From assembly GCA_944324475.1 (NCBI GenBank), contig CALUWK010000015.1, positions 1 to 39,812 of the forward strand: a DNA stretch of 39,812 nt. Direction: 5' to 3'. This document shows positions 1 through 39,812 of the stretch, piece after piece (position 1 is the first letter of the stretch; every line of letters starts with the position of its first letter). Source of the stretch: Candidatus Gastranaerophilales bacterium. GTDB taxonomy: Bacteria; Cyanobacteriota; Vampirovibrionia; Gastranaerophilales; Gastranaerophilaceae. The translations under genes and the position numbers were made by a program. Below the pieces are notes generated by a model that did no database searches, had not been told where the DNA came from, and saw nothing but the letters and a program-made list of their open reading frames with translations.

Positions 1-53
1 ACTAACACACTAACCTTTTCTACACGAGAATCAAGCAAAAAGATTTTCAAAAA

Positions 54-80
54 CCCTCAGAAATGAGGGCTTTTTTTATT
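54..80. terminator. Rho-independent terminator, probably bidirectional
   Basis: CCCTCA (54-59) pairs with TGAGGG (64-69) around a GAAA tetraloop, followed on the plus strand by CT7. On the minus strand the same stem is followed by T5. It therefore ends pyrG (minus) and can also end a plus-strand transcript entering from outside the window. A weaker stem just before it, GAGAATC (26-32) with GATTTTC (42-48), may belong to the 3' end of that incoming transcript, whose identity cannot be seen. Confidence 0.85.
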
Positions 81-88
81 GTTATAAG

Positions 89-1690
89 TTATTTTTGATT
101 AAGTACAGCGTTTATAAAACCTAAGAATAGCGGATGAGGTTTTTGGGGTCTTGATTTGAATTCAGGATGGAATTGGCATGCTACAAACCAGTCATTTTTT
201 GGAATTTCTATAATTTCTGCAAGTAGTCCATCAGGACTTGTTCCAGATATTACTAGTCCATTTTTTTCCAGAAGTTCTCTATATTCATTGTTAAGTTCAA
301 ATCTATGTCTGTGTCTTTCGTATATTAATTCATTATTGTATACCTTATAAGCTTTGGAGTTGTTTTTTATTTTACATGGGTATGAACCAAGGCGCATGGT
401 TGCTCCGTATCCTAAAATGTTTTTTTGTTCTTCAAGTAAATCAACGATTTTAAATTCAGTATTTTTATCAAATTCTGTAGAATTAGCATCTTTTAGATTT
501 GCCACATTCCTTGCAAATTCAATTACTGCACATTGCATACCAAGACACAATCCTAAATATGGTATATTGTTTTCTCTTGCGTATTTAATTACTTTTAGTT
601 TTCCTTCAATTCCTCTGACACCAAATCCTCCAGGGACTAAGATGCCATCTACATCTGATAAATATTCGTTTGCTTCCTTGTCTGAGGTTATATTTTCTGA
701 AGCTATCCATTTTATGTTGATTTTTGCAGAATTTTTGTAGCCGGCGTGTTTTAAACTTTCTACAACTGAAATATAAGCATCATTCAATTCGGTATATTTT
801 CCGACAAGTGCTATTGTGGCTTCTTTTTTGGGATGTTTTATAGCTTCAATCATTTCTTGCCAGTCTGATAAGTTTGGAGTTTTATTTTCCATTCCTAGAA
901 AATTTAATATTTCTTTAGTAATTCCTTGTTCTTCAAGATAAAGAGGTACTTCATAAATTGTATCCATATCTTTGCACTCAATAACACAATTTTTGTTGAC
1001 AGAACAAAACAGTGCAAGTTTATCTTTTTCATTTTTACCTATTGGTATTTGAGTTCTTAAAACTAGCATTTCGGGCTGAATTCCATAACTTCTTAAAACA
1101 TTTACACTGTGTTGGGAAGGTTTTGTTTTAAGTTCGCCCGAGGTTGGCAGATAAGGCAAAAGTGTTACATGAATTGACATGGAATTACCATATCCGATTT
1201 CGGAGCGAAATTGCCTTATCGCTTCAATAAAGGGGAGGCTTTCAATATCACCTATTGTACCTCCGATTTCTGCTATTAAAATATCCGGCTCATCTTTTTT
1301 TGTGGCTTTAATTAATCTTGATTTAATTTCTCCTGTTATGTGAGGTATCATTTGTACTGTAGCACCAAGATATTCACCTTTTCTCTCTTTATTTATTACT
1401 GTTTGGTATACGCTTCCTGAAGTTACATTATTTATTTGAGAGAGATTTGTGTTTATAAATCTCTCGTAATGTCCTAAATCGAGGTCGGTTTCTGCTCCAT
1501 CATCACATACAAAAACCTCACCATGTTGAAAGGGACTCATTGTTCCAGGATCAACATTTATATATGGATCAAATTTTTGAATGGAGACTTTGTATCCTCT
1601 TGAAACCAGAAGCCTACCTAACGAGGCGGCTAGAATCCCCTTTCCCAAGGAGCTTACTACACCGCCTGTTATAAAAATATATTTTGTCAT
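89..1690 (-). CDS. pyrG: CTP synthase (glutamine hydrolysing)
   Basis: CTP synthase makes CTP from UTP, ATP and glutamine in the cytoplasm. The 533 residues match the family length (545 in E. coli). The N-terminal synthetase domain carries the SSLGKG P-loop-like motif near residue 13 and the [12 protein letters not shown] region. The C-terminal class-I glutamine amidotransferase domain has the oxyanion motif GGFGVRG near 354, nucleophile Cys382 in GLCLGMQ, and His508/Glu510 in the FHPE motif, so all catalytic residues are present. The start has a Shine-Dalgarno AAAGGA about 7 bases upstream. It lies 9 bases after gatC on the same strand, so the two are probably co-transcribed, and it ends at the hairpin at 54-80. 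Confidence 0.98.
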
Positions 1691-1699
1691 TTTTTTCCT

Positions 1700-1981
1700 T
1701 TAGTTAATTTTTGGAACTTTAAAAAATTCACCTTCAACATCAGGTGCATTTTGCATTAGTTCCTCTCTTGTATTTTCGTAAATTTTATTGTCTTCTCGCA
1801 CTACATTGTAAAAATCAATAGGATGGTTCATCGGATCTACATTTGATGTATCGACCTCGTTCATTTTTTCAACATGTGCTAATACATCACCTAATTGGTG
1901 AGTAAACATTTCTTTTTCATTTTCTGTAAGTTCTAATCTAGCTAATTTTGCAACATGTTCAACATCTTTAATTGTTATCAT
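1700..1981 (-). CDS. gatC: Asp-tRNA(Asn)/Glu-tRNA(Gln) amidotransferase subunit C
   Basis: This is the small subunit of GatCAB, which converts Glu-tRNA(Gln) or Asp-tRNA(Asn) to the correct amidated form. GatC wraps around and stabilises GatA. The 93-residue protein shows the family pattern: an N-terminal helix with VEHVAKLARLELTE, a following helix ending in VEKMNEVDT, and a C-terminal REDN...FKVPKI segment. An AGGAA Shine-Dalgarno lies 8 bases before the ATG. gatA and gatB are not in the window, so the complex is encoded at separate loci, as is common in cyanobacteria. It is the first gene of a gatC-pyrG unit and shares its upstream region, including a perfect inverted repeat, with the divergent response regulator. 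Confidence 0.96.
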   Translation of the reverse strand: MITIKDVEHVAKLARLELTENEKEMFTHQLGDVLAHVEKMNEVDTSNVDPMNHPIDFYNVVREDNKIYENTREELMQNAPDVEGEFFKVPKIN

Positions 1982-1999
1982 AATTTATTTCCTCAAATA

Positions 2000-2046
2000 T
2001 TAACTTAACAAAAATCTTTAGATATTGCAATTTTTTGTTAAGTTAA
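2000..2046. promoter_or_regulatory. Perfect 15-bp inverted repeat between divergent genes (putative operator)
   Basis: TTAACTTAACAAAAA (2000-2014) is exactly mirrored by TTTTTGTTAAGTTAA (2032-2046) with a 17-base spacer. Each arm also contains a tandem pair TTAAC-TTAAC. The right arm lies wholly between the -35 and -10 hexamers of the response-regulator promoter, so a protein bound there would block RNA polymerase. The predicted start site is around 2061, so the repeat should not be in that mRNA and probably acts as DNA. Autoregulation by one of the two downstream response regulators is plausible but inferred. Confidence 0.65.
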
Positions 2047-2054
2047 TTTATAAT
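2025..2054 (+). promoter_or_regulatory. Promoter of the response-regulator operon (predicted leaderless)
   Basis: TTGCAA (2025-2030), an 18-base spacer and a perfect TATAAT (2049-2054). Only 7 bases separate the -10 from the ATG at 2062, so transcription should start at or within a base or two of the start codon. There is no Shine-Dalgarno sequence. Confidence 0.75.
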
Positions 2055-2061
2055 TTTTATT

Positions 2062-2721
2062 ATGAAAAGTAAAAAAAATATATTAATTATTGAAGACCAT
2101 GCTTTAACTGCTTTTGCTCTTAAAACTTCTTTGCAGGTGATGGATTTTTGTGGTGATATTTTTGAATCTCAAAACGCAAAAGATGCATATAAAATTCTTG
2201 AAAATCACAGAATTGATTTGATTTTGATGGATTTGGGCTTGCCTGATATCAATGGAGTTGAGGCTACAAAGAAAATTAGAGAAAAAAATAAAAATGTTAA
2301 AATTATAATTCTTACTTCGCATAGCGAAAAAGATGAGGTTCAAGATTGCCTTGAAGCTGGAATTAATGCGTATTGTACAAAAGACATAAAACCTGATAAG
2401 CTGGCGGCTGTTATAAGGGATGTTATTGACGGATCGATGTACTTTGATTCTTCGGTATCTGAGTTTGTCATGCAAAAAACATCAAATCATTCGTTAAATC
2501 GAGATTCGGTTTCGGTTAAGGATTGTTACAATTTAACGCAAAAAGAAAAAAGAGTGTTAATATTATTATCGAGTGGGTTTTCAAATCAGCAAATTGCAAA
2601 AAATCTTTCAATTTCAGTTAATACAACAAAGGTTCATGTTTGTTCGATTTTACAGAAATTGGGGGTTGAAGACAGGACTCAGGCTGCTATTAAAGCTATT
2701 AGAGAGAATATTATATTGTAG
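2062..2721 (+). CDS. NarL/FixJ-family response regulator
   Basis: A 219-residue two-domain transcription factor. The receiver domain (about 5-120) has the acidic pair Glu11/Asp12, the phospho-acceptor Asp57 in LILMDLGLPD, Thr85 and Lys107, so it should be phosphorylatable. After a linker comes a LuxR-type helix-turn-helix (about 155-215) with LTQKEKRVLILLSSGFSNQQ and the recognition segment ISVNTTKVHV. No histidine kinase is adjacent, so it is an orphan here. It is first in a three-gene unit with a second response regulator 6 bases downstream and a pentapeptide-repeat protein. The start is fixed by TATAAT 7 bases upstream rather than by a ribosome binding site. The target genes are unknown. 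Confidence 0.93.
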   Translation: MKSKKNILIIEDHALTAFALKTSLQVMDFCGDIFESQNAKDAYKILENHRIDLILMDLGLPDINGVEATKKIREKNKNVKIIILTSHSEKDEVQDCLEAGINAYCTKDIKPDKLAAVIRDVIDGSMYFDSSVSEFVMQKTSNHSLNRDSVSVKDCYNLTQKEKRVLILLSSGFSNQQIAKNLSISVNTTKVHVCSILQKLGVEDRTQAAIKAIRENIIL

Positions 2722-2727
2722 GTTATT

Positions 2728-3348
2728 ATGACTTCGTTGGCAAAAATTTTAATAATTGATGATAATTCCAAATTAATGGAAGATGCTCTTCCTATGTATG
2801 GTTATGAAGTTCAGGCTGCACATGACGGTCTTATGGGACTTAAAATTTTGGATGAACATAATGATTTTGATTTAATTTTATTGGATATAGTTATGCCTAA
2901 TTTGGATGGTTGGGAGACTTTGAAGGCTATTCGTTCAAATGAAAAGGTGTCAAAGATTCCGATTATAATGCTTACATCTGTTTCTGATACCAATAAGCAG
3001 ATTTCAGGTCTTAAATTTGGTGCAGATGATTATGTTACAAAACCTTTTGTTCTTCCAAATTTACTTGCAAGGATTGAAGCGTTATTAAGACGTTCTTCGT
3101 GGAATAAAGACGTTAAGCAGCATAAACCGTTGTTTTTTCTTAATGGCGATGAGATTACTCCTCTTACAGCCAGAGAGAAAGAGATTTTATCTTTCGTTGC
3201 AAAAGGAAAGTCAAATGCTCAAATTGCAGAATCTTTGTTTGTTAGAGAAGTCACAATAAAGACTCATCTGAATAGTATATATAGAAAGTTAAAAGTTGAT
3301 AACAGAGTTCAAGCTGTTTTGCTTGCTCAGCAAATGGAAATTATTTAA
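2728..3348 (+). CDS. Second NarL-type response regulator
   Basis: 206 residues: a receiver domain (about 5-122) with Asp11/Asp12, phospho-acceptor Asp53 in LLDIVMPNLDG, Thr83 and Lys105 in DDYVTKPF, then a LuxR-type helix-turn-helix (about 143-200) beginning LTAREKEIL. The segment between the DD pair and GYEV is about 3 residues shorter than usual, which would trim helix alpha-1, the helix that normally docks on a histidine kinase. The receiver resembles OmpR-type receivers (DDYVTKPF) although the output domain is NarL-like, a combination seen in cyanobacterial regulators. An AGG 6 bases before the ATG serves as ribosome binding site. It is probably co-transcribed with the regulator upstream. 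A heterodimer is possible but not shown. Confidence 0.92.
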   Translation: MTSLAKILIIDDNSKLMEDALPMYGYEVQAAHDGLMGLKILDEHNDFDLILLDIVMPNLDGWETLKAIRSNEKVSKIPIIMLTSVSDTNKQISGLKFGADDYVTKPFVLPNLLARIEALLRRSSWNKDVKQHKPLFFLNGDEITPLTAREKEILSFVAKGKSNAQIAESLFVREVTIKTHLNSIYRKLKVDNRVQAVLLAQQMEII

Positions 3349-3361
3349 AAAGGGATAAAAA

Positions 3362-3886
3362 ATGCAAAAAACTGAAAATTTTGTTGAAATGATTTTAAAT
3401 GATTACAATTCTTTTATGGAGATTCATTCTAAAAATTCTGATATAGATATTTCGGAAGGTGATTTTACGAGGGTTTCTTTGGAAAATATGGATTTTTCCA
3501 ATGTTGATTTTTCTGGTTCAACATTTCAGGAAGCTAATCTTGTAAATATTGATTTCACCGATTGTGATCTTTCCAGTGTTGATTTTTCTCGTGCTGTGCT
3601 TACTGAGTGTAATTTTTCGGGTTCAATTTTAAATGGTACTAATTTTAATTATGCGACAGTCAGTTATTGTAACTTCTCTGATTCTGATATGGCAGGGTGT
3701 AACCTTTCAGAAGCTAATCTGACTGATAGTGATTTTTCTACTAGTGAAAATCTCGAATCTTGTAGATTTGATGAGAGTACTGTGTGGCCTGATTCAGAAA
3801 AATTGCCAGAAGATTTTGATTGCACTTACAATTATGATTTGTCTTCTTTAAGAGAAGATGAAGAAAACGTATCTGAAAATTATTAG
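3362..3886 (+). CDS. Pentapeptide-repeat protein
   Basis: 174 residues. After an N-terminal leader of about 30 residues come roughly 17 consecutive five-residue units of the A(D/N)LXX type (for example VDFSG, ANLVN, CDLSS, CNFSG, ANLTD), which should fold as a right-handed quadrilateral beta-helix. The repeats are unusually rich in Asp, Ser and Phe. The C-terminal tail carries the VWPDSEKLP motif that often caps cyanobacterial pentapeptide proteins. There is no signal peptide or membrane segment, so it is probably cytosolic. Shine-Dalgarno AAAGGGA precedes the ATG, and it is the third gene of the response-regulator unit. Its stop overlaps the stop of the opposing cupin gene by 4 bases. The molecular role is unknown; some family members mimic DNA. 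Confidence 0.9.
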   Translation: MQKTENFVEMILNDYNSFMEIHSKNSDIDISEGDFTRVSLENMDFSNVDFSGSTFQEANLVNIDFTDCDLSSVDFSRAVLTECNFSGSILNGTNFNYATVSYCNFSDSDMAGCNLSEANLTDSDFSTSENLESCRFDESTVWPDSEKLPEDFDCTYNYDLSSLREDEENVSENY

Positions 3887-4317
3887 TCTTCTTCAATAAT
3901 TAAATCAAGATTGTTAGCCCCGATTATTCTTGTTTTATCTGTGGATTTGTCGTAGTTACCGGGTTTTATTATGTAGAATTTTGTGTCTTCTTGGTAAACT
4001 ACATTGTGGCCACCTTTATATATTATAATTGAGTCGTTTGTTTTAATTATAGTGCTTTTTATGTATATTCCTTTGTCGTTATAGAAATCAACTCTGGCTG
4101 AGCCTTCCAGTATTATTATTATTTCGTCTATTTTTCTACATTTATTTTTTATATGATTATGATAGTGCGCACCTGTTTTATAGTCTTTTTTTCTGTTTAT
4201 TATTCCATATTGAAGTTCGTCGTTTTCTTCTGTAAAAAAAGAAATATCCGAGCAGTTATTGCCTGCTTTGATAATTTTAGCATATATTACATTATTATCT
4301 TTAATTAGTTTAATCAT
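3883..4317 (-). CDS. Cupin-fold protein of unknown function
   Basis: 144 residues with a single cupin-like beta-barrel. The segment [10 protein letters not shown] (about 49-58) followed by the I-I-E-G-S-A-R-V strand resembles cupin motif 1 (HxH...E...G), and GGHNVVYQ around 103 resembles motif 2, so a metal may be bound. The start codon lies within the end of panD (8-base overlap), giving translational coupling, so the two are expressed together. Small cupins of this type often sit beside sugar or cofactor biosynthesis genes; nothing in the sequence identifies a substrate. It meets the pentapeptide gene tail-to-tail with no terminator visible between them. Confidence 0.75.
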
Positions 4318-4669
4318 TTAAATCGATAAGCTTATTATTATCGTCCACATGTGCAATTTTAGGAGAAAAGTTTTTTTGTTCTTCGTCATTCAAAAGTGCG
4401 TATGCTACGATTATTATTTTGTCTTTAACTTGTGCTTTTCTGGCTGCTGCACCGTTTAAGCATATAATTCCTGAGTTTTCTTTTCCTTCAATAACATAAG
4501 TTGAAAAACGTTCTCCATTGTTTATATTTAAAATTTCAACTTTTTGGTTTTTTTTAATTCCTGATGCAGTTAACAAGGCTTTATCTATAGTGATTGAACC
4601 GACGTATTCAAGATTTGCTTCGGTTACTGTTGCTCTATGTATTTTACCGTATAAAAATTCACTTAACAT
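4310..4669 (-). CDS. panD: Aspartate 1-decarboxylase proenzyme
   Basis: Produces beta-alanine from L-aspartate for pantothenate and coenzyme A synthesis. The 119-residue proenzyme has the self-cleavage site Gly24-Ser25 in [10 protein letters not shown], where Ser25 becomes the pyruvoyl cofactor, and the conserved LNGAAAR substrate-binding loop near 70-77. Full length. It lies 12 bases after the WG-repeat gene, with no Shine-Dalgarno but with TAAAAT ending 6 bases before the ATG. It could therefore have its own leaderless transcript as well as read-through. The other pantothenate genes (panB, panC) are not in the window. Confidence 0.96.
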
Positions 4670-4681
4670 AGAATTATTTTA

Positions 4682-5326
4682 TCATAAAAAATAATTACAA
4701 GGTACGTTATTTTTATTTCCAATTTGGCAAAATTTAAGCTTGCAGCTATTATTTTTGCAATTAAGGCGTTTTATGTTGTATGTCATTAAAGTAACGTTAT
4801 TTCCAAATCTGTCAATTACGCCACAGTGTTCGTTATCTATACATGCTTTTATATAGTAGTTTGAAAAAGGACAAATGTAATCATAAGTAGGCTTTATTAT
4901 CCATTCTCCCTTTGTATTAATTATTCCGTATTTTTCTTTTTCGTTTATTATAATTGCAACTACTGCTTTTTCACCTTTAAATTCTTCGGCTTTTGAGTAT
5001 TTGTATTCTATTATTAAGTTGTTTTTGTTGTCAATATATCCAAATTTGCCGGTTTTTCTGTCAAACGACCTAATTAGTTTTTTGTTGTTAATTTTAGCTA
5101 ATATGAATTCATAAGGCAGGGCAATTTGCGCAGAGGCTCTGGAGTTATACTTATCTAGAGGGACTATAACCTCGCTTGTTGATTTGCTTATATATCCATA
5201 GCTATTTACATTTTTAATCGGAAAAAGAAATTTAAGAGAGTAAAAATTCATTATAAGTTCAACTGAAATTATAATGCAAATAATATATATTATTGTTTCA
5301 GTTGTTTTTTCGATTATTTTTTTCAT
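4682..5326 (-). CDS. WG-repeat membrane-anchored protein
   Basis: The chosen start (ATG at 5326) gives 214 residues. A single hydrophobic segment near the N-terminus (about residues 10-30, IIYIICIIISVELI) anchors the protein, and the rest should be outside the membrane. It contains WG-type beta repeats: KFGYIDNKNNLIIEYKY, KYGIINTKGEWIIKPTYD and a degenerate CGVIDRFGN. The C-terminus has five cysteines. A longer reading frame from a TTG at 5362 is unlikely because it would include a promoter (TTGATA-N18-TATGAT) and the T-tract of a terminator. WG repeats are thought to mediate binding; no partner is known here. Probably co-transcribed with panD and the cupin gene. Confidence 0.78.
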   Translation of the reverse strand: MKKIIEKTTETIIYIICIIISVELIMNFYSLKFLFPIKNVNSYGYISKSTSEVIVPLDKYNSRASAQIALPYEFILAKINNKKLIRSFDRKTGKFGYIDNKNNLIIEYKYSKAEEFKGEKAVVAIIINEKEKYGIINTKGEWIIKPTYDYICPFSNYYIKACIDNEHCGVIDRFGNNVTLMTYNIKRLNCKNNSCKLKFCQIGNKNNVPCNYFL

Positions 5327-5332
5327 AACAGG

Positions 5333-5362
5333 ATCATACCACAATTTATATTTTATTATCAA
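5333..5362 (-). promoter_or_regulatory. Promoter of the WG-protein/panD/cupin unit (predicted leaderless)
   Basis: On the minus strand TTGATA (5362-5357) and TATGAT (5338-5333) are separated by 18 bases. Only 6 bases lie between the -10 and the ATG at 5326, with no Shine-Dalgarno, so the mRNA should begin close to the start codon. Confidence 0.7.
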
Positions 5363-5389
5363 AAATAAATGCGGTTTTTATAACCGCAT
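5355..5389 (-). terminator. Rho-independent terminator of the giant repeat-protein gene
   Basis: ATGCGGTT (5369-5376) pairs with AACCGCAT (5382-5389) around a 5-base loop. On the minus strand the stem is followed by TTATTTTTG. It is about 95 bases past the stop of the 1433-residue protein and overlaps the -35 of the next promoter. Confidence 0.75.
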
Positions 5390-5392
5390 AAG

Positions 5393-5428
5393 TCAAGAAA
5401 GGAATGGTTAGACTATTAACTTTCTTGA
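5393..5428. other. 9-bp inverted repeat in the 3' region of the giant gene
   Basis: TCAAGAAAG (5393-5401) is perfectly mirrored by CTTTCTTGA (5420-5428) with an 18-base interior. It lies between the giant gene's stop and its terminator, so it would be transcribed and could form a 3' stem that protects the message, or it could be a protein-binding site. No known RNA family is recognised. Confidence 0.45.
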
Positions 5429-5482
5429 TTATTGCATAAAATTGAATATTAATGCAAATTTGTTACTAAATTGTTACATATA

Positions 5483-8400
5483 CTATACGTTTTGTTTAGT
5501 ATCTTTTTGTTTTGTTATATTTACAGCACCTGTATATTTGTCAATTTCGATATGTACATATTGTCCGTTATATTTTTCTACTTCGTCAATTATTGCTCTT
5601 TTTGTTTCACCTTGATCATCATAACCTAAATCTGATAAGGTGTTTTCTATTATATCGGTTATATTATAACCTTTGTTGCTATCTATTGTGATTTTGTCAT
5701 CATTGTAAGAAATTGTTGCCATAGCTTGTTGTTGATCTCCCCACAATTCTTGCCAAGTATCCATTACTTGTTGGGTCATCGTTCCATCGGACGATATTTT
5801 TGTTTTAGTGTAATATTTATCATTTTGACCAAACATAGGACCATAGATTATTTTCGACCCGTCAGTAAATTCAACTTCCAGACTGCCGTTATCTCCAACA
5901 GATCCTTTTTTTATGCCGTAACCATTGTTTGTATACCATTCTATTCCTCTTTTTGCATGTCTTGCATTGTATTTATCTTGATGTTCATCCATTGCGTTGT
6001 ATAAATTTTCTAAAAATTTGTCATCATCATTTAAAATTGAAAATTCTTTTAATGAATCAGTTCCCATTGCATCTTCCATAATTTGTTCTTGTTGGTCATT
6101 TAAATTCGAAATTGAACTTGGAATGCAAGTTGTTGCTATAACTGCACCATTTTCATCATATTCTGTTTCAAGCATTCCTCCGTTCATTGGAACTTCTTGT
6201 TTTATTGTTTTTCCTGTTTCTGGATTTGTTATATTGCATACATACCCATATTTGGAATCAAGGGCATAGTTGTATATATACGTTTTGTCGTCTTGGGTTA
6301 TTAGTAATTCAATTTCATTTTTATTTGTATCTATTTTTATATCATCACTTTCTACTCCAAGTTCATCAATTTTTTGTTGTGCAGCTATAGCATAAGGAAT
6401 TTCAGCTCCGTTTTCAACAAGAACTATTCCATCTTTTGATTTTGCATTTGTAATTGTTCCGTTTTCATCTAATTCTATTGTTGCACCATCTTCAAAGGTA
6501 TAAGTCGTTTTATCTTGTCCTATATTTAATTGACTTAATTGTGTTTGTTCAATATTTAGGCCAATTTGTGCAAAATTATCTTTTTGATTTTGGATAATGC
6601 TTACTGCATCTTGTGCACTACTTGATAATAGCCCTTCTGAATTACCATTAATTGTTAATTGTGATAAATTTCCATTATTATCATAGCTTTCTGTTACACT
6701 GTTTTCTTCTTTAGTTGTAGAGAGAATATATCCATTTGTATCAGGTGAATACGCATATGCTATACCATCTTTACTGAAACTTATTGTTGAATCATTTTGT
6801 GTAATTTCACTGCTTTCTACTCCAAGTTCATCAATTTTTTCTTGTGCAGCTATAGCATAAGGAATTTCAGCTCCATTTTCAACAAGAACTATTCCATCTT
6901 TTGATTTTGCATTTGTAATTGTTCCGTTTTCATCTAATTCTGCAGTTGCACCATCTTCAAAGGTATAAGTTGTTTTTCCTTTATCTGTGTTTATTTCCGT
7001 TATTAATGAATCTATACCTATATTTTCTAATTCTTCTTTATAAGAATTGTTGATGTTTTCAAATGCATCTGCAGTTTCTGCTTTCATTTTTGTTTCACCT
7101 TGATCATTAATGGTCATGGTTATAATTTTATCGTTATCGCTATTGTAAATGTTGGTTTGACCATCGGCGTCATTTTTTTCAACTTTTATTCCGTTATCAA
7201 GTGTATATATTGTTATTCCATCTGCAGATTTTTCTATTTCTGATATTTTGGTGTCGGATGTAATTATTTGTGCATTTTGAAGCATTGTTTCATATGAATC
7301 TGCAAAATATACTAAATCTCCGGAAACTTCGCTTCTTAGATTAATGGCATCTCCTGTTATTTGTGCTTTTAATTGGTTTCCATTTTCGTATGAGCTAATT
7401 GTAATGCTATTGCCTTCTTTTGTATCTGTTACGGTATGTGTATAGCCGTTTTCTGTGTATGAATACACATATGCTATACCATCTTTACTGAAACTTATTG
7501 TTGAATCATTTTGTGTAATTTCACTGCTTTCTACTCCAAGTTCATCAATTTTTTGTTGTGCAGCCATAGCATAAGGAATTTCAGCTCCATTTTCAACGGT
7601 TGTAATTCCGCTTGCTTCGATAATTTCTTGAACTTCGCCATTGTTATTGTATGTGACTGATTTTCCGTTTTCAGTTGCTATTAATACACCATTTACAACT
7701 TTGTAAGTTGGAGTTTGCAGTCCTTGCTCAGTAATATTTAACGTTTTACCTTCGTTTAAAAATTGACCAATGTCATCATTTGTTAAATTTTTTCCTGATG
7801 TTATTTTTCCGCTTGCATCATATACAACTGCTTTATCTCCAGTAATCTTTGCTGTTGTTCCGTCTTCAAGAGTAAGAACAGTTGTTTCGCCTTCTGTAGT
7901 AATATTAGTTATATTCTGTTCTACGCCGATTTCAGCTAATGTTTCCGAATAGGCATCTTTTGCGCTTTCTGTTTTTGCTTCTTGTCCGCAGGGTATAACG
8001 TGAGTTACTCTGCTTTCATCAAGTGCTCTAATGTATATTCCGTTAGATGTTCCATCTGCTGTTGTTTGTCCGCCTTGGACTATAAGCAGTTTTCCGTTTT
8101 CATCATATCCATATACGGTTGCTGCAAGTGGTGTGCCATCAGCACCTGTTCTAAATACTATATCACCGGGTTGTAGCTCGTAGCCCTCTTGTATTTCGTA
8201 ATCTTTTGCAAAATCACCAAATTCATTTCGTGTAAGTGAATCTTTTTTTAATAATTCATTTAAGGTTTCACTGTTACCACCGGTTAAAATATATGCTGCC
8301 TGAATAGCTGCACTTACTGAAACTTTATTTGTAGATGGCATAGTAAAGCCTTCTGGAAGTAGTCCGTTAAGGCCATTTTTGTCTGTTCCTGCTGTACCTT

Positions 8401-9784
8401 TTTCTGTAATTTCATTTTCAGAAATAGAGTTATCGCCACCGTTTAAAATTTCATTTATTTTTTGTAGTTGATTTTGTAGTTCTTGAGAGTAGCTTGTTTG
8501 ATCTGATGTTGGCGTTTCTTCGCTTGAAGGTTGTTGCATTGTAATAGTTGATGCTGCATTTGCTGCTGCTTTTGCTATTATGCCTGTTGTTTCTGTTGCA
8601 TCTATTGACGTATCTCCATTTTCAGAATCTTGACTATATAAAAATTCTGTTGCAGTATCTTCATCAATTATTTGAGTTGATAGCTGAGTTGCTTTGGTCT
8701 CATCTACACCTATTGCTCTTAGAAATTCTCTAGCTTGGTCTTCTGTTATTTGGTTTCCATCTATTTCAGTACTTTTTAATTTATCCATAAGTTCATCTTC
8801 AGTGTATTCTTGATATCCTTCAGGAATTTCTTGTAGTGATTCGTGTAATGATGCATATATTTTTTGAGTAGCTTCATTTTCGCTTATTATTTCAATATCA
8901 TTAGTGCTAAAGGTGAATGAATAACTTCCGTCTTCTTGTTGTTTGCATATTGTTTCTTGACTATATAAAAATTCTGTCGCAGTATCTTCATCAATTATTT
9001 GAGTTGATAGCTGAGTTGCTTTGGTCTCATCTACACCTATTCCAAACAGAAAATCCCTAGCTTGTTCTTCTGTTATTTGGTTTTCATCCAGTTCAATACT
9101 TCTTAATTTATCTATAAGTTCATCTTCAGTGTATTTTTGATATCCTTCAGGAATTTCTTGTAGTGATTCGTGTAATAATGCATATATTTTTTGAGTAGCT
9201 TCATTTTCGCTTATTATTTCAATATCATTAGTGCTAAAGGTGAATATATAGCTTCCATCATCTTGTTTTTTTGCCATATTTAATATACTGTTTACTACTT
9301 GTGCTTTATCAGTATTTAGGTAGGCTTTAATATTGTTTTCTAAACTTTGTTCATTAAATATACCTTCACTATTGGGTGTAATACCTGTTGTATAAAGTAG
9401 TTCCGAAACTGTTAAATCGTCATTTCCTTTTGTATTACTTGGATCAGGATTTTGTCCGTAGTGGTTTATCCAAAAATTAATTTCATCTTCGTCAAGGACA
9501 TCTTCACTGTCTCCTTCTTTGTCTATATTTATTAATTCCCAATAGCTTTCTGCTTGTTGAACTGAAAAACCATAGCCGCCTTCTCTGTCCTCATCGTTGT
9601 CACCAATTTTTGTGCCTGCAAGCCTTTCAATAAAGTCATTTCTTGTAAAGATGGATTCTCCTGAACTTGTTGAAGCTGAATTTTCTGCACTTGTTCTTGT
9701 AAGTACCTCTTTGCTTGTATTTGGTTGAATTTTTTTTATATCAGCACCTTGCATTGCAGCTTTTATATTGTCAAGTATACCCAT
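5483..9784 (-). CDS. 1433-residue repetitive acidic protein, family not recognised
   Basis: No family is recognised. There is no signal peptide or transmembrane segment. Residues 50-130 contain EF-hand-like acidic loops (from Asp88; NDDLTVSEL near 121). Residues 174-276 and 283-385 are a near-identical tandem duplication with half-EF motifs (ELDENQIT, EIDGNQIT). A Ser/Thr/Gln linker (about 386-445) leads to NGGDNSISENEI. Residues 488-600 resemble an NlpC/P60 fold (LQPGDIVFRTG) but the positions expected for catalytic Cys and His look like Ala/Ser. From about 610 to 1175 at least seven diverged units follow a helix-L-E-I-G-V...T-Y-T-F-E-D-G pattern. A strong AAGGAG precedes the ATG. The nearest promoter resembles sigma28, suggesting expression with motility genes. 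A surface or export substrate role is a guess. Confidence 0.85.
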   Translation of the reverse strand: MGILDNIKAAMQGADIKKIQPNTSKEVLTRTSAENSASTSSGESIFTRNDFIERLAGTKIGDNDEDREGGYGFSVQQAESYWELINIDKEGDSEDVLDEDEINFWINHYGQNPDPSNTKGNDDLTVSELLYTTGITPNSEGIFNEQSLENNIKAYLNTDKAQVVNSILNMAKKQDDGSYIFTFSTNDIEIISENEATQKIYALLHESLQEIPEGYQKYTEDELIDKLRSIELDENQITEEQARDFLFGIGVDETKATQLSTQIIDEDTATEFLYSQETICKQQEDGSYSFTFSTNDIEIISENEATQKIYASLHESLQEIPEGYQEYTEDELMDKLKSTEIDGNQITEDQAREFLRAIGVDETKATQLSTQIIDEDTATEFLYSQDSENGDTSIDATETTGIIAKAAANAASTITMQQPSSEETPTSDQTSYSQELQNQLQKINEILNGGDNSISENEITEKGTAGTDKNGLNGLLPEGFTMPSTNKVSVSAAIQAAYILTGGNSETLNELLKKDSLTRNEFGDFAKDYEIQEGYELQPGDIVFRTGADGTPLAATVYGYDENGKLLIVQGGQTTADGTSNGIYIRALDESRVTHVIPCGQEAKTESAKDAYSETLAEIGVEQNITNITTEGETTVLTLEDGTTAKITGDKAVVYDASGKITSGKNLTNDDIGQFLNEGKTLNITEQGLQTPTYKVVNGVLIATENGKSVTYNNNGEVQEIIEASGITTVENGAEIPYAMAAQQKIDELGVESSEITQNDSTISFSKDGIAYVYSYTENGYTHTVTDTKEGNSITISSYENGNQLKAQITGDAINLRSEVSGDLVYFADSYETMLQNAQIITSDTKISEIEKSADGITIYTLDNGIKVEKNDADGQTNIYNSDNDKIITMTINDQGETKMKAETADAFENINNSYKEELENIGIDSLITEINTDKGKTTYTFEDGATAELDENGTITNAKSKDGIVLVENGAEIPYAIAAQEKIDELGVESSEITQNDSTISFSKDGIAYAYSPDTNGYILSTTKEENSVTESYDNNGNLSQLTINGNSEGLLSSSAQDAVSIIQNQKDNFAQIGLNIEQTQLSQLNIGQDKTTYTFEDGATIELDENGTITNAKSKDGIVLVENGAEIPYAIAAQQKIDELGVESDDIKIDTNKNEIELLITQDDKTYIYNYALDSKYGYVCNITNPETGKTIKQEVPMNGGMLETEYDENGAVIATTCIPSSISNLNDQQEQIMEDAMGTDSLKEFSILNDDDKFLENLYNAMDEHQDKYNARHAKRGIEWYTNNGYGIKKGSVGDNGSLEVEFTDGSKIIYGPMFGQNDKYYTKTKISSDGTMTQQVMDTWQELWGDQQQAMATISYNDDKITIDSNKGYNITDIIENTLSDLGYDDQGETKRAIIDEVEKYNGQYVHIEIDKYTGAVNITKQKDTKQNV
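8630..9265 (-). repeat. Tandem duplication inside the giant gene (period 327 bp)
   Basis: Two in-frame copies, 8957-9265 and 8630-8938, each encode 103 residues from (D/E)DGSY to FLYSQ with a 109-residue period. The bases are about 90 percent identical by eye, with long runs unchanged, which points to a recent duplication. Further downstream the ENGAEIPYA unit recurs at residues 731, 969 and 1124 with nearly identical DNA. Confidence 0.9.
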
Positions 9785-9817
9785 AAGTCACTCCTTATTT
9801 TTTACACACATAGTTGT

Positions 9818-9845
9818 TTATACGGAATAATGCGGGTTTACTTTA
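9818..9845 (-). promoter_or_regulatory. Sigma28 (FliA)-like promoter for the giant gene
   Basis: The minus strand reads TAAAGTAA, 12 bases, CCGTATAA. The flagellar sigma consensus is TAAAGTTT-N11-GCCGATAA. The TAAAG and the CCG are at the consensus spacing, with one extra T before ATAA. No convincing sigma70 -35 is present. The leader is about 30 bases and contains the Shine-Dalgarno. Confidence 0.5.
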
Positions 9846-9861
9846 GTGAATTTTTAAGAAA

Positions 9862-9871
9862 AATTTACAAA
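9862..9871. promoter_or_regulatory. AATTTACAAA motif upstream of the giant-gene promoter
   Basis: The same ten bases appear at 10282-10291 and, inverted, at 10218-10227 around the divergent regulators. Here the motif lies about 17 bases upstream of the giant gene's -35-like element, a suitable place for an activator or repressor. A candidate binder is the adjacent XRE protein. Inference only. Confidence 0.4.
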
Positions 9872-9879
9872 ACTTAACT

Positions 9880-10218
9880 TTATTTAATTCCTCTTGAATC
9901 TAATAGGCGCTCAACTTCTTCTATTAATGATGTTCTTAAGGTTTTGTATGTTTTTTCTTTTTCAATAAAAATATCTCCGACACCTGAGATAACGTAGTTT
10001 AAATTTATACCATAGTCAATTAATAATTTACTTAATAAAGAAAGTCCTGGCATGCTTTTTGCGTTCTCAATGTTTGATATTGCCTGTTTAGTAATGCCTA
10101 ACTCAACTGCTAATTCATCCTGAGATTTCTTTAAGAGCTTTCTTATATTTTTAAATCTAATTCCAATGTGTTCCATATAGACGGTATCCGAAATAATTAA
10201 TAAACCACGGCTTGACAT
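9880..10218 (-). CDS. XRE-family transcriptional regulator
   Basis: 112 residues with a Cro/C1-type helix-turn-helix (about residues 20-75): RFKNIRKLLKKSQDELAVEL, then GITKQAISNIENAKSMPGLS, the recognition-helix region. The C-terminal 35 residues are charged and may dimerise. Two starts are possible. The ATG at 10218 lies 7 bases after a CATAAA -10 with a perfect TTGACA -35, spacer 19. The ATG at 10176 (MEHIG...) fits the usual N-terminus of such regulators but has only a weak GGA upstream. It is transcribed towards the giant gene and sits between it and a divergent LuxR-type HTH gene. Control of the giant gene or of itself is plausible, given the shared AATTTACAAA sites. Confidence 0.85.
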   Translation of the reverse strand: MSSRGLLIISDTVYMEHIGIRFKNIRKLLKKSQDELAVELGITKQAISNIENAKSMPGLSLLSKLLIDYGINLNYVISGVGDIFIEKEKTYKTLRTSLIEEVERLLDSRGIK

Positions 10219-10292
10219 TTGTAAATTTATGGTGTACTGTTAATATATAGTGTCAATTATATTATAACATAATAAACTATTAATTTACAAAT
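10217..10292. promoter_or_regulatory. Divergent control region with an 11-bp inverted repeat
   Basis: ATTTGTAAATT (10217-10227) is exactly mirrored by AATTTACAAAT (10282-10292). The left arm covers the start codon and -10 of the XRE gene; the right arm lies just before the plus-strand HTH gene. Two TTGACA hexamers face each other: plus at 10212-10217 and minus at 10256-10251. A smaller repeat, TATTAT-AAC-ATAATA, lies at 10260-10274. The arrangement fits mutual regulation of the two divergent genes. Confidence 0.5.
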
Positions 10293-10299
10293 TATATTG

Positions 10300-10683
10300 A
10301 TGGAATTAAGAATTATGAAGAAGGTTTATAATAAAAAACTGATGGAAGAGCATAAACTTATAACTAAATGCATTTTTAATGGTTATACTATTGCTCAAAT
10401 TGCAAAAAAGTTAAATTATTCTCAATCCACTGTTTCCAATCGTATGAATAGTTTATTTGAAAAATATAGTGCTAAAACGAGATTTGAATTTATTTTGAGT
10501 GTATTTGGCGAAGTGGTAAATGAAAATAAGGATAAAATTTTAAAAAAGGACGCAAAAATAGAGCAACTTTCAAATGAGGTTTTTCAATTAACCACAATTT
10601 TAAAATCTTTAATTCATAATGTCGATGATAAAAAAAACCTTACTTTTTGGTTGAAAAAAGGTAAGGAATTTCTTAACAAATGA
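10300..10683 (+). CDS. Stand-alone LuxR-type HTH protein with coiled coil
   Basis: About 127 residues. A helix-turn-helix at about 18-70 (FNGYTIAQIAKKLNYSQSTV followed by SNRMNSLFEKYSAKTRFE) resembles the DNA-binding domain of NarL/LuxR regulators, but there is no receiver or ligand domain. A heptad-like segment (about 75-110, ENKDKILKKDAKIEQLSNEV) predicts a coiled coil, probably for dimerisation. Start choices are ATG 10300, ATG 10315 (GGAA 9 bases upstream) or TTG 10297. I chose 10300 with low certainty. It ends at a strong terminator. It is divergent from the XRE gene, and targets are unknown. Confidence 0.8.
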   Translation: MELRIMKKVYNKKLMEEHKLITKCIFNGYTIAQIAKKLNYSQSTVSNRMNSLFEKYSAKTRFEFILSVFGEVVNENKDKILKKDAKIEQLSNEVFQLTTILKSLIHNVDDKKNLTFWLKKGKEFLNK

Positions 10684-10718
10684 TTTACTTTTTAACTCTC
10701 TACTTATTCGATTTTCAT

Positions 10719-10740
10719 GCCCCTTTTTGGGGCTTTTTTT
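10719..10740 (+). terminator. Rho-independent terminator
   Basis: GCCCC (10719-10723), loop TTTTT, GGGGC (10729-10733), then T7. It ends the LuxR-HTH gene. The stop codon of the opposing glgA lies in the T-tract. On the minus strand there is no T-run after the stem, so it acts in one direction. Confidence 0.88.
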
Positions 10741-12196
10741 AAAAATTTTTTCTATTAAGTACATCTAAATATAAAAATTTATATTTTTTTGCTGATTCTT
10801 CCCAGGTGAATCTTGTATTTATACAATTTTTTATTATTTTTTTGAAATCTTCTTTTCTATCATAATATGTCCAAATTCCGTTTTTAATTTCATTTACCAT
10901 TGATTGAGCGTCGTAGCTTAGGAATTTAAAGCCGGTAGCTTTTTCGTTCGGATAGGCAATAACTGTATCATCCAATCCTCCTGTGGCTCTGACTATAGGA
11001 GCTGACCCGTATTTCATTGCTATCATTTGCGATATTCCGCAGGGTTCAAATAAACTGGGCATTAGAAATAAATCCGATGCTTTGTATATATCTTCTGATA
11101 AATCCGCTTTAAAATCAATCCAAGCCCTCATGTTTGGTGAATTATTTGATGTCCAAATAAGCATATTTTGGTATCCTTCTTCTCCTGTTCCAAGAAAAAC
11201 AAAATCGCAAGGAAGTTTCATTAATTCAAATTTTGCAAAGTCAATTAAATCGAGCCCTTTTTGATATACTAATCTTGAAACCATTGCAATTAAGGGTCTG
11301 TGGGGGTTTATTTGAAGTCCGAATGCTTTTTGTATTTTTTCTTTATATTCGGGTTTTTCTTTTATGTTAAAAGGTTTTTTATCATATTTTATTCCGTTTA
11401 AAATTCCGCAAAGTTTGTAGGTTTGTCCTCTTAGGGTATAGTCCATACCTTCTCCAAAATCTGTATTTAAAATTTCTTGTGCATATCTTGGAGATACTGT
11501 TGTTATTTTATCTGCACAGTATAGTGCACCTTTTAGCCAGTTTACTTTTCCGTAATGTTCTATACAGTTATCTTTATATACATTATCCCATCGCATATTT
11601 GCAAAATCTATTATTGCTTTGTCGCATTCTCCCTGATAAGCGAGATTATGAATTGTAAAAATCGTTTTTGTATTTTTATAGAATTCATCAAATTTGTAGT
11701 TGGATTTAAGATATATTGGAATCATGGCGGTGTGCCAGTCGTTTGCATGTATTATGTCTGGTTTAAAATTTAATAATTTAGCATATTCAAGAACTGCAAG
11801 ATTGAATGAAACGTATCTTTGCATTTCATACATTTCATCGCACCATTTTGGATAAACTACATTAAAACAAGAAAAATATTTAGGATTTTCGATAAAAAAG
11901 ACTTTAACTTTGGTTTTTGGCAACTCACATACTTTTAATTTAAAAATATGTTGAGAGTGCCCCATGTAAATTTTTAGTTCCGAGTTATCAATTTCTTCTA
12001 TATTGTATTTATTTTGGTCAATGCAGCCGTATAATGGAGTAAAAATAGCACACTCGATATTTTCTTTTTCAAGATATATCGGTAATTCTCCAACTACATC
12101 GGCCAAGCCACCAACTTTGGAAAAAGGCGCCACTTCTGCTGAGGCAAATAGTACCCTTAGTTCTTTCTTTTGTTTTTTGAAAATTTTTAAGTCCAT
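10739..12196 (-). CDS. glgA: Glycogen synthase (ADP-glucose type)
   Basis: Transfers glucose from ADP-glucose to growing alpha-1,4-glucan. The 485 residues match the GT5 family length. The N-terminal half carries the KVGGLADVVGELP motif (about residues 27-39) that binds ADP-glucose. The C-terminal GT-B half has LFEPCGISQMIAMKYGS with the conserved acidic residue, and the TGGLDDTV loop. The HANDW and ATGG motifs are intact. Shine-Dalgarno AAAGGA precedes the ATG. It is 13 bases downstream of ruvA on the same strand, so they are probably co-transcribed although unrelated. It implies that the organism stores glycogen. glgC and glgB are not in the window. Confidence 0.97.
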   Translation of the reverse strand: MDLKIFKKQKKELRVLFASAEVAPFSKVGGLADVVGELPIYLEKENIECAIFTPLYGCIDQNKYNIEEIDNSELKIYMGHSQHIFKLKVCELPKTKVKVFFIENPKYFSCFNVVYPKWCDEMYEMQRYVSFNLAVLEYAKLLNFKPDIIHANDWHTAMIPIYLKSNYKFDEFYKNTKTIFTIHNLAYQGECDKAIIDFANMRWDNVYKDNCIEHYGKVNWLKGALYCADKITTVSPRYAQEILNTDFGEGMDYTLRGQTYKLCGILNGIKYDKKPFNIKEKPEYKEKIQKAFGLQINPHRPLIAMVSRLVYQKGLDLIDFAKFELMKLPCDFVFLGTGEEGYQNMLIWTSNNSPNMRAWIDFKADLSEDIYKASDLFLMPSLFEPCGISQMIAMKYGSAPIVRATGGLDDTVIAYPNEKATGFKFLSYDAQSMVNEIKNGIWTYYDRKEDFKKIIKNCINTRFTWEESAKKYKFLYLDVLNRKNF

Positions 12197-12209
12197 TATT
12201 CTATCCTTT

Positions 12210-12821
12210 TTAAAATATTGAAAGCATTTCGAGCACGTTTTTCAATAGCTCTTGTGGGTCGTTTTTTTCAAGTTTTTTACAGGCAATCTCGAGTGCATTT
12301 TGGTATTCATTTTGGCTATAGCCAAGCGATTGAAGTATTGTTTGAGCTTGTGTTATAGTTTCTTTCGAAATATTTAAATTATTTGTTTTTGATGATAGTA
12401 TTTCGGTTGATGTATCTATTTTTGTTAATTTGTCTTTTAGTTCAAGTATGATTTTTTGAGCCATTTTTAAACCAACTCCTTTTGTTTTGGAAATTAGTTT
12501 ATAATCTTCATCAATTACAGCATTTATAAGTTCTGCAGTTTCAAACTCGTCTAATAGAGAAAATGCGACTTTTATTCCTATTCCTGATACTGATGTTAAA
12601 ATATCAAATATGACTCTATCTTCTCTGTTCTTAAATCCGCAAAGTGTCATACTATCTTCTTTGTGGATTAGTTTTGTATATATTTTTATTTCATTATTTA
12701 TTTCACATAAATTTGCATAAGTTCTTTGATTAATTAAAAGAACGTAACCTATATTGTTACATTCAATCGTGCAATAGGGGTAAGATTTATTTATTAAAAC
12801 TCCTTTTATATAGTCAAACAT
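12210..12821 (-). CDS. ruvA: Holliday junction branch-migration subunit RuvA
   Basis: RuvA binds Holliday junctions and loads the RuvB motor. 203 residues, the usual length. Domain I is an OB-fold at about 1-63 (MFDYIKGVLINKSYPYCTIE). Domain II contains two helix-hairpin-helix motifs (VSGIGIKVAFSLL near 73-85; TKGVGLKMAQKIILELKDK near 108-126). The C-terminal domain III (about 155-203, ALEIACKKLE) is the RuvB-binding part. An AAAGGAG lies before the ATG. The minus-strand ruvA-glgA pair starts here, divergent from ilvB. ruvB and ruvC are elsewhere. Confidence 0.96.
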   Translation of the reverse strand: MFDYIKGVLINKSYPYCTIECNNIGYVLLINQRTYANLCEINNEIKIYTKLIHKEDSMTLCGFKNREDRVIFDILTSVSGIGIKVAFSLLDEFETAELINAVIDEDYKLISKTKGVGLKMAQKIILELKDKLTKIDTSTEILSSKTNNLNISKETITQAQTILQSLGYSQNEYQNALEIACKKLEKNDPQELLKNVLEMLSIF

Positions 12822-12890
12822 TTTATTAACTCCTTTGATAATTATATGTTAAAAATATATTGTATTTTAAATGTTTAAAAAATTTTACAT

Positions 12891-12921
12891 TTGGAAATTA
12901 TGTCTTTTTTATTGTTATAAT
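12891..12921 (+). promoter_or_regulatory. Probable promoter of ilvBN
   Basis: TATAAT at 12916-12921 with TTGGAA at 12891-12896, spacer 19. The leader is about 32 bases long and includes AGGAAG 5 bases before the ilvB ATG. It is too short for an attenuator or T-box; no leader peptide is visible. Confidence 0.55.
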
Positions 12922-12959
12922 ATTTCTGGGATGTTATTTATAGCCGATAGGAAGTTTAA

Positions 12960-14669
12960 ATGAATAAGCAAATGTACTCCGGAGCGGAAATCTTATTGAA
13001 GTCGTTGTTAAAAGAAGGTGTCGAAGAAATTTTTGGATATCCCGGTGGAGTTGTATTGCCTTTGTACGATGCTTTATATATGCAAAATGATATAAAACAT
13101 TATTTGGTACGGCATGAGCAAGCTGCGCTTCATGCTGCAGAAGGGTATGCAAGAGTTTCGGGTAAGGCAGGAGTTGCTATTGTTACTTCGGGTCCTGGGG
13201 CTTGTAATACAATTACAGGACTCGCAAATGCTTATTATGATGGAACTCCTTTGGTTTTAATTACAGGACAAGTTAATTCTAAATTAATTGGCGGAGATGC
13301 TTTTCAGGAAGCAGATATAGTTGGAATTACGCGTTCTTGTTGTAAACATAATTATCTTGTAAAAGATGTAAGGGACTTGGCAAGAGTTGTAAAAGAGGCT
13401 TTTTATATAGCTACGACTGGCAAGAAGGGACCTGTTGTAATTGATATTCCGGTTGATGTTTTTAATGCAAGATATGTGTTTAATTATCCTAAAAATGTTG
13501 AATTATTAGGCTATAATCCGAATTATAAGGGACATCCACTTCAGATTCAAAGGGCATTGCAGACGTTATTTAATGCAAAAAGGCCCGTTATTATTTCAGG
13601 CGGTGGTGTTGTGGCTTCAAATTCTAGCAAGGAGTTAACTGAGCTTGCTACAAAATTACATATTCCTGTTGTGCATACTCTTATGGGTACAGGTACTTAT
13701 CCGGATTCATTGGAAACCAGTCTTGGAATGATGGGAATGCATGGGAATTATTGTGCTAATCTTACTGTTTCAAATGCTGATGTGATTTTTGCAATAGGCA
13801 CAAGGTTTTCGGATAGGATTACTGGATGTCTTAAGACTTTTGCAAGAGATGCTCAAGTGATTCACATTGATATTGATCCCTGTTCGATTTCAAAGAATGT
13901 TAAGGCTTCTATTCCTATTGTAGGTGATATTAAGAATGTTTTAAATACTATGTTGTTTGAGTTATCAAAATCTCATCATAAGGTAAATATTGAACTTAAG
14001 GATAAGTGGTTTAAAGATATTTATGAGTGGAAAAAGAAAATTGCAATTCCTCAAAAAATTTCAGGTAGATTAAGCGCTATTACTGTTCTTGAAAAAATAT
14101 ATGAGTATACAAAAAAGGATGAGCCTATTGTTGCAACTGAAGTTGGGCAACATCAGATGTGGACGGCTCAAAATTTTAAATTTAACAAGCCACGAAAATT
14201 TGTAACATCAGGAGGCCTTGGCACTATGGGTTTTGGATTTCCTGCTGCTATGGGAGCTGCGGTTGCAAAAAAAGATTCATATATTCTTAATATTGCAGGT
14301 GATGGTTCGATTCAAATGAATATTCAAGAGTTAATGACGTGTGTTGATTATAAATTCAAGGTTATAAATTGTATAATAAATAATGGTTATTTGGGGATGG
14401 TGCGACAATGGCAAGAAAAAATTTATAATAAACATTATTCTCAGACAAAAATATCATCTCCTGATTTTGTAAAATTGGCGGAAAGCTACGGGGCTCTTGG
14501 TATTAGAGTTGAAAAAGAAGAAGATATTATTCCGTCGCTTAAAAAAGCTATTGAATTTAAGGGTCCTTGTTTAATTGATTTTGTTTGTGAAAATTTTGAA
14601 ATGGTTTATCCTTGGGTATTGGCTGGTGAGCCAATTGATAGAGTTTTACTTTCAAGAAAGGAATGTTAA
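12960..14669 (+). CDS. ilvB: Acetolactate synthase, large subunit
   Basis: First common step of valine, leucine and isoleucine synthesis: condenses pyruvate with pyruvate or 2-oxobutyrate using thiamine diphosphate, FAD and Mg2+. 569 residues, full length. The N-terminal domain has EIFGYPGGVVLPLYDAL and the catalytic Glu of VRHEQAALHAAEGYAR (about residues 57-72). The middle FAD-binding domain follows, and the C-terminal ThDP domain has GDGSIQMNIQEL with N-N-G-Y-L-G-M-V-R-Q-W-Q, the residues typical of biosynthetic AHAS rather than catabolic AlsS. The Shine-Dalgarno is AGGAAG. The stop overlaps the ilvN start, so the two subunits are translationally coupled. Confidence 0.97.
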   Translation: MNKQMYSGAEILLKSLLKEGVEEIFGYPGGVVLPLYDALYMQNDIKHYLVRHEQAALHAAEGYARVSGKAGVAIVTSGPGACNTITGLANAYYDGTPLVLITGQVNSKLIGGDAFQEADIVGITRSCCKHNYLVKDVRDLARVVKEAFYIATTGKKGPVVIDIPVDVFNARYVFNYPKNVELLGYNPNYKGHPLQIQRALQTLFNAKRPVIISGGGVVASNSSKELTELATKLHIPVVHTLMGTGTYPDSLETSLGMMGMHGNYCANLTVSNADVIFAIGTRFSDRITGCLKTFARDAQVIHIDIDPCSISKNVKASIPIVGDIKNVLNTMLFELSKSHHKVNIELKDKWFKDIYEWKKKIAIPQKISGRLSAITVLEKIYEYTKKDEPIVATEVGQHQMWTAQNFKFNKPRKFVTSGGLGTMGFGFPAAMGAAVAKKDSYILNIAGDGSIQMNIQELMTCVDYKFKVINCIINNGYLGMVRQWQEKIYNKHYSQTKISSPDFVKLAESYGALGIRVEKEEDIIPSLKKAIEFKGPCLIDFVCENFEMVYPWVLAGEPIDRVLLSRKEC

Positions 14670-15208
14670 TGGGTTGTAGTCTTGTAAGTCACACAATTTC
14701 GGTTTTGGTTTCAAATGAAGTTGGAGTATTGTCAAGGATTGTTGATTTGTTTTCAGGCAGGGGATACAATATTGAAAGTTTAACTGTTGCACCTGCTCTT
14801 GACTGCATTTATTCTAGAGTGACTATTGTAACACAAGCTGATGAGGATGTAATTGAGCAAATATGTAAACAATTAAATCGATTAATTCCTGTTATAAAGG
14901 TTGCCAATTTATCGATTGGAGATGCTATAGAATATGAAATCGGTTTATTAAAAGTTATGGTTAGCGATGAAAACAGAGCGGAATTTATGAATATTGTCGC
15001 TCAAGCAAGTGCTGTTATTATGGATGTTAATGAAAAAGTTTATACTGTAAAAATTGATGGTGATGAGAAGAAAGTTCAGACTTTTGCAGAGTTAGTTCGT
15101 CCTTTTGGAATTAAGGAGTTTGTTCGTTCTGGAAAAGTTGCAATAACAAAAAGCGGTCAATTCTCAACTTTTAAAAAAGTTCGTGAAGAATTTGTAAAAG
15201 TCGATTAA
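14669..15208 (+). CDS. ilvN: Acetolactate synthase, small regulatory subunit
   Basis: Regulatory partner of IlvB that confers activity and feedback inhibition by branched-chain amino acids. About 179 residues. An N-terminal ACT domain (about 5-80) has the hallmarks HTISVLVSNEVGVLSRIVDL and FSGRGYNIESLTV, including the valine-binding region. A C-terminal ACT-like domain follows, with IMDVNEKVYTV and PFGIKEFVRSGKVAI. Two ATGs are available, 14663 and 14669. I prefer 14669 because it forms TAATG with the ilvB stop and lies 6 bases after AGAAAGGA. Confidence 0.95.
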   Translation: MGCSLVSHTISVLVSNEVGVLSRIVDLFSGRGYNIESLTVAPALDCIYSRVTIVTQADEDVIEQICKQLNRLIPVIKVANLSIGDAIEYEIGLLKVMVSDENRAEFMNIVAQASAVIMDVNEKVYTVKIDGDEKKVQTFAELVRPFGIKEFVRSGKVAITKSGQFSTFKKVREEFVKVD

Positions 15209-15225
15209 AATTTATTGTTTTATAG

Positions 15226-15807
15226 TTATGTGTTTTGATTTACGTCAGGAAAGTTAAAATAAATTACTTCATTTGCTTTAATTTTTATTTCTTCACCCTT
15301 TCCCCAAGGTGTGTTTCTGTTTTTGTATTCATCCCAGACTTCTTTACCTTGTCCATTGATAATTTTTTTAGTATTTTCTATGTATGAAGGCGAAAAAACG
15401 AACATTGAGTTTCTTGGATCACTTCCATCTGTTGTCATTCCTATTCCAATTTCGGAATGTTTAAAATCGGCTTTCATTTTTTGTCTGTATGTTGCTTTTA
15501 TTTCTTTTTCTATTTTGTGGTCTGTTCCGCTTTTGTCAGTATATGTTGTTGGAATAAAAGTGAAAGTTGCATTTTTATGATATTTTTGTGGTGATATTAT
15601 ATCTGTCATTTTTCCTGTTAAGATGTCACCTTTTTGTATTACTATTCCATCTCCAAGGTCGAGTTCTTTTATTGCCTTTATTTTTATGATTTCTGTTGGA
15701 TTGGTGGTAGATATTTCGTCTAATGCTTGTCCTTTAAATACTTGCGCATGAGTTGTTGTTATCATAATTGTCATCATTGCCACTAAAATAGAAAATTTCT
15801 TTTTCAT
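15226..15807 (-). CDS. Secreted protein of unknown function
   Basis: 193 residues starting with a clear signal peptide, KKKFSILVAMMTIMITTTHA, with probable cleavage after AHA-Q near residue 21. The mature part is mostly beta strand and basic-acidic mixed, with the repeated notion of a cell-surface module: ELDLGDGIVIQKGDILTGKM near 48-68, reminiscent of the small beta-barrels of efflux or organic-solvent-tolerance proteins. This resemblance is weak. No cysteine occurs in the mature part, so it is not a lipoprotein. The gene has its own promoter (15829-15858) and an AGAGGA ribosome site. It meets ilvN tail-to-tail 17 bases apart. Confidence 0.75.
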   Translation of the reverse strand: MKKKFSILVAMMTIMITTTHAQVFKGQALDEISTTNPTEIIKIKAIKELDLGDGIVIQKGDILTGKMTDIISPQKYHKNATFTFIPTTYTDKSGTDHKIEKEIKATYRQKMKADFKHSEIGIGMTTDGSDPRNSMFVFSPSYIENTKKIINGQGKEVWDEYKNRNTPWGKGEEIKIKANEVIYFNFPDVNQNT

Positions 15808-15828
15808 TGGTTATAATCCTCTTTAGTC

Positions 15829-15858
15829 ATTTTACAACAGCTTTTGTCTTATTTGCAA
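15829..15858 (-). promoter_or_regulatory. Promoter of the secreted-protein gene
   Basis: Minus-strand TTGCAA (15858-15853), spacer 18, TAAAAT (15834-15829). The leader is about 15-20 bases and contains the AGAGGA Shine-Dalgarno. Confidence 0.6.
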
Positions 15859-15964
15859 TATTTTATTGTAGATTGTAATATTTTAAATTCGCATTACTTA
15901 TATATCTGATAAAATTTATTTGTTAACCATTGTTTTGTAGCTATATAAGCGGTTATATAAAATT

Positions 15965-16038
<74 letters not shown>

Positions 16039-16130
16039 AAATTTATATTACAAAATTGATTAATTTCATTTTACCATAAAATAGCAAAAAACAATATTTT
16101 TGTCTAATATATAGTGAATATAATTTTGTA

Positions 16131-16247
16131 ATGGCATATTTTGTTAAATAAGCTGCAAAAATTGCAAGAAGAAACCAGCCAAGCGATATAACTTTTGATG
16201 ATGTTAAAAGAGTTATTGAACTGTTAGAGTATGAAAAAGTTAATTAA
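16131..16247 (+). pseudogene. Small ORF broken by an in-frame stop
   Basis: Read from ATG 16131 the frame gives MAYFVK, a TAA stop (16149-16151), then continues open for 31 codons to TAA at 16245: AAKIARRNQPSDITFDDVKR and VIELLEYEKVN. A single A-to-T change (AAA to TAA) would explain the break. The signals are intact: TATAAT (16119-16124) lies 6 bases before the ATG, the same leaderless arrangement as other genes in this window. The amphipathic helical C-terminus resembles small antitoxin or regulator tails, but no family is recognised. The rest of 15808-16258 holds the tRNA and AT-rich spacer. Confidence 0.45.
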
Positions 16248-16258
16248 GAAGAATAGAG

Positions 16259-17206
16259 TTATTGGTTTTGTGCAAAATATTGTAAAAGTTTATTTTTTAA
16301 AATTGTCCTGTTTTTTATAATGTAGTATGGCAAAAAAACTGAATTAATGATCATTGATTTTATTGTATTTATAAAATCCTTTTCTTTTTTGATTTGATTA
16401 TATAAAATTGGTTTTGGGCATGTACAGTATTTTTGTGTACAAGGTTTTGGGTTTTTATAAAGTTTAAAATTTTTATTATTTATGTTTCCTATGGAATTGG
16501 ATTTTAAAAATCTTGATGAATAGCATCTGTATACTTCTCCGTTTTCATATATTACCAAGCTTGTTTGTCCTGCATTGCAGAGTTTTGAAAACGAATTAAA
16601 GGGTTTTTTAAATTTGAGATATTTTTTTTCTTTTGATGATATTTTAGTGTATTTATTTAATATGCGTATTTGCTGAAAGTCATAACCAATATTATATTTT
16701 TTTGATATTTTAATTATTTTTTTAATTTCTTCTTCTTTAATTTTATTTATTTTATATATTGGAATTAATACAGTTGTTTTAGTGCTTTTTGGCTTTGTCT
16801 GTACAAATTTTTCAAATTTTTTAATTGTTTCATCAAAATTCTTAATTTCATCAAGATGAAAACTTATATCATATCTGTTTAGTTTGTTATTTAAAATGTT
16901 AAAAATTTTTTCGTAAGTTCTTATATTGAATGATAGATTGGTTATAAGATTTATTTTAAAATTGAGATTTTTGATTTTTGTTATAATATCGAAAAATTCT
17001 GGATGTAAAATCGCTTCCCCGCCGGTTATTGTAATTTCCCAGTCGTTTTCGAGTTTTTTTAGAAAATTTATAAAAGAAATTATAGTTTTTTTGTCTGCAT
17101 TGTTTTTACTTTTGGTTTGAAGTTTACTTTGTGAACAGTATGCACATTTATAGGTACATTTTTGTGTAATTATAAAATCTATAAATTTTTTTGGTCTACC
17201 TTGCAT
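16259..17206 (-). CDS. Radical SAM protein with SPASM-like C-terminus
   Basis: 315 residues. Cys17, Cys21 and Cys24 form the CxxxCxxC motif that holds the 4Fe-4S cluster for S-adenosylmethionine cleavage, and TGGEAILHPEF (61-71) is the conserved SAM-binding GGE region. The C-terminal part has five cysteines (210, 228, 256, 261, 263) in a SPASM-type pattern, CNAGQTSLVIYENGEVYRCY, expected to bind an auxiliary cluster. Such enzymes modify peptides or sugars, or mature other enzymes; the substrate is unknown. The protein is extremely Lys/Asn/Ile rich. No ribosome binding site is seen. It starts 18 bases after the terminator of rpsL-rpsG, so expression must come from read-through or a weak local promoter. 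Confidence 0.88.
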   Translation of the reverse strand: MQGRPKKFIDFIITQKCTYKCAYCSQSKLQTKSKNNADKKTIISFINFLKKLENDWEITITGGEAILHPEFFDIITKIKNLNFKINLITNLSFNIRTYEKIFNILNNKLNRYDISFHLDEIKNFDETIKKFEKFVQTKPKSTKTTVLIPIYKINKIKEEEIKKIIKISKKYNIGYDFQQIRILNKYTKISSKEKKYLKFKKPFNSFSKLCNAGQTSLVIYENGEVYRCYSSRFLKSNSIGNINNKNFKLYKNPKPCTQKYCTCPKPILYNQIKKEKDFINTIKSMIINSVFLPYYIIKNRTILKNKLLQYFAQNQ

Positions 17207-17223
17207 AAAAATATTTTTGCATT

Positions 17224-17260
17224 AAAAAAACCGACTGTAAATATTAAACAGTCGGTTTTA
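17224..17260 (-). terminator. Rho-independent terminator of rpsL-rpsG
   Basis: Minus-strand stem CCGACTGT/ACAGTCGG (17248-17255 and 17231-17238), lengthened by four A-T pairs, 9-base loop, then a run of seven T. It lies 17 bases past the rpsG stop. Confidence 0.9.
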
Positions 17261-17275
17261 ATCAATATTTTAAAA

Positions 17276-17746
17276 TTAATACCTGTAGTGAACAAATGCT
17301 TTATTGGCTTCTGCCATTTTGTGGGTATCTTCTTTCTTTTTAACAGCAGAGCCAGTTGAATTTGAAGCGTCTAAAATTTCATTTGTTAATTTTTCTATCA
17401 TTGATTTTCCGCCTCTTTTTCTTGCTGCTTCAATAATCCATTGAGAAGCAAGGGCTTGACCTCTGTCAGGTTTAACATCGATGGGTACTTGATAAGTAGA
17501 ACCACCGATACGACGAGCTTTAACTTCAATTAATGGAGTTGCATTTGATATAGCTTTTTTGAAAGTTTCAATGGGCTCAGCTTTGGATTTTTGTTGCACC
17601 TGTTCCATTGTTGTGTAGAATATTCTTTGAGCTACAGATTTTTTACCCTTTTTCATTAAGCGATTAATGAATTTAGCTATATCAACGCTATTATATATAG
17701 GATCCGGTGTTGGAATTCTTTTTGCCGGTTTTGATCTTCTTGACAT
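17276..17746 (-). CDS. rpsG: 30S ribosomal protein S7
   Basis: Primary binder of the 3' domain of 16S rRNA and nucleator of the 30S head. 156 residues, the normal length, starting MSRRSKPAKR and containing the signature DPIYNSVDIAKFINRLMKKG and the conserved GGSTYQVPIDV near 84-94. It follows rpsL by 22 bases, as in the str operon. Elongation factor G and Tu genes, which normally follow, are absent: a strong terminator comes directly after. Confidence 0.98.
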   Translation of the reverse strand: MSRRSKPAKRIPTPDPIYNSVDIAKFINRLMKKGKKSVAQRIFYTTMEQVQQKSKAEPIETFKKAISNATPLIEVKARRIGGSTYQVPIDVKPDRGQALASQWIIEAARKRGGKSMIEKLTNEILDASNSTGSAVKKKEDTHKMAEANKAFVHYRY

Positions 17747-17768
17747 GTTTTAAATTTAACCTTTCTTA

Positions 17769-18149
17769 CTATTTTTTAGCCTTTGCTTTTTTAGTACCAT
17801 ACTTAGATCTTGATTGCATTCTGTTTGCAACACCTTGAGTATCTAGAGTTCCTCTTATTATGTGGTATCTTACACCGGGAAGGTCCTTAACTCTGCCACC
17901 TCTGATCAGCACAACAGAGTGTTCTTGTAAGTTATGTCCGATACCGGGGATATACGAAGTAACTTCAAATCCGTTAGTAAGGCGTACACGTGCAACCTTT
18001 CTCATTGCCGAGTTAGGTTTTTTAGGTGTTGTAGTATAGACTCTTGTGCACACCCCACGCCTTTGCGGACAGCTTGTTAGGGCCGGTGATTTTGTTTTAT
18101 CTTTAATTTTTTGTCTTTCTTTTTTGATTAATTGATTAATTGTAGGCAT
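17769..18149 (-). CDS. rpsL: 30S ribosomal protein S12
   Basis: Decoding-centre protein. 126 residues with [12 protein letters not shown] at the start, [20 protein letters not shown] (about 29-48), and [17 protein letters not shown] near 84-100. Both lysines whose change confers streptomycin resistance in other bacteria are present as the sensitive type (PKKPNSA and RVKDLPG). Shine-Dalgarno AAGGGGAAG precedes the ATG. A TTGACT lies about 60 bases upstream on the minus strand, but no clear -10 at ideal spacing. First gene of the rpsL-rpsG unit. Confidence 0.98.
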
Positions 18150-18278
18150 ATCTTCCCCTTAATAATAGTTATCTGTATTTATTATTTCACTATAAACAAG
18201 CTTTGAAGTCAAATATTTTTTGTTTTGTATTGTAAAATTTTCTTTACATTTTATTTTTTAAACTTTTAAAAAATAGGT

Positions 18279-18284
18279 TATAAT
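18279..18284 (+). promoter_or_regulatory. TATAAT -10 element 6 bases from the start codon
   Basis: A perfect TATAAT is followed by TCTTTT and the ATG at 18291. No Shine-Dalgarno is present; the -35 region is only T-rich. A leaderless transcript is predicted. Confidence 0.6.
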
Positions 18285-18290
18285 TCTTTT

Positions 18291-19795
<1,505 letters not shown>

Positions 19796-20260
19796 TTATT
19801 CTTCGCCCAGTTCGTTTAGGACAATTTCAAACATGTTTTTATAGTTGTCACAAATTTCCTTATTGCTAAAATATAGGTTCAATTCTCTTTCTGCGCTTTC
19901 CGGGGAATCTGATGCATGAACCAGATTTGTTGTAGAATAAGATGAAAAATTTGCTCTTATAGAGCCGTCATCTGCTTCATCTGGATTAGTTTTTCCTACT
20001 AAATGTCTAACTCCTTTTATAGCATTTTTTCCTTCAACAACCATGGCAATTATAGGTCCCATCGTAATAAACTTAATTAACTTATCATAAAAAGGTTTTC
20101 CGTAGTGTTCTTCGTAGTGTTTTGCTGCAATCTCCGGTGTTACATTCATCATTTTTAGAGCAACAATTTTGTATGATTTATCTTCAAACCTTTGAATAAT
20201 TTTACCTATTAATCCTCTTTTAACCCCATCCGGTTTAATTGCAACAAACGTTTTTTCCAT
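19796..20260 (-). CDS. ndk: Nucleoside diphosphate kinase
   Basis: Transfers the terminal phosphate of ATP to other nucleoside diphosphates. 154 residues. It has the N-terminal TFVAIKPDGVKRGLIG, the Kpn-loop region, and catalytic His115 in NLVHASDSPESAEREL, which becomes phosphorylated. An AGAGGAAA Shine-Dalgarno is followed by an ATG. Its promoter is TTGCTT-N17-TCTAAT. It heads an ndk-tgt unit on the minus strand. The C-terminus is a few residues longer than average, which is ordinary. Confidence 0.98.
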   Translation of the reverse strand: MEKTFVAIKPDGVKRGLIGKIIQRFEDKSYKIVALKMMNVTPEIAAKHYEEHYGKPFYDKLIKFITMGPIIAMVVEGKNAIKGVRHLVGKTNPDEADDGSIRANFSSYSTTNLVHASDSPESAERELNLYFSNKEICDNYKNMFEIVLNELGEE

Positions 20261-20287
20261 TTTATTTTCCTCTTTTATTACAGAATA

Positions 20288-20316
20288 ATTAGAACATAAT
20301 TTTAAAAATTAAGCAA
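20288..20316 (-). promoter_or_regulatory. Promoter of ndk-tgt
   Basis: Minus-strand TTGCTT (20316-20311), spacer 17, TCTAAT (20293-20288), then a leader of about 20 bases with an AGAGGA Shine-Dalgarno. Confidence 0.6.
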
Positions 20317-20358
20317 ATTTTGATTTTAAAATTACAAGGTTAATTTTTATTAATTTTT

Positions 20359-20386
20359 TTGTGAATGTAGTTTTTTTGTATATAAT
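20359..20386 (+). promoter_or_regulatory. Promoter of the gene at 20417
   Basis: TTGTGA (20359-20364), spacer 16, perfect TATAAT (20381-20386). The leader is about 24 bases and includes GTGGGAG. Confidence 0.65.
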
Positions 20387-20416
20387 AAGCTTGTCGGATA
20401 TTAGTGGGAGTTTATG

Positions 20417-20872
20417 ATGCACAGAAGCGGCAATTTAGGTTGCTATTACGCAAATAAAGAGGTTAAAGACAACGATTATTATTCTAATATAAATACGGCA
20501 GTTGCACTGGGAAAGGTTCATGTTCCTTTAAAGCATAAGCAACTTGCTTCAAATTATGTTTTAATTAAGAAGATATTTGGTTCTAGTGTGGCTTCTATTC
20601 CAATTACTTATGCGGATAGGGCAACTTTATCTCGTCATGGTTTCTTACCATTAGAATTAAGTACCGTTTCTCAAGTTAACAGACAAATCGAGCAACTTAA
20701 ATCTTGGGCAAATGGCGGAGATATATTGCTTGCGGCTTATGCAAATGAGTTGTTTGAAATAAGAATAAAGGAATTGAAGTATTTGTGTTTAACTATGACT
20801 CCGGCAAGGAGTGTGGAATTTAAAGATGGGTTTAAGGCATTTGAAAAGTATGTTGAATATATTGCCCGATAG
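20417..20872 (+). CDS. Hypothetical protein, about 151 residues
   Basis: No family is recognised. Two consecutive ATGs exist (20414 and 20417). The second is better placed, 6 bases after GGGAG. The protein is soluble, with a long central helical region (VSQVNRQIEQLKSWANGGD, then LLAAYANELFEIRIKELKYL) and a Tyr/Asn-rich N-terminus. No signal peptide or membrane segment. The strong promoter and clean Shine-Dalgarno argue that it is expressed. It is monocistronic: the next gene has its own promoter. The divergent neighbour is ndk. Function is unknown. Confidence 0.75.
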   Translation: MHRSGNLGCYYANKEVKDNDYYSNINTAVALGKVHVPLKHKQLASNYVLIKKIFGSSVASIPITYADRATLSRHGFLPLELSTVSQVNRQIEQLKSWANGGDILLAAYANELFEIRIKELKYLCLTMTPARSVEFKDGFKAFEKYVEYIAR

Positions 20873-20911
20873 AATAATTAAAAATTGTTAAGTCGGATTG
20901 CCTTTGAAGTG

Positions 20912-20939
20912 TTGAAAAAAACTAATTTTATGGTATTTT
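20912..20939 (+). promoter_or_regulatory. Promoter of the small secreted-protein gene
   Basis: TTGAAA (20912-20917), spacer 16, TATTTT (20934-20939). The leader has a consensus AGGAGG Shine-Dalgarno 7 bases before the ATG. Confidence 0.55.
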
Positions 20940-20958
20940 TTTATGTAGGAGGCTCTAT

Positions 20959-21258
20959 ATGAAACAAATATTTTCTTTATTGCTTTTTGGGTTTATTATT
21001 TTATTCCAAGGTAGCGTGTTTGCTTCGCAACAACCAGGCTATTCGGAAGATAAAGAATCAAACTACACTTATGATGTAGAAGATAATTATAATTTTGACG
21101 ATAATTCTTATTATGTTAGCGATGAGCAGCTAAAAGATATTGAAGATATAAATAAGATCGAAGATGAGACTACATTTGAAACTAAAATAATTAATTCAAG
21201 CCATTTTTCATCTGGAACTGCAACTAGGACGTACATTCCGATAAATAAGAAAAAATAA
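20959..21258 (+). CDS. Small secreted acidic protein
   Basis: 99 residues. Signal peptide at 1-22 (KQIFSLLLFGFIILFQGSVF then A-SQQ, cleavage after VFA). The mature part is about 77 residues and very acidic (many Asp/Glu, Asn, Tyr: YDVEDNYNFDDNSYYVSDEQ), ending in a short basic tail KKK. It looks disordered rather than folded and contains no cysteine. The consensus AGGAGG suggests good translation. It ends one base before the stop of the P-loop gene on the other strand. Function is unknown; export to the envelope or medium is the only supported statement. Confidence 0.75.
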   Translation: MKQIFSLLLFGFIILFQGSVFASQQPGYSEDKESNYTYDVEDNYNFDDNSYYVSDEQLKDIEDINKIEDETTFETKIINSSHFSSGTATRTYIPINKKK

Positions 21259-21259
21259 A

Positions 21260-21940
21260 CTACCAAAGTGCTTCTGGCATGTGTCTTTCGAGGAACCAAA
21301 TTGGTGTGTTTTCATAAGATTTCGTTTTGAAATAATTGTCGAATTTTTTGTCTGCACTTATTGCGATAATCGGAATACCAGTTGAAATAGACACTTCGCT
21401 GATAATTTTGTAGCCTTTTATTATGTCTTCAATTTTTGTTTCATTTCCAAAATGTGTGTTTGAAATTAAACCCGAAATTTTTTTCCAAGGTTTTTTGTTT
21501 TCTCCACTGTTAAATTGAATATATTCCATTATTGATTCTTTGTCTTTAGTTTCAAATTTTGAAGTGTTTACAACAAGATATATTTTGATATTTTTTTCGT
21601 AGTCTATATCGGTTAAAATATCTAGTGTATCAAGTCCTGTAACTCCGTATCCGACGTCAATTATTATATCTTCGTTTGTTGTTTTAAGGCAATTAATTTG
21701 TTCGTTTGTAACATAACTGCCGGCTTCACCAAGTCCAAAATAGTCTGATTGTAATATCAAATTTATTCCATAACTTTTTATTTTTTTTTCTATAGGTCGC
21801 ATGCAATAGGCGGGCTCAACAGTATCTAGGTCTACAAGAGTAATGTTTTTATTTTGTTTTTTATATGCTATTGCCCTGTTTATTGCATTTTCACTTTTTC
21901 CTGATGCGTATGCGCCTGTATATATTTCAACTGTTCTCAT
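21260..21940 (-). CDS. P-loop ATP/GTP-binding protein
   Basis: 226 residues with an N-terminal Walker A motif, GAYASGKSE (9-17), a strand-Asp-Leu-Asp segment TLVDLDTVEPAYCMRP (about 35-50) that resembles the switch region of deviant-Walker/MinD-SIMIBI NTPases, and IIIDVGYGVTGLD near 92-104 as a Walker B-like strand. The closest impression is a stand-alone ParA/CobQ-like nucleotide binder of unknown role found in low-GC bacteria. Its start lies inside the end of the HD-GYP gene (14-base overlap), so it is translationally coupled and last in the long minus-strand train. It is not FlhG by sequence appearance, though it occupies the place where flhF/flhG often sit after flhA. Confidence 0.75.
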   Translation of the reverse strand: MRTVEIYTGAYASGKSENAINRAIAYKKQNKNITLVDLDTVEPAYCMRPIEKKIKSYGINLILQSDYFGLGEAGSYVTNEQINCLKTTNEDIIIDVGYGVTGLDTLDILTDIDYEKNIKIYLVVNTSKFETKDKESIMEYIQFNSGENKKPWKKISGLISNTHFGNETKIEDIIKGYKIISEVSISTGIPIIAISADKKFDNYFKTKSYENTPIWFLERHMPEALW

Positions 21941-22958
21941 TTATTACTTCTACCGGATGTTCTTTCTCGTATTCTTTTATTTCTTCTATGGCTTCAGGAA
22001 GCACATCTTTAAATATTTGTACCAAGTTTGGGTCAAACTGTTGCCCTGCGCCTTGTTCAATGATTTTCATTGCTTCTTGTGAGGATAAACTGCTTCTGTA
22101 AGCTCTGTTTGAAACAAGCGAATCGTAAGCATCTGCTATTGCAATTATTCTTGAGCCTAGCGGAATTTCTTCTCCTTTTAACCCATAAGGGTAGCCGCAA
22201 CCGTTATAATATTCATGGTGATACTTTATAATTTCAGTAATTTCATATAGTTGTTTTATATCTTCAAGTATTTTTACACTATAATGTACATGCATTTTGA
22301 TTTTTTCATATTCTTCATCTGTCAGTTTTTGAGTTTTATTTAAAATTTCTTCTGCTACACCTATCATACCTATATCATGTAATAGCCCTGCAAGCTCAAT
22401 TTGGCTAACTTCTTTTGGATTAAGAGCCAGTTTATTAACTATTTTGGTTGCATAAAAGGCCACTCTTCTGCTTCTTCCAAGGGTAAACGAGTCTTTTGCA
22501 TCGAGTGCTTCAATAATTGCTTTAATTGTTCCTGAAAACAAGTCTTTTAAGTCAGTTATAAGATTCTCGTTATCTATTTTTAATTGATAGCACTCCAGTG
22601 CAGATTCTACAATCATTAACAATTCATCAGGTGTGTAGGGTTTTTTTATGTACCTGTATATTTTTGCATAATTTATAGCGTCTATAAGTATTTTAACATC
22701 GGAATACGCTGTAACCAGAAGACGCATTGTTTTGGGTTGAATATCATATACTCTTTTTAAAAATTCAACCCCATCCATAATGGGCATTTTATGATCTGAC
22801 AATATGCAGTCAAATTTTTCTGTTTTCATAATTTCAAGCGCTTCTATTGCGCTGTTTGCTTTGGTTACATCGTATTTGGAACGCAAGGTTCTATATAAGA
22901 GTGCCAAGTTATCTTCTTCATCATCAACTACTAGTATTTTGTATCTTTTATCCGTCAT
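21927..22958 (-). CDS. Response regulator with HD-GYP phosphodiesterase domain
   Basis: 343 residues. Receiver domain at about 5-122 with DD at 11-12, phospho-acceptor Asp55 in CILSDHKMP and Lys106 in IKKPYTP. After a linker comes an HD-GYP domain (about 140-330): His194-Asp195 in LLHDIGMIG, HH near 247 and GYP at 255-257, followed by LGSRIIAIADAYDSL. These are the residues that bind metals in c-di-GMP hydrolases, so it should degrade c-di-GMP when activated. It overlaps the histidine-kinase gene by 11 bases, and that kinase is its likely partner. Downstream comes the P-loop gene. Confidence 0.93.
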   Translation of the reverse strand: MTDKRYKILVVDDEEDNLALLYRTLRSKYDVTKANSAIEALEIMKTEKFDCILSDHKMPIMDGVEFLKRVYDIQPKTMRLLVTAYSDVKILIDAINYAKIYRYIKKPYTPDELLMIVESALECYQLKIDNENLITDLKDLFSGTIKAIIEALDAKDSFTLGRSRRVAFYATKIVNKLALNPKEVSQIELAGLLHDIGMIGVAEEILNKTQKLTDEEYEKIKMHVHYSVKILEDIKQLYEITEIIKYHHEYYNGCGYPYGLKGEEIPLGSRIIAIADAYDSLVSNRAYRSSLSSQEAMKIIEQGAGQQFDPNLVQIFKDVLPEAIEEIKEYEKEHPVEVINENS

Positions 22959-24585
22959 TTTCTATAACCCCGTTTTCTTCGCGTAAATCTCTGATGATTT
23001 CTTCTTCCATTGTTAGTTTTTCATTTGCCTCGTCTTGGTTTATTGGAAGCGTAATTGTAAATTTTGTGCCGACATTAACCTTGGATTCAACTTCTATTGT
23101 GCCATGATGATCGTTAATAACTCTGTATGATATGCTCATTCCAAGTCCTGTACCTTTGCCTACAGGTTTTGTTGTGAAAAAAGGATCAAAAACTTTTTTA
23201 AGGTTTTCTTCTGGTATTCCTTTTCCTGTGTCTATAAATTCAATTTTAACTTTAGTATGTTCTTTATATACATTTATCGTGAGGGTTCCTTTTTCTCCCA
23301 TTGCATCTTGTGCGTTATCAAGTATATTCATAAAAACTTGATTTAATTGTCCGCCATATGCTTCAATTTTAGGTACATCGGGAGAATAGTTTTTTATTAC
23401 CGTAATTCTGTTTTTATATTTGTTATTTAGAATATTTAGAGTCGTATCTATTTCTTTTGGTATGTCAAGTTGTGTTAAGACTCTTTCTTCCATTCTTGAG
23501 AAGTTTTTTAAATCAAGCACTATATTTTTTGTTCTTTGTGTGCCTTCTATACAACTTTTTATAAGGTCTTTTATATCTCCTCTTAAGAAATCCAAATCAA
23601 TTTCTTTTTTAAGTGCTTCAATCTTTGTTTTTATATCTTCGGGAAAATTAACATTATTTTTTTCATATAAATCAATCAGTTTTAATAAATCATCTACATA
23701 ATTTTGCAAAATCATTATGTTTCCATGGATGAAATTTATGGGATTATTTATTTCATGGGCAATTCCTGCGACCAGTTCTCCAAGAGATCTCATTTTTTCA
23801 GAATGAACCATCATTGCTTGTGTTTCTTGAAGCTTGTAATTTGCTGCTTCAAGGGCTACTGTTCTTTCCTGGACTTTTAATTCGAGAGATGAATATAATT
23901 CATTTAGTTGTAATCCCATTTCATTATAAGAATTAATAAGATCGTTTATTTCTGAAAAATTTGTTTTTGGAATTTGTACATCAAAGTTTCCGTCTGTTAT
24001 TTCTTTTGCTGCTCTTGAAAGTCTTTCAAGTGGTTTTGAAATTATACCTGACATTATTACGCTTACTGCGATACCAAAAATTATAAATAATGTGAGGATA
24101 TTTGTTATCATGTCAAAAAAGCCTTCATAATAAATATCCATATGGTTTTTTGCAGGGATACCAAAATATATTGTATAATTTCCCACTGTTTTTGATAATT
24201 TTTGTATACTTTGTGTTGTATCTGCTTTGTACGTTTCTGATGTTGAATTTTCTTGATAATCCCCCAGTACAATTTTGCCGTTTTGATTGTCTTTTACATA
24301 AGTATATGAAAGCAAATTGTCTTTTTTTAGCAAATCAATTATGCTTTTGGTTGTTTCAAAATTGTTTCTTTTTGTATCTAAAATAAGTGATTGAACAAGT
24401 ATCGTTGAAAGTGAATATCTCAGTTTGTATATATCTGATTCATAGCTGCTTGCAAGATTTTTGATGTTAAATACTGTGTAAAGTGCAAAAAGTGAAGTTG
24501 TAACTATAATTATTATGCTTAAAAGCACTGCAAAATATATGCTTAATCTTATGGATTTAAGTGATTTGAAATTAAATTTTTTCAT
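22948..24585 (-). CDS. Membrane-bound sensor histidine kinase
   Basis: 545 residues. Two transmembrane helices (about 15-38 and 160-182) flank an extracytoplasmic sensor of about 120 residues. Then come a HAMP domain (about 183-235), a coiled coil (about 225-260) and a phospho-acceptor region with His277 in GIAHEINNPINF. The HATPase domain has N box NAQDAMG, G1 DTGKGIPEE, F box FDPFFTTKPV and G2 GKGTGLGMS, so all ATP-lid motifs are intact. The HEINNP type is common in kinases that signal to HD-GYP or NtrC-like partners. It overlaps the response regulator gene by 11 bases and the small membrane-protein gene by 4, which implies tightly coupled expression with the flagellar export genes upstream. 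Confidence 0.94.
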   Translation of the reverse strand: MKKFNFKSLKSIRLSIYFAVLLSIIIIVTTSLFALYTVFNIKNLASSYESDIYKLRYSLSTILVQSLILDTKRNNFETTKSIIDLLKKDNLLSYTYVKDNQNGKIVLGDYQENSTSETYKADTTQSIQKLSKTVGNYTIYFGIPAKNHMDIYYEGFFDMITNILTLFIIFGIAVSVIMSGIISKPLERLSRAAKEITDGNFDVQIPKTNFSEINDLINSYNEMGLQLNELYSSLELKVQERTVALEAANYKLQETQAMMVHSEKMRSLGELVAGIAHEINNPINFIHGNIMILQNYVDDLLKLIDLYEKNNVNFPEDIKTKIEALKKEIDLDFLRGDIKDLIKSCIEGTQRTKNIVLDLKNFSRMEERVLTQLDIPKEIDTTLNILNNKYKNRITVIKNYSPDVPKIEAYGGQLNQVFMNILDNAQDAMGEKGTLTINVYKEHTKVKIEFIDTGKGIPEENLKKVFDPFFTTKPVGKGTGLGMSISYRVINDHHGTIEVESKVNVGTKFTITLPINQDEANEKLTMEEEIIRDLREENGVIENDG

Positions 24586-24920
24586 AATATATTAAACTCA
24601 TCATCTGTATATTCGTTGTTATCTGAAAACATACTTGGAATTTCGTATGCCTTTTTTTCTTCGGTAATTTTTTTAACTATTATTTTCGTATTCAATCTAT
24701 CAAGGATTTTTCCAATTATAAAACCTATAAACCAAAAACAAAATGAAGCAGGTATTACTATTTTGAGTAATAATGTTGTTGTGTATAAATCAATTGAAAA
24801 GTTATTTAAAAGACACAGAAATGAAAGTACAAGTATAGAACTTGAACAGAATAATGATGATATTATTTTTGAGTATTTTATCGGATTGTCTTCTTGTGTA
24901 TTATATATTGTTTTACTCAT
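24582..24920 (-). CDS. Small membrane protein, two predicted helices
   Basis: 112 residues, no recognised family. Two hydrophobic stretches (about 20-41, IISSLFCSSSILVLSFLCLL, and about 52-72, KIVIPASFCFWFIGFIIGKI) predict a hairpin with both ends in the cytoplasm. The C-terminal 35 residues are charged and acidic (DNNEYTDDEFNIL). The frame is held by a 4-base overlap with the histidine kinase and by 6-base spacing from the PilZ gene. Position suggests a partner of the kinase or of the flagellar basal body, but this is not shown. Confidence 0.72.
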   Translation of the reverse strand: MSKTIYNTQEDNPIKYSKIISSLFCSSSILVLSFLCLLNNFSIDLYTTTLLLKIVIPASFCFWFIGFIIGKILDRLNTKIIVKKITEEKKAYEIPSMFSDNNEYTDDEFNIL

Positions 24921-24926
24921 TTTTGA

Positions 24927-25547
24927 TTAATCTTCTTTATTTTGGTCTTCCATTTTAATCTTGAAAGCATATTGTACAAGTACTATTCTGTCAACATTTT
25001 CCAAATTTGTAAACTTTCCTGATATAATGTATGCTTTTTTGTTGTTGTATTCTGTCTCTAATATTCTTATTGGAAGCAGACAACAATCTATTTTCATGTT
25101 TCCAGACAAATTAATTTGTATTGGATAATGTATATCTGTTTCAAGTGGAGTAGCACAGATAAATTTTAAGCCTCCGGCCGAAATATCTTCTACTTTGATT
25201 AAACATTCTGGTGCAATGTCTTTAAATATAACACTACCTTGATTTAAGCCAACTCTGGAATATTCTCTCCTTTGAATTAAGCTGTAATCGTTCGTTGTTG
25301 CTAGAGTAATATTTTTTTCATTTTTTGCAAGTATTTTTGTTTCAAAATATATAAGCCCTACGTTATTTACTCCAAAGATTTCAACATTTTCTTGAGGAAT
25401 ATAATCATTTAGTTCGCTTTCTTCTGATGTTATAAGTTCTGCTTTTATTTCATTGTCGTTAACACTGAGTAATTTTAGCGCACAAGAACTTTTAAAATTG
25501 TTTGGTATGATTTTTAAATCTTTTGTAGCCTGGAGTAATTCTTTCAT
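24927..25547 (-). CDS. PilZ-domain c-di-GMP-binding protein
   Basis: 206 residues. The N-terminal half (about 15-88) is a YcgR-like beta domain. The PilZ domain (about 90-200) starts with Arg94-Glu-Tyr-Ser-Arg98, the RxxxR motif, and has Asp121-Ile-Ser123-Ala-Gly-Gly126, the (D/N)xSxxG motif, so c-di-GMP binding is expected. The YcgR/DgrA class brakes the flagellar motor when c-di-GMP is high. It lies 12 bases after flhA with an AAAGGAA ribosome site. Together with the HD-GYP protein three genes downstream it gives a local make-no/bind/degrade c-di-GMP circuit; no GGDEF cyclase is in the window. Confidence 0.92.
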   Translation of the reverse strand: MKELLQATKDLKIIPNNFKSSCALKLLSVNDNEIKAELITSEESELNDYIPQENVEIFGVNNVGLIYFETKILAKNEKNITLATTNDYSLIQRREYSRVGLNQGSVIFKDIAPECLIKVEDISAGGLKFICATPLETDIHYPIQINLSGNMKIDCCLLPIRILETEYNNKKAYIISGKFTNLENVDRIVLVQYAFKIKMEDQNKED

Positions 25548-25559
25548 TATTTATTCCTT

Positions 25560-27662
25560 TTATATAGTTGCTGTTTTCATGTTTGCTCTTATTATTCCTA
25601 CTGATTTTGCCTTAATATTATTTGTAACTTCATTATAAGACATAATTGATATTTGTGGATATGTTCTTTCGATCAAGCGTCTAAAAATCAACCTTATGGG
25701 TGAAGAGCATAAAATTACAGGTTGGTTTCCTGTTTGTTGAATTGCCTTTTCAAATTCTGAATTTAAGCTATCCATCAGGCGTTTTACAAAGTCAGGATTT
25801 AGTGTTAGGCTTTCTCCGTCGGGGTTTATACCCTTGGCTATTTCTTGTTCAACTTCTTGAGTCATTGTTATAACAAGCAATTCTCCTGTGTCTGATAGAT
25901 TTTGCTTACATATTGTTCTACACAGCGCTTGTCTGCATTGTTCTGTCAGATAATTATAGTTTTTGTTGATTTTATGTTGCAAGCTCATAGTTTCAAGTAT
26001 TGTTTTTAAGTCACGTATTGAAACACGTTCTTTAAGAAGATTTTGCATGACTTGCTGAACGTCTGCTGTGGTTAACTCTTTCATTAAGTCGTTAACATAT
26101 GTTTCATTCATTTCTTTTTTAAGATTATCAATTAACTGTTGAACATCGGAACGAGTTAGAATTTCACTTGCGTTTTTCTTAATTACTTCTGTCAGGTGCG
26201 TTGATATTACTGCAGAAGAAGAAACAACTGTGTAGCCTGCGGTTTCTGCGTATTCTTTATCCTTTTCAAGAATCCAAATTGCTGGTAAATGAAAAGCAGG
26301 TTCTATTGCGCTAATTCCGACTACATTAGGATCATCTGCTCCTCCCATTGAATTCATGGCAAGAAATCTGTCGGGATATACTTCTCCTGTTTCTATTGTA
26401 ATTCCTTTTAGTTTGATTTGATATGTGTTTGGTGGTAACTGTAGGTTATCCCTAACTCTAATAGAAGGCAGAACTATACCTAAATCCAGGGCTGTCTGCC
26501 TTCTTATTTGAGAAATTCTATCTAATAAATCTCCACCCTTTTCAACATCTAAAAGGCTGACTAACCTGTAGCCTATTTCAATTTCAAGAGTTTCAACCGC
26601 TAAAAGTTCAAGCACGCTTTCTCTTGTTGCTTTTTTCTTCTTTTTACCCAGTTTTTCGGCTTTTTTAGCATCTTTTGCTGCCTGTTGAGCTTGTTTTTCT
26701 TCTTCAATTTTTTCTTTGTATTTTTTATAGCTAAATCCGCCAGTAAGAGCTGAAATGGTTAAAAATGGTATGGTTGGCATTCCTGGAACTATTCCCATAC
26801 AAAATAAAAGTCCGCTTATTATTCCAAGAACTTTGGGATTTTGGAACATTTCTTTTCTTATATCTTCTGACAGTGAATTATCAGAACCTGAAGCACGAGA
26901 TATAATTAAGCCTGTTGCAGTTGAAATAATTAAAGCAGGAATTTGAGATACTAGACCATCTCCGACAGTTAAGATTGTGTAGGTTGATAATGCTGTCATG
27001 GGTTGCATTTTCATTTGTACTATACCTATAATTAAACCGCCAACGATATTAATTACGGTAATGATTATACCTGCAGTTGCATCACCTTTTACAAATTTTG
27101 AAGCACCATCCATAGTGCCGTAAAAATCTGCTTCTCTTAAAAGCGCTTTTCTTCTTTTTTTGGCTTCATTTTCATCAATTAAGCCGGAATTTAAATCAGC
27201 ATCTATAGAGAGTTGTTTACCAGGCATGGCATCTAATGTAAAACGTGCACTTACTTCTGCAACTCTGCCTGCACCGCCTGTGATAACCATAAAGTTAATA
27301 ATTACAAGAATTACAAAAATAACAGCACCTACTACATAATTACCCCCTACAACAAATTGTCCGAATGATTCGATAACTGCGCCTGCGTCTGCTTCAAGGA
27401 GAATTAGTCTGGTTGATGTGACATTAAGACCAAGTCTAAATAGTGTAGCTATAAGAAGAATTGTAGGAAAACTTGAGTATTCAAGGGGTTCTTTTGTATA
27501 TAAACAAACAAGAAGAATTAAAACAGATAACGATATATTTAGAGTTAAAAGTAAGTCTAAAAGTTGTGCAGGGATAGGTATTACCATCATTAAAACAATG
27601 GTAACAAGACCAATAGCTAACACTATGTCATTATTTTTTAATAAATCCTTTAACTTCCCCAA
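25560..27662 (-). CDS. flhA: Flagellar biosynthesis protein FlhA
   Basis: Core export-gate protein of the flagellar type III apparatus. 700 residues, normal length. The N-terminal half has eight predicted membrane helices with the conserved FHIPEP-loop region (AEVSARFTLDAMPGKQLSID near 128-147). The long linker is Lys-rich. The C-terminal cytosolic domain carries GGDLLDRI and DPNVVGISAIEPAFHLPAIWI. The start is a TTG (27662); a GGAGG lies about 12 bases upstream. No ATG in frame gives a better N-terminus. It follows flhB by 30 bases. Confidence 0.97.
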   Translation of the reverse strand: MGKLKDLLKNNDIVLAIGLVTIVLMMVIPIPAQLLDLLLTLNISLSVLILLVCLYTKEPLEYSSFPTILLIATLFRLGLNVTSTRLILLEADAGAVIESFGQFVVGGNYVVGAVIFVILVIINFMVITGGAGRVAEVSARFTLDAMPGKQLSIDADLNSGLIDENEAKKRRKALLREADFYGTMDGASKFVKGDATAGIIITVINIVGGLIIGIVQMKMQPMTALSTYTILTVGDGLVSQIPALIISTATGLIISRASGSDNSLSEDIRKEMFQNPKVLGIISGLLFCMGIVPGMPTIPFLTISALTGGFSYKKYKEKIEEEKQAQQAAKDAKKAEKLGKKKKKATRESVLELLAVETLEIEIGYRLVSLLDVEKGGDLLDRISQIRRQTALDLGIVLPSIRVRDNLQLPPNTYQIKLKGITIETGEVYPDRFLAMNSMGGADDPNVVGISAIEPAFHLPAIWILEKDKEYAETAGYTVVSSSAVISTHLTEVIKKNASEILTRSDVQQLIDNLKKEMNETYVNDLMKELTTADVQQVMQNLLKERVSIRDLKTILETMSLQHKINKNYNYLTEQCRQALCRTICKQNLSDTGELLVITMTQEVEQEIAKGINPDGESLTLNPDFVKRLMDSLNSEFEKAIQQTGNQPVILCSSPIRLIFRRLIERTYPQISIMSYNEVTNNIKAKSVGIIRANMKTATI

Positions 27663-27692
27663 GTTGCTTCTAATTCCTCCACTTTTATTTTA

Positions 27693-28769
27693 TCATCTTC
27701 CTTTTTGTGCGTAAACGTATTGTAAAATTTCCGCAACGGCAACATATAGTTCTTGTGGTATTATACCATCAACTTCAACTAATTTGTATAAACTTCGTGC
27801 TAATGGTTTATTTTCTACGATTGGTATTCCGTTATTTTTAGCTATTTCTCTTATTTTAAACGCAATAAAATCTACTCCTTTTGCTACAACAACAGGAGCT
27901 GGGACTTTTTCAGGATTGTACATAAGTGCAACCGCATAATGAGTCGGATTTACCACAACAACATCCGCGTCCTTTACTTTTGACATCATTTTTTGTTGCA
28001 ATATTTTCATTTGGAACGAGCGGATTTTGCTTTTAATTTTTGGATCTCCCTCTGTATTTTTAAATTCATCTTTTACTTCTTGTTTGGTCATTTTGATTGA
28101 TTTGTTATATTCCCAATCTTGATATTTTTTGTCTATAATTCCGATTATTATTAATAGAATACAAATTGTTGCAAGTAATTCAAAAATAACGGAACCCATT
28201 ACAATAAAACCTGTTGTAGGATCTGCTCCTATAAGACCAAACAGGTCATTTTTTCTTTTTATTATTACGTTAAAACCAACCATGGCAACTATTGTTGTTT
28301 TTATTATTGATTTTATTAATTCAACCATTTGTCTTGGTTTAAAAATATTTATTTTTTCAAGCAGTGCTTTCATTGCAGATGACGGGGAAAGTCTTTCAAG
28401 ATTTGGTTTCAATGCTTCTTTTGCAAAAAGGGCTCCTGTTTGAAATCTCAGAATGAGCGCTGCTGATATTGCTAGAAAAGCAAAAAATAAAAGAGTTATT
28501 TCTGAGTAGTTTTTAAAATATGGTGCAAGCACACTTATTGCATCATCATTTGATATTTCATTTGGATTTAGGTGTGTTAATGTTTGAAAAAGCATATTTT
28601 TTAATTTTTCAAGCATACCTGATCCCATAGCATAAATTAAACCCAGCCCGAATGTTAAAACAAGAGAGGATGTGAAATCTTGACTTTTTGCGATATGACC
28701 CTTGTCTCGTTCTTTTTCCCGTCGTTTCGGGGTGGCTTCTTCAGTTTTTTCATTTTGTTCGTTTGCCAT
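27693..28769 (-). CDS. flhB: Flagellar export switch protein FlhB
   Basis: Controls substrate switching from rod/hook to filament export. 358 residues. The N-terminal part begins with the usual basic EKTEEATPKRREKERDKGHI, followed by four membrane helices. The C-terminal cytoplasmic domain has the self-cleavage motif Asn274-Pro-Thr-His277 in VVVNPTHYAVALMY. It follows fliR by 3 bases without a Shine-Dalgarno, so translation is probably coupled. All features needed for function are present. Confidence 0.97.
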   Translation of the reverse strand: MANEQNEKTEEATPKRREKERDKGHIAKSQDFTSSLVLTFGLGLIYAMGSGMLEKLKNMLFQTLTHLNPNEISNDDAISVLAPYFKNYSEITLLFFAFLAISAALILRFQTGALFAKEALKPNLERLSPSSAMKALLEKINIFKPRQMVELIKSIIKTTIVAMVGFNVIIKRKNDLFGLIGADPTTGFIVMGSVIFELLATICILLIIIGIIDKKYQDWEYNKSIKMTKQEVKDEFKNTEGDPKIKSKIRSFQMKILQQKMMSKVKDADVVVVNPTHYAVALMYNPEKVPAPVVVAKGVDFIAFKIREIAKNNGIPIVENKPLARSLYKLVEVDGIIPQELYVAVAEILQYVYAQKGR

Positions 28770-28772
28770 AGT

Positions 28773-29564
28773 TTATGTAAATAGCGCGCCTATTGCACGC
28801 ATATATTCTTGTATAACTCCTTGTAAATATATATTTGTGGCGCTTAAAAAAGCTAGCATTAAGAAAAATCCAATGTAAATTTTAACAGGTATTGCTACCA
28901 TATATATATTCATTTGTGGCATCATTTTACTCATCATTCCAAGCAGTACATCTGATATAAGCAGAACTGAAAATATTGGAAAAGCTACACCAAAGGCAAT
29001 TTTAAAGCATTGTGAAAATATTTCAAGCATAGAACTTACTATATTTGTGTTAAATATAGGGAAAAATCCCATAGGGATAGCATGGAAACTGTTTAATAAA
29101 GCGGCAAAAAGAAATTGATAAGCTCCTGTCGCAAGGAAAATAAGAGTTGCAAGATATATGTACAGTCTTGAGATTTCGGTTGAATTTACACCTGTAGCAG
29201 GATCTAGTGCTTCAGACATCGAAAGCCCCATTTGTATAGAAAGTATGCTTCCGCTCATTCTGACTCCTTCAAGCATTAAGTTTGCAACAAATCCTATTAA
29301 ATATCCTACAGAAAATTCTATTGCGATTAATATAATAAACTCCGCTGCGTCTTTTGGCAAAATGAAATTTTTTTGAGTATATATTATGGGATATAAAATA
29401 AAGGCAATTATCCCCGCAAACCAAATTTTTGTCATGATTGGCGCTTGTATTGTTGAAAAGAATGGTGCTGATTGAAAAAGCCCTGTTATTCTTGTAAAAA
29501 TTAGCATAAAAATAACTATGTTATATGGAGATAAAAGATTTAAAAGGTTTGGTGCTTGAGTCAA
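28773..29564 (-). CDS. fliR: Flagellar biosynthesis protein FliR
   Basis: Membrane component of the export gate. I place the start at a TTG (29564) because AAGGAG lies 6 bases before it and the resulting 263-residue protein begins MTQAPNLLNLLSPYNIVIFM, the usual FliR N-terminus. A longer frame to ATG 29606 would run 29 bases into fliQ and add an atypical lysine-rich extension. Six hydrophobic segments and the GLFQSAPFFSTIQAP, FAVNLMLEG-like and SVGYLIGFVANLMLEGVR motifs are visible. The ribosome site overlaps the fliQ stop. Confidence 0.93.
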   Translation of the reverse strand: MTQAPNLLNLLSPYNIVIFMLIFTRITGLFQSAPFFSTIQAPIMTKIWFAGIIAFILYPIIYTQKNFILPKDAAEFIILIAIEFSVGYLIGFVANLMLEGVRMSGSILSIQMGLSMSEALDPATGVNSTEISRLYIYLATLIFLATGAYQFLFAALLNSFHAIPMGFFPIFNTNIVSSMLEIFSQCFKIAFGVAFPIFSVLLISDVLLGMMSKMMPQMNIYMVAIPVKIYIGFFLMLAFLSATNIYLQGVIQEYMRAIGALFT

Positions 29565-29577
29565 TTTTATCTCCTTT

Positions 29578-29847
29578 TTATGAAATAAAGATTTTAATAT
29601 ATTCAAAGAGTTCTTTTGTGGTTGTTGTAAAAATATCTATCATCCAAGGAGCTGCAACAATTAAGACTAATAGCGCGGCAAATATTTTTGGAACAAAAGT
29701 TAATGTTTGCTCTTGAATTTGTGTTACTGATTGAATTATGCTAATTGCAAGTCCTACAACTATTGCAGACAGTAAAATTGGTGCTGCAATTATCATTGTA
29801 AGCAATATTGTTTTTTGAAAAACCGTTAATATTAGTGCTTCATCCAT
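29578..29847 (-). CDS. fliQ: Flagellar biosynthesis protein FliQ
   Basis: Small export-gate subunit, 89 residues, the normal length. Two membrane helices are separated by the conserved VGLAISIIQSVTQIQEQTLTF segment (about 26-46) with the QIQEQTL signature. An AAAGGA lies 11 bases before the ATG. It sits 14 bases after fliP. Order fliP-fliQ-fliR-flhB-flhA is the standard export-gate order. Confidence 0.97.
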   Translation of the reverse strand: MDEALILTVFQKTILLTMIIAAPILLSAIVVGLAISIIQSVTQIQEQTLTFVPKIFAALLVLIVAAPWMIDIFTTTTKELFEYIKIFIS

Positions 29848-29861
29848 AATTTTATTATCCT

Positions 29862-30620
29862 TTAAGTGACAAATCCTTCAACAAGTGATTTGGTGATTAA
29901 AAACCACCCGTCAACCATAACGAACATTATTAGCTTAAATGGCATTGCTATTGTTGTCGGCGGTAGAAACATCATGCCCATTGAGACAAGAACTGATGCA
30001 ACAACTAAATCTATTACCAAAAACGGTAAGAAGATGACAAAACCTATTTTGAAAGCTGTTTTTAATTCTGATAGAACAAATGACGGAATTAAAACATAAG
30101 TAGGCACGTCTTTTTTTGTTTTTGGCTTTTGAATTTTAGATAGTTTCACAAAAAGAGCGAGTTCTTCTTCATGTGTTTGTTTAAACATGAAGTCTCGTAT
30201 TGGAACAAGCGAATTGTCAAGTGCTTGTTGTTGCGTTATTACGTTTTTCATATATGGTTGATAAGCTGTTTCATTTATTTTTGATAACGTAGGTGACATC
30301 ACAAAGAAAGTTAATATTAATGCAAGTCCAACTATGACTTGATTTGGTGGAAGTGTTGTTGTTCCTATTGCTTGTCTTGTAAGTGAAAGTACAATTACGA
30401 TTCTAATAAATGCTGTTGTCATTATGATTATACTTGGAGCTAATGTTAGAATTGTTAGTAAGATTAAAATTTGCACACCTTGAGTAAATTCTTGAGGCGT
30501 TGATATATTTTGCATGCTTATATTAATATTTGGCAGAGACAAAGCAGCATTTGCTGCTAAATTACTGCAAAAATACAATCCTAATCCTATCCATAATTTT
30601 TTAAATTTAGAAAATAACAA
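29862..30620 (-). CDS. fliP: Flagellar biosynthesis protein FliP
   Basis: Central pore-forming subunit of the export gate. 252 residues with an N-terminal cleavable-type hydrophobic segment (LWIGLGLYFCSNLAANAA) and the two FliP signatures, TAFIRIVIVLSLTRQAIGT (about 68-86) and FLPFLVIDLVVASVLVSMGMM. The start is a TTG at 30620 with AGG 7 bases upstream. It follows accA by 21 bases with no terminator between, so it is probably in the same transcript as accD-accA. fliO is not present upstream. Confidence 0.96.
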   Translation of the reverse strand: MLFSKFKKLWIGLGLYFCSNLAANAALSLPNINISMQNISTPQEFTQGVQILILLTILTLAPSIIIMTTAFIRIVIVLSLTRQAIGTTTLPPNQVIVGLALILTFFVMSPTLSKINETAYQPYMKNVITQQQALDNSLVPIRDFMFKQTHEEELALFVKLSKIQKPKTKKDVPTYVLIPSFVLSELKTAFKIGFVIFLPFLVIDLVVASVLVSMGMMFLPPTTIAMPFKLIMFVMVDGWFLITKSLVEGFVT

Positions 30621-30641
30621 AATTTACCTGCTTCTATATTA

Positions 30642-31613
30642 CTATTGTTGAAATATGCCCATGTTTCTGAATTTAGAATATCTGCTATTTCTCAATTCAT
30701 CTGAAGTCATATTTTTAAATTCGTCCAGTGCTCTAATTAGAGATATTTTTAAGTTATTTGACATTTCTTCTGCACTATAATGTGCTCCTCCAACGGGTTC
30801 TTTGATTACTTCATCTACTATGTTATATTTGAGTAAATCTTCACCTGTAATTTTGAGCGCATTTGTTGCAACTTTTGCCATTGAAGCATCTTTCCATAAA
30901 ATTGAAGCGCAACCTTCGGGCGATATTACGGTATAATATGCATGTTCTAAAATCATTACTTTGTTTGCGACAGCTAATCCCAAGGCACCTCCAGAGCATC
31001 CTTCTCCAGTAATTACGGCAATAATAGGAACGTTTAGTTTAGCCATTTCTTTGAGATTTACAGCAATAGCCTCTCCTTGCCCCATTTCTTCTGCTTTCAT
31101 GCCAGGGTATGCTCCCATTGTATCAATTAAGGTTATGATGGGTAAATCAAATCTATTTGCATGTTCGAATAGCCTTAGTGCTTTTCTGTAGCCTTGCGGT
31201 TGCGGCATTCCAAAATTACATTCAAGATTTTCTTTTGTAGATTTACCTTTCATTGTACCGATTAACATTACATTGTAATCGCCAATTTTTGCAATACCTC
31301 CAGATATAGCTTTATCATCATAGCCGTGTCTGTCTCCGTGGAGCTCTATGAAATCCTCACACATAAATTGAACATAATCCATAAAGTTTGGTCTTTGAGG
31401 GTGTCTTGCAATTTGCAACTTTTGATATGGTTCAAGTTTTTCATATAATTCTTTTTTGTACACTTTTGTTTGTTCTTCCAATTTTTTTATCTCGTCATCG
31501 TAATTTATATTTGTGTCTTTGCTTGTTTGTTTGAGTTCTTCTATTTTATCTTGAATTGTGTATATGGGCTTTTCAAACTCTAGAATTTGAACTCTTTTAT
31601 TATCTTCTTTCAT
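30642..31613 (-). CDS. accA: Acetyl-CoA carboxylase carboxyltransferase subunit alpha
   Basis: With AccD it transfers the carboxyl group from biotin to acetyl-CoA, giving malonyl-CoA. 323 residues, full length. The N-terminal helices (IQDKIEELKQ) are followed by the crotonase-like carboxyltransferase domain with GGAL and EGCSGGALGLAVANKV (about 205-220), which forms the oxyanion hole, and SPEGCASILWKDA. AAGGAA precedes the ATG. It lies 10 bases after accD. The biotin carboxylase half of the enzyme is encoded 5 kb away at 36.5-38.4 kb on the other strand. Confidence 0.97.
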   Translation of the reverse strand: MKEDNKRVQILEFEKPIYTIQDKIEELKQTSKDTNINYDDEIKKLEEQTKVYKKELYEKLEPYQKLQIARHPQRPNFMDYVQFMCEDFIELHGDRHGYDDKAISGGIAKIGDYNVMLIGTMKGKSTKENLECNFGMPQPQGYRKALRLFEHANRFDLPIITLIDTMGAYPGMKAEEMGQGEAIAVNLKEMAKLNVPIIAVITGEGCSGGALGLAVANKVMILEHAYYTVISPEGCASILWKDASMAKVATNALKITGEDLLKYNIVDEVIKEPVGGAHYSAEEMSNNLKISLIRALDEFKNMTSDELRNSRYSKFRNMGIFQQ

Positions 31614-31623
31614 TTTTAATTCC

Positions 31624-32490
31624 TTATTTTTTGGCGTGCATTTTGATGAGTTTTGCCAGTTTTTCTTTCATATTTTTTCTTTCTACTATGAAGTCAATTT
31701 GACCGTATTTTAATAAATATTCTGCCGTCTGAAAGTCTGCTGGAAGTTTTTGTCTTATGGTTTGTTCAATTACTCTCCTTCCGGCAAAGCCTATACGAGC
31801 GCCTTTTTCTGCTATAATTATATCACCAATGGTTCCAAAAGAGGCTGTAACGCCCCCAAAAGTGGGTTCACATAGTACAGTAATGTATAGTAATTTTGCT
31901 TCATTTAATTTTGCAACTGCGCAACTTGTTTTTGCCATTTGCATCAAACTTAAAGCACTCTCTTGCATTCTTGCACCACCTGATGCAGTAAATACTATTG
32001 ATGGAAGTTTGTTTTCAAGTGCATATTCAAGTATTCTTGTAATTTTTTCACCTACTACCGAACCCATAGATCCGCCCATATAATCAAAATCCATGACGGC
32101 TATAGCTGCTTTTTGTCCTGAAATCATGCAAGTTCCGGTTATAACGGCTTCGTCAAGTCCTGACTTTTCGTGTGCTTGTTCTTGACGGTGTTTATAGCTT
32201 TGAGTGTCTACAAATTCCAGAGGATCGCATGGTTTTATGTTTGAAAACATTTCAACGAAAGTATTTTCGTCTGCAATAAGTTTTATTCTAGCTTTTGCGC
32301 CAATCCTAAAATGGTAGTCGCAATTAGGGCACACCATTTGGTTGTTTTCTAAGTCTTTTTTGGGAAGTTGGCTTGAACAGTTATAACAAAGAGTCCAGAG
32401 TTTACCTATTGAATCATCAATATGAACATCATTGTCGCGTGCTGCTATTTGTTGCATTTTTCTTTTATTAAACCAATCGGTTAATGTCAT
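31624..32490 (-). CDS. accD: Acetyl-CoA carboxylase carboxyltransferase subunit beta
   Basis: Partner of AccA. 288 residues with the N-terminal zinc ribbon CYNC...CPNC (Cys about 34, 37, 53, 56), typical of bacterial AccD and thought to bind the subunit's own mRNA and DNA. The carboxyltransferase domain has MDFDYMGGSMGSVVGEKI and SGGARMQESALSLMQMAKT. GAGGA lies 11 bases before the ATG. Upstream on the minus strand two overlapping TATAAT hexamers (32523-32533) mark the likely promoter, giving a leader of about 25 bases. It heads the long minus-strand train that continues to the flagellar and c-di-GMP genes. Confidence 0.97.
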   Translation of the reverse strand: MTLTDWFNKRKMQQIAARDNDVHIDDSIGKLWTLCYNCSSQLPKKDLENNQMVCPNCDYHFRIGAKARIKLIADENTFVEMFSNIKPCDPLEFVDTQSYKHRQEQAHEKSGLDEAVITGTCMISGQKAAIAVMDFDYMGGSMGSVVGEKITRILEYALENKLPSIVFTASGGARMQESALSLMQMAKTSCAVAKLNEAKLLYITVLCEPTFGGVTASFGTIGDIIIAEKGARIGFAGRRVIEQTIRQKLPADFQTAEYLLKYGQIDFIVERKNMKEKLAKLIKMHAKK

Positions 32491-32555
32491 AATATTAATA
32501 TCCTCACCAAGTATTTTTATAAATTATATTATAAAATAAAAAACCATACAAAACA

Positions 32556-32584
32556 TTGCACCATATAAAATTTTTATTTATTAT
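32556..32584 (+). promoter_or_regulatory. Promoter of rsgA (predicted leaderless)
   Basis: TTGCAC (32556-32561), spacer 17, TATTAT (32579-32584), then 6 bases to the ATG at 32591. No Shine-Dalgarno. The divergent accD promoter begins about 25 bases away on the other strand. Confidence 0.65.
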
Positions 32585-32590
32585 TAAACT

Positions 32591-33586
32591 ATGCAAGCAC
32601 AGGTATATAAAATACATTCGGATTTTTATTTTGTTAAGAATTTTGAACATGTCAGTTTTACTTGCAAACTAAAAGATACTTTAAAAAAAGAAAATGCTGA
32701 AATAAGAGTCGGTGATTTTGTTGAGTTAAGTGGTGATAATTGCTTTATTTCAAAATTAATTTTAAGAAAAAATTTTTTAACTAGACCAAAAGTTTCGAAT
32801 ATCGATTTAGCTCTTGTTGTGTGTTCACTTAAAGAACCTGAACTGGATTTGGTTCAATTAAATCGTTATCTTATTTATCTAAAATATTATAAAATTGACT
32901 GTGCTATTTGTTTTAATAAGGAAGATTTAGATAAAGATTTGATTAATACTATAAAAAAACTTGAAGGTATTTATAAAAATATTGGCTATAAAATGTTTTT
33001 TACAAGCGTAAAAAATAAAGTCGGACTTGATAGTGTTTTTGAATTTATAAAAGATAAAACTATTGTCTTAGTTGGTATGTCTGGAGTTGGTAAATCCAGT
33101 TTATTAAATGCACTTAATCCAAATATTAGTATAAAAACAGGTCAAGTTTCAAAAAAAACTTTAAAAGGCGCACATACAACAAGGCATGTAGAAATAATTG
33201 AATATAAAGATTTTAAAGTTATAGATACTCCTGGGTTTTCAAATTTAAAATTTGATTTTATGTGTCCTGAAGATTTAGCAATATTATTTGATGATTTTAT
33301 ACCATATATGAATGGCTGCAAGTATTCAAATTGTTTACATGATGTTAAGGAAAAAAACATTTGTTCTTTATACGATAATTTGGATAAAATTTCTGAATCG
33401 AGGTATAGAAGTTATTTGTCTTTTTTAAATGAATGTATGGAATATAAAGAAAAAATATCTAAAAGAAGCATTAAAAATGAAGGTTATAAAAAGAAAAGCG
33501 GTTCGAATGTTTTTGTTAAAATTTCAAAAAGAAAAAGAATCCAATCAAGAAATACAGTAAAGCAGAATATTAAAGAAACGGATTAA
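32591..33586 (+). CDS. rsgA: Ribosome small-subunit GTPase RsgA
   Basis: Circularly permuted GTPase that checks late 30S maturation. 331 residues: N-terminal OB domain (1-65). The GTPase core is in permuted order, with the NKED motif (G4, Asn109-Asp112) before the P-loop GMSGVGKSS (162-170), and DTPGFS (G3, 212-217). The C-terminal zinc site is Cys243, Cys248, His250 and Cys258. The tail is Lys/Arg rich, probably RNA binding. It has no ribosome binding site but a promoter ending 6 bases before the ATG. Followed by the prenyl synthase gene after 4 bases. Confidence 0.97.
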   Translation: MQAQVYKIHSDFYFVKNFEHVSFTCKLKDTLKKENAEIRVGDFVELSGDNCFISKLILRKNFLTRPKVSNIDLALVVCSLKEPELDLVQLNRYLIYLKYYKIDCAICFNKEDLDKDLINTIKKLEGIYKNIGYKMFFTSVKNKVGLDSVFEFIKDKTIVLVGMSGVGKSSLLNALNPNISIKTGQVSKKTLKGAHTTRHVEIIEYKDFKVIDTPGFSNLKFDFMCPEDLAILFDDFIPYMNGCKYSNCLHDVKEKNICSLYDNLDKISESRYRSYLSFLNECMEYKEKISKRSIKNEGYKKKSGSNVFVKISKRKRIQSRNTVKQNIKETD

Positions 33587-33590
33587 AAAA

Positions 33591-34478
33591 GTGATTAATT
33601 ATTACAAAAATCTTGTAGTTGATGAATTAAACAAATATTTTGATGAATATTCAAGAGGAGCTTTGTATTCATCTAAGATTTGGGAAGCTATGCGATATAC
33701 TACCATGCTTGAAGGTAAGCGTTTGAGAGCCATTATTTGTCTTGAGATTGCAAATTTGTTTAAAGTTGATCTTTGCGATGCGCTTCCTTGTGCTTGTTCG
33801 TTGGAGATTATGCACGCATATAGTTTGATACACGATGATTTACCTTGCATGGATAATGATGATTTAAGAAGAGGAAAACCAACGAATCATAAAGTTTTTG
33901 GTGAAGCTGTTGCAACTTTGGCGGGCGATGCTTTAATTTCTTTCGGTGCTCAAATATTGATTGATAAACTTTCTTGCAAGTATTCATCTGATTTAATTTT
34001 GGATATTACAAGGGATTATTTAAAAACAGCAGGTGCCTCTGGAATTGTGGCGGGTCAAGTTGCTGACATAGAGGCGGAAAACAAAGAGATTGATTTTGAA
34101 AATTTAAAATACATACATAAATATAAAACAGGAGAACTTTTTAATTGTGCTGTTACAATGGGTGCTAAATTAGCTAATGTCAGGCATGATGTTCTTTTGA
34201 AATTGCAGGAATTTGCTTATAATTTTGGAATTTTGTTTCAGGTTTATGATGATATTATCGATTGTACTTTATCGACTTTAGAGCTTGGAAAAACGGCAGG
34301 AAAAGATAATGTTTCAAAAAAGTTAACTTATGTAAGTGCTTTTGGAGTTGATGAATCTCGAAATATTTTTTATTCGCTAATTAAAAAAAATCGTGATATA
34401 CTGAATAAATTAGAAATTAGGTCTTCGGTATTTGAAGAAATTAATGATATGCTAATTAGGAAAGTAAAAGGCGAATAA
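33591..34478 (+). CDS. ispA: Polyprenyl (farnesyl/geranylgeranyl) diphosphate synthase
   Basis: Condenses isopentenyl diphosphate with allylic diphosphates, for isoprenoids and the undecaprenyl carrier. 295 residues. The first Asp-rich motif is D82-D83-LPCM-D88, with RRGKPTNH after it, and the second is YDDIID near 219. The residues before the first motif (HAYSLIHDD) suggest a C15-C20 product, but chain length cannot be settled by eye. The start is a GTG 4 bases after rsgA, with a weak GGAT. The stop overlaps the next ATG as TAATG, so the genes are coupled. Confidence 0.93.
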   Translation: MINYYKNLVVDELNKYFDEYSRGALYSSKIWEAMRYTTMLEGKRLRAIICLEIANLFKVDLCDALPCACSLEIMHAYSLIHDDLPCMDNDDLRRGKPTNHKVFGEAVATLAGDALISFGAQILIDKLSCKYSSDLILDITRDYLKTAGASGIVAGQVADIEAENKEIDFENLKYIHKYKTGELFNCAVTMGAKLANVRHDVLLKLQEFAYNFGILFQVYDDIIDCTLSTLELGKTAGKDNVSKKLTYVSAFGVDESRNIFYSLIKKNRDILNKLEIRSSVFEEINDMLIRKVKGE

Positions 34479-34948
34479 TGGGAGAATTACAATTTTTTAA
34501 TACAGGTTATGAAGCTTTGTTTTCGGGTTTAGTTTCGGCTTTTATTGCTCAATTTATTAAGGTTGTAACTTATCTTTGTACTCATAAAAAGATTAATTTT
34601 AAGATTTTTACAACAACAGGTGGAATGCCGAGTTCCCATACGGCTGGTGTTATTGCTCTTTCTACTTCGGTTGCATTGATTGAAGGCGTTAGCTCTATGT
34701 TGTTTGCTGTTTCTCTTGGATTTTCACTTATTGTTATGCAAGATGCTTCAGGAATAAGACGTGCAGCGGGAAAAACGGCTGCAACTCTTAACAGGTTGGT
34801 TGATGAATTTGTTCAAAAAAATCATGAAGTAAAACCTTATGCGGCATTGAAAGAGCTTTTGGGTCATACACCGCTTGAGGTTTTTTGTGGCATGTTGCTT
34901 GGAGTTTTGATACCTTTTGTTGTTCATTATTCAAGACAAATATTTTAA
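34478..34948 (+). CDS. Divergent PAP2-family (DUF212) membrane protein
   Basis: 156 residues, similar in plan to B. subtilis YuiD. The motif GGMPSSHTAGVIALST (about 47-62) holds the Ser-His pair of PAP2 phosphatases, and MQDASGIRRAAGKTA (about 87-101) is the family signature. Four hydrophobic segments predict an integral membrane protein. The neighbouring prenyl synthase suggests dephosphorylation of a prenyl (di)phosphate, but this is inferred from context. The start is coupled by TAATG. It ends 5 bases before the stop of a small opposite-strand gene. Confidence 0.9.
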   Translation: MGELQFFNTGYEALFSGLVSAFIAQFIKVVTYLCTHKKINFKIFTTTGGMPSSHTAGVIALSTSVALIEGVSSMLFAVSLGFSLIVMQDASGIRRAAGKTAATLNRLVDEFVQKNHEVKPYAALKELLGHTPLEVFCGMLLGVLIPFVVHYSRQIF

Positions 34949-34953
34949 TATAT

Positions 34954-35124
34954 TTAGTTTATGCTTCTTTTTAGCATTTGTGTTAGGGTCGCTTCTTTTT
35001 TGATTCTTTTTTTAACTTGTTCTTTGGCATTTGATAGTTTAAAAAAGTCGTCGTTGAATTTGCATAAACCTATGGCACAACTTTCGTCATCATTAAAATT
35101 AAAAAGTTTTTTTATTATATCCAT
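34954..35124 (-). CDS. Small 56-residue protein, unrecognised
   Basis: A minus-strand frame from ATG 35124 encodes a 56-residue protein: MDIIKKLFNFNDDESCAIGL, then a Lys-rich helix-prone tail (residues 28-45 with QVKKRIKKEA), ending LKRSIN. A consensus GGAGG lies exactly 6 bases before the ATG. A TTGACT is present upstream on the same strand (35167-35172). The plus-strand frame across this stretch lacks a ribosome site. The N-terminal acidic loop and the Lys-rich tail suggest a nucleic-acid- or ribosome-associated regulator, but nothing is known. It fills most of the gap between the DUF212 gene and the helical-repeat gene. Confidence 0.75.
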   Translation of the reverse strand: MDIIKKLFNFNDDESCAIGLCKFNDDFFKLSNAKEQVKKRIKKEATLTQMLKRSIN

Positions 35125-35201
35125 TAAAAACCTCCGTTATTAATAAATTAATTTTTTTAAATTAAAAGTCAATTTTAATTATATATTTTCGTTTGTCTTT
35201 T

Positions 35202-35229
35202 TTGCTTAAAGTTTTTGATATGCTTTAAT
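35202..35229 (+). promoter_or_regulatory. Promoter of the helical-repeat gene (predicted leaderless)
   Basis: TTGCTT (35202-35207), spacer 16, TTTAAT (35224-35229), then 7 bases to the ATG at 35237. No Shine-Dalgarno. The hexamers are imperfect, but the spacing repeats the pattern of other genes here. Confidence 0.5.
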
Positions 35230-35236
35230 AGTAAAT

Positions 35237-35917
35237 ATGGTTAATGAAATTTTAAAAATAGATGTTCTTGAAGCTGAGCTCTTTTCAAAAATTTTTGAGA
35301 TAGTTGAAATAGAGCAAGTGGCTTCTTGTCAAGAGGCGCAAAAGTTAATATATTATTTAACAAACCATCCATCTCCATTAAGAGAGGCATGTGCTCTTAA
35401 ATTAGAGGAAATTTGCCCTAAATTTTATAATTATTTTTTAGATGATTTTTCAAAAAATAAATTTTTAGATGCCTTGATTGATATTAATCCAAATATTTGT
35501 CGTGCTATGTGTTCTATTATATCTAATGTTAAACAGATAGCTGATTTATTAGAATTAGATATAGTATTAAAAATCAAGGATTTGCTTAAAGAAATAATGA
35601 GTTGTGAAAATACTTGTAAAGATTTTTTTTTAATTTCTGTAAAAAATACTAAAAGCCATGCTAAGAATAAAAAAATATTTGCTCTTTATTGGTTACTTGA
35701 GGCTTTATTTTTTTCTTTTAGTGGAAAATATAATTCTGAAGTATTAGAAATATTGATTGTTACAATAAATTTTAATGACTTTACAATTAGGGAAAAAACC
35801 GCTCAACTTCTAAAAAAAACAGCTAATCCTCCCTTGGAATTATTAAAAAAAGCAAAAAGGGACCAAAATTTTTATGTAAAAATTCAAGTTTATGATAAAA
35901 TTAACTTTGATGATTAG
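35237..35917 (+). CDS. Helical-repeat (HEAT-like) hypothetical protein
   Basis: 226 residues, almost all alpha helix in paired arrangement. A segment such as HPSPLREACALKLEEICPKF (about 49-68) matches the HEAT/armadillo style, and about four to five repeats are likely. Cysteine is frequent (8 residues) but not in a metal-site pattern. No signal peptide or membrane segment. Such proteins are usually scaffolds. It is 17 bases upstream of efp and may be co-transcribed with it. The start is set by the -10 at leaderless spacing. Confidence 0.75.
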   Translation: MVNEILKIDVLEAELFSKIFEIVEIEQVASCQEAQKLIYYLTNHPSPLREACALKLEEICPKFYNYFLDDFSKNKFLDALIDINPNICRAMCSIISNVKQIADLLELDIVLKIKDLLKEIMSCENTCKDFFLISVKNTKSHAKNKKIFALYWLLEALFFSFSGKYNSEVLEILIVTINFNDFTIREKTAQLLKKTANPPLELLKKAKRDQNFYVKIQVYDKINFDD

Positions 35918-35934
35918 ATAAACAGGAATAATTT

Positions 35935-36492
35935 ATGATTTCAGTAAACGATTTAAAAACCGGTTTGACATTGGAAATTGATAACGGATTATGGTCTGTT
36001 GTTGAATTTTTGCATGTAAAACCTGGAAAAGGTGCTGCGTTTGTGCGTTCTAAGCTAAAAAATGTTGAAACAGGACAAGTTGTTGAAAAAACTTTTAGGG
36101 CAGGTGAAAAAGTTGCAAAAGCAATGCTTGACAGGCGCGAGATGCAGTATTTGTATAAAGAAGGTAATGACCTTGTTATGATGGATTTGGAAAGCTATGA
36201 ACAATTACCTGTGCCAGTCGATAGGGTTGGTGATGGTATGAAGTATTTGCAAGAAAATATGACTGTTCAAATATTGTTTCATGACAGTAAAATTATAGGT
36301 ATAGATTTGCCTAATTTTGTTGAATTGAAGGTTATTGATACACCTCCTGCAGAAAAGGGAAATACTGCTCAAGGAGGTAGCAAACCGGCAACGCTTGAGG
36401 GTGGGGCTGTTGTTAATGTGCCGTTTTTTATTCAAACAGGTGATACATTGAGAATAGATACAAGAACAAATGAATATTTAGACAGAGTGTAA
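35935..36492 (+). CDS. efp: Elongation factor P
   Basis: Relieves ribosomes stalled at proline runs. 185 residues with three beta-barrel domains. The tip lysine that receives the post-translational modification is Lys32 in HVKPGKGAAFVRSK. The C-terminal domain has GDTLRIDTRTNEYLDRV, the family end. CAGGAA precedes the ATG. Order efp-accB-accC is shared by cyanobacteria and many Firmicutes. No modifying enzyme (EpmA, EarP, YmfI) is seen in the window, so the modification type is unknown. Confidence 0.98.
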   Translation: MISVNDLKTGLTLEIDNGLWSVVEFLHVKPGKGAAFVRSKLKNVETGQVVEKTFRAGEKVAKAMLDRREMQYLYKEGNDLVMMDLESYEQLPVPVDRVGDGMKYLQENMTVQILFHDSKIIGIDLPNFVELKVIDTPPAEKGNTAQGGSKPATLEGGAVVNVPFFIQTGDTLRIDTRTNEYLDRV

Positions 36493-36503
36493 GGACATAA
36501 TTT

Positions 36504-36953
36504 ATGAAATACGAAATTGAATACATTGAAAAAATTGCCAAAATATTAATTGATAACCAGTTAAGTGAGATAGTCTTGGAAGAAGGCGAGCAAGCTATAA
36601 CCATAAGGAGAGATTTATGTACTGCAGTTCCTGCGGTTAGTCCTGTTGTTTCTGCTGCTCCTGTTGCTTCTTTACAATCTGCTTTACCTCAGACTAAAGA
36701 AGAAAAAACTTCTTCTAAGGGTACTCCAATAGTTTCTCCAATGGTTGGAGCTTTTTATGCTGCTCCGGCTCCGGGTGCTAAACCTTTTGTTAAGGTTGGA
36801 GATGTTGTAAGTGCCGGACAGGTAGTTTGTATTGTTGAAGCAATGAAATTAATGAATGAAATTGAGTCTGAAGTTTCAGGTAAGATTGTCGAAATTTGCG
36901 TTGAAGACGGTCAGAGCGTTGAATACGGTCAAGTTTTGATGTATGTTGAGTAA
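36504..36953 (+). CDS. accB: Biotin carboxyl carrier protein of acetyl-CoA carboxylase
   Basis: Carries carboxybiotin between AccC and AccA-AccD. 149 residues. The N-terminal segment is helical (1-36), followed by an Ala/Pro/Val-rich flexible linker (about 41-70). The biotinyl domain (about 75-149) ends at the conserved tail. The biotinylated residue is Lys115 in VEAMKLMNE. The thumb [10 protein letters not shown] is present. AAGGACA precedes the ATG. 11 bases after efp. Confidence 0.97.
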
Positions 36954-36995
36954 AATCTGTATAAAGAGCTATTAGCTTTATGCCAAGGAATTGTT

Positions 36996-38363
36996 ATGTT
37001 TAAAAAAGTTTTAATTGCAAATAGGGGCGAAATTGCCATTCGTATTATTAGAGCATGTAGGGAATTAGGTATTGCCACAGTTGCGGTGTATTCTCAGGCT
37101 GATAGTCAAAGTTTGCATGTGTCTCTTGCTGACGAGGCATATTGTATTGGCCCTGCTCAAAGTTCAAAGAGTTATCTTTCTATTCCGGCTTTAATTTCTG
37201 TTGCACTTACATCAGGAGCTGATGCTATACATCCTGGGTATGGTTTTTTGTCTGAAAGAGCAGATTTTGTTTCTATATGTGAAGAGCACCATATTAAATT
37301 TATTGGTCCGTCTGCTGAAGCTATGTTGAAAATGGGCGATAAAGCAAATGCAAGGGCTACAATGGAGGCATCTGGTGTTCCTATTACTCCGGGTCTTGGT
37401 ATTGTTAATGATACAGATACAATAAGAAAATTTGTTGAAAAAGTTGGGTATCCTATAATAATAAAAGCGACTGCCGGCGGTGGCGGTAAGGGCATGCGGA
37501 TTGTAAGAAAAGACGATGAGCTTGATGATGATTTCAATTTGTGTAGAAGTGAGGCTCAAAGCGCTTTTGCTAATCCTGAGGTATATGTTGAGAAATTTAT
37601 CGAAAATCCAAGGCATATTGAGGTTCAAATATTAGCTGATAGTTATGGAAATGTAATTCATCTTGGAGAAAGGGATTGCTCTATTCAAAGAAGAAACCAG
37701 AAATTGTTAGAAGAAGCTCCAAGTATTGCAATAACAGAAGATATTAGAAAAAAAATGGGTGAGGCTGCTATAAATGCTGCTAAATCGATAAATTATGAAG
37801 GAACGGGGACAGTTGAATTTTTATTGGATGAGTCTGATAAAAAGAATAAAAAATTTTACTTTATGGAAATGAACACTCGAGTGCAGGTTGAACATTGTGT
37901 TACTGAAATGATTTCAAATATTGATATTGTTAAGGAACAAATTAGGGTTGCGCAGGGTGAAAAATTATCTTATAAGCAAGAGGATGTAAGATTACTTGGT
38001 CATGCTATTGAGTGCAGAATTAACGCTGAAGATTATGAAAAATGTTTTATGCCTTGTCCGGGTTTGATTGAGGGTTATATTGCTCCGGGTGGTTTTGGTA
38101 CTCGTGTTGATTCTCATGCCTACACTGGATATACCATTCCTCCTTATTATGATTCGCTTGTAGGTAAAGTTATATGTTGGGGAAAAGATCGTGAAGAAGC
38201 TCGCAGAAGAATGTTGAGAGCACTTGATGAATATGTAATTACGGGAATTAAAACAACAATAGGTTTTCATAAAAAAATATTAAACAATTATAATTTTATT
38301 TCGGGTGATTTTAATACAAGCTTTATAGAAAAAAATTATCCTGAGGTTCTTTCAAAGAAATAA
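36996..38363 (+). CDS. accC: Biotin carboxylase subunit of acetyl-CoA carboxylase
   Basis: Carboxylates the biotin on AccB using ATP and bicarbonate. 455 residues, the usual length. The N-terminal domain starts FKKVLIANRGEIAIRIIRAC. The ATP-grasp domain has the Gly-rich loop GGGGKGMR (about 162-169), EVYVEKFIENPRHIEVQIL and EMNTRVQVEH, which includes catalytic residues. The C-terminal domain closes it. AAGGAA lies 7 bases before the ATG. The 42-base gap after accB holds a small imperfect stem, TAAAG...CTTTA. Together with accB, accA and accD, the complete enzyme is encoded in this window. Confidence 0.98.
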   Translation: MFKKVLIANRGEIAIRIIRACRELGIATVAVYSQADSQSLHVSLADEAYCIGPAQSSKSYLSIPALISVALTSGADAIHPGYGFLSERADFVSICEEHHIKFIGPSAEAMLKMGDKANARATMEASGVPITPGLGIVNDTDTIRKFVEKVGYPIIIKATAGGGGKGMRIVRKDDELDDDFNLCRSEAQSAFANPEVYVEKFIENPRHIEVQILADSYGNVIHLGERDCSIQRRNQKLLEEAPSIAITEDIRKKMGEAAINAAKSINYEGTGTVEFLLDESDKKNKKFYFMEMNTRVQVEHCVTEMISNIDIVKEQIRVAQGEKLSYKQEDVRLLGHAIECRINAEDYEKCFMPCPGLIEGYIAPGGFGTRVDSHAYTGYTIPPYYDSLVGKVICWGKDREEARRRMLRALDEYVITGIKTTIGFHKKILNNYNFISGDFNTSFIEKNYPEVLSKK

Positions 38364-38373
38364 GGTATTTATT

Positions 38374-39507
38374 TTGGAATTTAAATTTAAAGAGAATATA
38401 GAAAGTTTTATGAAAATTCTTGCAAAAAATGCCCTTATTAATAATGTTAGGGTTTTTTTTGTAGGTGGATGTGTGCGTGATATATTTTTAGGTGTACCAA
38501 CAAAAGATGTTGATTTTTTAGTTCAAGGGAATGCGTTGGATTTTGTAAATTTTTTTAAGGATGAAGTGTCTGTAGTTTCTGTTCATGATGATTTTGCAAC
38601 GGTTAAGGTATTATATAAAGATATTGTTTTTGATATTGCTTCAAGTAGAGTTGAACATTATCCTTATAGCGGTTGTTTGCCTTGTGTTGATGAGGTTGGA
38701 TGTGATATTAATATCGATGTTAAAAGAAGGGACTTTACAGTAAATTCTATATATGTTGAATTTTTTATGGAAAATGATAATTTAAAGTTTCGTTTGTTTG
38801 ATTTTGTCGATGGAATTAATGATATTAATAATAAAACTTTAAGAGTTTTGCATAATAAAAGTTATGTTGATGATCCTACAAGAATTTTAAGGGGGCTGGA
38901 TTTTAAGTATCGCTTTGGTTTTAAATTTTCTGAAAATGATTTGTCGCTTATAAAAAAATATTTGCTTTGTGTTGATTATGAGTATTTGAGTATTGATAGA
39001 GCATATTCTGTTTTAAGAAAGCTTTTTTTATCAGATAAAAGAGATGATATATTTAGAGAAATAATTGAAAAAAAATATTATAAGATTTTTACACCTATAA
39101 ATTTAGTTGTAAATTTTGATATTATTAAGAGTATTTTGAATGTTTTTTCTTTAAATACTGATGAAATTTCTGAGTTTTATATCAGTATAGTTAAAAATTT
39201 AGAGGTTAAAAAATTTGAGTTTAAAACCAAGGTTCAAATGATTAAATTTTTTTCGAGACTAGACAGAGCTTTTCTTGCATATTATTTTTATAAGACGTCT
39301 GATGAAAATGTAAATTTGTATTATAAAATAAAAGACATTAAATTAAACATCACAGGTAATGATTTGTTTTTGCTTAATTATCCTAAAGGAAAGTTGATTG
39401 GTGAAATTTTAAATAATTTGTATGAAAAAAAATTATCTAATTTATCAGGCTTTTCAACAAAAAATGATGAATTAAATTGGGTTAAAAATAACTTCCCTTT
39501 ATTATAA
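38374..39507 (+). CDS. cca: CCA tRNA nucleotidyltransferase / poly(A) polymerase family
   Basis: 377 residues. The nucleotidyltransferase head has VFFVGGCVRDIFLGVP (about 28-43), DVDF (about 46-49, metal-binding Asp residues), and RRDFTVNSIYVEF near 118. DDPTRILRGLDFKYRFGF marks the RNA-binding and base-selection neck. No HD domain is seen. In cyanobacteria-like lineages a CCA-adding role is expected, and here a tRNA gene without encoded CCA supports the need. A-only adding activity cannot be excluded. The start is a TTG (38374) with AAGG 8 bases upstream, overlapping the accC stop region; ATG 38410 is an alternative but shortens the head. Confidence 0.93.
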   Translation: MEFKFKENIESFMKILAKNALINNVRVFFVGGCVRDIFLGVPTKDVDFLVQGNALDFVNFFKDEVSVVSVHDDFATVKVLYKDIVFDIASSRVEHYPYSGCLPCVDEVGCDINIDVKRRDFTVNSIYVEFFMENDNLKFRLFDFVDGINDINNKTLRVLHNKSYVDDPTRILRGLDFKYRFGFKFSENDLSLIKKYLLCVDYEYLSIDRAYSVLRKLFLSDKRDDIFREIIEKKYYKIFTPINLVVNFDIIKSILNVFSLNTDEISEFYISIVKNLEVKKFEFKTKVQMIKFFSRLDRAFLAYYFYKTSDENVNLYYKIKDIKLNITGNDLFLLNYPKGKLIGEILNNLYEKKLSNLSGFSTKNDELNWVKNNFPLL

Positions 39508-39656
39508 TTTTATAACAGTTTTGAATTTTTTTTACAATTCTTAATATTTTTATTTTTATAAATTGAAGTCTTGTTTGAATTTTGGCGATTTTTAATTATT
39601 AAAAAAATTAATATTTAGTTTCTTTTGTTATAAAAGCGATTTTTCAGTGCATTGAA

Positions 39657-39681
39657 TTCATATAACTATTTTTTATATGAA
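39657..39681 (+). promoter_or_regulatory. 9-bp inverted repeat upstream of the flagellin gene
   Basis: TTCATATAA (39657-39665) and TTATATGAA (39673-39681) with a 7-base loop CTATTTT, 44 bases before the flagellin ATG. It could be an operator or a stem in the leader mRNA. The 218 bases 39508-39725 otherwise hold only AT-rich leader, a TATAAA (39630-39635) and two GCGATTTTT copies 51 bases apart. No clear sigma28 promoter is seen. Confidence 0.5.
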
Positions 39682-39725
39682 CGCAAGGATGTATTGAAAT
39701 AAAGCTTAATGAAAGGAGCTCATTT

Positions 39726-39812
39726 ATGTCAGTAGTTATTAACACGAACATGGACTCTATTAAAGTCCAAAACATTTTGTCAAATTCAACAGATGCATTG
39801 TCTCAAGCAATG
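39726..39812 (+). CDS. fliC: Flagellin, 5' end only (cut by window end)
   Basis: The first 29 codons read MSVVINTNMDSIKVQNILSN and then STDALSQAM, the conserved D0-domain helix of flagellins (xINTNxxSLxAQxxL). Shine-Dalgarno AAAGGAG lies 7 bases before the ATG, suited to strong translation. It extends past the window. Its presence with the export-gate genes supports a flagellated organism. The symbol is given by family; hag is used in some bacteria. Confidence 0.9.
   Translation, partial: MSVVINTNMDSIKVQNILSNSTDALSQAM

Follow-up and report, generated by a model that had tools for sequence, protein, structure and literature searches.

The analysed window, 39,812 nucleotides of contig C15 from a 1.72-Mb draft genome of Candidatus Gastranaerophilales, carries a giant gene that is present in a single copy in this genome and whose product is here called P0001 (Table 1). 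A scan for hairpin consensus sequences around the gene, which provided the terminator-like element, found 3 in the region where 1.7 were expected. P0001 has an acidic composition, with a pI of 4.13 and a net charge of about -158. It contains four Cys residues, a content of 0.28% compared with 1.36% for the window's 19 other genes (binomial P 2e-5). Neither a signal peptide nor a transmembrane segment was found (highest 19-residue Kyte-Doolittle mean, 0.71), and the sequence showed no lipobox, sorting motif or transmembrane anchor. The open reading frame, pI and hydropathy scan agree with the sequence-only reading of this DNA, which had described a signal-less, acidic protein of 1433 residues. 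Whole-protein scans of P0001 against Pfam and NCBIfam returned only RecX_HTH1, MORN_2 and a MiiA motif, all below the cut-offs, and homology to these was set aside because the matches were weak. No family model describes the order of domains in P0001, which had already been thought to look new.

Table 1. Features of the giant gene and of its product, P0001 (positions refer to the window)
Feature	Residues	Position	Strand	Basis or remark
Giant gene P0001		5483..9784	minus	ORF, 1433 aa, ATG start
Ribosome-binding site AAGGAG		9791..9796	minus	6 nt upstream of giant gene ATG
Terminator-like hairpin, 3' of giant gene		5369..5389	minus	consensus scan only
EF-hand-type head	44-134	9383..9655	minus	profile A2; PDB EF-hand matches
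Tandem duplication, copy 1	174-282	8939..9265	minus	83% aa, 90% DNA identity to copy 2
Tandem duplication, copy 2	283-391	8612..8938	minus	83% aa, 90% DNA identity to copy 1
Degenerate CHAP domain	466-603	7976..8389	minus	profile comparison, dN/dS
Eight helix-plus-beta repeats	610-1196	6197..7957	minus	iterated profiles, each E < 1e-3
Repeat units 1-4	610-669, 678-731, 740-796, 829-894
Repeat units 5-8	913-969, 978-1032, 1065-1124, 1133-1196
C-terminal region	1197-1433	5483..6196	minus	no family match; strongly divergent between orthologues

At least five related species carry an orthologue at this locus with its modules in the same order. The gene is in one piece in G004 (1391 aa) and in G002 (1202 aa), and contig breaks divide it in G001, G020 and G023. 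The shared locus is flanked by WG-repeat/panD genes on one side and HTH/glgA genes on the other. In the same neighbourhood, G022, G024, G013 and G014 encode large proteins with an EF-hand-type head and no dead CHAP module, and the remaining species of the genus have nothing at the locus or, as in G003, a different protein. Matches to P0001 were obtained from 8 of 116 related genomes, all belonging to its own genus, and a search of named genomes gave one relative, in Candidatus Gastranaerophilales. The sequence-only reading had recognised no described family in the protein. The gene is restricted to one lineage. The same-locus orthologues, together with the shared head and the intact CHAP relatives described below, do not fit an isolated oddity. 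Comparisons of G000, G001 and G004 (NG86) gave dN/dS values of ~0.16-0.32 for the head and ~0.1-0.2 for the CHAP-like module, which are rough because synonymous sites are near saturation; as judged from these ratios, purifying selection acts on both of the modules tested. The orthologues and dN/dS values exclude a chance ORF or a pseudogene. A phage-borne gene was also considered and rejected, as phage records gave no match and viral contigs gave none with three queries.

The slot at 5363-10218 and its syntenic counterparts (L031, L029 and L038), between the WG-repeat gene and glgA, form a hot spot which holds different large genes or none depending on the species, and in which several assemblies break inside tandem repeats. 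Three unrelated-looking proteins (L025:104-1189, L042:3400-6021 and L023:13098-13673) have a short N-terminal stretch ending in NFK, NFG or TFK and no signal peptide.

The head was assigned with a profile of 12 members (A2), which matched PDB chains of oncomodulin (E 0.0013, the best), parvalbumin (E 0.008), troponin C and calmodulin; one member also matched Pfam EF-hand_7. These matches, and the canonical EF-hand loops found in some relatives (e.g. DLNSDGRVTIGE), bear out the earlier description of EF-hand-like loops. The paired loop-and-helix pattern is that of parvalbumin, troponin C and calmodulin, but P0001 differs in having a first loop of 14 residues (DKEGDSEDVLDEDE), i.e. with a 2-residue insertion, and an imperfect second loop (NTKGNDDLTVSE); the canonical 12-residue calcium loop was not found in its head. 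With profile A2, heads were detected in 18 genomes of this genus, some of them weakly, and weak detection extended to one further genus. Within the genus the head precedes tails of at least four kinds, being found in the giant family, in proteins of ~570 aa with helical or YD/MORN-like tails, and in proteins of ~250 aa with a hydrophobic end.

Downstream of the head, the two copies of the tandem duplication (period 109) are identical at 90 of 109 amino acids and 293 of 327 nucleotides, consistent with the fresh duplication of 109 residues that had been noted from the sequence. At this position the orthologues have other tandem repeats, of ~25-28 aa, followed by a short alpha/beta unit, which lies ahead of the CHAP-like module and has no counterpart in P0001. 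This unit appears LysM-like by eye; searches gave no LysM match, only a weak one to Phage_tail_X (E 0.18), and none in the PDB.

Residues 466-603 are the best-conserved part of P0001, with 66-69% identity to G001 and G004. In single-sequence searches of Pfam, none of the six orthologous modules matched any family, CHAP included. When a profile of the six was run over 286 genomes of the order, the proteins detected beyond the orthologues were mainly CHAP proteins, with some metallophosphoesterases. Comparison by hhalign of the module profile with 23 CHAP domains of the same order, picked independently by Pfam PF05257 alone, gave Prob 95.1 and a score of 51.8, whereas 15 decoy families from the same genomes scored no higher than 20.1 and 120 column shuffles no higher than 23.2. 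The metallophosphoesterase set reached 82% and a score of 40.7, but it had been picked by the query itself; a relationship to these enzymes was rejected, the likeness being confined to a local KGDIVF..DG motif by which the set was selected. Features shared with CHAP proteins (PF05257) are the GDIV motif, the motif I/V-x-V-x-x-(D)G-x-I-x-T-V/I-(E/Q)-G and the order of helices followed by strands. This order is the sole agreement at the level of fold; since the AlphaFold model of the module alone from a single sequence had a pLDDT of 39, the assignment to CHAP rests on sequence profiles.

In the combined alignment, LQPGDIVFRTGADGTPLAATVYGYDENGKLLIVQGG of the dead module lies opposite VKPGDIVIFKENGRSHTGVVASIDSNGNIKTVEGN of CHAP. 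The nucleophile motif WCADFV is absent, and in all six orthologues the nucleophile site has no Cys, the His site is occupied by Leu or Phe (Leu553 in P0001) and the Glu site by Gln (Gln570); nowhere in the module do all six keep a Cys or a His. The sequence-only reading had placed this segment near NlpC/P60 and supposed that the catalytic Cys and His were missing. The loss is confirmed by the six-orthologue alignment, but the family is not: PF00877 (NlpC/P60) matched neither P0001 nor any of the six modules, and the nearest profile tested was CHAP. NlpC/P60 and CHAP belong to the same wider papain-like superfamily, and the module shares the LxPGDIVF motif with NlpC/P60 while lacking conserved Cys and His. 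The module is best described as a dead, CHAP-derived domain and not as a CHAP enzyme. Most likely, P0001 does not cut the cell wall by the CHAP mechanism.

A paralogue in the same genome (L129:7825-9828, minus strand) has an EF-hand-like segment, a coiled coil and an apparently intact CHAP domain, and no signal peptide is apparent in it by eye. It and other proteins across the order, both of this EF-hand, coiled-coil and CHAP type and small CHAP proteins (L074-L126), retain the catalytic residues and have no visible signal peptide. Like P0001, the signal-less EF-hand, coiled-coil and CHAP proteins of Gastranaerophilales are acidic and have an EF-hand-type region ahead of the CHAP domain; P0001 differs in lacking the Cys, His and Glu as well as the coiled coil, and in continuing beyond the CHAP-like domain with the eight helix-plus-beta repeats and then a large C-terminal region. 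The paralogue lies beside lptC/lptA-like genes, a spot occupied in G018 and G021 by EF-hand-headed proteins (L022:8719-9165 and L023:7362-9847). Nothing relevant was found in the literature on wall hydrolases of Gastranaerophilales.

At least seven helix-plus-beta units had been recognized between residues ~610 and 1175, and iterated profiles gave one more. AlphaFold, run on units 5 and 6 with the other units as the alignment, predicted a helix and then an antiparallel sheet, the pattern occurring twice (pLDDT 89.6, pTM 0.83). The unit had been thought to look new, and in agreement with this no convincing family was found for it in Pfam, NCBIfam, PHROGs or PDB. Foldseek searches with the modelled pair gave nothing below E 1e-3 (best E 8.5e-3 in PDB and 1.5e-3 in viral models); first rank in PDB was taken by BF1215 (4fr9; E 8.5e-3, TM 0.25), and the best alignment with VIA-align (Z 5.7 over 55 residues, rmsd 2.5) was to folds other than BF1215. 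The repeats bear a weak likeness, an antiparallel beta sheet plus helix, to the YD/MORN-type and BLIP-like beta repeats of the teneurin YD shell, OspA and BF1215, but there is no significant structural match. Designed WD40 and Cake propellers, also matched by PDB profiles, were rejected as relatives, as the matches contained no single significant stretch and reflect a generic beta-hairpin. Over 192 genomes, the repeat-unit profile gave strong E-values only in its own genus. The modelled unit, apparently restricted to one genus, could represent a new small fold, although the absence of a match to a known fold does not prove this.

Four flagellar genes, fliP, fliR, flhB and flhA, are located on the minus strand of the same window (25560-30620), 16-21 kb from the giant gene, and four flagellin matches were found in the genome, indicating that the genome encodes a type III export apparatus. 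Flagellar gene content varies among Gastranaerophilales genomes (PMC4040986; PMC5877343). Two other observations concern flagellar domains: i) L128:9241-10692 (plus strand) encodes a stand-alone protein of 483 aa whose match to FlhA is confined to the cytoplasmic half (FHIPEP 321-656, 159 bits), and matches of like kind and size occur in most of 58 genomes, most of which also have two full FlhA genes; and ii) three very long frames (G075:C2:401045, G080:C1:803692 and G083:C157:19394; 1557, 951 and 859 aa, respectively) have a flagellin N-terminal domain.

With the chances for and against evenly balanced, P0001 may be a scaffold or adhesin-like protein without catalytic activity, probably exported as a surface or secreted protein and derived from the Gastranaerophilales family of signal-less EF-hand and CHAP cell-wall proteins. 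The head would bind calcium and may dock or fold P0001; the dead CHAP domain would retain binding of a ligand, peptidoglycan or a partner, without cutting; and the repeats would form a long, rapidly diverging beta-rich stalk. P0001 would leave the cell without a Sec signal, one candidate route being the flagellar type III apparatus. We infer export because P0001 combines low Cys content, acidic pI, changing tandem repeats and presence or absence among close relatives, as exported surface proteins typically do. The scaffold reading is further suggested by 1) the same-locus orthologues, the purifying selection and a CHAP relation above decoys and shuffles, 2) the intact EF-hand/CHAP paralogue in the genome and the occurrence of the head on different tails across species, and 3) a genome that encodes flagellins and, within this window, flagellar export genes. 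The absence of a visible export signal or anchor and the insertion in the first EF-hand loop argue against it.

That missing signal and anchor, together with the position of the giant gene among housekeeping genes, would also be accounted for by a cytoplasmic scaffold or regulator which never leaves the cell and uses the dead CHAP domain for protein-protein interaction. However, CHAP enzymes act on the cell wall, and low Cys content, strong acidity, fast divergence and changes in repeat number would be unusual in the cytoplasm; we regard such a protein as rather unlikely. Somewhat more doubtful still is a secreted effector or polymorphic toxin with the variable C-terminal part as its active end. 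P0001 is lineage-specific, signal-less and modular, the C-terminal regions of the orthologues differ, and the head is common to other tails, but no toxin family was matched in Pfam or NCBIfam and divergence extends along the whole protein, not the C-terminus alone. Moreover, the neighbouring WG-repeat gene is also found in genomes without the giant gene and is therefore no dedicated immunity gene.

Substrates of flagellar export are also signal-less, and as the window contains fliP, fliR, flhB and flhA and the genome encodes flagellins, P0001 could be imagined as a structural or accessory flagellar protein associated with the sheath or filament. This is very unlikely, since P0001 matches no flagellar family, the giant gene is missing from most flagellated genomes of the genus, and in at least two species (G002 and G004) flhA and the giant gene lie on separate contigs. 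Catalysis through a different nucleophile would find a candidate in Ser489, part of a KVS (residues 487-489) which all six orthologues share without change close to the former Cys position, where the helix that bears the Cys in CHAP begins; given the lack of a conserved His and the residues now at the His and Glu sites, an active enzyme of this kind is extremely improbable.

Members of Gastranaerophilales are common in the gut, and little has been described of their surface and secreted proteins. If the exported scaffold reading is extended to the order, there may be a Gastranaerophilales export class made up of signal-less wall enzymes with an EF-hand head, together with dead proteins descended from them, leaving the cell by an undescribed route, possibly flagellar type III, in which P0001 would be a calcium-gated, wall-linked surface scaffold; we consider this broader proposal unlikely as it stands. 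P0001 provides an example of a pseudoenzyme from a wall hydrolase family of which the apparently active form is still encoded in the same genome, and the wider puzzle is that apparently active CHAP enzymes occur across the order without a visible export signal.

Follow-up and report, generated by a model that had tools for sequence, protein, structure and literature searches.

A conserved small-protein gene and its divergently encoded HEAT-type neighbour in Gastranaerophilales, with a possible adaptor role for the small protein

Introduction

Animal guts commonly harbour Gastranaerophilales, which are relatives of the Cyanobacteria that do not photosynthesize and have hardly been cultured. The window analysed here, i.e. 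the whole stretch of 39,812 nucleotides of contig CALUWK010000015.1 (assembly GCA_944324475.1, Candidatus Gastranaerophilales bacterium), includes a minus-strand frame of 56 codons that raises two questions: is so short a frame a gene and, if so, what might its product do? An earlier note on this DNA had proposed that the frame, although below the standard cut-offs for open reading frames, encodes a real small protein; indeed, it is missing from the default list of frames because that list begins at 60 residues.

A coding frame below the usual length cut-offs

The frame was found at exactly the coordinates given in the earlier note, and is open from the ATG at 35124 to the TAA at 34954 (Table 1). 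Its product, MDIIKKLFNFNDDESCAIGLCKFNDDFFKLSNAKEQVKKRIKKEATLTQMLKRSIN, has the layout of what is here denoted family A: an N-terminal helix, an acidic stretch, the sequence IGLCKF, a Lys-rich middle part and the C-terminal sequence TLTQMLKRS. The GGAGG motif lies exactly 6 bases before the ATG, as had been claimed, and the longer plus-strand frame said to mask the gene is present as well, with an ATG that has no Shine-Dalgarno sequence. The window contains 87 ATG-started frames of 40–70 codons, and none of the others has a GGAGG at a distance of 4 to 14 bases before its start; 30 dinucleotide shuffles gave 3 such frames altogether (mean of 0.1 per shuffle), so that a small frame led by GGAGG is more than expected by chance.

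Table 1. Features of the locus (window coordinates).
Feature	Position	Strand	Basis or remark
Small protein gene (family A), 56 residues	34954..35124	-	Frame, conservation, selection
Shine-Dalgarno GGAGG, 6 bases 5' of ATG	35131..35135	-	Sequence and relatives
Spurious overlapping frame, 60 codons	34961..35143	+	Register broken by stops in 14/27 genus members
Shared divergent intergenic region	35125..35236		Promoter-like matches at chance level
Predicted HEAT-type alpha-solenoid protein, 226 residues, divergent partner	35237..35917	+	Profiles, AF2, fold searches

The earlier note had named codon-substitution analysis as a check, and the lack of conservation of the frame or of the Shine-Dalgarno sequence in close relatives as the outcome that would speak against a gene. 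An intact homologue was detected by protein search in 27 of the 28 genomes of the genus (49 to 96% identity to the window protein, the query itself excluded), the single genome without a match being an assembly that is 77% complete (G006). A purine-rich, Shine-Dalgarno-like motif precedes the ATG in all 26 genus members shown (the full GGAGG in 6, GAGG in most of the others); the 27th member, L027, has no clear Shine-Dalgarno sequence upstream of the gene. The comparison of the 27 genus sequences included 351 pairs, of which 188 were usable (0 < dS < 2.5) and 163 were saturated or undefined; dN was lower than dS in each of the 188 pairs, with a median ratio of 0.18. The differences between close relatives and the window sequence are mainly in third positions (for example, 22 of 23 in L004), the antisense register contains an internal stop in 14 of the 27 genus members, and homologues outside the genus retain 22–42% protein identity. 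Given the conservation, the purifying selection, the third-position bias and the loss of the antisense frame, the small frame is a genuine protein-coding gene under purifying selection, and the central claim of the earlier note is strongly supported.

The same observations bear on the opposite reading, namely, that there is no protein here, the stretch being a conserved RNA or regulatory element that is open by chance, or that the gene is the plus-strand frame. This reading is already refuted: the dN/dS ratio, the third-position changes and the antisense stops rule it out, and the conserved Shine-Dalgarno sequence and the diverged homologues in other genera also contradict it. No Rfam family was matched in positions 34400-35960.

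One part of the earlier proposal did not survive. The pair Cys16/Cys21 had been listed among the features that make the product look like a real small protein, but Cys16 is present in just 9 of the 27 genus members, and at the position of Cys21, which is found in all 27, other genera have Ser, Thr, Ala, Asn, His, Phe or Lys. On these grounds, a metal-binding or disulfide site was rejected.

Conserved ends and distribution of family A

Family A was aligned in two rounds, with 29 (A1) and later 45 (A3) members. At the N-terminal end, a helix with Lys5 is followed by [IV]GL, Gly19 and Leu20 being invariant in A3; the wider motif in this part of the protein is [IV]GLxxF. An L[ST]xL[LM][KR]R-like C-terminal end was found, under a slightly looser pattern, in 44 of the 45 rows, a count that is a description rather than a test because the rows were selected by similarity. 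The first 11 residues are modestly amphipathic, with 22 of the 45 rows below the 10% level relative to shuffles. AF2 modelled the small protein with moderate confidence (pLDDT 67.7; helices 2-7, 21-43 and 47-52), so that, by prediction, it appears to have no confident fold of its own, as expected if the peptide folds on a partner.

The A3 profile was run against 292 genomes sampled from the phylum (cut-off E of 0.001) and matched 129, of which 128 belong to the family of the window (f1) and one, G039, to another family of the order; there was no match in the five class-level relatives (family f9) or in the rest of the sample. After the exclusion of eight genomes in which only the N-terminal part was matched (G059, G084, G096, G113, G123, G141, G148 and G216), 121 genomes with full-length members of family A remain. 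The results of the first profile searches (108/117 and 248/286) are left out of these counts and are not used as gene counts because they mixed family A with cross-matches to family B, described below. Thus, even a frame below the usual length cut-offs can belong to the genes that a lineage conserves comparatively well.

Comparison of the small protein with known families was uniformly negative in the databases searched: the best Pfam match was to an unrelated family (15.6 bits versus a cut-off of 27.6), NCBIfam gave no match, and a search of solved structures with the small-protein profile yielded chance-level matches only (best E of 0.08). No description of the small protein was found in the literature on small or HEAT-repeat proteins of Gastranaerophilales and Melainabacteria; the sole paper retrieved was a general survey of cyanobacterial proteomes (PMC9529120). 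The protein may well be present without a name in large small-ORF catalogues, and the gene may be among those that ordinary gene callers report.

A predicted HEAT-type scaffold encoded next to the small gene

The main context of the small gene, absent from the earlier note, is a divergently transcribed neighbour that encodes a predicted HEAT-type protein. AF2 predicts for this partner an alpha-solenoid of 11 helices (pLDDT 92.8, pTM 0.89). The lists of matches from Foldseek and VIA-align are filled by HEAT/ARM chains, with importins, beta-catenin and PP2A scaffold chains at Z of 12.5 to 14.0 in VIA-align; these matches are generic for helical repeats and single out no specific family. The profile of the partner family matched alpha-Rep/HEAT sequences (best E of 1.5e-15) and 6veh, a HEAT repeat domain-containing protein (E of 2.2e-8), and the protein carries repeated motifs of the D-x-N-x-x-[IV]-x-R type. 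Given the predicted solenoid and the profile matches, the partner is classified as a HEAT-type scaffold, from which no specific role follows. HEAT-type alpha-solenoids commonly bind peptides.

Compared with the HEAT and HEAT_2 proteins, the partner is alike in the alpha-solenoid fold, the repeat motifs and the alpha-Rep match but differs in staying below the Pfam cut-offs, in being restricted to the order in the sample and in implying no catalytic role. The gathering score was not reached by any of the six partners scanned (best scores of 22 against 27.7 bits for HEAT_2 and 20.2 against 23.5 for HEAT), the partner from the window itself had no Pfam match, and no NCBIfam family scored above its cut-off. 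With the profile of the partner (A4), matches were obtained in 125 of the 292 genomes of the phylum sample, all within the order of the window. With the complexes of importin alpha with NLS peptides and of beta-catenin with short ligands, the partner shares the general receptor fold, and the short basic or helical ligands in such ARM/HEAT complexes provide a working analogy for the small protein; the Z-scores are generic for helical repeats and do not indicate sequence kinship, and peptide binding would be a conjecture in the present case.

Linkage of the two genes

Each of the 27 genus loci has a HEAT homologue adjoining the small gene, and so has each of the 38 further loci read, some genomes being counted twice; L030 and L031, two false matches, have none. 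By profile, both genes are present in 120 of the 292 genomes, and in 119 of these, they are adjacent and divergent on one contig, with 95 to 232 bases (median 138) between the matched stretches. Only G039 (family f6) departs from this arrangement, its two genes being located on separate contigs (L148:1904-2083 and L176). The small gene without the partner was found only in G171, where the contig ends about 50 bases past the match. The HEAT gene alone was recovered by profile from five genomes (G059, G096, G123, G148 and G204), in each of which the same divergent site is occupied by a diverged small frame that follows a good Shine-Dalgarno sequence and contains GLK and K[LF]SDIMK; MVKCLKNIKSFLVGMFTQDESVGLKSMERIKVVQEISIPKKNEDFKFSDIMK is one example. 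The profile search detected neither gene in five members of the family of the window (G084, G101, G113, G141 and G216) or in the remaining 161 genomes of the sample. Overall, few sampled members of this family lack the pair.

More distant families of the order (f2, f4, f5 and f7) also carry the divergent pair. A second set comprised 40 genomes, mostly chosen as small-gene misses or outgroups; the HEAT gene was found in 19, with a recognizable divergent small frame in 14, that of the window included; the other five HEAT loci (G105, G129, G044, G039 and G047) have no recognized adjoining small frame.

The outer neighbours of the pair vary by genus, and only the pair itself is common to genera with different surroundings. 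The cluster around it in the window (RsgA, GGPP synthase, a divergent PAP2, EF-P and AccB; RsgA and PAP2 named from database matches, the others by reading) is shared with L155, L152 and L151. The intergenic region contains 3 promoter-like sites, compared with 2.2 expected, and no terminator.

Several departures from the common arrangement are worth recording. In one genus member, G002, a second, diverged small-gene/HEAT pair (L077:97-1072, contig C96) is located on a 3.6 kb contig and resembles the pairs of other genera; it could be the result of horizontal transfer or a contaminating contig. In locus L014 (1501-3129), the small gene is separated from the divergent PAP2 gene by about 1 kb more sequence than in other genus members.

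The small-gene/HEAT module, kept by nearly every sampled member and with no curated name and no description that was found, may well serve a cell function specific to this lineage, and the small protein is best filed as a new lineage-specific family with a HEAT-repeat partner. The two genes also offer a concrete and easily tested protein pair.

A small gene that adjoins a larger one and encodes a basic protein is what a two-gene toxin-antitoxin or phage-defence module would look like. Such a module is, nevertheless, highly improbable here: the genes are divergent in 119 of 120 cases instead of forming a co-directional operon, the pair is near-universal in the sampled order rather than patchy and mobile, and PADLOC matched neither protein.

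The N-terminal module on other proteins

The N-terminal helix, the acidic stretch and [IV]GL[CS]x[FL] recur on proteins with other C-termini. In families B, C and D from the same bacteria, this module is common with the small protein, whereas the C-terminal parts differ and no HEAT gene is linked in the loci read. Family B (16 aligned members) combines the module with a different C-terminus, often NFFLL or similar. It occurs in many genera within the family of the window but not in the genus of the window, where its profile retrieved nothing beyond cross-matches to family A and a scatter of weak hits; the HEAT partner was not seen at family B loci read by eye. Family B persists in genomes that lack family A and the partner (G084, G113 and G141, with G216 added by an N-terminal match).

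The family B loci (L068-L075 and L078-L085, e.g. L069:2050-2211:+, with a C-terminus often of the form ...NxFFLL) include several in which a conserved gene, MIEMKVMGIALDTRTGSPIVVL..., presumably DUF151-like, lies within the same few kb. Gln-rich proteins of about 160-175 residues also bear the module (L144:1442-2038, L145:1062-1562 and L146:1276-1758, from G074, G108 and G134, with starts taken at MEQFLK), as does a further type of protein in G062; the profile search detected no HEAT partner at the loci of these longer proteins. Another N-terminal sequence common to several proteins in this order is MGL[AS]ASQA..., with which the products of three adjoining genes begin near the pair of a family f7 genome (L163:7645-10353).

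The recurrence of the N-terminal part tentatively suggests a portable docking unit of Gastranaerophilales placed ahead of varied C-terminal binding ends, the small gene being the version that would connect a shared docking site with a HEAT scaffold of its own. If this somewhat doubtful reading is true, the order owns a family of two-ended mini-adaptors.

A possible two-ended adaptor

What, then, might the small protein do? The larger coiled scaffold protein is probably its partner, and there is a roughly even chance that the small protein is a two-ended adaptor or a regulatory subunit of this divergently encoded HEAT protein. In such an arrangement, the basic middle part and the C-terminal helix L[ST]xL[LM][KR]R would bind the HEAT protein, whereas the N-terminal helix with [IV]GLxxF would dock elsewhere. 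The simplest inference from the distribution of these parts assigns the C-terminal end to the HEAT protein and the N-terminal end to something else: because the module recurs on different proteins that are unlinked to the HEAT gene, a separate target, either a common partner or the membrane, is suggested for it.

In favour of an adaptor are the 119 of 120 adjacent divergent pairs, the joint absence of the two genes, the confidently predicted solenoid of the partner and the recurring module. The opposite mean net charges, +4.5 for the small protein (45 sequences) versus -3.3 for the partner (38 sequences), are weak evidence in the same direction. Against it, the distances among the small proteins and among the HEAT proteins from the 24 genus genomes that have all five of the genes compared show no correlation beyond that of control genes (partial r of -0.04 compared with 0.22 to 0.36 for the controls; permutation fraction of 0.67), a test that is weak because divergence is high. 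The unlinked genes in G039, the five of 19 HEAT loci without a small frame and the only modest amphipathicity of the N-terminal 11 residues also count against an adaptor.

The linkage and co-occurrence on their own are compatible with a situation in which the two products share a process without contact, for instance, a small regulator or localization factor and a co-regulated scaffold. This is improbable, given that the partner has a predicted fold of the kind that binds peptides and that the conserved ends of the small protein resemble peptides.

Compared with the adaptor, it is less probable, but still a possibility to be reckoned with, that the small protein acts alone, for example, at the membrane via its N-terminal helix, and that the HEAT gene adjoins it through a common promoter or regulator; divergent pairs can stay joined through a common regulatory region alone. 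The occurrence of the N-terminal module on proteins without a HEAT neighbour, the negative outcome of the distance-correlation test and the separation of the genes in f6 are all compatible with such independence. The joint presence and absence of the pair points to more than promoter sharing, however: both genes are absent from the five genomes of the family named above, four of which (G084, G113, G141 and G216) nevertheless retain a paralogue that has the same N-terminus.

For an adaptor docked at the membrane as well as for a protein acting there alone, the MinD-type membrane-targeting sequences, which are short amphipathic helices with Lys and hydrophobic residues, provide a point of comparison. 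The small protein is alike in having a short Lys-containing hydrophobic helix, such as FLKKLF, and differs in that this putatively membrane-binding helix is N-terminal and is followed by the invariant GL.
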